Positions 1 through 64,000 of a DNA stretch of 64,000 nucleotides are shown piece after piece (position 1 is the first letter of the stretch; each line of letters opens with the position of its first letter). Under the pieces are notes generated by a model. That model ran no database searches. It was not told where the DNA came from and saw only the letters and a program-made list of their open reading frames with translations. The stretch lies in the NCBI RefSeq assembly GCF_016865425.1, contig NZ_AP023355.1, positions 4,648,198 through 4,712,197 on the forward strand. Reading direction: 5' to 3'. The translations under genes and the position numbers were made by a program. This DNA comes from Actinocatenispora thailandica. GTDB taxonomy: Bacteria > Actinomycetota > Actinomycetes > Mycobacteriales > Micromonosporaceae.

Positions 1-1149
1 ATCGACGTCGGCGAGGTTGCGCAGCGCCAGGCGGCCCTGCATCGCCGCGAACGTCACCGGATCGCCGGTGCTGCGCAGCGCGTGCCGGTCGGCGCGCGCC
101 TCGACCCGGCGCGACACCAGATTGCCGACCGGCCGGAGCGCCAGCTGCACCACCGTGAGCAGCGCGAACAGCAGCCCCACCGCGCGCGGGTCGGTCAGAC
201 CGGTGGCGCCGGCCGCGGCGAACGGCGCGGCCCAGGCGCCGAAGACGAACAGCAGGCAGCAGCCGGCCGCCGCGCCGAGCGCGCCGAGCGCGGTCCCCAG
301 CAGTACGTCGTGGTGCCGGGCGTGTCCGAGTTCGTGCGCCAGGACCAGCCGGGTCTCCGCGTCCGGCGCCGCCGACAACAGGGTGTCGAACACGACGATG
401 CGGCGGGTGGGGCCGAGACCCGTCACGTACGCGTTGACCATGGTGCCGCGCCGCGACGCGTCGGCGACCAGCACCGACCGGATCCGTACCCCGTCGGCGG
501 CGGCGAGCGCCAGCAGCTCGGTGCGCAGCGGCGAGTCCGGCATCGGGGTGAACCGGTTGGACAGCGGCTCCACCAGAACCGCCCACACCATCGGCAGCAG
601 CACCGTCAGGGCCGCGGCGATCGCGGCCGCCGGCGCCCACCAGACGTGCGGCCAGGCGCCGGTCGCACCGTAGAACCCGGCCAGCACCCCGCCGACGAAC
701 ACCACCCCGAGCACCGCGTTGCGGGCGAGGTCCACCATCCAGCTGCCCCAACCCTGGGTGACCAGCCCGTACCGGCGGAGCACCACCCGGCGGCGCACCG
801 TGAACGGCAACCCGACCAGCTCGACGACCGCCGCCACCGCGAGCCCACCGAGCACGCCGGCGAACAGCCGGTCGTGGATCGAGCCCGCCACCGTCGCGGC
901 CAGCGGCGTCAACCCCAGCACCAGCACCACGACCAGCTCCACCAGCAGGCTCAGGTACCGCAGCGGGCGCAGCTCGGCGGCCAGCGCCCGGCCGCGTGCC
1001 ACCCCGTCGGCCGGCAACCGGGACAGCGCGGCGAGCTGCGCGGCCCGCGGCGGTACCGGGATGCGCCAGGGCACCGCGACCGCGACGACGACGCCGGCCA
1101 CGACCAGCAGTACCGCCGCGGCGACCGCGGCGCCGACCAGACTCGCCAT
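1..1149 (-). CDS. M48 family (Ste24-like) membrane metalloprotease, 3' end cut by window
   Basis: Start ATG is at 1147-1149 and the frame stays open to base 1, giving 383 residues without a stop. Several hydrophobic segments lie in the N-terminal two thirds (residues about 1-30, 65-100, 140-200). HELGH at residues 272-276 is the zinc-binding HExxH motif, followed by another membrane stretch and an EARAD motif (E350) that fits the third zinc ligand. This is the architecture of CAAX-protease/Ste24-type M48 peptidases, integral membrane zinc proteases. The substrate is unknown. It is divergent from the LLM oxidoreductase across about 106 bp. Only the C-terminus is missing. Confidence 0.85.
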   Translation of the reverse strand, partial: MASLVGAAVAAAVLLVVAGVVVAVAVPWRIPVPPRAAQLAALSRLPADGVARGRALAAELRPLRYLSLLVELVVVLVLGLTPLAATVAGSIHDRLFAGVLGGLAVAAVVELVGLPFTVRRRVVLRRYGLVTQGWGSWMVDLARNAVLGVVFVGGVLAGFYGATGAWPHVWWAPAAAIAAALTVLLPMVWAVLVEPLSNRFTPMPDSPLRTELLALAAADGVRIRSVLVADASRRGTMVNAYVTGLGPTRRIVVFDTLLSAAPDAETRLVLAHELGHARHHDVLLGTALGALGAAAGCCLLFVFGAWAAPFAAAGATGLTDPRAVGLLFALLTVVQLALRPVGNLVSRRVEARADRHALRSTGDPVTFAAMQGRLALRNLADVD

Positions 1150-1255
1150 CCCCGTAGCCTTCCAGAGTCGGCGGCCCGCGCGCGGCCCGGCCACGCGCGG
1201 CGCCGGCAGCGACCTCGTGCTTGCCTGCCGGCGGCGCGTACCGCAGGCTGCGAGG

Positions 1256-2122
1256 ATGCGCTTCTCGATCAACATCCCGAACTTCGGGGACTTCGCCGAT
1301 GCCCGCACGGTGGCACTGGTGGCCACCGCGGCGGAGCAGGCCGGCTGGGACGGGCTGTTCGTCTGGGACCACGTGGTGCACGACAAGGCCCGGCGTCGCG
1401 GTCAACCGTTCGGCGACCCGTGGCTGCTGCTGACCGCCGCGGCGCTCGCCACCTCCCGCATCCGGCTCGGCACGCTGGTCACCCCGGTCGCCCGGCGCCG
1501 CCCGGAGCAGCTGGCCCGGCAGGTGGCCACGCTCGATGCGCTCAGCGGCGGCCGGGTCGTTTTCGGCGCCGGCCTGGGCGGGCCGATCGAGGACGAGTTC
1601 GGCAGCTTCGGCGAACCGACCGACCCGGTCGTCCTGGCCGAACGGTTGGACGAGGGCCTCGACCTGCTCGACCGCTACTGGTCCGGCGAGACCGTCGACC
1701 ACGACGGTCCGCACTACCAGGTACGCGACGTCAGGTTGCTGCCGACCCCGGTGCAGCGCCCGCGACCGCCGGTGTGGATCGGCGGCTACTGGCCGCGCCG
1801 CCGGCCGATCCGCCGCGCAGCCCGGTGGGACGGGGTGGTCCCGCTGTTCACCGAGGCCCGGCACGGCGAGGTGCCGCCGGTGGCCGCGGTGCGCGACCTC
1901 GTGGGCTACGTGCGGGAGCAGCGGTCGGACCGGGACGGCCCGTTCGAGATCGTGCTCGGTGGGGTGAGCCCCGGCGACCCGGCGGCGGCCCGGGACCTGA
2001 TCGCGCCGCTCGCCGAGGCCGGCGCCACCTGGTGGGACGAGCGGCAGGTGCAGACGCTGGTCGGGTTCGACCGGCTCGCTCCCGTGCTGCGCCGGATCGA
2101 GCAGGGCCCACCGACGCTCTGA
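1256..2122 (+). CDS. LLM class flavin-dependent oxidoreductase
   Basis: 288 residues. The start MRFSINIPNFGDF is the usual N-terminal beta strand of luciferase-like (bacterial luciferase/F420-dependent) TIM-barrel enzymes, so the ATG at 1256 is preferred over longer upstream starts. Family landmarks: EQAGWDGLFVWDH near residue 30, the LGTLVTPVARRRPEQLARQ segment near 80, SGGRVVFGAGLG near 105 and PPVWIGGY near 180. Such proteins use reduced FMN or F420H2 for oxidation or reduction of small molecules; the substrate and cofactor cannot be read from sequence. It stands alone, divergent from the M48 protease. Confidence 0.85.
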   Translation: MRFSINIPNFGDFADARTVALVATAAEQAGWDGLFVWDHVVHDKARRRGQPFGDPWLLLTAAALATSRIRLGTLVTPVARRRPEQLARQVATLDALSGGRVVFGAGLGGPIEDEFGSFGEPTDPVVLAERLDEGLDLLDRYWSGETVDHDGPHYQVRDVRLLPTPVQRPRPPVWIGGYWPRRRPIRRAARWDGVVPLFTEARHGEVPPVAAVRDLVGYVREQRSDRDGPFEIVLGGVSPGDPAAARDLIAPLAEAGATWWDERQVQTLVGFDRLAPVLRRIEQGPPTL

Positions 2123-2177
2123 TGCCGTCGGCCGCGGCGCGGCGCCGCCGCCCACCGCGGTCCGGACCCCGTCTGCC

Positions 2178-2332
2178 GGCACGTCACCACGGCCGGGTCC
2201 GCATCGGTCGGCACGCCACCACGGGCGGTTCGCCCGGCCGGCACGCCACCACGGCCGGGACCACGCCCGGTCGGCACACCACACCGGGCACGCCCGGCCG
2301 GCGCATCACCACGGCCGGGACCACGCCCGGCC
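2178..2332. repeat. Degenerate tandem repeat, five 27-33-bp units
   Basis: Units beginning GGCACGYCACCACGG or a variant start at 2178, 2210, 2240, 2273 and 2300. They sit in the convergent gap after the LLM oxidoreductase and before the small cysteine protein. Unit length drifts, so it looks like an old minisatellite. No spacers or coding sense were found. Confidence 0.7.
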
Positions 2333-2384
2333 GCACGCGGCTACGGGCGGCCGGGTCCGTGGTCGGGCGGCGCCGCGTCCGGGG

Positions 2385-2594
2385 TCAGGCGGTGCGCCGG
2401 GAGCCGGCGCCGGGCGCGGAGTCGGCCGGCACCAGCCGCAGCCTCGGCAGCATGCCCGCGTCAGCGAACACGTCCAGCGCGCGCTGCTCGTCGGCGTCGA
2501 GTTCCAGCTCGGGCGGCGGTCCCAGCAGGACGCTCACCACACAGTCCGCACACGCGCGCCCCCGCACCGTGCACTGGTCACAGTCGATGATCAT
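2385..2594 (-). CDS. Small cysteine-containing actinobacterial protein of unknown function
   Basis: 69 residues starting MIIDCDQCTVRGRACADC: four cysteines within the first 18 residues (CxxC, then CxxC), followed by an acidic segment PPELELDADEQRALDVFADAG and a basic tail. A GGGAGG ribosome site lies just upstream of the ATG at 2592-2594, which favours this start over the long upstream extension. The spaced cysteines suggest metal (zinc or Fe-S) binding, but no function is known to me. It is flanked on both sides by tandem repeats. Confidence 0.7.
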   Translation of the reverse strand: MIIDCDQCTVRGRACADCVVSVLLGPPPELELDADEQRALDVFADAGMLPRLRLVPADSAPGAGSRRTA

Positions 2595-2709
2595 CGAGCC
2601 TCCCAACCTGTGCGCCGGGCACTCCCCCGACGCCATTCGCACGCTACGCAGGGGGTACGACGTTTCCGTCGGACCCGGAACCGCGCGCTGGCGCGTCCGG
2701 TCGGCGGGC

Positions 2710-2820
2710 GGGCCACGCCGCCGGCCCCGCACGGCGGGCCACGCCGCCGGCCCCGGTACGGGCGGGCCACGCCGCCGGGCCCGGTACGGGCGGGCCACGC
2801 CGCCGGGCCCGGTACGGGCG
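2710..2820. repeat. Tandem repeat, four 26-28-bp units
   Basis: Copies of GGGCCACGCCGCCGG followed by a CCCGGTACGGGC-type block start at 2710, 2736, 2764 and 2792 (spacing 26, 28, 28), with a truncated fifth at 2820. The last two full units are essentially identical, pointing to recent slippage or recombination. Confidence 0.85.
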
Positions 2821-2886
2821 GGCACCGCGAGCGAAGCGGTACCCGCGGCGGACACCGCGGTCGGCTGGTCAACTGGTCGGTTCGTC

Positions 2887-2934
2887 GGCTGGTCGGCTGG
2901 TCGGCTGGTCGGCTGGTCGGCTGGTCGGCTGGTC
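2887..2934. repeat. 8-bp microsatellite, six perfect GGCTGGTC units
   Basis: Six uninterrupted GGCTGGTC units start every 8 bp from 2887 to 2927. Degenerate copies extend upstream to about 2868 and a partial unit follows at 2935. The array lies between the NYN gene's 3' end and the small cysteine protein's promoter. Length variation between strains would be expected. Confidence 0.9.
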
Positions 2935-2994
2935 GGCTGCGAGCGTGCCGGCTCCGGTGGCCCATCCCGCGGGAGAGCCGGCGCCGAAAGGCGG

Positions 2995-4332
2995 TCAGCC
3001 GCGGGCCAGGCGGCGCAGCAGGGTGTGCGCGGACAGCGGGTACGCACCGTGCCGGCGAACGCCGTCGGCGACCTCCTTGTCGGAGGAGACGACGGCGACC
3101 ACCCGGCCGTCCGGTTCGGCCCGGACCAGCCGGCGGATCAACTCGTCGGCGGTCTCGCCCTTGCGACTGAACAGCACCCGCAGCCCGCGCGGCGGCGGGG
3201 CGACCCCGTGCACCGGATCGGCGCCGTCCCACACGCACGTGACCTCGGCGCCGGTCTGCGCGGCGAGCACCCCGAGTCCGGCGGCCAGCCGGTTGCGCTG
3301 CTGCTCCAACGACAGCTCGCCGTACCCGGTCTTGGTGACGTTGTACCCGTCCACCACCAGGTGCGCCCGCGGCATCGCGAGCAACTGGTCGAGCCGGGCC
3401 GGATCGTCGGCGGCGAGCGCCCGGGCACCGGCGCGGGGCCGGTCGGGGGTGTCCGCGGTCTCGGCGACGAAGTCGGCCGGCACCACCTCCACCGGGTCCA
3501 GGGCCAGCTCGCGGACCAGACCGCGGGCCGCGTTGCGGACCGTCTCCAGCAGCAGCCAGACCCGGGAGTCGTCGAAGGCGTGCTCCTGCTGGCCGGCCGC
3601 GCGGGTCGCCGCCGCGGCGGCCTCGGCGTCCGCCAGCCGGGCGTTCAGCCGGCGCAGCTCCGCCTGATGATCGCGCTCGGCGCGGGCCAGCCGGCCCTTC
3701 TCGGTGGCGGCCTGTTCGCTGGCCCGGCGCTCCCGGTGCTGCGTCTCGCGCAGTTCCTTCTGCACCGCGCGCAGCTCGGCGCGCAGGTCGGCCAGCTCGG
3801 TCCGGGCCTGCTCCGCCTCGCCGCGCAGCCGGCCGTGCTCGGCGATCGCCGCGGCGCGGGCCTGCTCGGCCCGGTCGGCGCGCTGCTCGGCCTCCTTGAT
3901 CCGGTGCTCGGTGGCGACCCGGTCGGTCTCGCTACGCACCTCGTCGGCGGCGCCGACGACCAGGTCGACCCAGTTGTCCGGGCGCAGCAGGTAGGCCAGC
4001 GCACCGACCTCGACCGGGTCGGCGGCGGCCGGCCGGGTGCCGGCGGTGACCGCGACGGTCAGCTCGCCGCCGGCCTCGGCGACCCTGTCGGCGACCCGCT
4101 GCCGGAACGTCGGGTCGGCGACCAGCGCGGCCGCGATGCCGGTACCCCCGAGCTTGGCGCGCTTGGCCGGGGTGAACCGGGCCACCCGGCGCAGCGAGGA
4201 CGGCACCTGGTCGATCGGCAACCCGCCCAGCACGGTGGCGGCGAGCGACACCACCCGCTGTCGCACCGCTTCGGGCAGCACCGGGACCAGCGCCGGGTCG
4301 TCGGCGCCGATGCGCTCCGGGTCGGCGCTCAC
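2995..4332 (-). CDS. NYN (PIN-like) domain protein with central coiled coil
   Basis: 445 residues from a GTG at 4330-4332, chosen because GGGAGG lies 7 nt upstream; a longer start at 4371 lacks this. The N-terminal about 150 residues form an alpha-helical domain (FTPAKRAKLGGTGIAAAL). Residues about 150-260 are a Glu/Arg/Ala-rich coiled coil. The C-terminal third carries HLVVDGYNVTKTGYG, VTCVWDGADP and a VAVVSSDKEVADGV block, the acidic core of NYN nucleases related to YacP and PIN domains. It likely binds or cleaves RNA; this is inferred from the fold. It lies upstream of a nucleic-acid exonuclease on the other strand. Confidence 0.8.
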   Translation of the reverse strand: MSADPERIGADDPALVPVLPEAVRQRVVSLAATVLGGLPIDQVPSSLRRVARFTPAKRAKLGGTGIAAALVADPTFRQRVADRVAEAGGELTVAVTAGTRPAAADPVEVGALAYLLRPDNWVDLVVGAADEVRSETDRVATEHRIKEAEQRADRAEQARAAAIAEHGRLRGEAEQARTELADLRAELRAVQKELRETQHRERRASEQAATEKGRLARAERDHQAELRRLNARLADAEAAAAATRAAGQQEHAFDDSRVWLLLETVRNAARGLVRELALDPVEVVPADFVAETADTPDRPRAGARALAADDPARLDQLLAMPRAHLVVDGYNVTKTGYGELSLEQQRNRLAAGLGVLAAQTGAEVTCVWDGADPVHGVAPPPRGLRVLFSRKGETADELIRRLVRAEPDGRVVAVVSSDKEVADGVRRHGAYPLSAHTLLRRLARG

Positions 4333-4669
4333 GGGTGTGCCTCCCTCGCCGGAACGTCCGGGCGGCGGCACCTCGCGCGGCGACCACGATCCGCTCGCCG
4401 ACGCTGGGCCGGGGAGGTCACCCGGCCCGGCACCGGGCCGTGGGCATCACGACCCGCGACGTGCCGCTGCCGGTACGTCGAGGGCCGCGGCCGGGCCGCG
4501 GATGCCGGGGTGCTCATAGGGACAGTTTGACATCGCTGGAGCGCCTCGGCACGCCAGCGCGGACCCGCCACGGCGGGCCGGGCCCGCCGCGAGGGCGGCG
4601 GACGAACGCCCCGGCCGGCCAAACCCGACACATCGGGGCAGGACGATCCCCGGCGTACCCGGCTGCGCC
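4333..4669. other. Divergent intergenic region, no feature identified
   Basis: 337 bp between the starts of the NYN gene (minus) and the exonuclease gene (plus). It must contain both promoters, but no clear -10/-35, operator or RNA structure was found. If the exonuclease starts at a later GTG, the gap is longer. Confidence 0.4.
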
Positions 4670-6577
4670 TTGCCGGCCACGTCGGGTGCGGCGTCGGTTT
4701 CGTCGTACCGGGCGCCTACCGTGCGGTACGTGCCTGTGCCCCCCGCCCGTCGACGTGCTGAACCCGACGTCCGACAGCAGCCCGCCGGTCGACGACAGTC
4801 CGCTTCTGCGCGGCAGCCGGCGTTCCGGCAGCAGAGCATCGAGGAGATCGGCCAGCCGCTGTCCGCCACCACGTTCGTGGTGGTGGACCTGGAGACCACG
4901 GGCGGGTCGCCGGCCGACGCGGGGATCACCGAGATCGGCGCGGTGAAGGTGTGCGGCGGCGAGGTGCTCGGCGAGTTCGGCACGCTGGTCAACCCCGGGC
5001 TGCCGATCCCGCCGTTCGTGGCGGCGCTGACCGGCATCACCGAGGCGATGGTGGCGCCGGCACCGGAGCTGACCGAGGTACTGCCGAGCTTCCTGGAGTT
5101 CGCCCGGGGTGCGGTGCTGGTGGCGCACAACGCACCGTTCGACGTGGGGTTCCTGAAGGCGGCGAGCGCGAAGTTCGGCTACCCGTGGCCGGCGTTCCCG
5201 GTGGTCGACACGGTCACCCTGGCCCGCCGGGCGCTGACCCGCGACGAGGTGCCCAACTGCAAGCTCGGCACGCTCGCCGCCTACTTCCACACCGCGACGC
5301 AGCCCAGCCACCGCGCCCTGGACGACGCCCGGGCCACCGTCGACGTGCTGCACCGGCTGCTGGAGCGGGTCGGCAGCCACCGGGTGCACACCCTGGACGA
5401 GCTGGTCGAGTTCTGCCGGGCGGTGCACCCGGTGCAGCGTCGCAAGCGCGGCCTGGCCGACGGCCTGCCGCACGCACCGGGGGTGTACGTGTTCCGGGAC
5501 GGCTCCGGGCGCCCGCTCTACGTGGGCACCTCGCGGGACATCGCGACCCGGGTGCGCAGCTACTTCACCGCGGCGGAGACCCGGTCCCGGATGACCGAGA
5601 TGCTCACCGCCGCCGAGCGGGTGGAGGCGGTGGAGTGCGCGCACGCGCTGGAGGCGGGGGTGCGCGAGCTGCGGCTGATCGCCGCGCACAAGCCGCCGTA
5701 CAACAAGCGGTCGAAGTTTCCCGAGCGGGTGCACTGGTTGAAGCTGACCGACGAGCCGTTCCCGCGGCTGTCGGTCGTCCGCAAGCTGGCCGACGACGCC
5801 GGCTGCTACCTGGGGCCGTTCTCGTCCCGCCGGACCGCCGAGACCGCCGCCGCGGGGGTGTACGACGCGGTCCCGCTGCGGCAGTGCACCCGCCGGCTGT
5901 CGCTGCGTACCGCGAGCCCCGCGTGCGCGCTGGCCGAGATCGGCCGGTGCGCGGCGCCCTGCGAGCTGCAGATCGCGCCGGCCGACTACGCGCGGCATGC
6001 CGACGCGTTCCGCGAGCTGGTGCACGGCGACCCGGCGGTGCTGGTCGACCGGCTGCTCGCGCGCATCGGCGAGCTCGCCGCCGAGCAGCGGTACGAGGAG
6101 GCCGCCACGGTCCGCGGTCGGCTGGTGGCGCTGCTGCGCGCCGCGGTGCGGTTGCAGCGGCTGCGCTCGCTCACCTCGATCCCGGAGCTGGTCGCGGCGC
6201 GCCGGGCCCAGGACGGCGGCTGGGAGCTGGCCGTGGTGCGGTACGGCCGGCTGGCCGCAGCCGGGTCGGCACCGCGCGGCACGGCGCCGCGCCCGGTGCT
6301 CGCGGCGCTGTTGGCGACCGCGGAGACGGTGCGCGGCGGGATCGGCCCGACGCCGTGCGCGACCGCCGAGGAGACCGAGCAGATCCTCACGTTCCTCAAC
6401 CGGCCGGAGACCCGGCTGGTCGAGTCGTCCGGCGCGGGCTGGTTCTGCCCGGCCAGCGGCGCCGAGCGATTTCACGATCTGTTACATAAGGCGGACTCTG
6501 CGCGTTCTTCGGCGGACCCGCTGTCCGGTCGGGGAGCACCGCGTACGATGCATCGACCGACCCGTGCGACGGCCTGA
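4670..6577 (+). CDS. DEDDh 3'-5' exonuclease fused to a UvrC-like GIY-YIG domain
   Basis: Up to 635 residues. The exonuclease domain begins with VVVDLETTGG (D73, E75), with TGITEAMV, VAHNAPFDVGFL and the HRALDDARAT histidine/aspartate motif of the DnaQ family. From about residue 270, PGVYVFRDGSGRPLYVGTS is a GIY-YIG endonuclease core, followed by a UvrC-like cysteine region and UVR-like helices. This fusion is widespread in Actinobacteria (M. tuberculosis Rv2191). It probably acts in DNA repair or processing. The start is uncertain: residues 1-60 are low-complexity and a GTG near 4728 is an alternative. Confidence 0.85.
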   Translation: MPATSGAASVSSYRAPTVRYVPVPPARRRAEPDVRQQPAGRRQSASARQPAFRQQSIEEIGQPLSATTFVVVDLETTGGSPADAGITEIGAVKVCGGEVLGEFGTLVNPGLPIPPFVAALTGITEAMVAPAPELTEVLPSFLEFARGAVLVAHNAPFDVGFLKAASAKFGYPWPAFPVVDTVTLARRALTRDEVPNCKLGTLAAYFHTATQPSHRALDDARATVDVLHRLLERVGSHRVHTLDELVEFCRAVHPVQRRKRGLADGLPHAPGVYVFRDGSGRPLYVGTSRDIATRVRSYFTAAETRSRMTEMLTAAERVEAVECAHALEAGVRELRLIAAHKPPYNKRSKFPERVHWLKLTDEPFPRLSVVRKLADDAGCYLGPFSSRRTAETAAAGVYDAVPLRQCTRRLSLRTASPACALAEIGRCAAPCELQIAPADYARHADAFRELVHGDPAVLVDRLLARIGELAAEQRYEEAATVRGRLVALLRAAVRLQRLRSLTSIPELVAARRAQDGGWELAVVRYGRLAAAGSAPRGTAPRPVLAALLATAETVRGGIGPTPCATAEETEQILTFLNRPETRLVESSGAGWFCPASGAERFHDLLHKADSARSSADPLSGRGAPRTMHRPTRATA

Positions 6578-6740
6578 CCTGCGCTTTGGTGTCCAGTGTG
6601 AGAAATGCCGTCATCGGGGATGCGACCGTTCGTTGGTATCCACCGATCGATCGGGTCTAATTGGCTCATCGGTTTTCCCGGTTCGCCGATTACGATCGGT
6701 GAATGGACCCGTCAGGCCGCTGGCCGGGCAGGAGGTGCCG

Positions 6741-8549
6741 TTGAGTCTGGGAGCCAATCCGTCGCGCGCGGAGCTGCCCGCTTTCGCGCCGCATCAGGCC
6801 GCGCCCACCAGCCGGGAGCGCCGGGCCAGCGCCCCGCTGTACCGCTGGTTGCGGGCGATGCTGCCGTGGGGCGGCTCGCAGGGCTCCGAGACGCCGATCG
6901 ACGCCCTGGTGCGGACCCACCGGGGCACCTATCCGCGGCCGGACGTGGCGCTGGTGACCCGCGCCTTCGCGGTGGCCGACAAGCTGCACTCCGGTCAGGT
7001 GCGGCGCAGCGGCGAGGCGTACATCAGCCATCCGCTCGCGGTCACCCAGATCCTCGCCGAGCTGGGCATGGACCCGGTGACGCTGGCGGCGGCGCTGCTG
7101 CACGACACCGTCGAGGACACCGACTACACGCTGGAGCAGCTGCGGTCGGACTTCGGCGACGAGGTGACGCTGCTGGTCGACGGCGTGACCAAACTGGACA
7201 AGGTGTTCTTCGGCGAGATCGCCGAGGCGGAGACGATCCGCAAGATGATGATCAGCGCCGGCCGGGACGTCCGGGTGCTGATCATCAAGCTGGCCGACCG
7301 GGTGCACAACATGCGCACCATCCAGCACAAGTCGCGCAGTTCCCAGATCCGGATCGCGAACGCCACCCAGGACGTGCTGGTGCCGATGGCCGACCGGCTC
7401 GGCATCCACGTGCTCAAGGCCGAGCTGGAAGACATCGTGCTGCGCACCATCGACCCGGACATGTTCCTGGAGATCGACAAGTACCTGGCCGAGCGCACCG
7501 ACGACGGCGGCTACCTGGTCGACGTGATCCGCACCGTCTCGGGCGCGCTGCGCGCCGACCGCATCGACGCCGAGGTGGTTCGGCGCCCCCGGCACCACTC
7601 CTCGATCTACCACGAGATGACGCAGGGGCCGCTGCGCGAGCCGAACGACCCGCCGCGCATCGTGATCATCGTCGACGGTCCGGACACCGACTGCTACGCG
7701 GCGCTGGGCACCGTGCACGCCCTCTGGCGACCGGTGCCGGGCCGGTTCAAGGACTTCATCGCCTCGCCGAAGTTCAACTACTACCAGTCGCTGCACACCA
7801 CGGTGATGGGTCCGGAGCGGCAGCCGATCGAGATCATGATCCGCACCGAGCAGATGAACGACACCGCCGAGTACGGCATCGTGGTGCGGCTGCGCAACGG
7901 CACCGCACCGATCGACGGGCCGGAGCGGCTCGACTGGCTGCAGTCGCTGCTCGGTTGGGAGCGCGACGCGCTCGCCTCCACCGAGTTCCTCGACGCCCTG
8001 CGCTGTGACCTCTCCGAGGATCAGGTACAGGTGTTCACCACGGCCGGCGACAGGGTCCTGTTGCCGGCCGGCGCGACTCCGGTCGACCTGGCGTACTCGA
8101 TGGATCCGCAGACCGGCGACCGGCTCATCGGCGCGTACGTGAACGGGCGGCTGGCCCGGCTGTCCACCGTGCTGGAGGACGGCGACGCGGTGGAGATCAT
8201 CACCGCCCGCGCGGACGACTACCCGGGCCCGTCGAAGGAGTGGCTGGGCTTCGCCCGCAGCGCCAACGCCCGGCTGGCGATCGGCAAGTGGTTCCACCGC
8301 GGCGACGTCGAGCAGGCCGACGACACGCTCAACGACCGGATCGACGCGGGTCGGGTCGCGGTGGCCCGCGCGCTGCGCCGGCAGCAGCGGTCGCTCGCGG
8401 TGGAGGATCCGCTGCTGTCCACCGCGCACGACCTCGGCTATCCGGACCTCGACGCGCTGTTCGTCGCGGTCTCGTCGGGCAAGCTGTCCGCCGACGAGGT
8501 GGTGCACCAGCTGATCGACTCGGTCGACCGGCCGAGCACCACCCCCTGA
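6741..8549 (+). CDS. Short RelA/SpoT homologue: intact HD hydrolase, degenerate synthetase, no ACT domain
   Basis: 602 residues from a TTG at 6741 with GGAGG 5 nt upstream. The (p)ppGpp hydrolase residues are all present: H97 (ISHP), H121-D122 and E125-D126 (LLHDTVED), N190 (LADRVHNMRT). The synthetase region (about 270-390) keeps R282, the YYQSLHT tyrosine and E364. However, the RxK motif reads RPR, IYxKM reads IYHEM, the DLxxxR motif is altered and the AAHW motif is lost. A TGS domain follows (VQVFTTAGDRVLLPAGATP). The protein ends without the helical/ACT region, so it is shorter than a full Rel. It probably degrades alarmone; synthesis is doubtful. Confidence 0.85.
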   Translation: MSLGANPSRAELPAFAPHQAAPTSRERRASAPLYRWLRAMLPWGGSQGSETPIDALVRTHRGTYPRPDVALVTRAFAVADKLHSGQVRRSGEAYISHPLAVTQILAELGMDPVTLAAALLHDTVEDTDYTLEQLRSDFGDEVTLLVDGVTKLDKVFFGEIAEAETIRKMMISAGRDVRVLIIKLADRVHNMRTIQHKSRSSQIRIANATQDVLVPMADRLGIHVLKAELEDIVLRTIDPDMFLEIDKYLAERTDDGGYLVDVIRTVSGALRADRIDAEVVRRPRHHSSIYHEMTQGPLREPNDPPRIVIIVDGPDTDCYAALGTVHALWRPVPGRFKDFIASPKFNYYQSLHTTVMGPERQPIEIMIRTEQMNDTAEYGIVVRLRNGTAPIDGPERLDWLQSLLGWERDALASTEFLDALRCDLSEDQVQVFTTAGDRVLLPAGATPVDLAYSMDPQTGDRLIGAYVNGRLARLSTVLEDGDAVEIITARADDYPGPSKEWLGFARSANARLAIGKWFHRGDVEQADDTLNDRIDAGRVAVARALRRQQRSLAVEDPLLSTAHDLGYPDLDALFVAVSSGKLSADEVVHQLIDSVDRPSTTP

Positions 8550-8555
8550 CGACCG

Positions 8556-8575
8556 CCGGCCGGTCAACCGGCCGG
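8556..8575. terminator. Bidirectional terminator hairpin
   Basis: CCGGCCGGT (8556-8564) pairs perfectly with ACCGGCCGG (8567-8575) in the 31-bp gap between the convergent RelA/SpoT-like gene and the ferredoxin gene. There is no T-run, as is common at this GC content. Confidence 0.6.
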
Positions 8576-8580
8576 GGCGC

Positions 8581-8775
8581 TCAGTCGTGCTCGATGCGCA
8601 GGGCGCCGGACGGGCAGAGCCCGACCGCCTCGCCTACCCGGTCGGCCGCCTCGCCGGTGGGCCGCTCGACCCGCACCAGTACGACGCCGTCGGCGTCCTG
8701 GTCGAACACCACCGGATCGGTCAGCACGCACTGACCGGCGCCGATGCAGCAGTTTCGGTCCGCGGTCACTCGCAT
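8581..8775 (-). CDS. Ferredoxin (P450-associated, [3Fe-4S] type)
   Basis: 64 residues. CCIGAGQC near the N-terminus and LCPSGAL near the C-terminus give the Cys pattern of small actinomycete P450 ferredoxins, where the central position lacks a fourth ligand, so a [3Fe-4S] cluster is expected. The ATG (8773-8775) overlaps the end of the upstream P450 by 10 bp, so the two are translated together and the ferredoxin most likely delivers electrons to that P450. No ferredoxin reductase gene is adjacent. Confidence 0.9.
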   Translation of the reverse strand: MRVTADRNCCIGAGQCVLTDPVVFDQDADGVVLVRVERPTGEAADRVGEAVGLCPSGALRIEHD

Positions 8776-10001
8776 CCCGGCTCCGCCCACTCGACGGGCA
8801 TCCGGTAGATGCCGTAGATGCTGGCATCGTCCTTGTACGGCAGTTCGTCGACGGCGCCGGCCAGCCGCAGGCCGGGGATGCGCCGCAGGACGGTGTCGAA
8901 CACGACGGCCAGCTCGACCCGGGCCAGGTTCTGGCCGAGGCACTGGTGCGGGCCGAACCCGAACGCGACGTGGTGCCGGGCGCCGCGGTCGAGGTCCAGC
9001 TCGTCGGGGTGTTCGAACGAGGCCGGATCGTGGTTGGCGGACAGCCCGAGCGCGACGACCCCCTCCCCCGGGCCGATCCGCCGCTCGCCGATCTCGACGG
9101 CCTCGGTCGTCACCCGCGAGGTCACCGAGTCGACGATGGTGAAGTACCGCAGCATCTCCTCCACGGCGAGCGGGGTGCGGGACGGGTCGGCGCGCAGCGC
9201 GACCGCCTCGTCCGGATGTTCGAGGAGCGCGAGGATGCCGAGGGAGATCATGTTGGCGGTGGTTTCGTGCCCGGCGATCAGCAGGAGCGCCGCGAGCGAG
9301 ACGAGCTCGTCCCGTTCGTAGCGGCCGGCCTCGCGGCGGCGCACGATCTGGCGGCCGATCAGGTCGTCGCCGGGGTCCTGCTCCCAGGCCGCGATCATGC
9401 CGTCCAGGTAGGACATCAGCTCGTCCATCGCGGTGCTGCGGGCGGCGCCGCCGACGTCGCGGCGCAGCAGCATGCCGCTGCGCCGCTGGAAGAAGTCGTG
9501 GTCGGCGTAGGGGACGCCGAGCAGCTCGCAGATCACCAGCGAGGGCACCGGCAGCGACAGCATCTCGACCAGGTCGACCGGGCCGCCGGCGGCGAGCATG
9601 GCGTCGATGCGTTCGTCCACGATCTGCTGGATACGCGGCCGCATCGCCTCGGCCCGCCGCACGGTGAACTCGCCGACGACCAGCCGGCGTGCCGCGGTGT
9701 GCTCGGCGCCGTCCATGCCGATCATCGAGAGCGGCCGGATCGGCTGGGTCGGGGCCTCGGCGAACGGTCGCGGGAAGGCGGGGTGACCGCGGTCGGAGCT
9801 GAACCGGCGTCCGTCGCCGAGCACGGCCCGTACGTCCGCGTGCCGGGCGACCAGCCAGGCGTCCTGGCCGCTGGGTAGCCGGGCGGGGACCGGCCCGGTG
9901 TCGCGTAACCGGGCCAGGTCCGCTGGTGGTTCGAACGGGCAGCGCCGCTCGATCGGGTAGGTCGGGGAAGCGGGTACGGGCGTCTCCGGTGTCGTGACCA
10001 C
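8766..10001 (-). CDS. Cytochrome P450
   Basis: 411 residues from a GTG at 10001 preceded by GGTGGGAG. Diagnostic motifs: I-helix AGHETTAN, K-helix EEMLR (ExxR) and the heme-ligand loop FGFGPHQCLGQNLAR with the axial cysteine. It is a soluble class I bacterial P450, similar in layout to CYP105/CYP107-type enzymes. It overlaps the ferredoxin gene, and its promoter is shared with a divergent TetR gene across a perfect inverted repeat, so it is probably repressed by that regulator and induced by a ligand or substrate. The substrate is unknown; no biosynthetic cluster surrounds it. Confidence 0.93.
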   Translation of the reverse strand: MVTTPETPVPASPTYPIERRCPFEPPADLARLRDTGPVPARLPSGQDAWLVARHADVRAVLGDGRRFSSDRGHPAFPRPFAEAPTQPIRPLSMIGMDGAEHTAARRLVVGEFTVRRAEAMRPRIQQIVDERIDAMLAAGGPVDLVEMLSLPVPSLVICELLGVPYADHDFFQRRSGMLLRRDVGGAARSTAMDELMSYLDGMIAAWEQDPGDDLIGRQIVRRREAGRYERDELVSLAALLLIAGHETTANMISLGILALLEHPDEAVALRADPSRTPLAVEEMLRYFTIVDSVTSRVTTEAVEIGERRIGPGEGVVALGLSANHDPASFEHPDELDLDRGARHHVAFGFGPHQCLGQNLARVELAVVFDTVLRRIPGLRLAGAVDELPYKDDASIYGIYRMPVEWAEPGCE

Positions 10002-10032
10002 GGTCGTCTCCCACCTGTCGATCCGGATGGTT

Positions 10033-10064
10033 TCCCTCCGGTTGACCGTAGACAACCGGAGGGA
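10033..10064. promoter_or_regulatory. Perfect 12-bp-arm inverted repeat, probable TetR operator
   Basis: TCCCTCCGGTTG (10033-10044) and CAACCGGAGGGA (10053-10064) are exact reverse complements around an 8-bp spacer. The site lies 31 bp upstream of the P450 GTG and about 100 bp before the TetR ATG, between divergent genes. Size and position fit a TetR-family operator controlling both genes. Confidence 0.75.
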
Positions 10065-10166
10065 TTTCGTCCAGATAATCCGCCGAATTATGACGAACCG
10101 GCGCGAGTCACCTGGTGACGGGCCCGCCGTGCAAGAATCCGGGCACCGGCGAGTGGGAGGACGGCA

Positions 10167-10808
10167 ATGACCGACGGCATCCGGATGCGTGCCGACGCGC
10201 GGCGGAACAGGGACCAGCTCATCGCCGCCGCCCGCACCCTGTTCGCCGAGATCGGCCCGGACGTACCGATGGAGGAGATCGCCCGCCGCGCCGGCTGCGG
10301 CATCGGCACCCTGTACCGCCGGTTCCCGGACCGGGCGTCGCTGATCCGCGCCGTCGGGCTGGACAACCTGCAACGCATCCTGGTCGCCGCCCGCGCCGCG
10401 GCCGCCGAGGAGACCGACCCCTGGCAGGCGTTGCGGCGGGTGGTCCGGCTCTCGCTGGACCTGCGCCTGTCCATGCGGCTGTCGGTCTCCGCGGACGAGG
10501 CGCCGGAGAGCTTCCACCGCGATCCGGCCGCCGCCGCGGCCCGCCGGGAGATCCTCGACCTGCTGGACGAGCTGGTCGGCGCGGCGCAGCGCCAGGGCAG
10601 CCTGCGCACCGACGTCGGCGCCGGCGACGTGCTGGGCATGGTGATCATGACGATCCGCCCGCTGCCCGGCTTCGACGAGGACCACCGCGACCTGCTCACC
10701 GAGCGCTGTCTCGGCCTGGTCCTCGACGCTCTCGGTACCGGCGGCGGCGAGGCGCTGCCCGGCCGCCCGCTCGGCCTCGCCGACGTGTTCCCGTTCGCCG
10801 CCGGGTAG
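10167..10808 (+). CDS. TetR/AcrR family transcriptional regulator
   Basis: 213 residues; ATG preceded by GGGAGGACGGCA. The N-terminal helix-turn-helix reads LIAAARTLFAEIGPDVP then MEEIARRAGCGIGTLYRRFPDR, the standard TetR DNA-binding domain. The C-terminal about 150 residues are the ligand-binding/dimerisation domain. It is divergent from the P450-ferredoxin operon and very likely its repressor, with autoregulation through the shared inverted repeat. The ligand is unknown. Confidence 0.92.
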   Translation: MTDGIRMRADARRNRDQLIAAARTLFAEIGPDVPMEEIARRAGCGIGTLYRRFPDRASLIRAVGLDNLQRILVAARAAAAEETDPWQALRRVVRLSLDLRLSMRLSVSADEAPESFHRDPAAAAARREILDLLDELVGAAQRQGSLRTDVGAGDVLGMVIMTIRPLPGFDEDHRDLLTERCLGLVLDALGTGGGEALPGRPLGLADVFPFAAG

Positions 10809-10830
10809 CGGCACCGGCGCCAGCCCGAGG

Positions 10831-11553
10831 TCACCGGGACCGAGACACCACGGCCGTACCGTCCGTCCCGACGCCGCCGCCGGTGACCGCCCGGTCGGTG
10901 GCGGTGCGGGCGTCGGCCAACGAGCGGGCGGCCTGCGGGCGGAACCGGGCCAGCGCCGGGGAGAGGTCGGCGAGGGCCAGCTCGGCGTTGACGAACCGCA
11001 GGTGCTCCGGTGCGACGCCCTGCCGGACGAAGTAGGCCCGCAGGTACGGCGTGTGGAAGTCGTTGCCTTCCTGTGGCGTGCCGGGCCCGTACGCGCCGCC
11101 ACGGGCGCCGAGCACCACCACCCTGGTGTCGCGCAGCAGCGGCGCACCGGTGTCCGGATCGACGTACGCACCGGGGAAGGTGACCCGGTCGATCCACGCC
11201 TTCAGCGCGACCGGTACCGACAGGTTGTACATCGGTGCGCCGATCAGCACCGTGCGCGCGGCCAACAGCTCGTCGATCAGCGGCCGGGACAGCTCCCACT
11301 CGCGCCCCTCGTCGGCGTTGGCGGCCAGTGCGGCGACCCGGTCCAGTGGTATCCCGCCGTGCCGCTCCACCCGGCGGCCGAGCGTGCAGTACCCGGTGCC
11401 GACCGGCGGCACCGGGTCCGCGGCGAGATCGCGGTAGCGGTACGCCGCCGTGGGGTGCGCGGCACGCCAGCGCTCCGCGTACCGGGCGGTCAACTCCCGG
11501 CTGATCGACTCGCCGGACCGGTTGGCGCTGGAATCGAGATGCAGCAACGACAT
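10831..11553 (-). CDS. azoR: FMN-dependent NADH-azoreductase (AzoR family)
   Basis: 240 residues. LLHLDSSANRSGESISREL at the N-terminus is the flavodoxin-like FMN-phosphate loop; APMYNLSVPVALKAWIDRV and VVLGARGGAYGPG are typical AzoR motifs. Members reduce quinones and azo or nitroaromatic compounds with NAD(P)H, probably in quinone or thiol-stress detoxification. AGGAG lies 6 nt before the ATG. It is divergent from an ECF sigma gene. ECF41-type sigma factors are often next to oxidoreductases, so it may belong to that regulon. Confidence 0.9.
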   Translation of the reverse strand: MSLLHLDSSANRSGESISRELTARYAERWRAAHPTAAYRYRDLAADPVPPVGTGYCTLGRRVERHGGIPLDRVAALAANADEGREWELSRPLIDELLAARTVLIGAPMYNLSVPVALKAWIDRVTFPGAYVDPDTGAPLLRDTRVVVLGARGGAYGPGTPQEGNDFHTPYLRAYFVRQGVAPEHLRFVNAELALADLSPALARFRPQAARSLADARTATDRAVTGGGVGTDGTAVVSRSR

Positions 11554-11563
11554 CGTGTTCTCC

Positions 11564-11590
11564 TGTCACCGTGCTGGTGTCGGGTACGTC
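11564..11590 (+). promoter_or_regulatory. Candidate ECF41-type promoter (TGTCACC-N16-CGTC)
   Basis: TGTCACC at 11564-11570 and CGTC at 11587-11590, 16 bp apart, read toward the ECF sigma gene starting 36 bp downstream. The published ECF41 promoter is TGTCACA (-35) with CGTC (-10). One mismatch in eleven positions suggests autoregulation. The spacer length in the family is recalled, not checked. Confidence 0.6.
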
Positions 11591-11626
11591 ATTCCGGTTG
11601 ACGGGGCACGACGGGAAGAGGTGACC

Positions 11627-12502
11627 GTGCAGGTGGACGAGGAGCTGGCGGCCCGGTTCGAGGCGGAACGGGGGCAGCTGCGTGCGGTGGCGTACCGGAT
11701 GCTGGGCTCGCCGGAAGCGGCCGAGGACGCCGTGCAGGAGGCGTGGCTGCGGCTGGGCCGGGTGGACGCGGGCGAGGTGGCCAACCTGGGCGGCTGGCTG
11801 CGCACTGTGGTCACCCGGATCTGCCTGGACGTGCTGCGGACCCGCCGGACCCGCCGCGAGGACCCGACCGGGATGCAGCAACTCGACGAGGTGCCCGGCA
11901 CGGGTGCCGGGCCGGCGGACACCGCGGTACTGGCCGACTCGGTCAGCCGGGCGCTGCTGGTGGTGCTGGACACGCTGACGCCGGCCGAGCGGGTCGCGTT
12001 CGTGCTGCACGACATGTTCGCGGTGCCGTTCGACCAGATCGCGCCGATCGTGTCGCGCAGCCCGGTGGCCGCCAAGAAGCTGGCCAGCCGGGCCCGGCAG
12101 AAGGTCCAGGGCACTCCGGCGGTACCGGCGGACGAACTGGCCCGGCAGCGCCGGGTGGTGGCCGCGTTCCTCGCCGCCGCGCGCGCCGGCGACCTGGCCG
12201 GCATCCTCGCCGTACTGGCACCCGACGTGGTGCGCCGGGCCGACCCGGCCGCCCTGGCACCCGGTGCCGCCGCGGTGGTCCGCGGCGCGCAGCAGGTCGC
12301 CCGCGGCACCGTGGCGCTCGCCGGGCGCTCCCGGCAGGCCGAGCTGGTCCTGCTGGATGGGCGGATCGGTGCGATCGTCGCGCCGGGCGGGCGGCTGCGG
12401 TTCGCGCTGGCGTTCGACGTGGACGGCGACCTGATCACCGGGTACGAGGTGATCGCCGATCCGGACCGGCTGGCCCGCCTGGACCTCGCGGTGCTCGACT
12501 GA
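11627..12502 (+). CDS. ECF-family RNA polymerase sigma factor with SnoaL-like C-terminal extension (SigJ/ECF41-like)
   Basis: 291 residues from GTG 11627 (GGGAAGAGG 5 nt upstream; GTG 11621 is an alternative). Region 2: RAVAYRMLGSPEAAEDAVQEAWLRL and GWLRTVVTRICLDVLR. Region 4: LTPAERVAFVLHDMFAVPFDQIAPIVSRSPVAAKKLASRARQ. A C-terminal about 110 residues (FLAAARAGDLAGILAVLAPDV) form the NTF2/SnoaL-like domain that replaces a separate anti-sigma factor in ECF41/SigJ groups. The WLPEP and DGGG signature motifs of canonical ECF41 were not found, so it may be a neighbouring subgroup. No anti-sigma gene is adjacent. Confidence 0.88.
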   Translation: MQVDEELAARFEAERGQLRAVAYRMLGSPEAAEDAVQEAWLRLGRVDAGEVANLGGWLRTVVTRICLDVLRTRRTRREDPTGMQQLDEVPGTGAGPADTAVLADSVSRALLVVLDTLTPAERVAFVLHDMFAVPFDQIAPIVSRSPVAAKKLASRARQKVQGTPAVPADELARQRRVVAAFLAAARAGDLAGILAVLAPDVVRRADPAALAPGAAAVVRGAQQVARGTVALAGRSRQAELVLLDGRIGAIVAPGGRLRFALAFDVDGDLITGYEVIADPDRLARLDLAVLD

Positions 12503-12634
12503 CCGCAACGCTCGACCGGCATGCCGGCGTCGGTACCGCCGGCGCGTTTCGCCGAGCGTGTCCGGATCGGTACGAGCGGGGTTCGGGTCCGGGCACGCGA
12601 TGATCACCCGTGGGGCTGCCGATAGCCTGAGGGC

Positions 12635-13219
12635 ATGACGTCTCGGCGCGGGCTGCGAGAGCAGGCGTACTACGTCGGATTCCGGGTCTTTCACCGGCTG
12701 CCGATGAAGGTGCGCCGGCGCATCGTGCGTACCGTGGCTCCGACCTACACGCTGGGTGGGGTGACGCTGCTGCTGGACGTGCACAGCGTCGGCGACACCC
12801 CGGCGCCGCGCATCCCGGACACCGCCCGGATCCTGCTGCTGCGCCAGCCGCCCGGGTTCGGCTGGTCGCTGCCCGGCGGGCTGATCGACCGCGGCGAGTC
12901 GCCGCTGCAGTGCGCCGCCCGCGAGCTGCGCGAGGAGACCGGGGTGCGGCTGCCGCTGGACGCGTTCGTGCCGGCCGTGCCGAACGCGGTGGTGCACCCG
13001 CGCGGCCAGTGGGTCGACACGGTGTTCGTGGCGCACGTCGACCCGGCCGACCATCCGGCCCAGGCGGACGGCATCGAGGTGGACGAGCTGGCCTGGCATC
13101 CGGTCACCGACCTGCCTCGGCTCACCCTGCCCACCGCGCGGCTGGTCGCCCGGTACGGGCTGGGGCCGCTCGCCAACGCCGACGACCCGGACACCGCGGT
13201 GTTCAGCCTTGACCGCTGA
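12635..13219 (+). CDS. Nudix hydrolase
   Basis: 194 residues; ATG with GAGGGC upstream. A complete Nudix box occupies residues 82-104 (G82, E88, R96-E97, E100-E101, G103). It hydrolyses a nucleoside diphosphate linked to another moiety; the exact substrate is not predictable. A basic N-terminal stretch (MKVRRRIVRTVAPTYTLGG) precedes it. Its end overlaps the start of the nucleotidyltransferase gene by 11 bp, so the two are probably translationally coupled and may share a pathway. Confidence 0.88.
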   Translation: MTSRRGLREQAYYVGFRVFHRLPMKVRRRIVRTVAPTYTLGGVTLLLDVHSVGDTPAPRIPDTARILLLRQPPGFGWSLPGGLIDRGESPLQCAARELREETGVRLPLDAFVPAVPNAVVHPRGQWVDTVFVAHVDPADHPAQADGIEVDELAWHPVTDLPRLTLPTARLVARYGLGPLANADDPDTAVFSLDR

Positions 13220-14051
13220 TCCCACCCGCGCCGGGCCGGACCATCGAGCACCGGGCGCGCCCGGGGAGCTGTGTGCGGTGGTGCTGGCCGCCGGTGAGGG
13301 ACGACGGTTGCGGCCGCTGACCGAGCTGGTGCCCAAGCCGCTGTGCCCGGTGGCGAACGTGTCGCTGCTGGACCGGGCGTTGCAGCGACTGGCCGCGGCC
13401 GGCATCACCGAGGTGGCCGTCAACGCCTGCTACCGCGCCGACGACATCGTCGAACACCTGGCCGACCGGCCGGTACGGGTGTCGGTCGAGGCACCGCCCG
13501 CGCTGGGCACCGGCGGCGGGGTGGCCCGGCTGCGGGACTGGATCGACGGCCGGGACGTGCTGGTGTGCAACGCCGACGGCTACCTCGCCGACGGTGCCGC
13601 CGCCGCCCGGTCGCTGCTGTCCGGTTGGGATCGGAGGCGGTTCCGGCTGCTCACCGTGCACGACGAGGCGCGCGGCGACTTCGGCACCCCGGTACGCACC
13701 GAACGGTTCGCCGGGATGAGCCTGATGAGCTGGCGGCAGGTGTGCGCGCTGCCGGCCGGTACCAGCGAGCTGCAGGTGCCGTGGCGGCGCGCCGAAGCGG
13801 CCGGTGAGCTGGACCTGGTCGACTTCGCCGGCGTGTTCGTCGACTGCGGTACGCCCCGGGACTACCTCGCCGCGAACCTGCACGCCAGCGGCGGCACCAG
13901 CGTGGTCGGCGCCGGCGCCGAGGTGGCCGGCCGGCTGGTCCGCAGCGTGGTCTGGCCGGGCGCGACGGTCACCGCGGGCGAGACCCTCACCGACACGATC
14001 CGCGCCGTCACCCCCACCGGTCGGCCGCTCACCGTGCACGCCATCCGCTGA
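13209..14051 (+). CDS. Sugar-phosphate nucleotidyltransferase-like protein
   Basis: 280 residues from a TTG at 13209 that overlaps the Nudix gene. VVLAAGEGRRLRPLTELVPKPL is the GxGxRxxPLT...PKP signature of NTP-transferases that make NDP-sugars. Downstream, VCNADGYLAD is the metal-binding aspartate motif, and VVWPGATVTAGETL resembles the left-handed helix tail. About 280 residues is shorter than GlmU or GDP-mannose enzymes. It likely activates a sugar 1-phosphate; the sugar is unknown. Start codon choice rests on the overlap and is moderately certain. Confidence 0.82.
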   Translation: MTADPTRAGPDHRAPGAPGELCAVVLAAGEGRRLRPLTELVPKPLCPVANVSLLDRALQRLAAAGITEVAVNACYRADDIVEHLADRPVRVSVEAPPALGTGGGVARLRDWIDGRDVLVCNADGYLADGAAAARSLLSGWDRRRFRLLTVHDEARGDFGTPVRTERFAGMSLMSWRQVCALPAGTSELQVPWRRAEAAGELDLVDFAGVFVDCGTPRDYLAANLHASGGTSVVGAGAEVAGRLVRSVVWPGATVTAGETLTDTIRAVTPTGRPLTVHAIR

Positions 14052-14154
14052 CCGCACGGCGGTTGCCGGCGATCGGGGCCGGCCGGGTCGATAGCATGAA
14101 CGGCCGGCGGCGTGGCCGAACGCCGCGGCGCAGGTCGACAGCAAGGAGCAGACG

Positions 14155-14442
14155 GTGATCACCGCGATCGTCCTCATCCAGTGCGAGACCGACTCGATCC
14201 CCGAGGTGGCGGGCGCCCTGGCGGCGCTGCCCGGCGTCAGCGAGGTCTATTCGACGGCGGGCAACGTCGACCTGATCGCGGTGGTCCGGGTCCGCGAATT
14301 CGACCAGATCGCCGACGTGATCGCGGACCGGATCAGCAAGACCACCGGCGTGGTCGACACCGAGACGCACATCGCCTTCCGGGCCTACTCGCAGCACGAC
14401 CTGGAGGAGACCTTCGCGATCGGCTTCGACGACGCGGACTGA
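14155..14442 (+). CDS. Stand-alone Lrp/AsnC ligand-binding (RAM) domain protein
   Basis: 95 residues from GTG 14155 with AAGGAG upstream. MITAIVLIQCETDSIPEVAGALAALPGVSEVYSTAGNVDLIAVVRV is the ferredoxin-like RAM fold of Lrp/AsnC regulators, here without any helix-turn-helix. Such proteins may bind amino acids or modulate full-length Lrp proteins. The next gene starts 4 bp after its stop. Confidence 0.88.
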   Translation: MITAIVLIQCETDSIPEVAGALAALPGVSEVYSTAGNVDLIAVVRVREFDQIADVIADRISKTTGVVDTETHIAFRAYSQHDLEETFAIGFDDAD

Positions 14443-14446
14443 ACCG

Positions 14447-15034
14447 ATGCCGCAGCGCACCGGCCGCGCACCGGTGAACCGCCCGCTGCCACCGCTGGTG
14501 ATGCGGGCGAAGCGGGATGCCGCGGCGGCCGGATTCGGCCGCTCCTGCCGGGACGAGGTGGGCCGACTGCTCGCCACCCTGGCCGGGACGGCCGGGGCCG
14601 GGCCGGTCGGCGAGCTGGGCAGCGGGTACGGCGTGGGTACCGCCTGGCTGCGTACCGGCCTCGCGCCGGGCGCGCGGCTGGTGACCGTGGACCGGGATCC
14701 GGCCGCGGCGGCGGCGACCGGGGCGCTGTTCGCCGGCGACCCGGCGGTGACGGTGCTGGTCGACGACTGGCGGGCCGCGGCCGGGCACGGCCCGTACCGG
14801 CTGCTGTTCTGCGACGGCGGCGGCAAGCAGGGCGGTCCGGACGCGGTGACCGGGCTGGTCGCACCGGGCGGGGTGGTGGTGCTGGACGACTTCACCGCGT
14901 CGTCCGGGTGGCCGCCGACGTTCGGCGGCGAGGTCGATCGGCTGCGGGTGTCCTGGCTGACCGACGAGCGGTTCCTGGCCACCGAGGTCGGTACCGGGCC
15001 GGGGGTCGTGGCCATTGTCGCTACCCGCCGGTAA
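14447..15034 (+). CDS. Class I SAM-dependent methyltransferase (O-methyltransferase-like)
   Basis: 195 residues; ATG follows the RAM gene by 4 bp. VGELGSGYGVGTAWLRTGL is the glycine-rich SAM loop (motif I), LVTVDRDP the acidic residue binding SAM ribose, LLFCDGGGKQGG and VVVLDDFT the later motifs. This resembles catechol-type O-methyltransferases (PF13578/PF01596-like). The substrate is unknown. Confidence 0.8.
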   Translation: MPQRTGRAPVNRPLPPLVMRAKRDAAAAGFGRSCRDEVGRLLATLAGTAGAGPVGELGSGYGVGTAWLRTGLAPGARLVTVDRDPAAAAATGALFAGDPAVTVLVDDWRAAAGHGPYRLLFCDGGGKQGGPDAVTGLVAPGGVVVLDDFTASSGWPPTFGGEVDRLRVSWLTDERFLATEVGTGPGVVAIVATRR

Positions 15035-15044
15035 CATTCCGGGT

Positions 15045-15866
15045 ATGAGCCCCGTCGAGACCCGGTACCTGCCGCGTGGCGACGAGCGGTTGGCGCTGCG
15101 GGTGCATCCGGCCGGCGGCGGGCGGACCGCGGTGCTGCTGCCGGCGATGGGCGTGCCGGCGGCCTACTACGACGCGTTCGCGGCCCGGCTCACCGACGGC
15201 GGTCTCGATGTCGTGGTCGCCGACCTGCGGGGCACCGGCGCCAGTACCCCGCAGCCCACCCGCGCCAGCCGGTACGGGTACTCCGAGCTGGTCGACGACG
15301 TGGCCGCGGTGCTGTCCGCGCTGCGGGCCGAGGCACCGCTGCTGATCGGGCACAGCCTCGGCGGCCACGCCGCGGCGCTGCACCTGGCGCTCGGCGGCAG
15401 CGGCGCCGGGCTGGCGCTGGTCGCCTCCGGCACCCCGTGGAACCGGTTCTACCCCGGCCGGTACGGGGTGGGGCTGCGGGCGGTGACCCCGGTGATCACC
15501 GGGCTGTCCGCCGGCCTCGGCTACTGGCCGGGCCACCGGCTCGGGTTCGGCGGCCGGCAGTCGACCGGCGTGATGCGTGACTGGGCGTACGTGGTGCGCA
15601 CCGGCGACTTCCCGCCGCTGGCCGGGGTCGACGTGGACGCCCGGCTGGCCGACGTCAAGGTCCCGGTGTACGCGGCCAGCGTCGAGGGCGACCGGCTCAC
15701 CCCGCCGGTGACGCTCGACCACTTCGTCGCGAAGTTCGCCGGTACCACCGTCGAGCGGCACCACTACACCGCCGCGGAGTCCGGCGCGCCGATGAACCAC
15801 TTCCGCTGGACCCGCGCCGCCACCCCGCTCGCCGACCGCCTCCTCGCCTTCGAGCGGACCCTCTGA
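15045..15866 (+). CDS. Alpha/beta hydrolase
   Basis: 273 residues from ATG 15045; no strong ribosome site precedes it, so it may be leaderless or poorly initiated. VVADLRGTGAST is a typical strand 4 motif, and LIGHSLGGHAAAL is the nucleophile elbow (GHSLG, serine). The late MNHFRWTR supplies the likely catalytic histidine. The fold is that of an esterase or lipase; the substrate is not predictable. Confidence 0.82.
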   Translation: MSPVETRYLPRGDERLALRVHPAGGGRTAVLLPAMGVPAAYYDAFAARLTDGGLDVVVADLRGTGASTPQPTRASRYGYSELVDDVAAVLSALRAEAPLLIGHSLGGHAAALHLALGGSGAGLALVASGTPWNRFYPGRYGVGLRAVTPVITGLSAGLGYWPGHRLGFGGRQSTGVMRDWAYVVRTGDFPPLAGVDVDARLADVKVPVYAASVEGDRLTPPVTLDHFVAKFAGTTVERHHYTAAESGAPMNHFRWTRAATPLADRLLAFERTL

Positions 15867-15905
15867 GGCGCTGGCGGCGCGGCGCGCGACCGGTGCCGCT
15901 CGGGC

Positions 15906-16220
15906 TCAGTTCTTGGGCTTGTTGTCGACCTGGATGTGGAACTTGACGTTGCTGCCGTCGACCGAGGTGACCTTCACCGTCACGCCGTAGCTCTTGCCGC
16001 TGTCGGTCAGCGTGCAGCGCATCGTGGTGCCGACCTTCGCCTTCAGGCTGCCGGGGCAGGAGATCTTGTCCGGCTTGCGGCCGACCTGGGCGGTCAGCTG
16101 CTGGCTGACCTGCTTCTCGACCTCCGACCGGGACACCGACGAGGTGCCACCGCAGCCGGCCAGCAGCAGGGCGCCAATGGCGGCGACCGCCGCGGTACCC
16201 AGGCGGTTGGTCTTGATCAT
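15906..16220 (-). CDS. DUF4333 lipoprotein
   Basis: 104 residues from ATG 16218-16220 (GAGGGACG upstream). A signal peptide ends in the lipobox LLLAGC with Cys23 as the lipidation site. The mature part (SRSEVEKQVSQQLTAQVGRKPDKISCPGSLKAKVGTTMRCTL) matches the DUF4333 pattern, including two conserved cysteines that could form a disulfide. It is exported and membrane-anchored; function unknown. Confidence 0.85.
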   Translation of the reverse strand: MIKTNRLGTAAVAAIGALLLAGCGGTSSVSRSEVEKQVSQQLTAQVGRKPDKISCPGSLKAKVGTTMRCTLTDSGKSYGVTVKVTSVDGSNVKFHIQVDNKPKN

Positions 16221-16340
16221 CGTCCCTCGCAGCGGGGGATCGGCGGCGGCCACCTCGTCATCGTATTGAGCTGCCCGTGCTGACGGGCCGGGTTCGGCGA
16301 ACCCAGCCGCCCGGCGCGACGGTCCGTCCCGGCGCGAGCC

Positions 16341-16432
16341 GGCCGGCGACCGCTACAGGTATGGGCGGAGTCGGCCGCCGATCGCTACAGGTACGGGCGG
16401 AGCCGGCCGGCGCTCGCTACAGGTATGGGCGG
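16341..16432. repeat. 32-bp direct repeat, three copies, overlapping the HIT gene end
   Basis: CGCTACAGGTAYGGGCGGAG occurs at 16351, 16383 and 16415, exactly 32 bp apart, with similar GGCCGGCG flanks. The third copy contains the last codons and stop (16417) of the HIT protein. The two downstream copies therefore repeat its RPYL-stop tail. Confidence 0.9.
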
Positions 16433-16845
16433 AGCTGTTCGGCGATCGTGTCGGTCTCCGGCACCGACAGCCTCGGCACCTCACCCCACTCGGTACCGCC
16501 GCCGGGCAGCGTGCCGGCGACGTGGAAGTGCACGTGCGGCACCATCTGCCGGGCCGGCACCCCGTTGTTCTGCCAGACGCAGATCCCGTCCGGGTCGTAC
16601 GCGGCGGACAGCGCCCGCGCCGCCCGCTGCACCCCGGCCATCACCGCGGCCGCCTCGTCCGGCGCGAGATCGAGCACGGTGGCGCGGTGCACGATCGGGA
16701 TCACCAGCAGGTGCCCGACGCCGCGCTGCTCCCGGGTGACCATGATCGCCGTCTCGTCGTCCCGGTGCAGGATCGTGTACGGGAAGTCTCCCGCCAGCGT
16801 CCCGCAGAAACTGCACCGCTCCGTTTCCGGAATCGCGATAGCCAC
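16417..16845 (-). CDS. HIT family nucleotide hydrolase/transferase
   Basis: 142 residues from GTG 16845 (GTG 16851 is also possible). HVHFHVAG is the histidine-triad active site. CSFCGTLAGDF near the start is typical of HIT proteins, here with only the CxxC pair. These enzymes hydrolyse purine nucleoside phosphoramidates or dinucleoside polyphosphates. The C-terminal RPYL tail lies in a 32-bp repeat that is duplicated twice downstream. Confidence 0.9.
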   Translation of the reverse strand: MAIAIPETERCSFCGTLAGDFPYTILHRDDETAIMVTREQRGVGHLLVIPIVHRATVLDLAPDEAAAVMAGVQRAARALSAAYDPDGICVWQNNGVPARQMVPHVHFHVAGTLPGGGTEWGEVPRLSVPETDTIAEQLRPYL

Positions 16846-16905
16846 GCCCACATCCTGCCGCACTCCCGCCACCGCGGCGCGGGCAGTGGGAGCCGAACGA
16901 CACGA

Positions 16906-16942
16906 CACGGCCGGGGCACCCCAACGGGATGCCCCGGCCGTG
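16906..16942 (-). terminator. Terminator hairpin of the qcrCAB operon
   Basis: CACGGCCGGGGCA (16906-16918) pairs perfectly with TGCCCCGGCCGTG (16930-16942), 13-bp arms around an 11-nt loop, 13 bp beyond the qcrB stop. Minus-strand RNA continues with moderately U-rich sequence. Confidence 0.8.
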
Positions 16943-16954
16943 ATCGAGCCGTGC

Positions 16955-18559
16955 TCAGCGGCGCCCGGAGGTCAGTTCCTCGCGCTTCTCCGCCTCGACC
17001 TCGCCCGGCTCCTCCGGCTTCTCCACCGGTACGAAGAACCCCTTGACGGCGGGGCCGATGGCACCGATCCGGTTCATCTTCTTCGGCACCACCCAGCCGC
17101 GGTACGGCAGCTCGGTGTGGCCGTGCTCGTCGGGCGCCGCCAGCGGCTGGTGCACCTCGACGAACGCGCCGTTGGGCAACCGCTTGATGATGCCCGTCTC
17201 GACGCCGTGCGCCAGCACCTCGCGGTCGTGCTGCTGCAACCCCAGCGCGATGCGATGGGCCAGGTAGTAGGCCAGCGGCGGCAGGATCAGGATCCCGATC
17301 CGGCCGGCCCAGGTCATCGCGTTCAGGCTGATGTCGAACTTGTCGGCGATCACGTCGTTGCCGCCGGACAGGGTGAGCACGATGAAGAAGGTCACCGCCA
17401 TCGCACCGAGGCCGGTCCGGGTGGGCACGTCACGCGGTCGCTGCAGCAGGTTGTGGTGTGCTCTGTCGCGCATGAACCGCTGTTCCAGGAACGGATACAG
17501 CAGGCCGAGCGTGACCAGCACGCCGGGCAGCACGACGGTCGGCCAGAAGATCGGCGGCACCGTGTACCCGTGGTTGAACAGGTGGATGCGGATCTCCCAC
17601 GGCGGCATCAATCGGGTCGAGCCGTCCAGGAACATCACGTACCAGTCGGGCTGCGACGCCGACGACACCACGGCCGCCTTGTACGGACCGAACAGCCAGA
17701 TCGGGTTGATCTGGATCAGCCCGCCGAACAGCGCGAGCACCCCGAACACGATCATGAAGAAGCCGCCGCCCTTGGCCGCGAAGCCCGGGAACATGCGGTG
17801 CCCGACCACGTTGTGCTCGGTGCGGCCCGGGCCCGGCCACTGGGTGTGCTTCTGCTTGACCAGCAGCGCCAGGTGCAGCGCGATCAGGGACAGAATGATC
17901 CCCGGTATCAGGAACACGTGCCCGATGTAGAGCAGGCTGAAGATCCGGTCGCCGCCCGGGAACTCCCCGCCGAAGATCGCGAAGGAGACCCAGGTGCCGA
18001 TGACCGGGATCGACAGCATGATCGCGTCGGCGATGCGCAGGCCGGTGCCGGACAGCGCGTCGTCCGGCAGCGAGTAGCCGGCGAAGCCCTCCAGGAAGCC
18101 GAGCCAGAACAGCAGGAAACCGACCATCCAGTTCATCTCACGCGGGCGCCGGAACGCGCCGGTGAAGAAGATCCGGAGCATGTGCACCACGATCGCGGCC
18201 ATGAACAGCAGCGCCGCCCAGTGGTGGATCTGCCGCAGGACCAGACCGCCGCGCACGTCGAACGAGATGTTCAGCGCCGACGCGTACGCCTGCGACATGC
18301 TGATGCCGCGCAGCGGCACGTACGAGCCGTGGTAGACGACCTCGGCCGACGACGGCGTGAAGAAGAACGCCAGGAACGTCCCGGTCAGCAGCAGGATGAT
18401 GAACGAGTAGAGCGCGATCTCGCCCAGCATGAACGACCAGTGGTCCGGGAAGACCTTGTTGAACAGCTTGCGCAGCGGGCTCGCACCGGCCAACCGCTGG
18501 TCCGCCCAGTCTGCGACGGCACCCGGCGCCTGCTTGGGGTCAAACTTCGGACGCTTCAT
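16955..18559 (-). CDS. qcrB: Cytochrome bc1 complex cytochrome b subunit
   Basis: 534 residues from ATG 18557-18559, overlapping the qcrA stop by 4 bp (ATGA). It has about nine membrane helices, the heme-ligating segments (QIHHWAALLFMAAIVVHMLRIFF and HVFLIPGIILSLIALHLALL) and a quinol-site PPEW-like WLF/PPWE region. The about 120-residue C-terminal cytoplasmic extension is characteristic of actinobacterial QcrB. It oxidises menaquinol and passes electrons to the Rieske protein and diheme QcrC. This is the family targeted by telacebec in mycobacteria. Confidence 0.97.
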   Translation of the reverse strand: MKRPKFDPKQAPGAVADWADQRLAGASPLRKLFNKVFPDHWSFMLGEIALYSFIILLLTGTFLAFFFTPSSAEVVYHGSYVPLRGISMSQAYASALNISFDVRGGLVLRQIHHWAALLFMAAIVVHMLRIFFTGAFRRPREMNWMVGFLLFWLGFLEGFAGYSLPDDALSGTGLRIADAIMLSIPVIGTWVSFAIFGGEFPGGDRIFSLLYIGHVFLIPGIILSLIALHLALLVKQKHTQWPGPGRTEHNVVGHRMFPGFAAKGGGFFMIVFGVLALFGGLIQINPIWLFGPYKAAVVSSASQPDWYVMFLDGSTRLMPPWEIRIHLFNHGYTVPPIFWPTVVLPGVLVTLGLLYPFLEQRFMRDRAHHNLLQRPRDVPTRTGLGAMAVTFFIVLTLSGGNDVIADKFDISLNAMTWAGRIGILILPPLAYYLAHRIALGLQQHDREVLAHGVETGIIKRLPNGAFVEVHQPLAAPDEHGHTELPYRGWVVPKKMNRIGAIGPAVKGFFVPVEKPEEPGEVEAEKREELTSGRR

Positions 18560-19617
18560 GGCCGCTCCCAGAAGCCCGGACCGATCGGAACCTTGTAGTC
18601 CGATGTTGCGACGAAGTATCCATCGCTGTCCACCGTGATCGGCAGCTGAGGCAGCCGCCGGGTGGCCGGACCGAAGATCGGCCGAGCGTTGTTGGTGATG
18701 TCGAACTGCGACTGGTGGCACGGGCAGAGCAGCCGGTTGGTCTGCTGCTCGTACAGGCTGGCCGGACAGCCGGCGTGGGTGCAGATCTTCGAGTACGCCA
18801 GGTAGTTGTTCCACTGCGCGCCCTTGTTGATCGGCAGCGCGTTGGACAGCGCCCGCTTGGCGTCTGCCTCGCGCAGGTGGATCAGCAGCGTCGGCGAGTC
18901 GGCGTACTTGTTGGTGTTGCCTTCCGGGATCGCCGGGAACACGGTGATCTGCCCGCCGGCCGACACGTCTTCGGGCCGCACCAGCGTCCCGTCGTCGTGC
19001 ATCAGCCGCACACCCTTCTTCCAGGCTGTGGTCAGCAGATCGGACTTGTGGTTCTTGATCAGCGCGCCCAGCGGCATGATCGCGGCGATGCCCACCGGGG
19101 CGAGGCCCAGCGCGACCGCACCCTTGAGCAACGGGCGGCGCTGGATGCCCAGCTCGTCGACCATGCTCAGCGCGGTCGCGGCGGTCAGCTTGCGCTCGAT
19201 GTCCGGCGACGCGCCGTCGTGCCGGCGCTCCACCGAGACCTCCTCGGGCAGCAGCTTCTTCGCCCAGGTGATGATCGCGATGCCGATGAACAGCAGCGCC
19301 AGCCCGAGCGTGGTGCCCAGCACCGGGGTGTAGAACTTGTTCAGGTTCGAGCCGGCCTTGTAGTGCCAGGGCCAGGCCACGTACGCGACGATGAACGCCA
19401 GCGCGGCGAGCCCGACGATGGCGAAGCACAGCGCCACGAACCGGACGACGCGCTTCTCTTCCTTGCTGCCCGGCCGAGTGAACCGAGGCTCGTAGTGCAC
19501 GATCTCCACGCCGTCCCGGCGCGCGCCCTCGCGCACCAGGTCGAACCGGGTGTTCCTCGGGTCGTCCGGATCGAACTCCGGCGCGGCCGCGCCGTTCTCG
19601 GTTTCGGTATCGCTCAC
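18556..19617 (-). CDS. qcrA: Cytochrome bc1 complex Rieske iron-sulfur subunit
   Basis: 353 residues from GTG 19617, overlapping the qcrC stop (GTGA). Three N-terminal membrane helices (around residues 70-90, 105-125 and 170-190) precede the Rieske domain, with CTHAGC and CPCHQSQF binding the [2Fe-2S] cluster. The three-helix N-terminus is specific to Actinobacteria. It transfers electrons from menaquinol to QcrC in the membrane supercomplex. Confidence 0.97.
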   Translation of the reverse strand: MSDTETENGAAAPEFDPDDPRNTRFDLVREGARRDGVEIVHYEPRFTRPGSKEEKRVVRFVALCFAIVGLAALAFIVAYVAWPWHYKAGSNLNKFYTPVLGTTLGLALLFIGIAIITWAKKLLPEEVSVERRHDGASPDIERKLTAATALSMVDELGIQRRPLLKGAVALGLAPVGIAAIMPLGALIKNHKSDLLTTAWKKGVRLMHDDGTLVRPEDVSAGGQITVFPAIPEGNTNKYADSPTLLIHLREADAKRALSNALPINKGAQWNNYLAYSKICTHAGCPASLYEQQTNRLLCPCHQSQFDITNNARPIFGPATRRLPQLPITVDSDGYFVATSDYKVPIGPGFWERP

Positions 19618-20408
19618 GACTTCCCCGCAATCCACAGCGTGGCGAACAGCAGCGCGGTGATGCCGATCAGGAAGATCGCCAGGCCCTCGGTGGTCGGACC
19701 GATCGCGCCGATGTCCCAGCCACCCGGACTCTGGTCCCGCTTCATGTTCTGGACGTAGGAGATGATGTCCATCTTTTCCTGCGGGGTCAGCTCGTTGTCC
19801 CCGAACACCGGCATGTTCTGCGGGCCGGTCAGCATCGCGGCGTAGATCTGCCGGTCCGTCGCCGGATGCAGGCTCGGGGCGTACTTGCCGGAGGACAACG
19901 CGCCGCCACCGGCCGAGAAACCGTGACAGGACGAGCAGTTCACCCGGTACAGCTCGCCACCCGCGGCGATGTCACCCTTGCGCAGGTCGCCGTCCGGGAT
20001 CTGCGGGCCGCCACCGATCGACTGGATGTAGGCGCCGATCTGCTTCGCCTGCGTGTCGTCGAAGTGCGGCGTCTTGCGGGTGGCCTGCGCCTCCTGCCGG
20101 CTCATCGGCATCCGGCCGGTGGTCACCTGGAACTCGACCGCCGCCGAACCGACACCCACCAGGCTCGGCCCGCGGTCCTGCACACCTTCCGCGTTCTTGC
20201 CGTGACAGCTGATGCAACTCGTGTTGTACAGCTGCTGGCCCTTCTGGGCCGCGACGGACAACTGCTTGGTGTCCTCCGCGTGGCTGGAAGGCGCGAACGC
20301 CGTGTAGACACCACCGGCCAGGACCAGCGCCGCGACCAGCCGGGCACCGGTGCCCAGCTTCTGGCGCAGGCTGCGCCGTGGTCGACGATCGACGGGAGCA
20401 GCCGTCAT
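19614..20408 (-). CDS. qcrC: Cytochrome bc1 complex diheme cytochrome c subunit
   Basis: 264 residues. An N-terminal membrane anchor/signal (LVAALVLAGGVYTAF) and two heme-binding motifs, CISCH and CSSCH, give two c-type hemes; a C-terminal helix (EGLAIFLIGITALLFATLWIAG) anchors the protein. In Actinobacteria QcrC passes electrons directly to the aa3 oxidase. First gene of the qcrC-A-B operon, 147 bp after ctaE. Confidence 0.97.
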   Translation of the reverse strand: MTAAPVDRRPRRSLRQKLGTGARLVAALVLAGGVYTAFAPSSHAEDTKQLSVAAQKGQQLYNTSCISCHGKNAEGVQDRGPSLVGVGSAAVEFQVTTGRMPMSRQEAQATRKTPHFDDTQAKQIGAYIQSIGGGPQIPDGDLRKGDIAAGGELYRVNCSSCHGFSAGGGALSSGKYAPSLHPATDRQIYAAMLTGPQNMPVFGDNELTPQEKMDIISYVQNMKRDQSPGGWDIGAIGPTTEGLAIFLIGITALLFATLWIAGKS

Positions 20409-20555
20409 GAGGTGGCCTCCGGAATCGGCGTCGCAACGAAGCGGAACGCACCGCCGCGTAGCACTGTCATGGCCTCACCTTGCGGGTTGGTCGGCCCCGG
20501 CCGTCACCGACCGGCACCGATGCACTCAATTCACTTGGATCTCGTCGACCGGCCG

Positions 20556-21164
20556 TCACTTGAGGATGTAGACCATGCTGAACAGCGCGATCCACACCAC
20601 GTCGACGAAGTGCCAGTAGTACGAGACGACGATGGCCGCGGTCGCCTGCGCCGGCGTGAACTTCGCCAGCGTGGTGCGCACCATGTAGATCAGGAATGCC
20701 ACCAGACCGCCGGTCACGTGCAGCGCGTGGAACCCGGTGGTCAGGAAGAACATCGACCCGTAGCCGTCGGTGTTGATCTTCAGGCCCTCGGAGTAGAGGT
20801 TGTGGTACTCGTTCAGCTGCCCGAGCACGAAGACCAGGCCCATGATGAACGTGATCGAGAACCACATCCGCAGCCGGTAGACGTTGCCGCGCTCGGCCGC
20901 GAACACACCGAACTGGCAGGTCACCGAGGACAGCACCAGGATGATGGTGTTGCCCAGTGCGTAGGGCACGTCGAGAGTCGGAGTGTGGTGCGCCCACAGC
21001 TCCGGCGCCGCGGCGCGGATCGAGAAGTACATCGCGAACAGCGCCGCGAAGAACATCAGCTCGCTGGACAGCCAGACGATCACGCCGACGCTGACCATGT
21101 TGGGCCTGGTCAGCGAGTGGATCCGGCTCGGTTCGATAGCGGGTGCCGCAGTCACGCCGGTCAT
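20556..21164 (-). CDS. ctaE: Cytochrome c oxidase subunit III
   Basis: 202 residues with five to six predicted membrane helices. Landmarks are [36 protein letters not shown] (conserved Glu in helix) and the final [21 protein letters not shown], the signature end of subunit III. It stabilises the catalytic core of the aa3 oxidase. Located directly upstream of qcrC on the same strand, as in other Actinobacteria. Confidence 0.97.
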
Positions 21165-21429
21165 TATTGCCCCCTAGCCGTCGGGCGTGACCGCCGGGTC
21201 TGCCCCCATGCCGGGCACGAGGTCTCGTCGCGCCTGTCCGTCCTGCGTACCGCCATGCCTGTCCCCGTGGGTTCGTCGCCGATACCACAACAGAGTGCAC
21301 CGCACGCGCGGTGATCGCGGCCGAAACGCCGCAACGTACCGGTCCTCCCCCGGCACCGCTCGCCGCCGCGACCGCGGCGACGGGTACGATCCGTGGCGTC
21401 CGGCCAGCACTCCGGGGAGCACTGACACC

Positions 21430-21852
21430 ATGGTCAACACCGCACCGATCGCCCGCACCGTCCTGCTCTACAGCGACGACGAGAAGGTCCGGGAGCGGAT
21501 GCGGCTGGCCATCGGCCGCCGGCCCGCGGCCGACCTGTCGGTCACCTTCGTCGAGTGCGCCGACCAGCGCGACGTGCTGATGCACGTGGACGACGACGAC
21601 GTCGACCTGCTGCTGCTCGACGGCGAGGCGTGGCCGGCCGGCGGGATGGGCATCGCGCACCAGGTCAAGGAGGAGTTCACCGACCCACCGGTGACCGTGG
21701 TGGTGGTCGGCCGGGACGCCGACCGATGGCTCGCGGCCTGGTCCCTCGCGGACGCCGTACTTGCCCATCCACTGGACCCGGTGACCACCGCCGACACGCT
21801 TGCCGACCTGCTGCGCCGGCAGAGCGAAGGGCGCGTCGCCACCACCCGGTGA
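21430..21852 (+). CDS. Response-regulator receiver-like protein
   Basis: 140 residues from ATG 21430. [21 protein letters not shown] at the start resembles the beta1-acidic pocket of receiver domains, and [23 protein letters not shown] places an aspartate where phosphorylation occurs. There is no output domain. It is divergent from ctaE (265-bp gap) and 29 bp upstream of trpD. Similar stand-alone receiver-like proteins occur in other Actinobacteria; no partner kinase is nearby. Confidence 0.75.
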
Positions 21853-21881
21853 CCCCGCCACTCGGTGACAAGGAGCCCATC

Positions 21882-22928
21882 ATGGGCGATCGGACCTGGC
21901 CGGTCCTGCTGTCCGCGCTGCTGCGCGGCGACACGCTGAGCACCGACGACACCGCCTGGGCCATGGGCGAGATCATGACCGGCAACGCCACCGGTGCGCA
22001 GATCGCCGGGTTCGCGATCGCGCTGCGTGCCAAGGGCGAGACACCGGCCGAGGTCACCGGCCTGGTCGACGTGATGCTCGAACACGCCGAGCGGGTCACG
22101 CTCGCGGCGCCCGGCCAGCTGGCCGACGCGGTCGACGTCGTCGGCACCGGCGGGGACGGCGCGCACACCGTCAACATCTCCACCATGGCGGCGATGGTCG
22201 CGGCCGGTGCCGGTGTCCCGGTGGTCAAGCACGGCAACCGGGCCGCCTCGTCCCGGTGCGGCGCCGCCGACCTGCTGGAGGAACTCGGCGTGCCGCTGGA
22301 GCTCGGGCCGGCCGAGGTGGCCCGGTGCGTCCGGGAGGCGGGCATCGGGTTCTGCTTCTCCGCCCGCTTCCACCCCGGCATGCGGCACGCCGGCCCGGTG
22401 CGCCGCGAGATCGGCGTGCCGACCTTCTTCAACTTCCTCGGCCCGCTGACCAACCCCGGGCTGCCCCGCGCCGGCGCGATCGGCTGCGCCGACCTGCGGA
22501 TGGCGCCGGTGCTGGCCCGGGTCCTCGCCGGCCGCGGCTGCTCCGCGCTGGTACTCCGCGGCGAGGACGGGCTGGACGAGTTCACCACCACGGCGCCGAC
22601 CCGGTTGTGGGTGGTGCACGACGGCGCGGTACGGGAGGGCACCGTCGACGCGCGCGAGCTGGGGCTGTCCCCGGCGACGCCGGCGGACCTGCGCGGCGCG
22701 GACGCGACGTACAACGCGGCGGTCGCCCGGGACGTGTTGGCCGGTACGGCCGGGCCGGCGCGGGAGGCGGTGCTGATCAACGCGGCGGCGGCGATCGCCG
22801 CCTACCGGGGCCTGGCCGGGGACGTGATCGCGGCGCTGCGGGACGGGTTGCGGGAGGCCGCCGCGGCGATCGACACCGGCGCGGCCGCGGCGACCCTGGA
22901 CCGTTGGGTCCGCATCGCCCGCGGATGA
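21882..22928 (+). CDS. trpD: Anthranilate phosphoribosyltransferase
   Basis: 348 residues; ATG with AAGGAG upstream. [20 protein letters not shown] is the PRPP-binding GTGGD motif, followed by [53 protein letters not shown] and GLDEFTTT, all diagnostic of TrpD. It condenses anthranilate with PRPP in tryptophan synthesis. Placement beside ctaE is conserved in mycobacteria (Rv2192c). Confidence 0.97.
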
Positions 22929-23088
22929 GTCGCCGGGTACCGGGCGTAGCGGCCCGGCGCCGGCGCGGCGACCGGGTGTCGTCGTCGGTCACCCGAATGA
23001 GGGACAAACCGGGCCGCACCCGAAATCTCCGCGTTATCCGACCCGCCCCGCGGTGGCGTAACGACCGGTGCTCTCGCAGAATGGTGCG

Positions 23089-23406
23089 ATGCCTACCGAA
23101 CGCCACGACAAGCTGGTACGCGATCGGATCCCCGAGATCGTGACGGCTTCCGGTGCCCGTCCGGAGACGCGGGTGGCCGACCCGGTCGAGTTCCGCGCCC
23201 TGCTCCGCGCCAAGCTGGTCGAGGAGGTGCACGAGTTCCTGGAGGACGAGAACCCGGCCGAGCTGGCCGACATCATGGAGATCGTGCGCGCTCTGGCGGT
23301 CGACCTGTCCACCGACCCGGACGAGCTGGAGCGGATGCGGGAGAAGAAGGTCACCGAACGCGGTGGCTACGACGAGCGCATCGTGCTGCTCGCCGTGCAC
23401 AGCTGA
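23089..23406 (+). CDS. MazG-like/phosphoribosyl-ATP pyrophosphohydrolase-like protein
   Basis: 105 residues from ATG 23089. DKLVRDRIPEIV, FRALLRAKLVEEVHEFLED and ELADIMEIVRALA give the all-alpha NTP pyrophosphatase fold, with the EExxE...D metal-binding acidic residues. Probably a house-cleaning nucleotide pyrophosphatase rather than HisE, since no his genes are nearby. The GNAT-like gene begins 16 bp after its stop. Confidence 0.85.
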   Translation: MPTERHDKLVRDRIPEIVTASGARPETRVADPVEFRALLRAKLVEEVHEFLEDENPAELADIMEIVRALAVDLSTDPDELERMREKKVTERGGYDERIVLLAVHS

Positions 23407-23422
23407 CCACCGGGACGCCGGC

Positions 23423-23782
23423 ATGATCTCGGTACGACCGGTTCCCCCCGACGACGCAGCGCTGACCACGCTCGGCGTGGCGGACCCGCCACCGTGGGCG
23501 CTGTGCCTGCTCGCCGAGCGGGACGGTACCGCCGTCGGCTGCTGCGTGCTGACCGGTGCGCCGCCGGGTCCGCCGGGCGTGGTGGAACTGGTCCGGATCG
23601 ATACGCTGGTCGTCCTGCCCGGTGTGGCCGGTGCGGAGCGCGCCCTGCTGACCGCCGCGGAACGGTTCGCCGCCCGGCTGGGCGCGAGCGCCGTGCTGCT
23701 GGCGGAGTACCGGCCGGGCATCGAGGTGGCGGGCTACCGCCCGACGGACGACGGGTACCGCAAGCCGCTGCCGCAGCGCTGA
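23423..23782 (+). CDS. Small GNAT-like protein
   Basis: 119 residues from ATG 23423. VELVRIDTLVVLPGVAGAERALLTAAERFAARLG resembles GNAT strand 4, the acetyl-CoA loop and helix 3, though the Q/RxxGxG loop is weak (LPGVAGAERAL). It ends VAGYRPTDDGYRKPLPQR, typical of acetyltransferase C-termini. Substrate unknown. Confidence 0.6.
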   Translation: MISVRPVPPDDAALTTLGVADPPPWALCLLAERDGTAVGCCVLTGAPPGPPGVVELVRIDTLVVLPGVAGAERALLTAAERFAARLGASAVLLAEYRPGIEVAGYRPTDDGYRKPLPQR

Positions 23783-23896
23783 CCGAGCCACCGGTCCCGA
23801 CCGACGCTCCCGGCCCGCCATCCAGACCGGCGACCGGCCGCGCGACGCGACACGCCGGGCGGCGGCACGTCCGCGGCACCGTCGTACCCGGGTGGC

Positions 23897-24091
23897 ATGG
23901 TCGGGCTCGTGGACGAGTACCGATACTGCTCGACGTGCGACGCGGAGCGCCCGTTCGAACGGCCCGAGTGCCTGGACGGGCACGGCGCCGACTGCCCGGA
24001 GCGCTGCTGCGTGCACTGTGGCGAAGCGATCCTGGTCGATCCCCCGCTGGCCCCCGCTCGGAGCACACCGCGCCGCGTCCTGGCCGCCTGA
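23897..24091 (+). CDS. Small cysteine-rich (zinc-ribbon-like) protein
   Basis: 64 residues. CSTCDAERPFERPEC and CPERCCVHCGEAILVDPP provide two CxxC pairs and extra cysteines, suggesting a small zinc ribbon. Proline/arginine-rich tail. It ends just before a strong hairpin terminator. Function unknown; coding status is supported by the ordered Cys spacing. Confidence 0.6.
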   Translation: MVGLVDEYRYCSTCDAERPFERPECLDGHGADCPERCCVHCGEAILVDPPLAPARSTPRRVLAA

Positions 24092-24104
24092 GACCACGCA
24101 CGAG

Positions 24105-24135
24105 AAAGGGGCCCGCCAGGACGGCGAGCCCCTTT
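24105..24135. terminator. Terminator hairpin shared by the small Cys-rich gene and ctaF
   Basis: AAAGGGGC (24105-24112) pairs with GCCCCTTT (24128-24135), with an inner CGCC/GGCG extension. The A/T-flanked arms give U-rich ends in both directions. It terminates the plus-strand gene ending at 24091 and, through the structured element, the minus-strand ctaF transcript. Confidence 0.75.
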
Positions 24136-24151
24136 ACCCACTTCTCCCCGG

Positions 24152-24274
24152 CCCCGAGGGGACGTGAGCAAGGCGAGCCTGCTTCGTTCGCTGGCAAGCC
24201 GAGCCGAGGCGCCGTGTGCCGAGGCGGCACCAAGCCTCGGATCGGCGCAGTCCAGCGGGCGAATCAGGCCGCCG
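24152..24274 (-). ncRNA. Structured repeated element, copy 1 (3' UTR of ctaF)
   Basis: 123 bp closely matching a second copy at 27096-27216. It sits 17 nt after the ctaF stop and before the terminator. Paired segments: GCTTCG/CGAATC (24181-24186 with 24260-24265, one mismatch), CGCTGG/CCAGCG (24189-24194 with 24252-24257), GCCGA/TCGGC, CCGAGGC/GCCTCGG (24204-24210 with 24234-24240) and apical GTGCCG/CGGCAC. Differences from copy 2 preserve pairing. The strand is assigned from the ctaF transcript. Could be a 3' UTR RNA structure or a mobile palindromic repeat. Confidence 0.6.
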
Positions 24275-24291
24275 CAGCGCCCCCAACGGAC

Positions 24292-24720
24292 CTACTCGTG
24301 GCCATGCACCTTGCGGGTGCCCGTGTAGTACTCGAAGACGAAACCGCAGACCGCGACGATCACCGCGATCAGCCCGGCGACCAGCAGCCAGACCTGCCAG
24401 AACACCACGCCGAGGCCGGCGATCGCGGCGGCCAGCGCCATCCCGAACGGCCAGTAGCTGCCGGGGCTGAAGAAGCCGATCTCGCCGGCCCCGTCGGCGA
24501 TCTCGGCGTCGTCCCGGTCCTCGGGGCGGGGCTCCATCCGGCGGGCGATGAACGCGAAGTACGCCCCGCACATCAGCAGCAGCAGGGTGGACAGGATCAG
24601 CGCGACGACGCCGATGACCTCGACGTGCCCGTCGGCGGCGCGGGTCCAGAAGCCGTAGACGACGGCCGCGATCGCCAGGAACAGCGCGACGAGATTGAAG
24701 ATGCGGGATTCGGTCTTCAT
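24292..24720 (-). CDS. ctaF: Cytochrome c oxidase subunit IV, actinobacterial type
   Basis: 142 residues, four membrane helices in two pairs (about 5-30, 35-58, 92-113, 115-137), separated by an acidic loop with GEIGFFSPGSYWPFGMALA, the CtaF hallmark. It is a small structural subunit of the actinobacterial aa3 oxidase. It follows ctaC after 13 bp. Its 3' UTR contains a structured repeat and then a terminator. Confidence 0.95.
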   Translation of the reverse strand: MKTESRIFNLVALFLAIAAVVYGFWTRAADGHVEVIGVVALILSTLLLLMCGAYFAFIARRMEPRPEDRDDAEIADGAGEIGFFSPGSYWPFGMALAAAIAGLGVVFWQVWLLVAGLIAVIVAVCGFVFEYYTGTRKVHGHE

Positions 24721-24733
24721 CTGGAGGTTCGCC

Positions 24734-25669
24734 TCAGCTCGCGGTACGAGAGGTGCGGTCGGTGTTGAAGGGGTGCGTGGTCGTCGCGTACGGCGCCTGC
24801 CCGATGTCGCGCAGCGCGGCCGGCGTCGACATCCCCTTCTGCTTGTCCTGCAGGAACTTCTGGTAGTCGGTCCAGCTGACCGCGCGCATCTCGAAGTTCA
24901 TCTGCGAGTGGTAGGTGCCGCACAGCTCGGCGCAGCGGCCGACGTAGGCGCCTTCCTTCTCGATCGTCACCTCGAACTTGTTCGTCGTCCCGCCCGGGAA
25001 CACGTCCCGCTTGAACAGCAGCTCCGGCACCCAGAACGAGTGGATGACGTCCTGGGAGTCCTCGACGAACTGGACCTTCTTGTGCGTCGGCACCACCAGC
25101 ACCGGGATGTAGCTGCTGGTCCCGGTCGTCTCGACCGGCTGACCGTTGCTGCCCTTGGCGTCCGGGTACTGGAACTGCCAGTTCCACTTGAACGCCACCA
25201 CGTGCACGGTGGCGTCGGGGTGCTTGGAGGTCTTGTTGACGTACGACTCGGTGATCGCCGTGTAGTAGAACAGCACCGCGATCACGAAGAACGGCACGAT
25301 CGAGTAGACCAGCTCGATCGGCAGGTTGTACCGGGTCTGCACAGGCAACTGCTCGCCACGCTTGCGGTAGCGCACCACGCACCAGAAGATCAGCCCCCAC
25401 ACCAGCACGCCGACGCACAGCGCGGCGATCGTGGAGCCGATCCACATGTTGTACATCTTGTGCGCCTGCGGCGTGATGCCGCCGTGCGGCCAGCCGAACG
25501 CGAAGGCGTCCTTGGCCGAGCAGCCGGCGAGCGACGTGAGCAGCGCGGCGCCGCCGAACGCGACGGCGGCGACCCGCCGGGCGGACCCGCGTCGCCGCGG
25601 GGTGGCCGCGGCCGCGGCGGGACGGGGCGCGTGGCTGGCGCGAGCGGTGTCTGTTGGACCTGCGACCAC
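24734..25669 (-). CDS. ctaC: Cytochrome c oxidase subunit II
   Basis: 311 residues from GTG 25669 (AGGAG close upstream; a GTG at 25756 would add 29 residues, so the start is uncertain). A basic N-terminus with RR leads to a lipoprotein signal, LLTSLAGC. Two membrane helices follow, then the cupredoxin domain, with FKWNWQFQYP and the CuA site CAELCGTYHSQM. It accepts electrons from QcrC. ctaD, usually near ctaC in Actinobacteria, is not in this window. Confidence 0.93.
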   Translation of the reverse strand: MVAGPTDTARASHAPRPAAAAATPRRRGSARRVAAVAFGGAALLTSLAGCSAKDAFAFGWPHGGITPQAHKMYNMWIGSTIAALCVGVLVWGLIFWCVVRYRKRGEQLPVQTRYNLPIELVYSIVPFFVIAVLFYYTAITESYVNKTSKHPDATVHVVAFKWNWQFQYPDAKGSNGQPVETTGTSSYIPVLVVPTHKKVQFVEDSQDVIHSFWVPELLFKRDVFPGGTTNKFEVTIEKEGAYVGRCAELCGTYHSQMNFEMRAVSWTDYQKFLQDKQKGMSTPAALRDIGQAPYATTTHPFNTDRTSRTAS

Positions 25670-25925
25670 CGGCTCCTGCCTTCCTGTGCGGTTGACGATC
25701 CGCGGTCGCCTGCGAGGGGCGACTGCCGCGGAACAGGGTGCGGCGACGGCTGTCACCGACGGTCGCAGATTACTCGACCTGCCCCGGCCGCACGCCGATG
25801 GGGTGGCAAGGTCCGCCCTCGGTGGTTGGCGTCGGAACGGGACAAGCCGAGCCGTGACCGCCTGTTGCGAAGCCTTTCACACTCCGGCCGCCGGGTGGGC
25901 CGTTCGACGTGGTTCACCGGGGCAC

Positions 25926-25960
25926 GAAACGGGTCCCCACCGGCGGTGCGGACCCGTTTC
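25926..25960 (-). terminator. Terminator hairpin after the PfkB-type kinase
   Basis: GAAACGGGTCC (25926-25936) pairs perfectly with GGACCCGTTTC (25950-25960), 16 bp beyond the kinase stop. The 11-bp stem ends in A-T pairs. Confidence 0.8.
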
Positions 25961-25975
25961 GCCGGGCGCGCCGGC

Positions 25976-26953
25976 TCAGCCGAGCAGCTTGGCCCGGACC
26001 TCCTTGGCGCAGACCTCGCCGTACGACTCGGCCAGCCGCGCGACGAACCGCTCCGGCTCGACCGTGTACTCCTGGGTACCGACGGTCTCCAGGACGAGGG
26101 TGGCGAGCATGCTGCCGATCTGGGCGGCGCGCTCCAGCGTCAGCCCCCAGGACAGGCCGGCGAAGAAGCCGGCGCGGAAGCCGTCGCCGACACCGGTCGG
26201 GTCGTGCGCCGCGATCTCCTTGGCGACCGGGACGTGCACCGGCTCCATGCCGCGGCCGGTGATCCGGGCACCGTTCTTGCCCAGCGTGGTGACCCGCACC
26301 TTGACCAGGTCGAGAATCTCCTCGTCGGACAGGCCGGTCTTCTGCTCCAGCAGGTTCTTCTCGTAGTCGTTGGTGAGCAGGTAGTCGGCGCCCGCGATCA
26401 GGCTGCGCGCGTCCTCGCCGGACATCCGGGCCAGTTGCTGGGACGGGTCGGCGGCGAACGGGATGCCCCGCTGCCGGCACTCGTCGGAGTGCCGCAGCAT
26501 CGCCGCCGGGTCGTTCGCGCCGACCAGCACCAGGTCGAGGCCGGCGGCGCGGTCGGCGACCGGCTGCAGTTCGATGTTTCGCGCCTCGGCCATCGCCCCC
26601 GCGTAGAACGACGCGATCTGGCACATGTCCTCGTCCGTGGTGCAGACGAACCGCGCGGTGTGGGCGGTCTCCGAGACGTGCACCGAGTCGCAGTCGACGC
26701 CGTGCCGGGTCAGCCACCCGCGGTAGTCCGTGAAGTCGACGCCCACCGCCCCGACCAGCAGCGGGCTCAGACCGAGCTGGGCCATCCCGAACGCGATGTT
26801 GGCGGCCACTCCGCCGCGGCGTACCTCCAGCTCGTCCACCAGAAACGACAGCGACACCTGGTGCAGCTGGTCGGGCAGCAGCTGCTCGGCGAACCGACCC
26901 GGGAAGTGCATCAGATGGTCGGTGGCGATCGAACCAGTGACGGCGATCTTCAT
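25976..26953 (-). CDS. PfkB family carbohydrate kinase (adenosine kinase-like)
   Basis: 325 residues from ATG 26951-26953 (GGAAGG upstream). KIAVTGSIATDHLMHFPGRF opens the ribokinase fold; RRGGVAANIAFGMAQLGL is PfkB signature 1 and HDPTGVGDGFRAGFFAGL is signature 2 with the catalytic Asp. The closest mycobacterial relative by position is Rv2202c, an adenosine kinase, between ctaC and the HesB-like gene. Substrate assignment rests on that synteny. Confidence 0.88.
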   Translation of the reverse strand: MKIAVTGSIATDHLMHFPGRFAEQLLPDQLHQVSLSFLVDELEVRRGGVAANIAFGMAQLGLSPLLVGAVGVDFTDYRGWLTRHGVDCDSVHVSETAHTARFVCTTDEDMCQIASFYAGAMAEARNIELQPVADRAAGLDLVLVGANDPAAMLRHSDECRQRGIPFAADPSQQLARMSGEDARSLIAGADYLLTNDYEKNLLEQKTGLSDEEILDLVKVRVTTLGKNGARITGRGMEPVHVPVAKEIAAHDPTGVGDGFRAGFFAGLSWGLTLERAAQIGSMLATLVLETVGTQEYTVEPERFVARLAESYGEVCAKEVRAKLLG

Positions 26954-27043
26954 GGTGGAACCTTCCGGACGGACGTGGTTAACCAACAGTGCGCCGCGCC
27001 AGCGTACCGGCGTCACCCGGAATTCACCGACCACCCAGAACAC

Positions 27044-27078
27044 AACGAGGGCCACCCTCCACACGGGTAGCCCTCGTT
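27044..27078 (-). terminator. Terminator hairpin of the erpA transcript
   Basis: AACGAGGGC (27044-27052) pairs perfectly with GCCCTCGTT (27070-27078), with inner ACCC/GGGT pairs. Minus-strand RNA continues GTTGTGTT, a weak U-tract. It lies beyond the structured element in the erpA 3' UTR. Confidence 0.8.
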
Positions 27079-27095
27079 CATTCCGTTATGACGTC

Positions 27096-27216
27096 CCCCG
27101 AGGGGACGTGAGCGAGGCGAGCCTCAGGCGTTCGCTGGCAAGCCGAGGCGAAGCGCCGTGTGCGAACGCACACAAGCCTCGAATCGGCGCAGTCCAGCGG
27201 GCGCCTGAGGCCGCCG
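27096..27216 (-). ncRNA. Structured repeated element, copy 2 (3' UTR of erpA)
   Basis: 121 bp starting 5 nt after the erpA stop. Helices: ACGTCCCC/GGGGACGT (27091-27098 with 27102-27109), CAGGCG/CGCCTG (27125-27130 with 27202-27207), CGCTGG/CCAGCG (27133-27138 with 27194-27199), GAGGC/GCCTC (27145-27149 with 27176-27180) and apical GTGTGC/GCACAC (27158-27163 with 27168-27173). All are perfect, and several use different base pairs from copy 1, which suggests selection on the fold. Confidence 0.6.
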
Positions 27217-27221
27217 GAGGA

Positions 27222-27578
27222 TCAGTGGAAGCTGTCGCCGCAGGCGCAGGAACCGCTCGCGTTCGGGTTGTCGATGGTGAAGCCCTGCCGGTCGATGCGG
27301 TCGGCGAAGTCGATCGTCGCGCCACTGAGGTACGGCACGCTCATCCGGTCGACCACGACCTCGACACCGCCGAAGTCCTTCACCACGTCACCGTCGAGCG
27401 AACGCTCGTCGAAGAACAGCTGGTACCGCAGGCCGGAGCAGCCGCCGGGCTGGACCGCGACCCGCAGCCGCAGGTCGTCGCGGCCTTCCTGGTCGAGCAG
27501 CGCCTTGACCTTCTCCGCCGCGACGTCGGTGAGGATGATCCCATCGGTGGACGACTCGGTGGTCTGCTGAACAGTCAC
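27222..27578 (-). CDS. erpA: Iron-sulfur cluster insertion protein (A-type carrier)
   Basis: 118 residues. VQPGGCSGLRYQLFFDE and the terminal SCACGDSF contain the three conserved cysteines (C, then CxC) of A-type carriers that hand Fe-S clusters to apo-proteins. Position matches M. tuberculosis Rv2204c. It is presumably needed for the Fe-S enzymes of the respiratory chain and elsewhere. Confidence 0.95.
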   Translation of the reverse strand: MTVQQTTESSTDGIILTDVAAEKVKALLDQEGRDDLRLRVAVQPGGCSGLRYQLFFDERSLDGDVVKDFGGVEVVVDRMSVPYLSGATIDFADRIDRQGFTIDNPNASGSCACGDSFH

Positions 27579-27764
27579 GTGGTGCTCCCTGCGCCGGTTT
27601 GTGGTATCTGGTCTGCCTCATGGCGTGGAACAACGGCGCCCTAGGCATGCATTCCCATACTCGCACAGGATCGGCGACCCGCCACCGGCTCGGCGGTGAC
27701 CTGCCCCGCACGGCGCCGGATCGGCAGGACGCCCGTTTTCACCCGGATCGCGCCGGCTGTCGGG

Positions 27765-28879
27765 TCAGCGCCACCGGCGGGCGGTGCGCGCGGCGAGTGC
27801 GGTCAGGCCGGCCGCCGGCGCGGCCATCGCCGCCTCGACGCTGCCCACCTCGTCGACCACCGAGTACGCCGCCTCGATGCCGGCCGCCGCGGCCTCCCGC
27901 CGGCCGACGTCGACCCGGCCGGCGAGCACCAGGCAGGGCACGCCCCGCTCGGCGGCCGCGGCGGCGACCATCGCCGGCAGCTTGCCGCGCAGCGACTGGA
28001 AGTCGAACGACCCCTCCCCCGTGATCACCAGGTCGCAGTCGTCGAGCGCGGCGTCCAGGTCGACCAGCGAACGCACCAGCCCGGCCCCGAGGTGCGGGTG
28101 GCGCCGAGCGCGTACAGCGCGGCGCCGAGGCCGCCGGCGGCGCCGGCCCCGGGCAGCACGGCCACGTCCGGCGGGCACCCCGGCAGGTCGGCGACCAGGA
28201 CCGCGGCGTAGCGACCCAGCGCGTCGTCGAGCCGCAGCACGTCCGCCCGGTCGGCGCCCTTCTGCGGCCCGAACACCGCGGAGGCGCCGGACAGCCCGGT
28301 CAGCGGGTTGTCCACGTCGGTGGCGGCCACCAGCGCCATGCCGCGCAGCCGGGGCGTACCGGACAGCCCGGCCGCGGCCAGCAGCGCGGCCCCGCCGTAC
28401 GGCAGCACCCGGCCGGCGTCGTCGACCGGCGCGGCGCCGAGCGCGGCGAGCATCCCGGCGCCACCGTCGTTCGTCGCGGAGCCGCCGAGCCCGACCACCG
28501 CGGTGCGGGCCCCGGTCTCGGCCGCGGCGGCGAGCAGCAGGCCCAGCCCGTACGAGGTGGTCCGGTTCGGGTCGCGCTCGTCGGCGGCCAGCAGGTGCAG
28601 GCCGCAGGCCTGGGCGGACTCGACGTAGGCGGTGTCACCGACCAGCAGCAGCTCGCCGTCGGTGGGCCGGCCGAGCGGGTCGGTGACGCGGACCGGGACG
28701 CGGCGGCCGGGCAGCGCAGCGGCCAGCACGTCCAGGAAGCCGGGGCCGCCGTCGGCGAGCGGCCGGACCAGCACCGTGTCGTCCGGGCCGACGCTGCGCC
28801 AGCCGGCCTCGATGGCCGCGGCCGCCTCGGGTGCGGTCAGCGTGCCGGCGAACTTGTCCGGGCAGATCAGTACTCGCAT
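27765..28879 (-). pseudogene. Glycerate kinase, broken by a one-base deletion
   Basis: Start ATG 28877-28879 (MRVLICPDKFAGTL). The first frame covers about 260 residues with LADGGPGFLDVL, VGLGGSATNDGGAGMLAALG and FGPQKGA, typical of GckK/GlxK-type glycerate kinases. The C-terminal part (LVITGEGSFDFQSLRGK) continues in the next frame. Total length 1115 nt leaves a remainder of two; one missing base near 28095-28098 restores GATR-HLGAGL. It is either a sequencing error or a real lesion. Rv2205c is the syntenic relative. Confidence 0.85.
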
Positions 28880-29324
28880 GGCGGCAGTCAACAGCATGCC
28901 CGGCGCGACCGGTACCGGCGGATCTCGACCGGGCGGGCGACGGGCCGGAACCGGCTGGGTACCACGGGCGGGTGATCGCAGCGGCAAGCCGCCGGTCCGG
29001 GGCCGGGGTTCAGCGGAGAGTAAACAGTGATGTTTGCTCCTATCCGCGGATCGTGGACCGGCCAGAACGGCTGCGCCGCGGTGTCGGGCATGGCGGACTC
29101 GACGCTCATCGGCCGGTGGGCGTCGCTTTCCGCGCAAGGCGGCGAGGGGGTCGCCGCGGCTTCGGAGGAACTGGGGGATTGATCACGCAGCAGCGACATT
29201 CCGGATGCGTTCGGTAACCGAGCGGATAGTGTCGCGATCGGCCGTCGGGGGCGGCCGCGCAGCGACCGTCGGGGGCGGTCGCGCAGCGACCGTGGTCCGC
29301 GGCGGAATCAGGGGGAGGTACGCC
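28880..29324. other. Divergent intergenic region with a short tandem repeat
   Basis: 445 bp between the glycerate kinase and murA starts. It contains two 24-bp copies (29241-29264 and 29265-29288) of a CGRCCGTCGGGGGCGGYCGC block plus a partial third. Open frames here have no recognisable protein. The promoters of both genes must lie in it; none is clear. Confidence 0.5.
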
Positions 29325-30751
29325 GTGAGCGCAGAACCGTCGGCTCGCAGCTTCGACTCTTCGTACCCGGACCCGGGCGACATGCTCGTGGTCCGCGGCG
29401 GCACGCCGCTGTGCGGCGAGATCCGGGTACGCGGCGCGAAGAACCTGGTGTCCAAGGCGATGGTGGCGGCCCTGCTCGGCAGCACACCGAGCACGTTGTA
29501 CGACGTACCGGCGATCCGCGACGTCGAGGTGGTGACCGGGCTGCTGCGGCTGCACGGGGTGCGGGTCGAGCCGGCCGGCGACGGTCGGCTGGTGCTGGAT
29601 CCGGCGAACGTGGGGCGGCGGACGTCGAGGAGTTGAACGTGCACGCCGGCGCGAGCCGGATCCCGATCCTGTTCTGCGGCCCGCTGCTGCACCGGCTGGG
29701 CCGGGCGTTCATCCCGGACCTGGGCGGCTGCCGGATCGGCGGCCGGCCGATCGACTTCCACCTCGACGCGCTGCGCGAGATGGGCGCGGTGGTGGACAAG
29801 ACACCGGACGGCCTCGCGATCACCGCACCGGACGGGCTGCACGGCACCACGCTGCGGCTGCCGTACCCGAGCGTCGGCGCGACCGAGCAGGTGCTGCTGA
29901 CCGCGGTACTGGCCGACGGCATCACCGAGCTGCACAACGCCGCCGTCGAGCCGGAGATCACCGACCTGATCGCGCTGCTGCAGAAGATGGGCGCGCTGAT
30001 CACCGTGCACACCGACCGGCTGCTGCGGATCGAGGGGGTACCGGCCCTGCGCGGGTACTCGCACCGGCCGCTGCCGGACCGGCTGGAGGCGGCGAGCTGG
30101 GCCTGCGCGGCGCTGGCCACCCGCGGCGACGTGCTGGTCCGCGGTGCCCGGCAGGCCGACCTGATGACGTTCCTCAACGTCTACCGGGCGGTCGGCGGCG
30201 AGTTCGAGGTGGACGACGACCCGCTCGACGGCGGGATCCGGTTCTGGCATCCGGGCGGCGATCTGGGCGCGGTGGCGCTGGAAACCGACGTGCACCCGGG
30301 CTTCATGACCGACTGGCAGCAGCCGCTGGTGGTGGCGCTGACCCAGGCCCGCGGCCTGTCGATCGTGCACGAGACCGTGTACGAGAACCGGCTCGGCTTC
30401 ACCGACGCGCTGGTCACCATGGGCGCCACGATCCAGGTGTACTCGGCGTGCCTGGGCGCCACCCCGTGCAGGTTCGGGCACGGCGGCTACCGGCACTCGG
30501 CGGTGGTCTCCGGCCCGAGCAAGCTGCAGGGCAACGACCTGGTGATCCCGGACCTGCGCGGCGGGTTCAGCCACTTCATCGCCGCGCTGGCCGCGGAGGG
30601 CAGCTCCCGGGTGTTCGGCGTGCACCTGATCGACCGGGGTTACGAGGACTTCGGCGCGAAGCTCGCCGCGCTAGGCGCCACCGTGGACGGCCCGGCGTAC
30701 GAGCGGGCCGGGTTGCGGCTGGCCGGCGGCCCCGTCGAGGCGGCCCGCTGA
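29325..30751 (+). pseudogene. murA: UDP-N-acetylglucosamine 1-carboxyvinyltransferase (MurA family), one-base frameshift
   Basis: GTG 29325 with GGGAGG upstream. The first frame gives VRGAKNLVSKAMVAALL with the catalytic KN pair and ends at 29636. The second frame resumes at ADVEELNVHAG and continues to a normal C-terminus, including GGCRIGGRP with the PEP-binding cysteine. Length 1427 nt leaves a remainder of two; one G missing from GGGG (29612-29615) would restore about 475 codons. MurA makes the first committed peptidoglycan precursor. If this is the only murA, the lesion must be a sequence error; Actinobacteria often have a second copy. Confidence 0.85.
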
Positions 30752-30817
30752 CCGGTCACGACGGGTAGCCGGGCGGGCCGGTGGAACCGGGCTGGTGATT
30801 CCGGCTACCCTTCGTGC

Positions 30818-31447
30818 GTGCCCTCCCTGTTCAAGCGGCGCGCCGACGCCGCCGCGACCGAGACCGTCGACACCGAGCCCGACGAGGCCACCGAGGCCGA
30901 CGAGGCGGTGAACCGACCCCGGTCGTACACGGAGAAGAAGGGCAAGGCGACCCCGAAGCGCAGCGAGGCGCAGAAGCGGGCGAAGGAGCCGCCACCGGCG
31001 GATCGCAAGGAGGCGGCCCGCCGGTTGCGGGACCGGCAGCGGTCCGAGCGGGCCGAGGCCCGGCAGAAGATGGCCGAGGGCGACGAGCGTTACCTGCCGA
31101 CCCGGGACCGCGGGCCGGAGAAGGCGCTGGCCCGCAAGGTCGTCGATTCGCGCCGCAACATCGGCAGCTACTTCCTGATCGCGGCGCTGGTGATCCTGAT
31201 CGGCACCTCGCAGAGCATGCCGGCGGGCATCCGGACCGTCGCTCAGGTGCTGTGGTTCGCGCTGGCGTTCCTGTTCATCCTCGACTCGGTGCTGCTGTGC
31301 CGGAAGGTGCGCAAGACCCTGAAGGCGAAGATGCCAAAGGCCACGGTGCGCTGGGGCAGCATGTACATGTACGTCGTGATGCGCTCGATCACGTTCCGCA
31401 AGCTGCGGCTACCGTCCCCCCAGGTCAAGATCGGCGACCCGATCTGA
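30818..31447 (+). CDS. DUF3043 membrane protein
   Basis: 209 residues from GTG. A charged N-terminal half (KRRADAAATETVDTEPDEATEADE, then Lys/Arg-rich) precedes two adjacent membrane helices (IGSYFLIAALVILIGTSQ and VLWFALAFLFILDSVLL). The ARRLRDRQRSERAEARQKMAEGDERYLPTRDRGP segment is the DUF3043 signature. Syntenic with mycobacterial Rv2206. Function unknown. Its stop overlaps the next ATG (TGATG). Confidence 0.85.
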   Translation: MPSLFKRRADAAATETVDTEPDEATEADEAVNRPRSYTEKKGKATPKRSEAQKRAKEPPPADRKEAARRLRDRQRSERAEARQKMAEGDERYLPTRDRGPEKALARKVVDSRRNIGSYFLIAALVILIGTSQSMPAGIRTVAQVLWFALAFLFILDSVLLCRKVRKTLKAKMPKATVRWGSMYMYVVMRSITFRKLRLPSPQVKIGDPI

Positions 31448-32628
31448 TGCCGGTCACCGTCCGGGTGGTCGATCCCGTCGAGTGGTCGACCGATTCGGTG
31501 CGGCTGACCCGGTACGCGTTCCAGCCGAGCCCGGCCGAGCTGGACACCGAGCGGGAGCTGGTCCGGGCGAAGACCTACGCGCGGTTCAGCCGCACCCACG
31601 TGCTGTACGAGGACGGCGCGGCGCGCGCCACCGCGATGGTGTGGCGGATGCGCCAGCACGTGCGCGGCCGGCTGCTGCCGATGGGCGGCATCGGTGGCGT
31701 GGCCACCGACCCGGCGGCCCGGCGTGGCGGCCGGGCCCGCACGCTGCTGACCGCGGTGCTGGCCGACATGCGCGACCAGGGCCAGGTGGTCAGCACGCTG
31801 TACCCGTTCCGGCCGTCGTTCTACGAGCGGTTCGGCTACGCCGGACTGGCGCAGGAGCGCCGGGTGCGGATCGCGCCGGCCGCGCTGCTGCCGCTGCTGC
31901 GCCTGGACCTGCCGGGCGAGGTGACCCTGCACCGGCAGACCGAGGTCGCCGGCGAGATCCAGCGGTTCGAGACCGAGCTGGCCGCCCGCGTACCGGGCAT
32001 GGCGGTGTACGACGATCCGGACGGCGAGCTGCTCGCCACCCAGACGCCGGAGTGGGCGGCGGTCGCCCGGCTGGACGGCCGGGTGACCGGCTACCTGCGG
32101 TACACCATCACCGAGCACGGCGCGGATCTCGACGCGCACCGGTTCCTCTACCGCGACCCGGTCACCAGGTCGCTGCTGCTGGCCTGGGTGGCGCGGCACA
32201 CCGACCAGGTGGCCAGCGCGGTGCTGCCGCTGCCACCCGGCGAGACCCCGGAGACCTGGACCGCGGACGCCGACCTGACCGTCGAGACGAAGGTCGCGCC
32301 GATGACCGACGCGGCGCCGATGGCCCGCATCCTGTCGGTCGCGGGACTCGCGGGCATCGACGCCGGTCCGGGCGAGCTGACCGTCCGGGTGGACGACCCG
32401 CTGATCGGCGGGGTGTACTCGCTGTCCGGCGGCGGCACACTCACCGTCACGCCCGGCGGAACCCCCACCGCCGAGTTGACCGGGCACGGCCTCGCCGCGC
32501 TGGTCTACGGCGCGCTGGATCCGGCCGAGCTGGCGCTGCGCGGGTACGGCTCCGTCGACGAGCCGGCCGCCGCCACGCTGCGCTCGCTGTTCCCGGCCAC
32601 CACCAGCCACCTGGTCGCCCACTTCTGA
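31447..32628 (+). CDS. Eis-like GNAT N-acetyltransferase
   Basis: 393 residues. It has a tandem-GNAT layout: MGGIGGVATDPAARRGGRARTLLTAVL is the acetyl-CoA pyrophosphate loop, TLYPFRPSFYERFGYAGLAQE the adjoining strand, then a second GNAT-like region and a C-terminal SCP2-type sterol-carrier fold (LTVRVDDPLIGGVYSLSGGGTLTVTPGG). This three-part order and the length match the Eis family (aminoglycoside or protein lysine acetylation). The substrate here is unknown. Confidence 0.88.
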   Translation: MPVTVRVVDPVEWSTDSVRLTRYAFQPSPAELDTERELVRAKTYARFSRTHVLYEDGAARATAMVWRMRQHVRGRLLPMGGIGGVATDPAARRGGRARTLLTAVLADMRDQGQVVSTLYPFRPSFYERFGYAGLAQERRVRIAPAALLPLLRLDLPGEVTLHRQTEVAGEIQRFETELAARVPGMAVYDDPDGELLATQTPEWAAVARLDGRVTGYLRYTITEHGADLDAHRFLYRDPVTRSLLLAWVARHTDQVASAVLPLPPGETPETWTADADLTVETKVAPMTDAAPMARILSVAGLAGIDAGPGELTVRVDDPLIGGVYSLSGGGTLTVTPGGTPTAELTGHGLAALVYGALDPAELALRGYGSVDEPAAATLRSLFPATTSHLVAHF

Positions 32629-32861
32629 CCGCCCGGCGATACACCGGCCGGTACCATCCGCCTGCGGCGCGGGCGCTCGCGCCGCGATCGTCACAGCGGG
32701 ACCGGCCAGGTGTGCGGGCCTGCCGGCCTCGGGGACCGTTTTCGTACGTGGACCGCGCCATGAGGCGGCACCGCGGGCGAGGGCGGGTTGACCGAACCCG
32801 GCCTCGCCGCGCTCGCCTACTGTCGCTGGACCCGACCGCAGACCCGGCATCAAGGCGCTAC

Positions 32862-33146
32862 TCAACCCTGCCGGTACGCGGTGGCGCGGTGTCGAATGGT
32901 CTGCACGATGACTGCGTGCTTCGGCTCGTCGATGCGGTACAGAACCCGCCAAACGGTGCCGACCCGAGCGCTGTGTAAACCCGCCAAGGCGCCGCGCAAC
33001 GGCCTACCCACCCGGTAGGGCTCACGAGCCAAGGGGCCGGTGATGAACTCAGCCGCGGCTGCCGCCACGTCGGGGGGAAGCAGTTCGGACAAGGCGCGCC
33101 GGGCGGGTCGGGCGAGGCCGACTTCGTAGGGGTCGGCGCCACTCAC
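32862..33146 (-). CDS. RelE/ParE-type toxin
   Basis: 94 residues from GTG 33144-33146, overlapping the antitoxin stop (GTGA). YEVGLARPARRALSELLPPDVAAAAAEFI, NPYRVGRPLRG-like segment (EPYRVGRPLRGALAG) and GTVWRVLYRIDEPKHAVIVQTIRHRATAY are the RelE/ParE fold, ending with the basic/Tyr tail used in mRNA cleavage by RelE. Second gene of a type II toxin-antitoxin operon. Confidence 0.88.
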   Translation of the reverse strand: MSGADPYEVGLARPARRALSELLPPDVAAAAAEFITGPLAREPYRVGRPLRGALAGLHSARVGTVWRVLYRIDEPKHAVIVQTIRHRATAYRQG

Positions 33147-33397
33147 CTCGTGCGCTCGGCGATCAGCGCGCGGACGGCGTCGGTTCCGTACAGGATGTCG
33201 CCGGCCTGCTCGGACTCACGGGCGTCGGCCAGGTCGCGGAGGGTTGCCGGGTCGGCGAGGACCTCGTTGGTCTCTCGCGCAGACAGGTATTCCTCGATCG
33301 CGACGACCACTTGCTGCTGCACGCTGCGGTGGTCGTGTTTGGCGAGTCTCTTGAGTTGATCTTCTATGTCCGGAGGTAGACGCAACGTCATAGCCAT
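33143..33397 (-). CDS. Ribbon-helix-helix antitoxin
   Basis: 84 residues. MAMTLRLPPDIEDQLKRLAKHDHRSVQQQVVVAIEEYL is a ribbon-helix-helix DNA-binding domain; the acidic C-terminal half (ADPATLRDLADARESEQAGDILYGTDAVRALIAE) should bind and neutralise the toxin. First gene of the pair, and likely to autorepress the operon from the AT-richer sequence at 33398-33420. Confidence 0.88.
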   Translation of the reverse strand: MAMTLRLPPDIEDQLKRLAKHDHRSVQQQVVVAIEEYLSARETNEVLADPATLRDLADARESEQAGDILYGTDAVRALIAERTR

Positions 33398-33479
33398 ACA
33401 ACGATGATACCACTCTGGTTCGAATTCTCGTCGTTACGGTTCCGCCCGCTGCCGCTTCATCATGACATTCAGTGTCCGA

Positions 33480-34099
33480 TTAGGGCCTTTGCGGAGATTC
33501 CCCACACCCAGCCGGACTGGTGGCACCATTCGGAGTCGGGCGCAGGCCGGCGAGCAGGACGGTGAGCATGCGGTCCGCGGCGGCGGCGCGGTCCGGCAGG
33601 TTCTCGGTGATCAGGGCGATACCGTGCACCATCCGGTGTACGTCCGCGGCGGTCAGCTCGGGCCGCACCGCGCCCGCCGTACGGGCGCGTTCGACCAGCG
33701 CCCGGCCGGTGTCGTGCATCGGCTCGCAGGCCTGTGCGAGCGCCGACTCGTCGTCCCCGGTGGAGGCGAGGATCGCGGCCGCGAGCCCCGGTAGGTACCG
33801 AGGTGGCCGAGCAGCAGGCGCAGCCAGCGGTCCAGCGCGCCGGCCGGGTCCGGGTCGGCCACCAGGTCGTCGCCCTGTCGCCGCAGTTCCTCGGCCCAGT
33901 CCGCGAGCACCGCGCCGAGCAGCGCGTCCCGGTTCGGGAAGTGCCGGTACAGCGTGCCGGGGCCGACGTGGGCGCGCCGGGCGATGTCGTCCAGGCTCAC
34001 CTCCGCGCCGCGTTCGGTGATCGCCTCCCGGGCGACCGCGAGCAGCCGCTCGTAGTTGCGACGCGCGTCGGCGCGCATCGGCCGTGCCGCGGTGGCCAT
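33480..34099 (-). pseudogene. TetR family regulator, one-base frameshift
   Basis: ATG 34099. The first frame holds an intact HTH (SLDDIARRAHVGPGTLYRHFPNRDALL) and continues to LLGHLG. The typical C-terminal domain (LAAAILASTGDDESALAQACEPMHDTGRALV) is in the next frame, ending at 33480. Length 620 nt leaves a remainder of two; one base missing at 33798-33799 would give 206 residues. It is divergent from the MFS pump and probably its repressor. Without correction the protein keeps its DNA-binding domain but has a scrambled ligand domain. Confidence 0.85.
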
Positions 34100-34124
34100 T
34101 CGTCTCCTCTACCGGGTTGCCAAC

Positions 34125-34175
34125 CGGAGACCATCTCCGTATTCTACCCCTCAGAGCTAAACGGAGACTGTCTCC
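34125..34175. promoter_or_regulatory. Two copies of a palindromic operator between TetR and MFS genes
   Basis: CGGAGACCATCTCCG (34125-34139) and CGGAGACTGTCTCCA (34161/2-34176) share the pattern CGGAGACYRTCTCC. Centres are about 37 bp apart, just upstream of the TetR start. Probable TetR-family binding sites controlling both divergent genes. Confidence 0.7.
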
Positions 34176-34210
34176 AATTCGTCTTGCCGTGCCGTGCCGT
34201 TTGCACGCTC

Positions 34211-34314
34211 GCGTGCCGTGCTGCCCGCACACGCTCGCGTGCCGTGCTGCCCGCACACGCTCGCGTGACGTGCTGCCTGCACACGCTCGCGTGACGTGCT
34301 GCCCGCACACGCTC
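34211..34314. repeat. 26-bp minisatellite, four copies, in the MFS leader
   Basis: Units starting GCGTGCCGTGCTGCCC (or GCGTGACGTGCTGCCY) begin at 34211, 34237, 34263 and 34289; partial units flank both sides. It lies between the operators and the MFS start codon, so copy number changes would alter the 5' leader. Confidence 0.9.
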
Positions 34315-34355
34315 GCGTGCCGTGCCATCTTCGCGCAGGAAACCGGAGTCCACCA

Positions 34356-35762
34356 ATGACCACAACCGTCCCGCGTACCACCGGAACCGGGCGACGACCA
34401 TACGCCGGGCTGGCGCTGATGGTGATCATCACCTGCCAGCTGATGCTGATGCTCGACTCGACCGTGGTGACCGTGGCGCTGCCGCAGATCCGTACCGCCC
34501 TGCACTTCTCCCCCGCGTCGATCGCCTGGGTGATGGACGCGTACTCGCTCGCGTTCGGCGGGCTGCTGCTGCTCGGCGGGCGGATCGGCGACCTGTACGG
34601 CCGGCGCCGGCTGTTCGTCGCCGGCATAGCGCTGTTCACGCTCGCCTCGCTGGTCGGTGGGCTGTCGGCGAACGCCGGGATGCTGCTCGCCGCCCGGGTC
34701 GTGCAGGGTGTCGCCGCCGCGCTGGCCGCACCGAGCGCGCTGGCGCTTATCGTGACGAACTTCGACGGGCCGGCCCGGGTGCGCGCGATCGCGCTCTACT
34801 CCTCGGTCGCCGGCGCCGGCGGCTCGGTGGGGTTGCTGCTCGGCGGGATGCTGACCGCCTGGGTCTCCTGGCGCTGGGTTCTGTTCATCAACGTACCGAT
34901 CGGGATCGCCCTGGTCGTGCTCGCGCCGCTGGTGGTCACGGAGGCGCCCCGGCACCGGCACCGGCTGGACCTGGCCGGCGCGGTGACCGCGACGATCGGC
35001 GTCGGCGCCCTCGCGTACGGGTTCCTGCACGCCGCGACGGCCGGCTGGGACGCGCCGGCGACCCTCGGCGCGTTCGCGGTGGCGGTGCCGGTACTGGTCG
35101 CGTTCGTGCTGGTCGAGTGGCGGATCGGGGAGCCGCTGCTGCCGCTGTCCCTGTTCGCCGACCGCAACCGCACCGGCGGGTACGTCAACATGCTGGTGCT
35201 GCCGTCGGCGATGTTCGGGGTGTTCTTCTTCGTCAGCCAGTACCTCGGCCTGGTAGCGCACTACGATGCGCTGCGCACCGGCCTGGCGTTCCTGCCGCTG
35301 ACCGTCCTGGCGTTCGCCGCGGCGCGGCTCGCTCCCCGGCTCATCCAGCGGTACGGGGCGAAGCCGCTGATGGTGGTCGGTGCCCTGCTGCTCGGTTCGG
35401 GAGTCGGGTGGCTGACCCGACTGGACGCCGGTGACGGGTACTGGACCGCGCTGTTCGGGCCGATGGTGCTGCTCGGGCTCGGCGTCGGATGCAGCTTCGT
35501 ACCCGCCTCGGCGACGATCCTGCGATCCGTACCGCAGGGGGACTCCGGTGCCGCGTCCGGGACGCTGCAGATGTTGCAGCAGATCGGCGGCGCCCTCGGG
35601 CTCGCCGCGCTCGTCACCGCGTACGGGGCGGTCGCCGGCACCGGCACCACCGGGCTCGCGCACGGTGCCAGCGCCGCGTTCGCCCTCGGTACCGCCCTCG
35701 TCGCCGCCGCCTTGCTCAACATCCTCTTCGTGATCCGCCACCGGCACCCCACCACCGCCTGA
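34356..35762 (+). CDS. MFS multidrug exporter, DHA2 (14-helix) family
   Basis: 468 residues from ATG 34356 (GGAG 7 nt upstream). MLMLDSTVVTVALPQIRTAL is the D1 motif of DHA2 pumps, GGRIGDLYGRRRLF motif A, and GGMLTAWVSWRWVLFINVPIG the motif C/antiporter region. About 13-14 helices. EmrB/QacA-like drug:H+ antiporter, paired with a divergent (frameshifted) TetR repressor, so probably induced by its substrate. Confidence 0.92.
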   Translation: MTTTVPRTTGTGRRPYAGLALMVIITCQLMLMLDSTVVTVALPQIRTALHFSPASIAWVMDAYSLAFGGLLLLGGRIGDLYGRRRLFVAGIALFTLASLVGGLSANAGMLLAARVVQGVAAALAAPSALALIVTNFDGPARVRAIALYSSVAGAGGSVGLLLGGMLTAWVSWRWVLFINVPIGIALVVLAPLVVTEAPRHRHRLDLAGAVTATIGVGALAYGFLHAATAGWDAPATLGAFAVAVPVLVAFVLVEWRIGEPLLPLSLFADRNRTGGYVNMLVLPSAMFGVFFFVSQYLGLVAHYDALRTGLAFLPLTVLAFAAARLAPRLIQRYGAKPLMVVGALLLGSGVGWLTRLDAGDGYWTALFGPMVLLGLGVGCSFVPASATILRSVPQGDSGAASGTLQMLQQIGGALGLAALVTAYGAVAGTGTTGLAHGASAAFALGTALVAAALLNILFVIRHRHPTTA

Positions 35763-35800
35763 CCCCGCTGCGCTCGACGGCCGCCGGGTGAGTCCGCCGG

Positions 35801-36802
35801 TCAGGCGTCGACCGGGGCCTGGTCGTAGAGGTGGCAATTGGTCCAGTGCGCGTCGGCGACCTGCGCCCGGGTCGGTACGGTCGTCGAGCAGGTCGGCATC
35901 GCCACCGGGCAGCGCGGGTGGAACCGGCAGCCGGACGGCGGGCTGATCAGGCTCGGCGGCTCGCCGTGGTCGGTGGTCTCGTCGGCCGGCTCGTCGACCC
36001 GGTCCGGGTCGGGCGCCGCGGACAGCAGCAGCCGGGTGTACGGGTGCGCCGGGTCGTCGGTGACCTTCCCGGCCGGCCCCTGCTCGATCAGCTGCCCGGC
36101 GTACATCACCAGGATGTCGTCGGCGAAGTAGCGTGCGCTGGCGATGTCGTGGGTGATGTAGAGCAGCGCCAGGTTCTCCTCCCGGGCGAGCTGCTCCAGC
36201 AGCCGCAGCACGCCGAGCCGGATCGACACGTCCAGCATCGACACCGGCTCGTCGGCGATCAGCGCGACCGGGCGTACCGCGAGGGCGCGCGCGATCGCCA
36301 CCCGCTGCCGCTGCCCGCCGGACAGCTCGTGCGGCAGCTTGTGCATGAACTGGTCGACGGGGGTCAGGCTGACCCGCTCCAGCAGCGCCGCGACCTGCTC
36401 GTCGACCTCGGCGGCGGTACGGGCATGGCCGTGCAGTTTCAGCGGCCGGGCCAGGTGGTAGTGCACCTTGTGGAACGGGTTGAGCGAGGCGAACGGGTCC
36501 TGGAACACCATCTGAACCTGTCGCCGGTAGTCCCGGCTGCGGCCCACCGGCTTGCCGTGCAGCAGGATCCGGCCCGCGGTCGGCGGGTAGATCTGCGCGA
36601 GCAGCCGGGCCACCGTGGACTTGCCGCAGCCGGACTCGCCGACCATCGCGGTGATCCGGCCGGCGGTCAGCGACAGGCTGACGTCCTCGACCGCCCGCAC
36701 CGGCGGCCGGCGCCGGCCGAGCCGGCCACCGCGCGAGGCGGTGAAGTGCTTGGTGACGTTCTCGGCGGTCAACACCTCGTCACCGGCAACGCGTTCGGTC
36801 AT
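35801..36802 (-). CDS. Peptide/nickel-type ABC transporter ATP-binding protein (OppF/DppF-like)
   Basis: 333 residues from ATG 36800-36802, overlapping the upstream ATPase gene by 4 bp. Walker [10 protein letters not shown], signature [15 protein letters not shown], Walker B VALIADEP, and the C-terminal oligopeptide-transporter domain ([21 protein letters not shown]) with its cysteines. Second ATPase of the importer. Confidence 0.93.
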
Positions 36803-37875
36803 CGACCGCTCCCCCCGTTCAGCTCGGCCGGTACCGGTGCGCCGTAGGACGCCGGATCGTGCGCCAGGCAGGCCGCGGACTGGCCGGCGTGGACGTCGAG
36901 CAGCGCCGGAGTCAGCTCGGCGCAGGCGTCGACGGCGAACCGGCAGCGCGGATGGAACGGGCACCCCGGCGGCAGGTCACGCAGGTCCGGTGGGGTGCCC
37001 GGGATGCCCAGCAGCTCCTCCCGCGGCCCGCGCAGCTTCGGGAACGAGTGCAGCAGCCCGTGTGTGTACGGGTGGCTCGGCGCGTCGTGCACGTCGCGGG
37101 CGGCGCCCACCTCGACCAGCTGCCCGGCGTACATCACGGCGATCCGGTCGGCCATCGACAGCAGCAGCGACAGGTCGTGGGTGATGAACACGACGGCGAA
37201 CCCGTACTCCCGGCGCAGCGCCGAGATCTCCCGCAGGATGTCCCGCTGTACCACCACGTCCAGCGCGGTGGTCGGCTCATCCATGATGATGATCTCGGGG
37301 TTGAGCGCCAGCGCGATCGCGATCGCGGCGCGCTGCCGCATCCCGCCGGACAGCTCGTGCGGGTAGCTCTTCACCCGGTCGGCCGAGATGCCGACCCGGC
37401 GCAGCAGCTCCGCCGAGCGCTGCTCGCGGTCCGAGGCGGACAGCGTCCGGTCGTGTGCCCGCAGCGTGTCGTCGATCTGCGCGCCCACCGTGGCCACCGG
37501 GTTCAGCGAGTTCATCGCCGACTGGAACACCACCGACAGCTCGCGCCAGCGGAACCTGCGCAGCGTCCTGGCGTCCATCCGCAGCACGTCCACCGGGTCG
37601 GCACCGCCGGCCGGGTGGTACAGCACCTCGCCACCGGTCACCACCGCCGGTGGCCGCAGCAGCCGGGCCACCGCGTTGGCCAGCGTCGACTTGCCGGAAC
37701 CGGACTCGCCGGCGAGTCCCAGGATCTCGCCCCGGCGCAGTTCCAGCGTCACGTCGTCGACCGCGTGTACCGGCGAGGTGCCGGTCAGGTAGTCGACCGA
37801 CAGGCCGCGCATCGACAGCACCGGCTCGGCCGGTACCAGCGTGGACTCCGCTCCGTTGCGCAACGGCTCCGTCAT
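36799..37875 (-). CDS. Peptide/nickel-type ABC transporter ATP-binding protein (OppD/DppD-like)
   Basis: 358 residues. Walker [10 protein letters not shown], signature [15 protein letters not shown], Walker [13 protein letters not shown], and the C-terminal [15 protein letters not shown] segment of oligopeptide ATPases. ATG 37873-37875 overlaps the permease stop by 4 bp. Works as a heterodimer with the following gene product. Confidence 0.93.
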
Positions 37876-38744
37876 GACGCCACCTCCGCGCGGCGGGCGC
37901 GGCGGGCGCGCCGGGGCAGGACGGTACGCAGTCGCGGGTTGGCGATCTCGTCGATACCGAAGTTGAGCAAACCCAGCCCGGCGCCGATCAGCGCGATGCA
38001 CAGGCCCGGCGGGATGAACCACCACCACGCGCCGACCAGCAGCGCCTGGTTGTTCTGCGCGAAGTACAGCATGGTGCCCCAGCTGACCGTGGACAGGTTG
38101 GCCAGCCCCAGGAACGACAGGCCGGCCTCGGCGAGGATCGCGGCCAGCACGGTGGCCAGGAAGCTCGTCGCGATGACCGGGAACTCCACCGGCAGGATCT
38201 CGGCGAACACGATCCGCCAGGGGCGCTCGCCGCCGGCCTTCGCCGCCTGCACGTAGTCCCGGCCGCGCAACGTGAGGGTCTGCGCCCGCAGCACCCGGGC
38301 GCCCCAGGCCCAGCCGGTCACCGCGATCACCGCGGCCACCGACGTCACCCCGCGGCTGGGCAGGTAGCCGGCGAGCACGATCACCAGCGGCAGCGCCGGC
38401 AGGACCAGGAAGATGTTGGTGATCAGCGACAGCACCTCGTCGACGACACCGCCGACGTACCCGCCGACCAGGCCGACCACGATGGACAGCGCGGTGGCGA
38501 TCACCGCGGACAGCACGCCGACGCCCATCGAGATGCGCGCGCCGTACACCACCTGGGCGAGCACGTCCTGGCCGCTCTGGGTGGTACCCAGCCAGTGCGC
38601 GGCGGACGGGCCGGCGAGCCCCACGCCGCTGGTCTTCGTCGGGTCGGCGCCGACCAGCAGCGGCCCGAACACCGCGAGCACGACGAAGAACGCGAGGATC
38701 AGCAGCCCCGCGACGATCTTCGGGGAACGCAGGATGCCGGCCAT
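37872..38744 (-). CDS. Peptide ABC transporter permease (OppC/DppC-like)
   Basis: 290 residues, six helices, N-terminal helix RSPKIVAGLLILAFFVVLAVFGPLL and then HWLGTTQSGQDVLAQVVYGARIS, the DppC signature. The EAA loop is EAGLSFLGLANLSTVSWGTML. It overlaps oppB-like and oppD-like genes by 1 and 4 bp. Confidence 0.93.
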   Translation of the reverse strand: MAGILRSPKIVAGLLILAFFVVLAVFGPLLVGADPTKTSGVGLAGPSAAHWLGTTQSGQDVLAQVVYGARISMGVGVLSAVIATALSIVVGLVGGYVGGVVDEVLSLITNIFLVLPALPLVIVLAGYLPSRGVTSVAAVIAVTGWAWGARVLRAQTLTLRGRDYVQAAKAGGERPWRIVFAEILPVEFPVIATSFLATVLAAILAEAGLSFLGLANLSTVSWGTMLYFAQNNQALLVGAWWWFIPPGLCIALIGAGLGLLNFGIDEIANPRLRTVLPRRARRARRAEVAS

Positions 38745-39721
38745 CACGCCTCCTGCCGGGTACGCGGATCGAGCGCCACGTAGGCGATGTCGGCGAGCAG
38801 GTTCGCCGCCAGTACGGCCAGCGAGATGATCAGGAAGATGCCCTGCATCAACGGGAAGTCCTCGTTCTCCACGGCCTTGAGCAGCACCGAGCCGACCCCC
38901 GGGTAGGAGAAGACGATCTCGGTGAGTACCGAACCGCCCACCACGAACCCCAGCGACAGGCTGAAGCTGGTGATGTTCGGCAGGATCGCGTTGCGCGCCG
39001 CGTACCGCCACATCACCCGCCGGCTGGTCAACCCCTTGGCCTCGGCCATCGTCACGTAGTCCTCGCCGAGGGTGGTGACCATGACGTTGCGCATGCCCAT
39101 CACCCGGTCGGCGATCGACGCCACCACGATCGTGATCGCCGGCAGGATCGCGTGGTACAGCACGCTGCCGACGAACGCACCGTTGAACCCGGTCGTGACG
39201 TCCAGCGAGTAGGCACCCGACACCGGCAGCCAGGACAGCGACACCCCGAACACCATGACCAGCGCCAGCGCCACCCAGAAGTACGGCACCGCCTGCAGGA
39301 ACGTGGTCGTCGGCAGGATCGAGTCGAGCCAGGTACCGCGACGCCAGGCGGCGACGACCCCGAGCGAGGTACCGATCAGGTAGCTGATCACGGTGGCGAT
39401 GCCGACCAGCCCGATCGTCCACGGCAGCGCACCGCCGATCACCGACGAGACGTGGGTCGGATAGAACGTGATCGACCGCCCCAGCTCGCCGTGCAGCAGG
39501 TTGCCGAGGTAGTCCCAGTACTGGGACCAGATGGAGCCGCCGGTCAGCCCGAACGACTTCTTCATCGACTCGATCGCGTCCGGGTCGATCTGGCCGTTCA
39601 TCCGGGCGACCATCAGGTCGACCGGGTCCCCCGGCATCAGCCGGGGGATCAGGAAGTTGATCGTGATGGCGGCCCAGGCCGTGATCAGGTAGAACCCGAG
39701 CCGCCGCAGCAGGTAGCGCAA
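38744..39721 (-). CDS. Peptide ABC transporter permease (OppB/DppB-like)
   Basis: 325 residues from TTG 39719-39721, with GAGG 5 nt upstream, 7 bp after the binding protein. MRYLLRRLGFYLITAWAAITINFLIPRLMPGDPV is the usual DppB start; the EAA loop is AEAKGLTSRRVMWRYAARNAILP. Six helices. Confidence 0.93.
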   Translation of the reverse strand: MRYLLRRLGFYLITAWAAITINFLIPRLMPGDPVDLMVARMNGQIDPDAIESMKKSFGLTGGSIWSQYWDYLGNLLHGELGRSITFYPTHVSSVIGGALPWTIGLVGIATVISYLIGTSLGVVAAWRRGTWLDSILPTTTFLQAVPYFWVALALVMVFGVSLSWLPVSGAYSLDVTTGFNGAFVGSVLYHAILPAITIVVASIADRVMGMRNVMVTTLGEDYVTMAEAKGLTSRRVMWRYAARNAILPNITSFSLSLGFVVGGSVLTEIVFSYPGVGSVLLKAVENEDFPLMQGIFLIISLAVLAANLLADIAYVALDPRTRQEA

Positions 39722-39728
39722 CCGTGCC

Positions 39729-41381
39729 TCACTTGACGGGCTTGAGGTGCAGCAGCACCTGTGCCATGTCCGGCGAGGTCGCCGGCGACGGCATCGCGTA
39801 CGGGTTCTGCTCGCTCGGCCAGCCGGTGTACTTCGTCGTCCGGTACAGCGACCAGGACGGGCTGCCGAACAGCGGGATCACCGGCAGCTGCTCGATCATC
39901 ACGGTCGCCAGGCCCTGCACCGCCGCCTGCTGCTTCGCCTCGTCGTTGGTCCCCTCGTACGCGGCGAGCAGCTCGTCGGTGTGCTTGTCCTTCCAGCGGC
40001 CGTAGTTGCCGGTGGCCTGCTGCCCGATCGGCTTGGTCAGCGCGCTGGCGAGCATCACCCGGTAGAGATAGAACGGGGTCGGGCCGGCCACCGCGCCGCG
40101 CAGCGTCACGTCGAAGTCGCCCTTGCCGACCTTCGCCACCCAGTCCTGGATGGCCACACCGCGCACCGTCATGTCGATGCCGACCTTGGCCAGGTCCTCC
40201 TTCATCAGCTGCGCCGCGTTGACGAAGTCGGTGTAGGGCGACGGCACCAGCAGCTCGAACTTCAGCTTCTTGCTGCCGTACCCGGCCTTGGACAGCAGTT
40301 GCCTGGCCTTGGCCGTGTCGACGGTGAACTTCGCGTCCTGGTACTTCGCCGGTACCCAGTCGGCGTCGGCCGGCATCGGCAGCCCGGACGGGTGGGCCGG
40401 CTCGACGTAGCCGCGCTCGGCGGACTTGACGATCCGGTCCCGGTCGACCGCGAGGCTGACCGCCTGGCGTACCTCCAGTGAGTCGAACGGCGCCTTGGCG
40501 GTGTTGACCATCAGCGCGTTCAGGCCCTCGGAGGGGAAGTAGTGCTTGTTGTGCTCCGGGTCGTTCCGCTCGTAGATCTTCTTCAGGTCCGGTACGAACG
40601 CGCTGGCCCAGTCGATCTCACCGGTCTGCAGGCCGGTCTGCACCGCGTTGGCGGTGTAGGCCGGGAACTTGACCAGCGGCACCGCCGGCTTGCCCTTCCA
40701 GTACTTCGGGTTCGCCTTGACCTGGTAGACCTGCGAGGAGAACGAGCTGAGCGTGAACGGGCCGGTGCCGACCGGGTTCGGGTTGGTGAAGGTGTCGAGC
40801 TTCTTGCCGGACAGTAGGTGCTTGGGCACGATGCCGATCTGGCCGGCGAGGTTCCACAGCTTGGTGAACGAGGTGGACGGGAAGGTGAACACCACCTCGT
40901 CGCCGTCGGCCTTGACCCCGGACAGCTCGACGCCGCCCCGGTTCAGCGCCGGTGTGTCGATCATCGACTGGTAGGTGAACACCACGTCGTCGACGGTCAG
41001 CGGCTTGCCGTCGCTCCACTTGACGTCCTTGCGGATCGTCATCCGCAGCGTCTTGCCGTCCTCGCTCCAGGAGTACTTGGTGGCGAGCCACGGCGTGATG
41101 TCGTTGGGCTTGAGCTTGTTGAAGAACAGCAGCGGCTCGTAGAACAGCCCGATGGTGCCGGTGTTCTGGGTCACCGCGTACGGGTTGAAGTTGCGCTGCC
41201 AGGAGCCGGTGTCGTTGACGTGCACGACCAGCGGTTTGCCCGTACCGGAGCCGGTCGCGTCGTCGCCGCCGCAGCCGGCCAGCGTGGCGGCGAGCCCGAC
41301 ACCGGCCGCCGCACCGAACAGCGTCCGGCGCGACAGCCGCACCTGCGTCGCCGCGTCGCGGATCGTCGCGTCTGCACTCAT
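39729..41381 (-). CDS. Peptide ABC transporter substrate-binding lipoprotein (SBP family 5)
   Basis: 550 residues from ATG 41379-41381 (GGGAGG upstream). The N-terminus SRRTLFGAAAGVGLAATLAGC combines a twin-arginine signal and a lipobox. The mature part has WSEDGKTLRMTIRKDVKWSDGKPLTVDDVVFTY, the family 5 (OppA/DppA) signature. First gene of a five-gene importer operon; substrates are probably oligopeptides, but sugar oligomers are possible in this family. Confidence 0.92.
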   Translation of the reverse strand: MSADATIRDAATQVRLSRRTLFGAAAGVGLAATLAGCGGDDATGSGTGKPLVVHVNDTGSWQRNFNPYAVTQNTGTIGLFYEPLLFFNKLKPNDITPWLATKYSWSEDGKTLRMTIRKDVKWSDGKPLTVDDVVFTYQSMIDTPALNRGGVELSGVKADGDEVVFTFPSTSFTKLWNLAGQIGIVPKHLLSGKKLDTFTNPNPVGTGPFTLSSFSSQVYQVKANPKYWKGKPAVPLVKFPAYTANAVQTGLQTGEIDWASAFVPDLKKIYERNDPEHNKHYFPSEGLNALMVNTAKAPFDSLEVRQAVSLAVDRDRIVKSAERGYVEPAHPSGLPMPADADWVPAKYQDAKFTVDTAKARQLLSKAGYGSKKLKFELLVPSPYTDFVNAAQLMKEDLAKVGIDMTVRGVAIQDWVAKVGKGDFDVTLRGAVAGPTPFYLYRVMLASALTKPIGQQATGNYGRWKDKHTDELLAAYEGTNDEAKQQAAVQGLATVMIEQLPVIPLFGSPSWSLYRTTKYTGWPSEQNPYAMPSPATSPDMAQVLLHLKPVK

Positions 41382-41502
41382 CGTCGTTCCTCCCGGCGGA
41401 ACCTTCTCCGCAACGATGTACCCACACACTTCCGCAGGCCGGCGGACGGGCATGCACACCCACACGACCTCTTGGCCGGAAAGTTTCTTACATCAACCGC
41501 AG

Positions 41503-41517
41503 TTAGTCAATGATTAA
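41503..41517. promoter_or_regulatory. AT-rich palindrome upstream of the importer operon
   Basis: TTAGTCA-A-TGATTAA (41503-41517) is an imperfect inverted repeat in an unusually AT-rich stretch (41487-41517), about 120 bp before the binding-protein gene. On the minus strand it includes TTGACT, a possible -35. Candidate promoter/operator; no regulator gene is adjacent. Confidence 0.4.
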
Positions 41518-41604
41518 CGAACCTTGCCGCGTGTGTTGGTCCACCTGGCGGGACCGGAACCCCAGCGAGGAACCGGGACCGGGCGAGATCCCGGCACCCG
41601 CCCG

Positions 41605-42576
41605 CTACGAGCGAGTCGGCTCCGGCGCCGCGTACAGCCGGGACACCACGTCCTCGATGTCCGGCTCCAACACCGACACGTCGCGCAACGCACCGCCCGC
41701 AGCGAGACTCGCGATCAGCTCCCCCGCGGTCGCCGTGTGCAGTGCGAACGTCACTCGGTGTGCGTCCGCCTCGACCGCCTCGATGCTGGTACCGGCCGGG
41801 GCCGCGGCACCGTCCCACGGCGCGTCGAGCTCGGCCACCACCCGCCGGCGCGACTCGTACCGGGCGTGCAGCTCACCGAGCGTGCCGTCGTGCACCACCC
41901 GGCCGTGATCGATCACCACCAGCCGGCGGCACAGCCGTTCGATGTCGGCCAGGTCGTGCGTGGTCAGCATCAGCGTGGTGTCACCGGCGGCGCCCAGCTC
42001 GGCCAGGAACGCCCGCACCGACTGCTTGCTCACCACGTCCAGCCCGATCGTCGGCTCGTCCAGGAACAGGATCCGCGGTGCGTGCAGCAGCGCCGCGGTG
42101 ATCTCGCCGCGCATCCGCTGCCCCAGCGAGAGCTGCCGGACCGGGGTGTCCAGGAACTCGTCCAGCTCCAGCAGCCGGCGGCAGCGCGCCAGCCGGGCAG
42201 AGTGCTCGGCCGCCGGCACCCGGTACACGTGCCGCAGCAGCCGGAACGACTCGGCCAGCGGCAGGTCCCACCACAGCTGCGAGCGCTGGCCGAACACCAC
42301 GCCGATCCGCAGCGCCAGCCGGGTGCGCGCCGCCACCGGCCGCAGGCCGCACACCCGTACCTCGCCGGCGGACGGGCTCAGCACGCCGGTGAGCATCTTC
42401 AGTGTGGTCGACTTGCCGGCGCCGTTCGGGCCGATGTAGCCGACCATCTCCCCCGCCTCGATGGACAGGTCGACGCCGTGCACCGCAGCGGTGACCCGCC
42501 GCTCCCGGCGCAACCGGCCGACCTTGCGCCGCACCACGAACTCCTTGCGCAGCCCGCGCGTCTCGATCAGTGCCAC
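41605..42576 (-). CDS. ABC-2 type exporter ATP-binding protein
   Basis: 323 residues. Walker A GPNGAGKST, the Q-loop region GVVFGQRSQLWWDLPLAESF, signature LSLGQRMRGEI and Walker B ILFLDEPTIGLD. A C-terminal extension of about 70 residues ends AAPEPTRS. The RSQLWWDL motif is typical of the ABC-2 subfamily paired with two ABC2_membrane_6-type permeases, which follow upstream on the same strand. Confidence 0.92.
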   Translation of the reverse strand: MALIETRGLRKEFVVRRKVGRLRRERRVTAAVHGVDLSIEAGEMVGYIGPNGAGKSTTLKMLTGVLSPSAGEVRVCGLRPVAARTRLALRIGVVFGQRSQLWWDLPLAESFRLLRHVYRVPAAEHSARLARCRRLLELDEFLDTPVRQLSLGQRMRGEITAALLHAPRILFLDEPTIGLDVVSKQSVRAFLAELGAAGDTTLMLTTHDLADIERLCRRLVVIDHGRVVHDGTLGELHARYESRRRVVAELDAPWDGAAAPAGTSIEAVEADAHRVTFALHTATAGELIASLAAGGALRDVSVLEPDIEDVVSRLYAAPEPTRS

Positions 42577-42628
42577 CCTCGCTCCCTTCCCGTTCGTGCG
42601 TGATGATCGTTGTGCCGCACCGGATCCG

Positions 42629-43438
42629 TCACGATCCGGTGGACCGGTAGTGGCGCACCCCGACCCGCCAGACCAGCGCCGCGGCGAGCACCGCCGGTAC
42701 CGCGACCAGCGGCGAGCACCAGGCCAGCGCGGCCGGCGCGCCGAGCGGATCGGGCACCCCGAGCAGCGCCAGCGCCGGGTAGTAGGCGACGAACGCGAAA
42801 CCCAACCCGTACGCGAAGACCTTCCGGAACCAGCCCGGGTACAGCGAGATCGGGTACAGCGTGAAGTCCCGGCCGCCGTAGGTGAACGCGTTCGCGAACT
42901 CGCCGGACTCGACGAACCAGAACGCCACCGTGGAACCGGCGACGAACACCGACGCGAAGATCACCGCGCCGGCCAGCGGCGCCGCCAGCACCAGTACCAC
43001 CCGGCCAACCGTCCACTGTGGATCGATCCAGGCCAGCGTCGCGGCCAGCACCAGGCCGCTCTGCAACACCCGGCCCAGCCGCCGCGGCGCGAAGTCGCCG
43101 AACACCAGCTGCGGCAGCACCCCCATCGGGCGCAGCAGGATCGAGTCCAGCCGGCCGGTCCGGATGTACTGCCGCATCGTGTCGATGTTGCCCACCACCG
43201 CGTCCGCGAGCGAGAACGCCACGTTGCACAGCGACGCGATCAGCAGGCACTGCGCCACCGAGAACCCGCCCAACGCCGGGGTGGCCCGGAACAGCACCAG
43301 CACCGCGACGATGTCCAGCAGCGACACCACCGAGGAGGACACCGCGTCCAGCCAGAACGAGAACCGGTACTGGGTCTGCGCCCGCACCTGCGCCGCCAGC
43401 AGCGCGCGGTAGGCGCTCACCCGTCCGCGGTCAGCCAC
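42629..43438 (-). CDS. ABC-2 type exporter permease (second subunit)
   Basis: 269 residues with about six helices. The GNIDTMRQYIRTGRLDSILLRPMGVLPQLVFGDFAPRRLGR loop is the conserved cytoplasmic segment of ABC2_membrane_6/DUF990 permeases. It overlaps the other permease gene by 8 bp and lies 52 bp before the ATPase gene. Substrate unknown. Confidence 0.9.
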   Translation of the reverse strand: MADRGRVSAYRALLAAQVRAQTQYRFSFWLDAVSSSVVSLLDIVAVLVLFRATPALGGFSVAQCLLIASLCNVAFSLADAVVGNIDTMRQYIRTGRLDSILLRPMGVLPQLVFGDFAPRRLGRVLQSGLVLAATLAWIDPQWTVGRVVLVLAAPLAGAVIFASVFVAGSTVAFWFVESGEFANAFTYGGRDFTLYPISLYPGWFRKVFAYGLGFAFVAYYPALALLGVPDPLGAPAALAWCSPLVAVPAVLAAALVWRVGVRHYRSTGS

Positions 43439-44279
43439 CCTGCACCACCAGGCGGCGCTCGGCCCGCCGCTGCACCAGCACCGACAGCGCCAGCACCGCG
43501 GCGGCCCAACCCAGCTGTACCGCGACGATCGACAGCTGGTGCGCCGCCGTGCCGCGCTCCACCAGCACGTCCACCGGTGCCTGCAGGATCGACGGGAACG
43601 GCGTGCCGTACCACAGGATCGGCTGCAACCAGCCGGGCAGGAACGCCAGCGGGAAGTACAGCCCGGTCAGCACGTTCGCGCACAGCAGCCAGGCGACCAG
43701 CACCCCGCGGATGTCCAGCAGCCAGAACGAGGTGAGGTTGACCAGGTAGCGCACCCCGAACGAGACCACCGTCGCGGCGAACACGCTGACGAGCGCCAGC
43801 GGGTAGGTCGCGAGGCGGTGCGGGACGTACAGCTGGAACGCCAGCGCGCCGACCACCAGCGGTGCCGCGAACCGGGTGCACATCGCGAAGCCGGCCCGGC
43901 CCAGGTCGGCGGTCAGGTAGGTCAGCACCGGGTGGATCGGCCGCAGCAGGTCGGACTGCACGTCACCGGTGCGGACCCGGTCGGCCAGCTCGGTCCAGCC
44001 CCACAGCTGCACCACCGCGAGCAGCCCCTGCCCGACCCACACGTACGTGACCAGCTGCGGGCCGCGGTAGCCGGCCGCGACGCCGCCCGCCCCACCGGCC
44101 ACCGCGAGCATCACCGAGCAGCGCAGGAAGCCGAAGATCGTGTTCGTGAACGCGCCGGCCAGCATGGCCTGCCGGTAGGTCGCCCAGCGCCGGAAACCCG
44201 CGCCGGCCAGCGCGAGCGAGGTACGGAACGTCCCTGGCCGCGGCCAGGGCACATCGATGCCCATTCGCCCCTCCGTCAT
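43431..44279 (-). CDS. ABC-2 type exporter permease (first subunit)
   Basis: 282 residues, about six helices. It carries the same kind of loop (LADRVRTGDVQSDLLRPIHPVLTYLTADLGRAG) and ends LSVLVQRRAERRLVVQGG. First gene of the exporter operon. Confidence 0.9.
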   Translation of the reverse strand: MTEGRMGIDVPWPRPGTFRTSLALAGAGFRRWATYRQAMLAGAFTNTIFGFLRCSVMLAVAGGAGGVAAGYRGPQLVTYVWVGQGLLAVVQLWGWTELADRVRTGDVQSDLLRPIHPVLTYLTADLGRAGFAMCTRFAAPLVVGALAFQLYVPHRLATYPLALVSVFAATVVSFGVRYLVNLTSFWLLDIRGVLVAWLLCANVLTGLYFPLAFLPGWLQPILWYGTPFPSILQAPVDVLVERGTAAHQLSIVAVQLGWAAAVLALSVLVQRRAERRLVVQGG

Positions 44280-44616
44280 CGGAATCGACGCGTCTGCGCG
44301 CGGACGCCGACGGCAGGGTTACCGGGGGCAGGCTCGTCGCGGATCGCATCGCGGATTGAGGAGCCCGCTCTTGGCTTCGTGGCGCCGAACGCTGCGCGAC
44401 GCAGCTTCGCCGGCCGGCCACACCCCGGGCAAGCCCGGAGAGCCTACCCGCTCCCGGACCGCGCGTACAGCCGATATTTCCGGCGGCAGCGCTCGCCGGG
44501 GTGCGGCGATGCTCCGGTTCGGGCCACGAAACCGACGAACGTCGATATACCGTGGAGTGCCGGCCGCGCCATGACACCACCCTGCCACCCGGCCGGAACA
44601 CGGGGGGATCGGCGAC
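44280..44616. other. Divergent intergenic region, nothing definite
   Basis: 337 bp between the exporter operon and the MFS gene. Two slightly AT-rich spots (near 44472 and 44541) could be -10 elements, but no operator palindrome, repeat or convincing small gene was found. Confidence 0.4.
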
Positions 44617-46314
44617 ATGTCGAGGTTCAAGGGCAATCCGTGGGCCGTGCTGATCGCGCTGTGCCTCGGGTTCTTCATGATCCTGCTGGACACCACGATC
44701 GTGACGATCGCGGTGCCGGCGATCAGCGACGGGCTGACCGCCTCGCTCGACGACATCCTCTGGATCCAGAGCGGGTACGTGCTGGTCTACGCGGTACTGC
44801 TGATCACCGCCGGCCGGCTCGGCGACATGTTCGGCGGCAAACGGATCTACCTGATCGGCCTGGTGGTGTTCGTGCTCGCCTCGGCCGCCTGCGGACTGGC
44901 CCGCAACCCCGACCAGCTGATCGCCGCCCGGCTGGTGCAGGGCGTGGGCGGCGCGCTGCTGAGCCCGCAGACGCTCGCCATCATCAACCGGATCTTCCCG
45001 CCGGAACGCCGCGGTGCCGCGTTCGGCGTGTGGGGTGCGGTCGCCGGGGTGGCGGCCATCGCCGGGCCGACGCTCGGCGGGCTGCTCATCACGTACGCCA
45101 GCTGGGAGTGGATCTTCTACCTGAACGTGCCGATCGGCATCGTCGGCTTCTTCCTGGCGACGTTCCTCGTCCCGAACATCGCCGAGCACCGCCAGCACCG
45201 CCTCGACGTCGTCGGTACGGCGCTGATCACGGTGGCGCTGTTCCTCGTCACGTACGGGCTGATCGAAGGGGAGAAGTACCACTGGGGCAGGGTCTGGCAC
45301 TTCGTGTCCATCCCGCTGATCATCGCGGTCGGCATCGCGCTGGTGATCGTCTTCCTGATCACCCAGTACCTCGCGGGTCGCGAGCGGCCCCGTCGCCGGC
45401 CGGGGCGGGCCGGTCCGGTCGACCCGGAGCAACCGGACACCCGCCGGAAGAACGAGCCGCTGGTGCCGTTCACCATCCTGCGGGACCGCAACTACTCGCT
45501 GATGAACTTCGTCGCGATGGCCATGTCGTTCGGGATGATGGGACTGTTCCTGCCGATCACGATCTACCTGCAGTCGGTGCTCGGGCTCTCGGCGTTCGAC
45601 GCCGGGCTGACGATCGCGCCGATGTCGCTGGTCTCGCTGGTGGTCGCGCCGTTCGCGGGCCGGCTCGCCGACCGGATCGGCGGCAAGTACATCCTGTTCG
45701 CCGGGCTGCTGCTGTTCGCCGCCGGGATGGCACTGATCCTGCAGCAGTCCACAGTAGACAGTTCCCGGTGGACGTTCCTGCCCGGGCTGCTGATCTCCGG
45801 CCTCGGGATGGGCTGCATCTTCGCGCCGATGACCACCGTGGCGATGCGCAACATCCCCGCCGCGCTGTCCGGCGCCGCCTCCGGCGTCTTCAACACCACC
45901 CGGCAGCTCGGCGCCGTGGTCGGCAGCGCCGCGGTCGGCGCGCTGCTGCAGGCGCAGCTGTCCAGCAAGCTCGCCGCGTCCGCCCAGGCGCACGCCGACA
46001 AGGTCCCGCCGCAGTTCCGCGCGCAGTTCGTCGCCGGGTTCTCGCACTCGTCCGGCGGGCTGGACGTGGGCAGCCGGCAGAGCCAGGTCAAGGCGCCGCC
46101 CGGGATGCCCCAGCAGGCCGTCGAGCAGCTCAAACAGATCGCCGCCGACACGTTCCACGTCGGCTACGTCGACGCGATGCGCCCCACCCTGATCCTGCCC
46201 ATCGGGGTCCTCGTACTGGCCGCGCTCAGCTGCCTGTTCATCAAGCGCCGCAGCCGATCGCGCGCCGCCACGGCGCCCGCCGTCGACGCCGCCACGGCCG
46301 AGCCCGCCGAATGA
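44617..46314 (+). CDS. MFS multidrug exporter, DHA2 family
   Basis: 565 residues; ATG after a GGGGGAT-type site. MILLDTTIVTIAVPAISDGL is the DHA2 D1 motif; GGRLGDMFGGKRIYL-type motif A (TAGRLGDMFGGKR). There are about 14 helices, with a basic loop around residues 250-285 and an about 80-residue extracytoplasmic stretch before the last helix (near 445-525). That long insertion is typical of actinomycete EmrB-like pumps. No regulator is adjacent. Confidence 0.92.
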   Translation: MSRFKGNPWAVLIALCLGFFMILLDTTIVTIAVPAISDGLTASLDDILWIQSGYVLVYAVLLITAGRLGDMFGGKRIYLIGLVVFVLASAACGLARNPDQLIAARLVQGVGGALLSPQTLAIINRIFPPERRGAAFGVWGAVAGVAAIAGPTLGGLLITYASWEWIFYLNVPIGIVGFFLATFLVPNIAEHRQHRLDVVGTALITVALFLVTYGLIEGEKYHWGRVWHFVSIPLIIAVGIALVIVFLITQYLAGRERPRRRPGRAGPVDPEQPDTRRKNEPLVPFTILRDRNYSLMNFVAMAMSFGMMGLFLPITIYLQSVLGLSAFDAGLTIAPMSLVSLVVAPFAGRLADRIGGKYILFAGLLLFAAGMALILQQSTVDSSRWTFLPGLLISGLGMGCIFAPMTTVAMRNIPAALSGAASGVFNTTRQLGAVVGSAAVGALLQAQLSSKLAASAQAHADKVPPQFRAQFVAGFSHSSGGLDVGSRQSQVKAPPGMPQQAVEQLKQIAADTFHVGYVDAMRPTLILPIGVLVLAALSCLFIKRRSRSRAATAPAVDAATAEPAE

Positions 46315-46372
46315 TCGCGGCGTCGGCGGCCGGTCGCCGCCCGGCCCGGAAGCTCGAGCCGTGCGCACATCA

Positions 46373-46454
46373 GAACGACCACGCCGCCGACGGCCCGTCG
46401 CCATCCGAACGACCACGCCGCCGACGGCCCGTCGACGGCCGAACGACCACGCCG
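46373..46454. repeat. 34-bp tandem repeat in a convergent gap
   Basis: GAACGACCACGCCG starts at 46373, 46407 and 46441, exactly 34 bp apart; two complete units and the head of a third. It lies between the 3' ends of the MFS gene and the DUF1444-like gene. Confidence 0.85.
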
Positions 46455-46464
46455 GCCTCGGGGA

Positions 46465-47670
46465 TCAGCCGTGCGCGCCGTCGGTCTGGTGCGCGGCGCC
46501 GGCGAGCAACGCCCGCAGCTGCTCGCCCTGCGGCCACTGCTGCACCCGGAACCGCGGCGGCGCCAGCCCCGGCACCCGCAACGGCGCCACCGCCCGGACC
46601 AGCTCGTCCCAGCCGACCAGCCAGGACTGCCGCCGGTCCGCGCTGACCAGCGCGACCTGATCGGTCTCCGGCAGCAGGGTGGCGACGTCCTGCCGCCAGG
46701 TACTCACCGACGGCGCGGCCCCGTCGACCGGCTCGGCCAACAGGTAACTCGCGACCGACACCTGCCGCGCCACCGGCCAGTGCGCGCGCAGCAGATCCGC
46801 CTGCACGTCGTACGCCTCGGCGGCGAGCCACCGGTCGGCCCGCATCGCGGCAAGGTGCGCCGGGTGCCCGGGCGGCGGCTGGTACGGCACCACGCGGCCG
46901 GCGTCGTCCACCGTGTACCCGGCCGGCGACACCGGCCGGGTGGCACCCCGGAACTCGGCCGCGACCAGGTCGAACACGTCCGCGAGCTGCGGGCCGTCGG
47001 CCACTATCAGCAGGCAGTCCCGGTCCGGCGCGAACGCCACCGGCCGGGCGCCCAGCCGCGCCTCGAAACTCGCCAGCCAGCCATCCAGCAGCAACCGGGA
47101 CACCCAGTACGAGCTGCCGTCGTCGACGAACCGCAGCAGCGCCGGGGCGCCGGACGGCTGGCCCGCCGCCCGATCCCCCGGCACCGCGGCGAGATTTGCC
47201 GCCGCGGTCGCGAACACCTCGCCCGCGGACACCCCCCAGGAGGCCACCAGATCGGTGCTGACGTAGCCGATGGTGGTGGGCAGGTCGACCACCACGACCT
47301 CGTCCAGCAGCGGCAGCGCGGGACGGCGCAGCAGTTCGGCCTCCGGCCGCCGCGGTGCGCCGGGCACCCAGCGACCGCGGGCCGTGCCGTACAGCAGGGG
47401 GCGCAGCAGCGGTGCCGCCTCCGCCCAGCGGGTCGGCACCGAGACCGGCTCGGTCATCCGTGCCACGTAGCGTGCCAGCATCGCGTCCCGCCGGTCACCG
47501 GCCAGGCCGGCGCACTCCGCGTAGAGCGTGCCGAGGAACGCCCAGCTCACCACCCCGCCGGCGCTGCGCCGGTAGCCGATCGCGAACCGCTCCGCGGAGT
47601 ACCAGCTGTCGGTCACGCCGCGGCTGGCGCGGAATCTGTCGAGCAGCTCGGCACCGAACCGATCCTGCAT
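46465..47670 (-). CDS. DUF1444-like protein of unknown function
   Basis: 401 residues from ATG 47668-47670; a longer start at 47703 is possible. Soluble, no signal peptide. LPLLDEVVVVDLPTTIGYVSTDLVASWGVSAGEVFATAAANLAAV recalls the DUF1444/YtpQ pattern. The remainder (FAPDRDCLLIVADGPQLADVFDLVAAEF) is compatible with that fold. I do not recognise a function. Confidence 0.65.
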   Translation of the reverse strand: MQDRFGAELLDRFRASRGVTDSWYSAERFAIGYRRSAGGVVSWAFLGTLYAECAGLAGDRRDAMLARYVARMTEPVSVPTRWAEAAPLLRPLLYGTARGRWVPGAPRRPEAELLRRPALPLLDEVVVVDLPTTIGYVSTDLVASWGVSAGEVFATAAANLAAVPGDRAAGQPSGAPALLRFVDDGSSYWVSRLLLDGWLASFEARLGARPVAFAPDRDCLLIVADGPQLADVFDLVAAEFRGATRPVSPAGYTVDDAGRVVPYQPPPGHPAHLAAMRADRWLAAEAYDVQADLLRAHWPVARQVSVASYLLAEPVDGAAPSVSTWRQDVATLLPETDQVALVSADRRQSWLVGWDELVRAVAPLRVPGLAPPRFRVQQWPQGEQLRALLAGAAHQTDGAHG

Positions 47671-47929
47671 CGATCCGCCCCGCCGCGCCAGGCCGCCGCC
47701 CATCTACCGCCTCCCGTGCGTTGTCGCGGGGCCGTCGCCGCGCCCCCGCGTACGGACCGTCGATCCGTACAGACCTTCGCACCGTACCCGGCGGTCGCCA
47801 CCGCCGTCCTCCACCACCCGGCCGACCCCGCGACCCACCGGCCCGCGTCGCGCCCGCCACCAGCCGGTACACCGCCGGCCCGAAAGCCGGGGCGCCGGCG
47901 GTCCCGCGGCCGGGGCGCCGGAGGGCCGC

Positions 47930-49366
47930 TCAGCCGTCCTCGTCGATCCACTCGCCGTCGACCTCGACGTGCTGCCGGCGAGCCTTGCGTGCCGCCAGCC
48001 GCTCGTCGGCCCCGACCCGTCCGTCGTCGTCCAACCGGTAGTCGGTACCCAGCCGGCCCGGAACGAAGTCCTTGTCGGAGAACAGCGTCGGCTCCCAGTC
48101 GAACTCGGTCGCGCCGATCCGGACCGGCGCGCCGGGCTGCGCGCCCGCCTTGGCCAGCGCGTCCTCCACGCCCAGCCGGGCCAGCCGGTCGGCCAGGTAG
48201 CCGATCGCCTCGTTGTTGGAGAAGTCGGTCTGCCGCACCCAGCGTTCCGGCCGCGGCCCGGTCACCACGAACACCCCGTCGGCATCGACGGCGACGTCGA
48301 AGTGGCTCTCGTCCACCGCGGCGGGCCGCAGCACGATCCGGGTCGGCTCGGTCGGCGGATGCTCCTGCCGGTACTGCCGGACCGCGTCGGCCAGCGCGAA
48401 CGTGAACGGTCGCAGCCCCTCCCGGGTCGCCGCGGACACCTCGAAGATCGGCCACCCGCGCCCGGCCAGGTCGGCCGCCACGATCTCGGCCAGCTCCCGC
48501 CCGTGCGGCACGTCCAGCTTGTTCAGCGCCACGATGCGCGGCCGGTCGGCCAACCCGCCGTACGCCGCCAGCTCCGCCTCGATCGCGTCGATGTCGCTGG
48601 CCGGATCCCGGCCCGGTTCCTCGGTCGCCAGGTCCACCACGTGCACCAGCACCGCGCACCGCTCGATGTGGCGCAGGAAGTCCAGGCCGAGACCCTTGCC
48701 GGTGGCGGCGCCCGGGATCAGCCCCGGGACGTCGGCGATGGTGAACGTGACGTCACCGGCGCGCACCACCCCGAGGTTGGGCTGCAGCGTGGTGAACGGG
48801 TAGTCCGCGATCTTCGGCCGGGCCGCGGACAGCACCGAGATCAGCGACGACTTGCCCGCACTGGGGAACCCGACCAGGCCGACGTCGGCGACGCTCTTGA
48901 GCTCCACGACCACGTCGGACGACTCACCCGGCTCACCCAGCTCGGCGAACCCGGGCGCCTTGCGCCGGGAGTTCGCCAGCGCCGCGTTGCCCCGCCCGCC
49001 GCGCCCGCCGTGCGCGATGACGATGCTGGTACCGGTACCCACCAGGTCGGCGATCACCTCGCCGTCGGCGGTCTGCACCACGGTGCCGTCCGGCACCCGT
49101 ACCCGCAGGTCCTCGCCGTGCGCGCCGTCCCGGTTCGAGCCCTGGCCGGGCTTGCCGTTCGCGGCCTTCAGGTGCGGTCGGTAGTGGAAGTCCAGCAGGG
49201 TGTGTACGCCGGCGTCGACCTCCAGGATGACGTCGCCGCCGCGGCCACCGTTACCTCCGTCCGGCCCACCGAGCGGCTTGAACTTCTCCCGGTGGATCGA
49301 CATGCAGCCGTGGCCACCGTTACCGGCCTGTACGTGCAGTACGGCCCGATCCACGAACGTGGTCAC
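47930..49366 (-). CDS. obg: Obg/CgtA GTPase
   Basis: 478 residues. The glycine-rich Obg fold (residues 1-158; [19 protein letters not shown]) is followed by the G domain with GFPSAGKSS (G1), TTLQPNLG (G2 region), DVPGL (G3) and NKLD (G4). The C-terminal OCT domain follows ([11 protein letters not shown] end). It acts in 50S ribosome assembly and stress signalling. It is the last gene of rplU-rpmA-obg, although a strong terminator separates it from rpmA. Confidence 0.97.
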
Positions 49367-49430
49367 CGCCGACCTCCCTCACCCCGCCCCATCCGACCAC
49401 CCACCGGGCGTCGGGTGCGGATACACAAAA

Positions 49431-49457
49431 CGGGCGGGCCGGTGTCCGGCCCGCCCG
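49431..49457 (-). terminator. Strong intrinsic terminator after rpmA
   Basis: CGGGCGGGCCGG (49431-49442) pairs perfectly with CCGGCCCGCCCG (49446-49457), 3-nt loop, followed on the minus strand by TTTTGTGTAT. The best classical terminator in the window; it should limit rplU-rpmA readthrough into obg. Confidence 0.88.
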
Positions 49458-49476
49458 CGAACGTCTCGAATCGGTG

Positions 49477-49734
49477 CTACTGCTGCACCGGAACGATGCT
49501 GATCACCCGACGGCCGCGCTTGCGGCCGAACTCCACGGCGCCGGCGCTGAGCGCGAACAGCGTGTCGTCCTTGCCCCGGCCGACCAGGTCGCCCGGGTGG
49601 AACTTGGTGCCGCGCTGGCGAAGGATGATCTCGCCGGCGTTCACCAGCTGACCACCGAAGCGCTTCACACCGAGCCGCTGAGCGTTGGAGTCGCGGCCGT
49701 TGCGCGAACTCGACGCACCCTTCTTGTGTGCCAT
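49477..49734 (-). CDS. rpmA: 50S ribosomal protein L27
   Basis: 85 residues: [22 protein letters not shown], the L27 signature, with [15 protein letters not shown]. Starts directly with MAHKKG as expected, so no N-terminal processing peptide is needed. It follows rplU by 9 bp. Confidence 0.98.
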
Positions 49735-49743
49735 CTCGGCGCC

Positions 49744-50070
49744 CTACTTCCCGCTCTCGATGCCGGTCACCTTCACCTGGGTCAGCGGCTGGCGGTGACC
49801 CTGGCGCTTGTGGTAGCCGGTCTTGTTCTTGAACTTGTGAATCTTGATCTTGGGGCCCTTGGTGTGGGCGACCAGCTCGCCGGTGACCTCGACCTCGGCC
49901 AGCGTGGCCGGGTCGGTGGTGACCGTGGTGGCCTCACCCTCGCCGTCGACGAGCAACACCGTGGGCAGCGTCACCGTGTCGCCGGGCTCACCCTGGAGCT
50001 TCTCGACCTCGATCACGTCGCCCTCGGCGACCTTGTACTGCTTGCCGCCGGTCTTGACGATCGCGTACAT
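49744..50070 (-). CDS. rplU: 50S ribosomal protein L21
   Basis: 108 residues: [25 protein letters not shown] and the C-terminal [24 protein letters not shown], both diagnostic. AGGAG precedes the ATG. First gene of rplU-rpmA. Confidence 0.98.
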
Positions 50071-50374
50071 CGGACGCAGGTCTCCTTCAGTGGTTCAGTG
50101 TCACGGTGTCACCGCAGTTCGGTGCTCCTGCGGTGTGGTGGTACCGGGCTGCCGCGCTCGCAGGCGAGGCGCCGCTGCGCCCACCGCCTGCGAATCCAGC
50201 GTCCTCGATGCGGGCTCGGGGCAGGCAAGGCCCTGGCGCACGAGGCACCTCCGGTAAGGGTACGGCATGGGGTGCCCGCCGCCCACACCGGCCACCCCGC
50301 CCGGAACGTACCGTCCGGGGTCGGTGCCGGTGTGCCGGCGGGGCCGGAACCTCGGCACCGGCCCCGCCGAGCAC
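50071..50374. other. rplU leader and rne downstream region
   Basis: 304 bp. The rne terminator occupies the distal part (50336-50369); the rest (about 265 bp) is the promoter/leader of rplU. A long leader for a ribosomal protein gene can hold an autoregulatory RNA, but I could not define a conserved fold by eye. Confidence 0.45.
50336..50369 (-). terminator. Terminator hairpin after rne
   Basis: CGGCGGGGCCGG (50336-50347) pairs perfectly with CCGGCCCCGCCG (50358-50369), 10-nt loop, 5 bp beyond the rne stop. Confidence 0.75.
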
Positions 50375-53278
50375 TCAGCTGTCCGCGGTGACCGGCTCCG
50401 CCTCGGCCGCCTTGCGCCGCCGGGTACCGGCCCGCTTGCGCCGGGCCGGGGCCTCGGTGGGCTCGGCATCGACCGTGGCCGGCCCGTCGGCCGCCTCGGC
50501 CGGCGCGGAAGTCGAACCGCCGTCGGCCGCCGCGACCGGCCGCTCCGGCACCTCGGCCGCGTCGGCCACCGCCGCCACGGGCTCCTCGGCCACCTCGTCG
50601 AGCGCCTTCCCGGCCTTCTCGGCAGCCTTGTCCGCCTTGTCCTTGCGACGGCGTTTGCCCTCGCCGGAGCGCTTGCCCTCGTCACCGGACTGCTTCGACG
50701 CCTCCGCGCCGCGGCCGCCGGCATGCTTGGTCGGCTCCAGGTGGACGATCACGCCGCGACCCTTGCAGTGCTCGCAGGTCTCGCTGAACGCGTCGATCAG
50801 CGGCTGGCCGACCCGCTTGCGGGTCATCTGCACCAGGCCGAGCGAGGTGATCTCGGTGACCTGGTGCTTGGTCCGGTCCCGGCCCAGGCACTCGGTCAGC
50901 CGGCGCAGCACCAGCTCCCGGTTGCTCTCCAGCACCATGTCGATGAAGTCGATCACGATGATGCCGCCGACGTCCCGCAACCGCAGCTGGCGGACGATCT
51001 CCTCGGCCGCCTCCAGGTTGTTGCGGGTGACCGTCTCCTCCAGGTTGCCGCCGGAGCCGATGAACTTGCCGGTGTTGACGTCGATCACGGTCATCGCCTC
51101 GGTGCGGTCGATGACCAGCGACCCGCCGCTCGGCAGGTACACCTTGCGGTCCAGTGCCTTCAGCAGCTGCTCGTCGATGCGCAGCTCGGTGAACACGTCC
51201 TTGGTACCGGTGTGCTGGCTCAGCCGCTCGACCAGGTCGGGCGAGACGTGCTCGACGTACTCGTGCACCAGCTGCCAGGCGTCCGAACCGGCGACGACCA
51301 GTTCCTTGAAATCCTCGTTGAACAGGTCCCGGACGACCCGGATCACCAGGTCGGGCTCCTCGTACAGCAGGGACGGCGCGGACGCGGACGCCGACTTCTT
51401 CTGGATCGTCTCCCACAGCGCCTGCAGCCGGGTCACGTCGCGGGACAGCTCGTCCTCGCTGGCCCCCTCGGCGGCGGTCCGGACGATCACGCCGGCGTGC
51501 TCGGGGACCAGCCGCTTGAGGGCGTCCCGCAGTCGCTTGCGCTCGGTGTCCGGCAGCTTGCGGCTGATCCCGGAGGCGTGCCCACCCGGGACGTACACCA
51601 GGTGCCGGCCGGACAGGGTGACGTGGCTGGTCAACCGAGCGCCCTTGTGCCCGATCGGGTCCTTGGTGACCTGCACCAGCACGCTGTCGCCCGGCTTGAG
51701 CGCCCGCTCGATGGCGCGGGTGCGGCCCTCCAGCCCGGCCGAGTCCCAGTTCACCTCGCCGGCGTAGAGCACCGCGTTGCGGCCCCGGCCGATGTCGATG
51801 AACGCCGCCTCCATGCTGGGCAGGACGTTCTGCACCTTGCCGAGGTAGACGTTGCCGATCATCGTGTTGCTGGTCGACTGCGACACGTAGTGCTCGACCA
51901 GCACGTTGTCTTCCAGCACCGCGATCTGGGTGCGGTCGCCGATCTCGCGGACCACCATGCTGCGGTCGACCGCCTCCCGGCGGGCCAGGAACTCCGACTC
52001 GGACAGGATCGGCGGGCGGGTGCGGCGCTGCTCACGGCCGTCCCGCCGGCGCTGCCGCTTGGCCTCCAGCCGGGTCGACCCCGACACGCCCTGTACCTCG
52101 TCCACCGCCTTGCGCGGTTCGCGCACCTTGACCACGGTGTTCGGCGGATCGTCCGGCGACGGCTCGGTGTCACCGGCCGCACCCCGGCGCCGGCGGCGCC
52201 GGCGGCGGCGGCCACCCTCGGACGACTCCTCGTCGGCACCCGCCTCGGCCGGCCCACCCGCGTCGGCGGTCGCGCCGGACTCGGCCTCGGCGGACTCGGC
52301 CTCCTCGGCCGCGCCCTTGCCGCGGCCACGGCCGCGCCGGCCACGGCGCCGGCGGTGTCGCCCGTCGGCGTCGTCCTGGGCGTCGTCGTCCTCCTCCGCC
52401 ACCGGCTCGCTCGGAACCGGCTCGGCCGGTTCGGGTGCCGCCTTCTTGCGGCCACGAGACCGCTCGGGTGCCGGCTCGGCGGTCTCCGCCGCCGACTCCG
52501 GCGCCCCCGCCGGCTCGGCCACCGGCGCGCTCGCCGGCGCGGTCACCGGAGCTGTCGCCTCCGGCGCCACGAACAGCACCGGCGGCGCCGCGCTGCGCCG
52601 GCGCCGGCGCGAGGTGCCCTGCTCGGGCTCCGCGGGCGGCTCGGCCGCGGTCTCGGCCGGCGCAGGCTTGCCGGCCGGCGGCGTCGCGGTCGACTTGCCG
52701 GCACGCCCGGCCGGCGGCGTCGCGGCCGGTCCGGCGGTACCGGTCGGCTCCTCGGCCGCCGCACCGCTCTCGCCGCCGGCGGTCGCCCGGCGGCGGCTGG
52801 CCCGCTTGCGCGGCGCCGGCGCCTCGTCGGCGGCGCCGTCCGTGGCGGGCGCCGCGGTCTCGGCGGCCGGCGCTGCCGCCTTCTTCCGGGTCCGGGTCCG
52901 GCGTGGCGCCTCCTCGCCGCTGCCGTCGCCGCCGGCGGCGGTGTCCGCGCTGGTCACGGCGGCCTCCGGGGCAGCATCGGCGGGTGCCGGGCGGGTGGCC
53001 CGGCGGCCCCGCGACTTCGTGGCGGCGGTCGCTGCCGGGGTGTCGTCCGATCCGGCGGCGCCGCCGTTCGTGCTGGGTGCCGGGTGGGCGGCCGGCTCGC
53101 TGGCCGGCCCGCCGACCGTCGCCGGCTCCAGCGGCTTGGGTGGCCCCGCGGAGCGGGTGGCCCGCCGGCGGGTCCGGCTCGCGGCCGGCGCGGCGGGGCT
53201 GTCTGCGGTCGGCCGGTCGGCGCCGGACGCGGCTGCCTGCGCTGCGTCCTTGCTGCCTGTCGGCTCGTTGTCGAGCAT
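50375..53278 (-). CDS. rne: Ribonuclease E/G family endoribonuclease
   Basis: 967 residues from ATG 53276-53278 (GGAG upstream). Residues 1-430 are disordered, rich in Ala/Pro/Glu with many Arg/Lys clusters (RRRRRRRRRG). The catalytic core follows: S1 domain (GNVYLGKVQNVLPSMEAAFIDIG), DNase I-like domain with MTVIDVNTGKF and GGIIVIDFIDM acidic sites, then the CEHCKGRG zinc-link. A second basic disordered tail of about 150 residues ends the protein. Such tails on both sides are typical of actinobacterial RNase E, which matures rRNA and starts mRNA decay. Confidence 0.96.
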   Translation of the reverse strand: MLDNEPTGSKDAAQAAASGADRPTADSPAAPAASRTRRRATRSAGPPKPLEPATVGGPASEPAAHPAPSTNGGAAGSDDTPAATAATKSRGRRATRPAPADAAPEAAVTSADTAAGGDGSGEEAPRRTRTRKKAAAPAAETAAPATDGAADEAPAPRKRASRRRATAGGESGAAAEEPTGTAGPAATPPAGRAGKSTATPPAGKPAPAETAAEPPAEPEQGTSRRRRRSAAPPVLFVAPEATAPVTAPASAPVAEPAGAPESAAETAEPAPERSRGRKKAAPEPAEPVPSEPVAEEDDDAQDDADGRHRRRRGRRGRGRGKGAAEEAESAEAESGATADAGGPAEAGADEESSEGGRRRRRRRRRGAAGDTEPSPDDPPNTVVKVREPRKAVDEVQGVSGSTRLEAKRQRRRDGREQRRTRPPILSESEFLARREAVDRSMVVREIGDRTQIAVLEDNVLVEHYVSQSTSNTMIGNVYLGKVQNVLPSMEAAFIDIGRGRNAVLYAGEVNWDSAGLEGRTRAIERALKPGDSVLVQVTKDPIGHKGARLTSHVTLSGRHLVYVPGGHASGISRKLPDTERKRLRDALKRLVPEHAGVIVRTAAEGASEDELSRDVTRLQALWETIQKKSASASAPSLLYEEPDLVIRVVRDLFNEDFKELVVAGSDAWQLVHEYVEHVSPDLVERLSQHTGTKDVFTELRIDEQLLKALDRKVYLPSGGSLVIDRTEAMTVIDVNTGKFIGSGGNLEETVTRNNLEAAEEIVRQLRLRDVGGIIVIDFIDMVLESNRELVLRRLTECLGRDRTKHQVTEITSLGLVQMTRKRVGQPLIDAFSETCEHCKGRGVIVHLEPTKHAGGRGAEASKQSGDEGKRSGEGKRRRKDKADKAAEKAGKALDEVAEEPVAAVADAAEVPERPVAAADGGSTSAPAEAADGPATVDAEPTEAPARRKRAGTRRRKAAEAEPVTADS

Positions 53279-53381
53279 CCGGGCGTTCTCCAGTTCTACC
53301 GCCCCCGGGCGCGAGAGCGCAGCCACGCGGGGGTGGTCCACAAGTCGAGCAGCTCTGCCGAGCCACCCGAAGTCTGCCTAC

Positions 53382-53399
53382 CCGGGCCGTGCGGCCCGG
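53382..53399 (-). terminator. Terminator hairpin after the DUF2344 gene
   Basis: CCGGGCC (53382-53388) and GGCCCGG (53393-53399), with an extra G-C pair inside possible, lie 3 bp beyond the stop at 53403, upstream of rne. Confidence 0.6.
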
Positions 53400-53402
53400 C
53401 CG

Positions 53403-54188
53403 TCAGGTCGACGGGGTTCCGCTGACTGCCCTGTCACGGTCGGCCACGAGCGGATCGATGATCTCGCCCGGCCCGGTGAGCGTGCCCTGCGCCAACCTGG
53501 TCACCTTCGGTGGGACCGGCGGCGCCAGCTCGGCCACCACGCGCAGGCCGGCCAGGACGTCATCGGGCCGTACGGACGGGGTTACGTGCCGTACGACTAG
53601 ATCGAGTATGGCACACGGACCATCCACTCCCCCGGCGGCCGGCGCCGGCGTGGTGTTGCCCACCTCACCGCCGGGCTCCCCCACCGCGGGGACACGCTGC
53701 GTGACCGCAAGTCGTACCACCGGCGACCGGGCGTCCATCGTGCGGCGACCGGACTTGGTCGTCCGCTCGACCGGCACCTCGTCCGCGGCGAGGAACGCGG
53801 CCACCGCCGCCTCGGCGGTCGAATCGGGCACCCCGGGCAGCCGGAGCACCCAGTGCGAGCCGCTGAGCCGATCGGCGAAGTCGGACGTCCGCGCCTCGAC
53901 CGCCTCCAGGATGTCCAGACCGGGTGGCAGCGCCGCGTCGAGCGAGCCGCGCAGCCACTCCGGGTCCACCGGTGCCTGCAGGCCGACCTCGAAGTACTCG
54001 GCCTCGCTCGCGACACCGGTCGGCGCGGCGGACGCGTAGGAGATCTTCGGGTGCGGGCTGAACCCGGACGAGTAGGCGATCGGTACCGCCGCGCGGCGCA
54101 TCGCACGCTCCAGCGCGCGGGCGAAGTCGCGGTGCGAGGTGAACGCGAGGCGGCCCCGCTTGGCGTACCGGATGCGGATCTTCTGCAC
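53403..54188 (-). CDS. TIGR03936 family radical-SAM-associated protein (DUF2344)
   Basis: 261 residues: IRIRYAKRGRLAFTSHRDFARALERAMRRAAVPIAYSSGFSPHPKISYASAAPTGVASEAEYFEV is the family signature. It is a companion of the TIGR03960 radical-SAM protein encoded 122 bp upstream on the same strand; in some bacteria the two are fused. The pair probably modifies an RNA or ribosome-associated target, but the reaction is unknown. Confidence 0.92.
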   Translation of the reverse strand: MQKIRIRYAKRGRLAFTSHRDFARALERAMRRAAVPIAYSSGFSPHPKISYASAAPTGVASEAEYFEVGLQAPVDPEWLRGSLDAALPPGLDILEAVEARTSDFADRLSGSHWVLRLPGVPDSTAEAAVAAFLAADEVPVERTTKSGRRTMDARSPVVRLAVTQRVPAVGEPGGEVGNTTPAPAAGGVDGPCAILDLVVRHVTPSVRPDDVLAGLRVVAELAPPVPPKVTRLAQGTLTGPGEIIDPLVADRDRAVSGTPST

Positions 54189-54310
54189 CGTCGGCGCCTG
54201 CTGGGTGTCCGGCCTGGGTCGTTGCCTGCTGATCGTCGTGCTCCTCGTGGACTGTGCTGGATCCTGCCGTGGCGGCCCCGAACGGGGCGAACGCCCTGCG
54301 CTGCGGACCG

Positions 54311-56260
54311 CTACGTGTTGACCGGCGTCAGTGGCAGCAGCTTACGGCCGGTGGGACCGATCTGGATCTCGGTGTCCATCGCCGGGCACACCCCGCAGTC
54401 GAAGCAGGGCGTCCAGCGGCAGTCGTCCTGCTCGACCTCGCTCAGCGCATCCTGCCAGTCGGCCCACAGCCAGTCGGAGTCGAGCCCGGAGTCGAGGTGG
54501 TCCCAGGGCAGCACCTCGGCCTGCTGCCGCTCCCGGGTGGTGTACCAGGCGAGCGACACGCCGAGCGCCGGCAGCTCGGCGTCGCAGGCCGCCACCCACC
54601 GGTCGTACGAGAAGTGCTCGGACCAGCCGTCGAACCGGCCGCCGTCGCGCCAGACGTGCTCGATGACCCGGCCGACCCGGCGGTCGCCGCGAGACAGCAG
54701 CCCCTCGATGTGGCTGGGCCGCCCGTCGTGGTACCGGTAGCCGATGGCGCGACCGAGCGACCGGTTGCTGTTGATCGCGTCGCGCAGCGCCTTGAGCCGG
54801 CGGTCGATCGTCTCCGGGTCGGCCATCGCGGCCCACTGGAACGGCGTGTGCGGTTTCGGCACGAACCCGCCGATGGACACCGTGCAACGGATGTCCCGGC
54901 TACCGGTGGTCTGCCGGCCGGTGGTGATCACCTCGTGCGCCAGCCGGGCGATCTGCAGCACGTCGTCGTCGGTCTCGGTGGGCAGCCCGCACATGAAGTA
55001 GAGCTTGACCTGGCGCCAGCCGCCCGAGTACGCGGTGACCACGGTGCGGATCAGGTCCTCCTCGGTGACCATCTTGTTGATCACCTTGCGGATCCGCTCC
55101 GAGCCGCCCTCCGGCGCGAACGTCAGGCCGGTGCGCCGGCCGTTGCGGGCCAGCTCCTCGGCCAGCTCGACGTTGAACGCGTCGACCCGGGTGGACGGCA
55201 GCGACAGCGAGACGTTCGACCCCTGGTACCGGTCGGCCAGGCCGTGCGTGACCGCGCCGATCTCGGAGTGGTCGGCGGACGACAGCGACAGCAGCCCGAC
55301 CTCGTTGAAGCCGGACTCCTTCAGCCCGTTCTCCACCATGTCGCCGATGGTGGTGATGGACCGCTCCCGGACCGGGCGGGTGATCATGCCCGCCTGGCAG
55401 AACCGGCAGCCGCGGGTGCAGCCGCGGAAGATCTCCACCGCGTACCGCTCGTGCACCGTCTCGGCCAGCGGCACCAGCGGCTTCTTCGGGTACGGCCAGG
55501 CGTCCAGGTCCATCGTGGTGCGCTTGTGCACCCGGAACGGCACGTCCGGCCGGTTCGGCACGATGCGCTGGATCCGGCCGTCCGGCAGGTATTCCACGTC
55601 GTAGAAGCGCGGCACGTAGACCGACTCGGTGCGGGCCAGCCGCAGCAGCAGCTCGTCGCGTCCACCCGGGCTGCCCTCGGCCTTGAAGGCGCGGACGATG
55701 TCGGTGATCTCCAGCACCGCCTCCTCGCCGTCACCGAGCACCGCGGCGTCCAGGAAGTCGGCGATCGGCTCCGGGTTGAACGCGGCGTGCCCGCCGGCCA
55801 GCACGATCGGGTGGCTGTCGTCGCGGTCCGCGGCGTGCAGCGGGATGCCGGCGAGGTCGAGCGCGGTGAGCAGGTTGGTGTAGCCGAGCTCGGTGGAGAA
55901 CGAGACGCCGAACAGGTCGAAGTCGCCGACCGGCCGGTGCGCGTCGACGGTGAACTGCGGCACCCGGTGCTCGCGCAGCAGCGCCTCCAGGTCCGGCCAG
56001 ACCGAGTAGGTGCGCTCGGCGAGCACGTCGTCCTGCTCGTTGAGCACCTCGTACAGGATCTGCACGCCCTGGTTGGGCTGGCCCACCTCGTACGCGTCGG
56101 GGTACATCAGGGCCCACCGCACCGCGGCGCCGTCCCACTGCTTGGTGACCGCGCCGAGCTCGCCGCCGACGTACTGGATCGGCTTCTGCACCTGCGGCAG
56201 CAGCGGTTCGAGACGGTCGAAGACGCTCTCGCCGGGGCGCCGGGTGGCGGTGTCGGACAT
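54311..56260 (-). CDS. TIGR03960 family B12-binding radical SAM protein
   Basis: 649 residues from ATG 56258-56260. The N-terminal half contains a cobalamin-binding-like region (FGVSFSTELGYTNLLTALDLAGIPL, VLAGGHAAFNPEPIADFLDAAVLGDGEE). The radical-SAM cluster motif is CTRGCRFCQAG (CxxxCxxC), followed by LSLPSTRVDAFNVEL and GLTFAPEGGSERIRKVINK. C-terminal cysteines (CFDCGVCPAMD) may hold a second cluster. Member of a conserved rne-adjacent pair. Confidence 0.93.
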   Translation of the reverse strand: MSDTATRRPGESVFDRLEPLLPQVQKPIQYVGGELGAVTKQWDGAAVRWALMYPDAYEVGQPNQGVQILYEVLNEQDDVLAERTYSVWPDLEALLREHRVPQFTVDAHRPVGDFDLFGVSFSTELGYTNLLTALDLAGIPLHAADRDDSHPIVLAGGHAAFNPEPIADFLDAAVLGDGEEAVLEITDIVRAFKAEGSPGGRDELLLRLARTESVYVPRFYDVEYLPDGRIQRIVPNRPDVPFRVHKRTTMDLDAWPYPKKPLVPLAETVHERYAVEIFRGCTRGCRFCQAGMITRPVRERSITTIGDMVENGLKESGFNEVGLLSLSSADHSEIGAVTHGLADRYQGSNVSLSLPSTRVDAFNVELAEELARNGRRTGLTFAPEGGSERIRKVINKMVTEEDLIRTVVTAYSGGWRQVKLYFMCGLPTETDDDVLQIARLAHEVITTGRQTTGSRDIRCTVSIGGFVPKPHTPFQWAAMADPETIDRRLKALRDAINSNRSLGRAIGYRYHDGRPSHIEGLLSRGDRRVGRVIEHVWRDGGRFDGWSEHFSYDRWVAACDAELPALGVSLAWYTTRERQQAEVLPWDHLDSGLDSDWLWADWQDALSEVEQDDCRWTPCFDCGVCPAMDTEIQIGPTGRKLLPLTPVNT

Positions 56261-56448
56261 GGTTCTCGGGCTCCCGTGCTCGGCTGCTGGTCTGTGCTCG
56301 GCTGCTGAACCGTGGTCCAGCCGTGGTCCGGCTGCTGGCGGCGCCGGCCGGAACAAACCCCCAGACTACGCGGCCCGGTCCGGCGCGCGGTGTGCCGCCC
56401 GGGTACCGGCCGGCCAGCGGGACGATCGCCGCATATGCCGCAGAGCGC

Positions 56449-57096
56449 TCAGTCGACCTCGGGTTGCAGGGTGCGATCGGCGTGGTGCCGGGCGAGCAGC
56501 GCCAGCTCGTCGGCGTTCGTCCGGCGGTCGGACAGTTCCGGCAGGTCGTCGAGCGCGAAGAAGCCGACCCCGGTGGTCTCGCCGTCCAGCCCGGCCCGCG
56601 GTTCGGCATCGTCGAGCCGGTCACAGACGAAGAACATCTTGTAGATGTGCCACATCCCGTGCGCTAAATGTCCATTGTGGAGAGTGCCGTCGAAGATCGC
56701 GGCCAGGTGCGCGGCCCGTACCCGCAGGCCGGCCTCCTCGGCGAACTCGCGCTCGGTGGCACGCCGCGGGGTGTCCAACGCGTCGATCCACCCGCCGGGC
56801 AGGGTCCACCGGCCGTCGACCCGCTCCCGGACCAGCAACACCCGGCCCGCCTCGTCGAAGACGGCGCCTCGGCAGTCCAGCTTCGGCGTGGCGTGCCCGG
56901 TCTCGGCGACGATCGCCTGGTGGAACTGCTCCGGATCGGCGCGGGCGATCATCCCGTACAGCTCGGCGGTCAGCTCCTGGATCCGCCGGTACCGGTCCAG
57001 CTCGTACTTGTCGGTCGAGTAGTGGAGCCCGTTCTGCGCCATCGCGCCGAGCTCGATCGCCATCTCGTGCAACCTGCCCGCGACATCCTGAGCCAT
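56449..57096 (-). CDS. Nudix hydrolase with N-terminal helical domain
   Basis: 215 residues from ATG 57094-57096. The Nudix box lies in GWIDALDTPRRATEREFAEEAGL, where the first conserved Glu is Asp, as in the NUDIX_N subgroup. The first 65 residues (RLHEMAIELGAMAQNGLHYSTDKYELDRYRRIQEL) match the NUDIX_N helical domain. ADP-ribose or a similar nucleotide sugar is a plausible substrate. Confidence 0.88.
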   Translation of the reverse strand: MAQDVAGRLHEMAIELGAMAQNGLHYSTDKYELDRYRRIQELTAELYGMIARADPEQFHQAIVAETGHATPKLDCRGAVFDEAGRVLLVRERVDGRWTLPGGWIDALDTPRRATEREFAEEAGLRVRAAHLAAIFDGTLHNGHLAHGMWHIYKMFFVCDRLDDAEPRAGLDGETTGVGFFALDDLPELSDRRTNADELALLARHHADRTLQPEVD

Positions 57097-57225
57097 GCTC
57101 CGCATCCTGCCACGCGAACCGGACGGCGGCGGATGGCCGACCGCCGGGTGCCCGCCACCCCGTGGCGACCCCGGCGCCGCCGGAAATGCGGTGCGGTCCG
57201 GGCCGGTACCGGCCATCCTCGGCGG

Positions 57226-58368
57226 ATGGACGCGTTGCTGACCGGATCCGGGGGCACCCGGCTGCGCTGGGACCAGCTGCCCGAACGGATCCGCGACGAG
57301 GTGCAGCGCCGGCTCGGCGACCGGGTCGTCGCCGCGCACGTGCAGCACGGCGGGTTCTCCCCCGCCTTCGCCGGCCGGCTCCGGCTCGCCGGCGGCGGCC
57401 GGGTGTTCGTCAAGGCCGGCAGCGCCGCGCACGACGCGCACATCGGTACCGCGTTCCGGCACGAGGCGCGCGTCGTCGCCGGGCTGCCCGAGCACGCCCC
57501 GGCGCCGCGGCTGCGCTGGTGGTTCGACGACGGCGACTGGGTGGTACTGGCGTTCGACGAGGCCACCGGTGCACCACCGGCACTGCCCTGGCGCCGGACC
57601 GACCGGGACCGGGTGCTCGCCGCCCTCACCGCGCTCGCGGCCGACCTGACCCCGGCGCCGAAGGTACCGGTGCCCGACCTCGACGACGAGAACGCGTTCC
57701 CGCTCGACGGATTCCGTACCCTCGCCGCCGGCCCGACCGAGCAGTTGGCCGCACCAGCAACCGAGCCGCTCGCCGCCGCACCCACCGAGCCGCTCGCCGC
57801 AGCACCCACCGAGCCGCTCGCCGCCGCACCCACCGAGCCGCTCGCCGCAGCACCCACCGAGCCGCTCGCCGCCGCACCCACCGAGCCGCTCGCCGCCGCA
57901 CCCACCGAGCCGCTCGCCGCCGCACCCACCGAGCGGCTCGCCGCTGGGTACCCGTGGGTGGCCGCCGAGTTGGCCACCCTGGCGTCGTGGGAGGCGCGCT
58001 GGCCCGAGGTCGCCGGCGGGGACACGTTGCTGCACGGCGACCTGCGGGCCGACAACCTGCTGCTGACCGACGAGCGGGTGCTGTTCGTGGACTGGCCGGG
58101 CGCGGTGCGCGGGGTCGCCTGGTTCGACCTGGTGGCGTTCCTGCCCAGCCTGATGATGCAGGGCGGCGGGGACGGGGCGCGGATCCTCGCCACCCACCCG
58201 CTCACCGCCGGGGTGGAGCCCGCCGCGCTGACCGCCGGGCTGGTCGCGATCACCGGGTACTTCGTGTCCCAGTCGCTGCTGCCCGCGCCGACCCGGCTGC
58301 CGCGCATCCGCGAGTTCCAGCGCGCCCAGGCGCTGTCGGCGATCGATCTGCTGCGCACCCGGCTCTGA
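57226..58368 (+). CDS. Aminoglycoside/choline phosphotransferase-like kinase with an in-frame 24-bp repeat
   Basis: 380 residues from ATG 57226. The N-lobe (FSPAFAGRLRLAGGGRVFVKAGS, lysine) and C-lobe (LLHGDLRADNLLL starting near H270, then VLFVDWPGA) are those of APH/ChoK kinases. Residues 179-234 are seven perfect TEPLAAAP units, with degenerate TEQLAAPA and TERLAAGY at the ends, inserted between the lobes. Frame is preserved throughout. The substrate is unknown. Confidence 0.85.
   Translation: MDALLTGSGGTRLRWDQLPERIRDEVQRRLGDRVVAAHVQHGGFSPAFAGRLRLAGGGRVFVKAGSAAHDAHIGTAFRHEARVVAGLPEHAPAPRLRWWFDDGDWVVLAFDEATGAPPALPWRRTDRDRVLAALTALAADLTPAPKVPVPDLDDENAFPLDGFRTLAAGPTEQLAAPATEPLAAAPTEPLAAAPTEPLAAAPTEPLAAAPTEPLAAAPTEPLAAAPTEPLAAAPTERLAAGYPWVAAELATLASWEARWPEVAGGDTLLHGDLRADNLLLTDERVLFVDWPGAVRGVAWFDLVAFLPSLMMQGGGDGARILATHPLTAGVEPAALTAGLVAITGYFVSQSLLPAPTRLPRIREFQRAQALSAIDLLRTRL
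57760..57927 (+). repeat. 24-bp coding minisatellite, seven units
   Basis: ACCGAGCCGCTCGCCGCM blocks start at 57760, 57784, 57808, 57832, 57856, 57880 and 57904; an ACCGAGCGG variant follows at 57928. Each unit encodes TEPLAAAP. Differences are mostly synonymous (GCC/GCA). Confidence 0.95.
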
Positions 58369-58539
58369 CCACCTCGGGTGCGGCACCGCTCCGACGGCTG
58401 CCGGCCGGAGGCGCCGGCACCGCGGCCGACGGCTGCCCGGCCGGGCCGCCGACCCCGCGGACGCGGCCGCCGTGCAAGGGTGCCGGACGCTCGGGCGCGG
58501 GGTGGCATCGTTCCGGACAACGCACGGTACCGTCGCGGG

Positions 58540-59580
58540 ATGGCGGAGTATCACCGGCGGCGGCGCCGGGTGCGGCGGGACGGTTCGCCCCGGCAGCAGC
58601 CCGAACCCGACCGGACGCCGCCCGATGCCCGCGCCGGCGAGCCGGCCTCCGGCGACAGGATGACGCCCGCCGGCGAGCCGGCCCCCGCGGACCGGACGGG
58701 CTCCGGCGGGGAGGCGACGACCGATGGCCGAACCGCCCCGGCCGACGGTCCCCCGCCGGTCGGGGCGCCACCCGCCACCGATCCGGCGCCATCCCGCGCC
58801 ACCGATCCGGCGCCATCCCGGCCCGGCGCGGACCGCACCGCCACCCGGCCGCGACCCGGCCCGGACCGCGGCACCCGACCACGAACCGAGGCAGGCCGCG
58901 GCACCCGGCCCGAGCCGAACCAGGGCACCCGCTCCCGGCCCGAGCCGGACCAAGGCACCCGGCCCCGGCCCGAGCCGAACCAGGGCACCCGCTCCCGGCC
59001 CGAGCCGGACCAAGGCACCCGGCCCCGGCCCGAGCCGAACCAGGGCACCCGCTCCCGGCCCGAGCCGGACCAAGGCACCCGGCCCCGGCCCGAGCCGAAC
59101 CAGGGCGCCCGCTCCCGGCCCGAGCCGGACCAAGGCACCCGGCCCCGGCCCGAGCCGAACCAGGGCGCCCGCTCCCGGCCCGAGCCGGACCAAGGCACCC
59201 GCTCCCGGCCCGAGCCGAACCAGGGCGCCCGCTCCCGGCCCGAGCCGGACCGCGGCACCCGGCCGCGGCCGAAACCCGACGCGAGTGCGCGCCGGCAGCG
59301 GCGGCGGCCGGCGGAGACGCCGGTACCGCGACCGCCCCGGCACCACCCGGAGCCGGATCGGCGGGCCGAGGAGCCGCGGCCTCGGCCACGTGCCGGCGAC
59401 GAAGCGGCGGACGGCGAGCGCGGGCTGCGCGGCCTGGTCGGTGCCGGCAACTCCCAGCTGAACACCGGGGCGGCGCTGCGGGCCCGGGACGCCGCCCGGC
59501 CGACCGAGGCCGACCTGACCGCGGCCGAGCGCGACCTGACCATCGTGCGCCGGCACTGGGTGCCGCGCGACCCGGCCTGA
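58540..59580 (+). CDS. Repeat-rich basic/proline protein of unknown function
   Basis: 346 residues from ATG 58540. N-terminus MAEYHRRRRRVRRDG is strongly basic; residues about 15-127 are Pro/Ala/Thr-rich. Residues 128-247 are six copies of a 20-residue unit, roughly QGTRSRPEPDQGTRPRPEPN. The last about 55 residues (GLRGLVGAGNSQLNTGAALRARDAARP then TEADLTAAERDLTIVRRHWVPRD) are non-repetitive and look like a real folded motif. No signal peptide or domain is recognised. Confidence 0.65.
   Translation: MAEYHRRRRRVRRDGSPRQQPEPDRTPPDARAGEPASGDRMTPAGEPAPADRTGSGGEATTDGRTAPADGPPPVGAPPATDPAPSRATDPAPSRPGADRTATRPRPGPDRGTRPRTEAGRGTRPEPNQGTRSRPEPDQGTRPRPEPNQGTRSRPEPDQGTRPRPEPNQGTRSRPEPDQGTRPRPEPNQGARSRPEPDQGTRPRPEPNQGARSRPEPDQGTRSRPEPNQGARSRPEPDRGTRPRPKPDASARRQRRRPAETPVPRPPRHHPEPDRRAEEPRPRPRAGDEAADGERGLRGLVGAGNSQLNTGAALRARDAARPTEADLTAAERDLTIVRRHWVPRDPA
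58921..59280 (+). repeat. 60-bp coding repeat, six units
   Basis: Units start at 58921, 58981, 59041, 59101, 59161 and 59221. The first three are identical; units 4-6 carry an A-to-G change in codon three (Thr to Ala) and other drift. Each unit is two 30-bp half-repeats. Frames on both strands stay open here because of the repeat. Confidence 0.97.
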
Positions 59581-59629
59581 GCACGGCGTTCCTGGGCACA
59601 GCGAGTACGGCGTTCCGGAAAGGACTGGC

Positions 59630-60430
59630 ATGGCGGAGGATCCGGCCCGGCCGGCGATCGACATCAGCCGGGCGAACCCGGCCCGCATCTACGACTACCT
59701 GCTCGGCGGCGCGCACAACTTCGAGGTGGACCGGCGGGCCGGCGACCAGATGCTGCCGACGGCGCGGCAGACCGCCCGGATCAACCGCGGTTTCCTGCGC
59801 CGGGCCGTGCGGTTCCTCGCCGAGCAGGGCATCGACCAGTTCCTCGACCTGGGGTCCGGGATCCCGACCGTCGGCAACGTGCACGAGATCGCGCGGCGGG
59901 TGAACCCGGCGGCCCGGGTGGTGTACGTGGACAACGAGCCGGTCGCGGTGGCGTACGCGCAGCAACTGCTCGCCGAGGACGCGCAGACCGAGATGGTCGA
60001 CGCCGACGTCCGCGACCCGGACGCGGTCTGGCGCAGCGAGGCGGCCCGCCGGCTGCTCGACCCGGACCGGCCGATCGCGGTACTGCTCGCCGCGGTGCTG
60101 CACTTCGTGCCCGACGGCGACGATCCCGCCGGCATCGTCGCCGGGTACGTCGACCGGGCCGGGACGGGCAGTTGCCTGGCGCTGTCGCATTACACGGCGG
60201 ACGCTTGGCAGGCCGACCAGCAGCGCAACGCGGACCGCGCCGGCGAGGACTACCGGCGCAACACCAGTACGCCGGTGGTGCCCCGGAGCCGGGCCGAGCT
60301 GGCCGCGCTGCTGACCGGACTGGAGCTGCTGCCGCCGGGGATCACCTGGGCGCAGGACTGGCGTCCCGATGCGGCGGAGCCGCCGGCGGGCGTGCACGAC
60401 ATCTACGCCGTGGTCGCGCGCCGGCCCTGA
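59630..60430 (+). CDS. SAM-dependent methyltransferase (PF04672/DUF574 type)
   Basis: 266 residues. ISRANPARIYDYLLGGAHNFEVDR is the family signature, followed by FLDLGSGIPTVGNVHEIA (SAM loop), VVYVDNEPVAVAYA and an ALSHYTAD region. This family is multiplied in filamentous actinomycetes; targets are generally unknown. It is 49 bp downstream of the repeat-protein gene and may be co-transcribed with it. Confidence 0.92.
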   Translation: MAEDPARPAIDISRANPARIYDYLLGGAHNFEVDRRAGDQMLPTARQTARINRGFLRRAVRFLAEQGIDQFLDLGSGIPTVGNVHEIARRVNPAARVVYVDNEPVAVAYAQQLLAEDAQTEMVDADVRDPDAVWRSEAARRLLDPDRPIAVLLAAVLHFVPDGDDPAGIVAGYVDRAGTGSCLALSHYTADAWQADQQRNADRAGEDYRRNTSTPVVPRSRAELAALLTGLELLPPGITWAQDWRPDAAEPPAGVHDIYAVVARRP

Positions 60431-60434
60431 GCGT

Positions 60435-60450
60435 GCCGCCGGGCGGCGGC
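60435..60450. terminator. Small hairpin between convergent genes
   Basis: GCCGCC (60435-60440) and GGCGGC (60445-60450), 4-nt loop, in the 21-bp gap between the methyltransferase and rpiB. Short stem; possible bidirectional terminator. Confidence 0.4.
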
Positions 60451-60451
60451 T

Positions 60452-60919
60452 TCAGGGCAGCTGCGGTACCGCGTGGGTCTGCTCGTAGTCGGCGATCTGC
60501 GCGATCCGCCGGCGGTGCCGTTCGCCCTGCGAGAACGGCGTGTCGAGGAAGGTACGGACCAGCTCGAGCGCCTGCTCGGCGGGGTGCATCCGGGCGCCGA
60601 TGCCGACGACGTTGGCGTCGTTGTGCTCCCGGGCCAGCCGGGCGGTCTCGGTGTTCCAGGCGAGCGCCGCCCGCACCCCGGGCACCTTGTTCGCGGCGAT
60701 CTGCTCGCCGTTGCCGGAGCCGCCGATGACCACGCCGAGGCTGCCGGGGTCGGCGACGACCCGGGCGCCGGTGGCGAGGCAGAAGGCCGGGTAGTCGTCG
60801 TTCTCGTCGTAGCTGGTGGCGCCGACGTCGACGACGTCGTGGCCGGTGGCGGCGAGCGCCGTCAGCAGGTGTGCCTTCAGCTCGAAGCCCGCGTGGTCGG
60901 AACCGAGGTAGACGCGCAT
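60452..60919 (-). CDS. rpiB: Ribose-5-phosphate isomerase B
   Basis: 155 residues: MRVYLGSDHAGFELKAHL, VVIGGSGNGEQIAANKVPGVRAALAWN and ANVVGIGARMHP are RpiB signatures. The active-site base position has serine in GGSGNG (actinobacterial form, versus Cys in E. coli RpiB). It interconverts ribulose-5-P and ribose-5-P in the pentose phosphate pathway. Confidence 0.95.
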   Translation of the reverse strand: MRVYLGSDHAGFELKAHLLTALAATGHDVVDVGATSYDENDDYPAFCLATGARVVADPGSLGVVIGGSGNGEQIAANKVPGVRAALAWNTETARLAREHNDANVVGIGARMHPAEQALELVRTFLDTPFSQGERHRRRIAQIADYEQTHAVPQLP

Positions 60920-60986
60920 GTCGCCAGTCTGTCAGGCACCGGCACCGGCCGCGTCGGGCGGTGCCCGACACAGCCCAGCCGGGCTG

Positions 60987-61018
60987 CTATACACCACGCG
61001 TATAAACTATGTGTATAG
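60987..61018. promoter_or_regulatory. PadR-type operator/promoter
   Basis: CTATACAC (60987-60994) and GTGTATAG (61011-61018) form a perfect inverted repeat, 16-bp spacer, with a TATAAACTAT stretch inside, ending 8 bp before the PadR ATG. The AT-rich patch stands out; likely autoregulatory. Confidence 0.75.
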
Positions 61019-61026
61019 TCGCGACC

Positions 61027-61551
61027 ATGTCGATCGGACTGACGTTGCTGGGCCTGCTGGAGCCCGGCCCGCGGCACGGGTACGACCTGAAACGCGCCTA
61101 CGACGAGCACTTCGGCCAGGACCACCCGCTGCACTACGGGCAGGTGTACGCGACGCTGTCCCGGCTGCTGAAGAACGGGCTGGTGGAACTCACGGCGGTC
61201 GAGCCGGGCGCCGGGCCGGACCGCAAGCGGTACGCCATCACCGACGCGGGCGTCACCGACCTCGCCGCCTGGCTCGCCCGGCCGGAACAGCCCGAGCCGT
61301 ACCTGCAGAGCACGCTCTACACCAAGGTCGTCCTGGCGCTGCTGAGCGGCCGCTCCGCCGTCGACATCCTGGACGCCCAGCGCACCGCGCACCTCGCGCT
61401 GATGCGCACGCTCACCCGGCGCAAGTCCGGCGGCGACCTCGCCGACCAGCTGATCTGCGACCACGCGCTGTTCCACCTGGAGGCGGACCTGCGCTGGCTG
61501 GAACTGACCGCCGCCCGACTCGACGCACTCGCCCAGGAGGTCGTCCGATGA
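61027..61551 (+). CDS. PadR family transcriptional regulator
   Basis: 174 residues from ATG 61027. LTLLGLLEPGPRHGYDLKRAYDEHFG and HYGQVYATLSRLLKNGLVEL plus DRKRYAITDAG form the PadR winged helix; the C-terminal helices are for dimerisation. It overlaps the ABC ATPase gene by 4 bp, and its promoter carries a TATAC/GTATA palindrome, so it most likely represses its own transporter operon. Confidence 0.93.
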   Translation: MSIGLTLLGLLEPGPRHGYDLKRAYDEHFGQDHPLHYGQVYATLSRLLKNGLVELTAVEPGAGPDRKRYAITDAGVTDLAAWLARPEQPEPYLQSTLYTKVVLALLSGRSAVDILDAQRTAHLALMRTLTRRKSGGDLADQLICDHALFHLEADLRWLELTAARLDALAQEVVR

Positions 61552-62240
61552 CCGCACCCACCGTGCCGCCGCTGCTGCGCGGGCACGACCTGCACCGTAC
61601 GTTCGGGGCGACACCGGCGCTCGCCGGCGCGAGCATCGCGATCCGCCCCGCCGAGATCGTCGCCGTGATGGGTCCCTCCGGGTCCGGCAAGTCGACGCTG
61701 CTGCACTGCCTCGCCGGCATCCTGCGCCCGGACAGCGGCGAGGTCCGGTACGGCGAGGTCGACGTCGCCGCCGCCTCCGACCGGGCCCGCAGCGCGTTGC
61801 GGCGCACCGAGTTCGGGTTCGTGTTCCAGTTCGGCCAGCTGGTGCCGGAGCTGACCTGCGTGGAGAACGTGGCGCTGCCGTTGCGGCTGGCCGGCGCCCG
61901 CCGCCGGGCGGCGGAACGAACCGCGCTCGACTGGCTGCGGCGGCTCGACGTGGCGGAGATGGCCGGCAAGCGGTCCGGCGAGGTGTCCGGCGGGCAGGGC
62001 CAGCGGGTCGCGGTGGCGCGCGCGCTGGTCACCGAGCCGCGGGTGCTGTTCGCCGACGAACCGACCGGCGCCCTCGACTCGTACCACGGCGAGCAGGTGA
62101 TGCGGCTGCTGACCGACGCCGCCCGGCAGAGCGGCGCATCCGTCGTGCTGGTCACGCACGAGCCGCGGGTCGCCGCGTACGCCGACCGCGAGGTCATCGT
62201 GCGCGACGGCCGCACCCGGGACGTGGAGCTCGTCGGATGA
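61548..62240 (+). CDS. ABC transporter ATP-binding protein (LolD/MacB-like)
   Basis: 230 residues. Walker A GPSGSGKST, the Q-loop FQFGQLVPELTCVENVALPLRL, signature VSGGQGQRVAVARAL and Walker B VLFADEPTGALDS. It overlaps the permease gene by 4 bp. Works with an FtsX-type permease, probably in antibiotic resistance or lipid/peptide export. Confidence 0.93.
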   Translation: MTAPTVPPLLRGHDLHRTFGATPALAGASIAIRPAEIVAVMGPSGSGKSTLLHCLAGILRPDSGEVRYGEVDVAAASDRARSALRRTEFGFVFQFGQLVPELTCVENVALPLRLAGARRRAAERTALDWLRRLDVAEMAGKRSGEVSGGQGQRVAVARALVTEPRVLFADEPTGALDSYHGEQVMRLLTDAARQSGASVVLVTHEPRVAAYADREVIVRDGRTRDVELVG

Positions 62241-64000
62241 GGCGGCTGGTACGCGACCTGGCGCTGGGCAGCCGGCTGGTCCTCGGCGGCGGCCCGACGG
62301 CCTGGCTGCGGCTGACGTTGACCGCGGTCGGTGTCGGGCTCGGCGTCGCCCTGCTGCTGCTCGCGACCGCGGCGCCGACCATCCTGGCCGGGCACCGGCA
62401 GCGCAGCGACGCCCGGGACGTCGTCTACTCCGACGGCCCGGCGACCGCGCGCACCCTACTGGTCCACCAGGCCTCGGACGTCTACCGGGGCCACCCGGTC
62501 TACGGCATGCTGGTCCAACCGGACGGCGCCGACCCGTCGGTACCGCCGGGGCTGTCCCGGCTGCCGGGGCCGGGCGAGATGGTGGTGTCGCCGGCGCTGC
62601 GCCGGTTGCTCGCCGGCCCGGACGGCGCCGAACTGCGCAGCCGGTACCGATCCCGGGTGGTCGGCACGATCGGCGACGCGGGCCTGTCCGGCCCCCGGGA
62701 GTACGCGTTCTACCTGGGCAGCGACCGGCTGACCGGCCGGGGCGAGCGGATCGCCCGGTTCGGTTCCGAGCATCGGTCCCAGCCGCTGGATCCGACCCTG
62801 ATGCTGCTCACCGTCGTCGGCATCACGGTGCTGCTGGTGCCGGTCACGGTCTTCATCGCGACCGCGGTGCGGTTCGGGTCCGCGGCCCGGGACCGGCAAC
62901 AGGCGGCGCTGCGCCTGGTCGGCGCGGACCGCGCGATGACCCGGCGGATCGCGTCGGCCGAGGCGCTGCTCGGCGCGCTGGCCGGCCTGGTCGTCGGCGC
63001 GGTGCTGTTCGCCGCCGGCCGGCAGCTGGTCGAGTTCGTCACCTTCGACGGGGTCAGCATCTTCGGCTCCGACATCCGCCCCCAGCCGGTACTGGCCGCG
63101 CTGGTCGCGGTGGCACTGCCGGTGGCGGCGGTCGCGATCACGCTGATCACCCTGCGCCGGGTGGTGGCCGAACCGCTCGGCGTCGTGCGGCACGCCGCCG
63201 GCCGGCGCCGGCGGGTCTGGTGGCGGCTGGTCCTCGCGGTGCTGGGGCTCGCGTTGCTGGCGGTCGCCGGCCTCGGCCCGGCCCGTACCAGCGGCCTGCA
63301 GTTGCAGTTCGTCGGGGCGGGCGTGCTGGTACTGCTGGCCGGCGCCGCGGTGCTGCTGCCGTGGTTGGTCGAGTTCGTGGTGCGGCGGTTGCGTGCCGGC
63401 GGGGTGTCCCGCCAGCTCGCCGTGCGGCGGCTGCAGCTCGACGGCGGTACCGCGGCGCGCGCCGTCACCGGCATCACGGTCGCGGTGGCCGGCGCGATCG
63501 CGCTGCAGACCCTGTTCGCCGGGGTCAGCCACGGCTACGTGCACTCCACCGGGCAGGATCCGAGCCGGATGCAGGTGGTGATCGAAGGCACCGTACCGAT
63601 GACCGGGGCCGAGCGGGCCGGGCTGGCCACGAAGCTGCGGCACACCGACGGCGTGCGCCAGGTCCGGGCGTACGGCTCCGTTGCCCTCGCCTCGACCGAC
63701 GACCCGCAGCTGTACTGGCAGGCGGTGGTCGCCGACTGCACCACGTTGCGGGTGTTCGCCGCGCTCGACGACTGCACCGACGGCGACGCGTTCGGGGTCC
63801 GAGACACCGAAATCCGGGCACCGCGCCCCGGCGAGCCGGTCCAGCTCGCCGACTCCGGGCACGGCGCCCGGCTGCACCTGCCGGCGGAGCTGCGTACCGT
63901 CCGGGCGCGGACCGATCCGACCGGCTCCACCCGTGCCGGGGTGCTGCTCACTCCCGCCGCGGCACGCCGGCTGCCGGTGTTCGGCGGGCGACTGCCGACC
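62237..64000 (+). CDS. FtsX-like ABC transporter permease, 3' end cut by window
   Basis: ATG 62237; 588 residues are readable with no stop before base 64000. A first helix (LRLTLTAVGVGLGVALLLLATAAP) and an extracytoplasmic domain of about 150 residues precede three helices (LDPTLMLLTVVGITVLLVPVTVFIATAVRFGS and two more) typical of FtsX (DRQQAALRLVGADRAMTRRI). More helices follow (LVLAVLGLALLAVAGLG and others), then a second extracytoplasmic domain. Translationally coupled to the ATPase. Confidence 0.88.
   Translation, partial: MRRLVRDLALGSRLVLGGGPTAWLRLTLTAVGVGLGVALLLLATAAPTILAGHRQRSDARDVVYSDGPATARTLLVHQASDVYRGHPVYGMLVQPDGADPSVPPGLSRLPGPGEMVVSPALRRLLAGPDGAELRSRYRSRVVGTIGDAGLSGPREYAFYLGSDRLTGRGERIARFGSEHRSQPLDPTLMLLTVVGITVLLVPVTVFIATAVRFGSAARDRQQAALRLVGADRAMTRRIASAEALLGALAGLVVGAVLFAAGRQLVEFVTFDGVSIFGSDIRPQPVLAALVAVALPVAAVAITLITLRRVVAEPLGVVRHAAGRRRRVWWRLVLAVLGLALLAVAGLGPARTSGLQLQFVGAGVLVLLAGAAVLLPWLVEFVVRRLRAGGVSRQLAVRRLQLDGGTAARAVTGITVAVAGAIALQTLFAGVSHGYVHSTGQDPSRMQVVIEGTVPMTGAERAGLATKLRHTDGVRQVRAYGSVALASTDDPQLYWQAVVADCTTLRVFAALDDCTDGDAFGVRDTEIRAPRPGEPVQLADSGHGARLHLPAELRTVRARTDPTGSTRAGVLLTPAAARRLPVFGGRLPT

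Follow-up and report, generated by a model that had tools for sequence, protein, structure and literature searches.

The two repeated units in the window (the whole stretch of 64,000 nucleotides from Actinocatenispora thailandica analyzed here) are members of a family of long hairpins that, with slightly better than even confidence, represents a new family of palindromic repeats dispersed in extragenic space, similar in kind to REP and bcr1 elements. Dispersed extragenic hairpin repeats are a known kind of element; new are the family itself, its size, its conserved loops, the asymmetry between its strands, and its abutment on stop codons. An initial annotation had proposed a structured RNA. 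The structure and the further copies that it expected are borne out. A functional RNA gene or 3'-UTR element is less well supported, as this is a dispersed repeat that is variable at orthologous sites, has MITE-like relatives, and in Actinocatenispora seems to keep the fold better on the antisense strand. The family, scattered among soil actinomycetes, points to a repeat with a mobile or regulatory nature and not to an isolated RNA gene.

Each copy is on the + strand and has a gene of the - strand to its right. Element limits are those of a full-element covariance model built from nine copies (R1), and core limits are those of a core model (R2). The features are as follows:
24105..24135, - strand: terminator-like hairpin AAAGGGGC..GCCCCTTT past copy 1 as viewed from ctaF, recognized by reading and absent from the list of the terminator scan
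24152..24164, + strand: short 5' segment CCCCGAGGGGACG ahead of copy 1, within the repeated unit; same letters in copy 2
24161..24277, + strand: copy 1, full long hairpin element; core 24177-24269; R1 112.4 bits, R2 63.6 bits; fold z -5.2
24292..24720, - strand: ctaF-like gene (cytochrome c oxidase subunit IV-like), neighbor of copy 1, named by reading, without an NCBIfam match; stop codon 14 nt from the element
27044..27078, - strand: terminator-like hairpin AACGAGGGC..GCCCTCGTT past copy 2 as viewed from erpA, recognized by reading
27090..27109, + strand: short 5' hairpin GACGTCCCCC-GA-GGGGACGT ahead of copy 2, recognized by reading
27105..27219, + strand: copy 2, full long hairpin element; core 27121-27211; R1 129.7 bits, R2 76.3 bits; fold z -6.5
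27222..27578, - strand: erpA (iron-sulfur cluster insertion protein), neighbor of copy 2; NCBIfam NF010147, 117.4 bits with a cutoff of 117; stop codon 2 nt from the element

The two copies of ~122 bp described in the initial annotation are confirmed in place; they are similar throughout and fold far better than shuffled sequences. BLAST aligns copy 1 with copy 2 over query bases 3 to 125 of 127 with 86% identity, and the ungapped repeats D1 and D6 show identities of 90% and 89%. A short CCCCGAGGGG segment stands ahead of both copies, and forms similar to the 5' hairpin of copy 2 precede loci L057, L033, L076, L077, and L035. Each copy forms one long hairpin, whichever strand is folded. The + strands reach -79.6 kcal/mol (copy 1) and -82.7 kcal/mol (copy 2) at the z scores listed above, with none of 200 dinucleotide shuffles folding as well, and the - strands are almost equal at -76.7 and -79.6 kcal/mol (z of -4.6 and -6.5). 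With the core model, a convincing third copy does not emerge in the window; once the opposite strands of both copies are set aside, the next best places have E values of 0.095 or worse. No tRNA or tmRNA is found within the window, and no sigma-70-like promoter site is found in 23900-27600. Three examples of covariation between the two copies had been put forward, two of which hold in the register of the family. The foot helix reads GCTTCG/CGAATC (one mismatch) in copy 1 versus CAGGCG/CGCCTG in copy 2, and the apical helix reads GTGCCG/CGGCAC versus GTGTGC/GCACAC. The inner helix fails, as the family alignment gives CGAAGC/GCCTCG with an A.C mismatch for copy 2 instead of the out-of-register GAGGC/GCCTC. 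Two copies by themselves would be weak evidence for covariation.

The covariance-model search suggested by the initial annotation yields further copies. BLAST and R1 together show nine strong copies in the genome of the window (G000), and 41 strong copies at an E value of ≤1e-9 are found in four Actinocatenispora genomes (9, 5, 24, and 3 copies; the others are G012, the richest, G050, and G070); this difference in copy number counts in favor of a dispersed repeat. In an R1 scan of 121 genomes of Micromonosporaceae, where NCBI too places the genus, scores above 75 bits are confined to Actinocatenispora, and the best score outside is 67.3. The core reaches further. R2 matches occur in 36 of 354 Micromonosporaceae genomes and 10 of 44 genera at an E value of ≤1e-5, and in 20 of 394 genomes sampled from the class and 13 of 138 genera at an E value of ≤1e-6, the own genus being included in both cases; these E values are rough, as the model was calibrated short. 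Copy numbers in the R2 scans are at least those found, because 12 (family) and 10 (class) candidates were scored per genome. The element is one long hairpin of ~115 nt with small conserved internal loops near the tip, and a recognizable 5' tail or mini-hairpin accompanies at least 26 of the 41 Actinocatenispora copies. Among 14 sequences compared from other families, CAAGG of the bulge region is kept in 12 and CGCAAG after the apical stem is kept in 11, letters that R2 itself favors, and the helices vary. Two classes are distinguished besides the Actinocatenispora copies: class I hairpins, which like these copies abut stop codons and show no CTAG-type inverted ends, and class II, MITE-like elements ending in CTAGGG-type inverted repeats. 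Class I hairpins also occur in tandem or clustered at L230 (G004), with four matches at 196-bp steps, and at L237 to L240 (G066). Partial tandem duplications at the right end of the element, beside a full copy, are seen in L033/L011 (G000:C1:953490-953673) and L037.

Family alignments show the claimed covariation to be strong and wide. In a structure-free MAFFT alignment of the 41 copies (A8), both sides are changed in 22 of 39 pairs. The covariation score is 0.322 compared to 0.134 for shuffled alignments, it drops to at most 0.069 when the partners are slid, and none of 500 shuffles reaches any of five measures. Pairing is kept in 95.1% of 1,580 cells versus a shuffled mean of 83.6%, a figure that is flattered because the structure was derived from these same sequences. 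When the core is aligned across 14 sequences, which represent 10 genomes and 7 genera and include one row with an erroneous 3' end, double changes are seen in 23 of 35 pairs, and the score is 0.493 compared to 0.156 after shuffling. On FastTree trees, compensating double events (Watson-Crick to Watson-Crick) outnumber breaking ones (Watson-Crick to A.C or mismatch) by 75 to 35 in Actinocatenispora, 138 to 89 in class I, and 59 to 23 in class II; these counts are rough because the trees use the same short, possibly recombining sequences. Between orthologous copies, changes in place are double and kept in 7 cases and broken in 9 in class I, and 8 and 8 in Actinocatenispora (overlapping pairs of copies). 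The in-place compensation suggests an upkeep after insertion that a purely selfish reading does not need.

Such pairing could also arise without selection on the fold, in a MITE or palindrome that is strand-neutral and in which templated correction (quasipalindrome repair) keeps the two arms matched. Class II, whose well-matched arms differ in sequence inside one genome, would be consistent with this, as would the near equality of broken and compensated pairs between orthologs. The double events in the 41 copies are scattered (61 single-pair runs compared to 7 two-pair runs), contrary to such correction. Nor would templated correction be expected to spare the unpaired loops, which are conserved, or a tandem U.G pair; below the CTGGC stem, the two positions of this pair are U.G in 24 and 37 of 41 copies. 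It also does not predict the excess of G.U over A.C described below, and this origin of the matched arms is judged distinctly unlikely.

Cells of the + strand show G.U:A.C ratios of 116:12 in Actinocatenispora, 142:59 in class I, and 192:38 in class II, in rows that are not independent, and 33 of the 38 A.C cells of class II belong to one outermost pair. Counted by parsimony as single changes, the ratios are 32:10, 53:37, and 21:4, respectively, so that the asymmetry is weak in class I. The + strand fold therefore appears to be under more constraint than that of the - strand. In Actinocatenispora, this better-kept strand runs antisense to the neighboring gene, a point against a simple mRNA 3'-UTR role: the transcript of the gene itself would carry the less well paired version, still stably folded. 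An RNA route may still exist through transcription of the + strand or through read-through that starts in a convergent gene. The folded strand may act as RNA or as single-stranded DNA, and the sequence fits both.

The position of the copies is far from random. In 31 of the 41 Actinocatenispora copies, a gene-like frame, judged by codon-position GC rather than by annotation, ends within 25 nt to the right (at 2 to 17 nt), and its stop belongs to a gene on the opposite strand; to the left, this is the case for 1 of 41. The same test shifted outward by 60 to 330 nt gives 6 of 410 and 19 of 400 (1.5 to 4.8%). The initial annotation had named a known mobile repeat in random positions as the case against its proposal, a case that does not apply to such a distribution. 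For class I, 55 rows of other genera were taken from the R2 family-scan list, some of them belonging to tandem arrays. A frame end within 25 nt is seen to the right of the hairpin in 33 rows, to its left in 14, on at least one side in 40, and on both sides in 7. In class II, the TAG of an end coincides exactly with a stop codon in 14 of 32 rows (right 10, left 7, both 3), with no one-sided orientation. By reading, the genes at all nine sites of G000 appear to run with replication, assuming a terminus opposite dnaA at 6.95 Mb, so that gene direction and replication direction are inseparable there. A TNA triplet adjoins the right end in 15 of 41 copies; a left motif is recognized in 26 copies, and in 12 of these a TNA triplet adjoins the left end. 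Apart from this TNA tendency, no constant tetranucleotide, such as the GTAG or CGTC type of tag of REPs, is seen by eye at the listed ends. No clean target-site duplication is found at the ends of the Actinocatenispora copies, and no terminal inverted repeats are seen there.

The fixed orientation toward the gene and the short distance to its stop fit a functional structured RNA, that is, a 3'-UTR or antisense element that regulates or stabilizes the adjacent mRNA and was copied to several genes. The compensating changes in place at orthologous sites are in line with it, as are the terminator-like hairpins seen by reading beyond the element at erpA and ctaF and the relatives that immediately follow an rpsD-like gene in each of two other genera. 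Such a function is nevertheless considered unlikely. The better-kept strand is the one antisense to the gene, the MITE-like relatives lack the one-sided orientation, and the ten adjacent genes checked with NCBIfam show no common functional theme. The ROK glucokinase, ErpA, GroEL, and GlyS pass the curated cutoff; a response regulator, PrfA (given as a fragment), and a P450 remain below it; and three genes are unmatched. Genes named by reading of the C terminus include the rpsD-like genes in two different genera, whose stops are directly followed by class I hairpins (L062 of G038 and L069 of G111), and an rpsI-like gene followed by a hairpin (L295 of G522).

When the nine sites of G000 are located in G012, G050, and G070 through the sequence that flanks the element, they give 35 orthologous cases, sorted by eye and with groL of G070 missing: 21 full hairpins, 8 stubs, and 6 sites without an element. 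A persistent presence at the same genes across species, as for a conserved cis-regulatory RNA, is not found, the hairpin being missing or reduced in 14 of the 35 cases, although the erpA copy, a point in favor of an RNA function, is present in three of the four Actinocatenispora genomes. In the stubs, the hairpin is deleted and parts of its ends remain; as the stub ends differ, deletion of the hairpin fits better than a clean preinsertion site. In two cases, the prfA site of G012 and the L037 site of G070, the full hairpin stands at the end of the convergent gene instead. Comparison of L038 (G000:C1:65566-65677) with L091 (G070) shows, by eye, a hairpin that looks flipped in place in G000, with the tail motif GGGTCGCTGCGCCG left at the stop of the other gene.

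A reading as bidirectional transcription terminators or mRNA 3'-end protectors that evolved at gene ends is favored by the 7 of 55 class I rows with gene ends within 25 nt left and right. At erpA, ctaF, and groL, a separate terminator-like hairpin is recognized by reading beyond the element. The terminator scan supports part of one of these, a smaller stem at 27059-27047 with a T-rich tail within the erpA hairpin; its total of 3 compared to 1.7 in shuffles is not above chance. Genomes without the element likewise have, by reading, such a hairpin shortly after the stop of erpA (G012) and groL (G050). In G050, it lies a few nucleotides past the groL stop; in G000 and G012, the element stands between stop and hairpin, and the hairpin of G000 matches that of G050. 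Neither the loops nor the strand asymmetry is necessary for termination, and an origin as terminators or protectors is very improbable.

The dispersed repeat as the preferred reading draws further on class II. G050 contains a MITE-like element of ~168 bp with CTAGGGTCTGTTTCG-type ends (L159 to L163 and L165 to L172). The ends give 38 matches, 26 of which form 13 pairs of exact ends 153 to 154 bp apart and 12 of which are unpaired, and the 13 copies fetched have nearly identical cores. Exact end pairs and nearly identical cores make recent movement of an element carrying a related core probable in G050. An autonomous insertion sequence with these ends is not found at L307 and L308, 2 of the 12 unpaired ends, where no second end occurs within 3 mismatches and no transposase is recognized among the long frames. 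The Y1 (RAYT-type) transposase family PF01797, the one driver family searched for in the four Actinocatenispora genomes, is found in two, neither of them G000 or G012, and no transposase or recombinase can be tied to the element. Y1/RAYT is rejected as the driver since it is not found in G012, the genome richest in copies. A phage or plasmid origin is likewise set aside, as copy 1 has no blastn match among 50,697 records of phages and 72,556 of plasmids; in viral contigs, a pattern of 21 fixed bases finds no match, and one of 18 fixed bases finds two, both without a hairpin by eye.

The family differs from the described systems that it resembles. ERIC and other MITE-like repeats are imperfect palindromes of ~100 to 150 bp in intergenic places. 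The present family shares size, imperfect palindrome, and intergenic location with them, but the Actinocatenispora element lacks visible terminal inverted repeats, and class II is a relative rather than the same element. An integron attC site is an imperfect hairpin directly after the stop of a gene, in one orientation and with its structure kept more than its sequence. The present hairpins resemble attC in their place after the stop, their single orientation, and a structure better kept than the sequence, but no attC core sites are recognized by eye, and they occur mostly as single copies beside ordinary genes; the attC reading is set aside on inspection by eye, as are stop-codon read-through and a K-turn. 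Compensatory changes are known for bcr1. The repeats bcr1 to bcr18 of the Bacillus cereus group are intergenic, some of them are MITE-like and located in UTRs, and bcr10 and bcr18 have a conserved secondary structure and are proposed RNA elements (PMC3446304). The likeness to these intergenic, partly MITE-like, structured repeats is one of description; they belong to another phylum, and one-orientation stop abutment does not appear in the available part of PMC3446304. REP and GTAG-tagged REP are likewise dispersed palindromes in extragenic space near stop codons, but they are described as 20 to 40 bp in length, compared to ~115 nt with conserved internal loops here, and their Y1 transposase is not found in G000 or G012. 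According to the accessible portion of PMC3733652, REP termini can supply the stop codon, and GTAG REP ends often do, which the class II stop at the TAG end recalls. In the accessible portion of PMC12306157, ribosome stalling is reported for E. coli REPs that lie within 15 nt of a stop. Rfam release 15 gives no match in the window, and an E-value search of five loci gives eight matches, each below the gathering score, in agreement with the initial annotation, which had recognized no described family. Such a repeat family is not found for Micromonosporaceae in searches of the open-license PMC literature, and the accessible text of the stem-loop survey PMC2267715 contains no occurrence of "Streptomyces," "actinobacteri," "stop codon," or "compensatory."

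For the dispersed repeat, a mechanism can be outlined from sequence patterns in which mobility, the strand as substrate, and the target are all inferred. The folded strand would serve as substrate or signal of the spreading process, as proposed for REP, and this would be the likeliest reason for the kept pairing. Insertion would occur near T-N-A triplets, expected largely at stop codons in GC-rich genomes, and inserts just past the stop would be tolerated; the two together would explain the positions. Copies sit directly past stop codons and are lost through deletion of the hairpin, which leaves stubs. The fixed orientation toward the gene is not accounted for by a symmetric target. Against the repeat also stand the high stability of the - strand, the weak asymmetry of class I, the lack of a clean target-site duplication, and the lack of a driver tied to the element. 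A wider proposal is tentative: a strand-specific module of AA bulge, GGCG-type stem, GAG/CGACAA-type loop, GCC/AA loop, and apical stem, common to the stop-abutting repeats and the MITE-like carriers across Actinomycetes, could be the recognized single-stranded DNA or RNA of a system for dispersal or regulation that is directed at gene ends and leaves the genes intact.

The family invites a hunt for its driver enzyme, and its possible effect on the mRNAs of erpA, prfA, groL, glyS, and other important genes becomes a question that can be asked. It provides a large, naturally varied data set for the choice between a folded DNA strand and an RNA and for the reason why such hairpins gather at stop codons.
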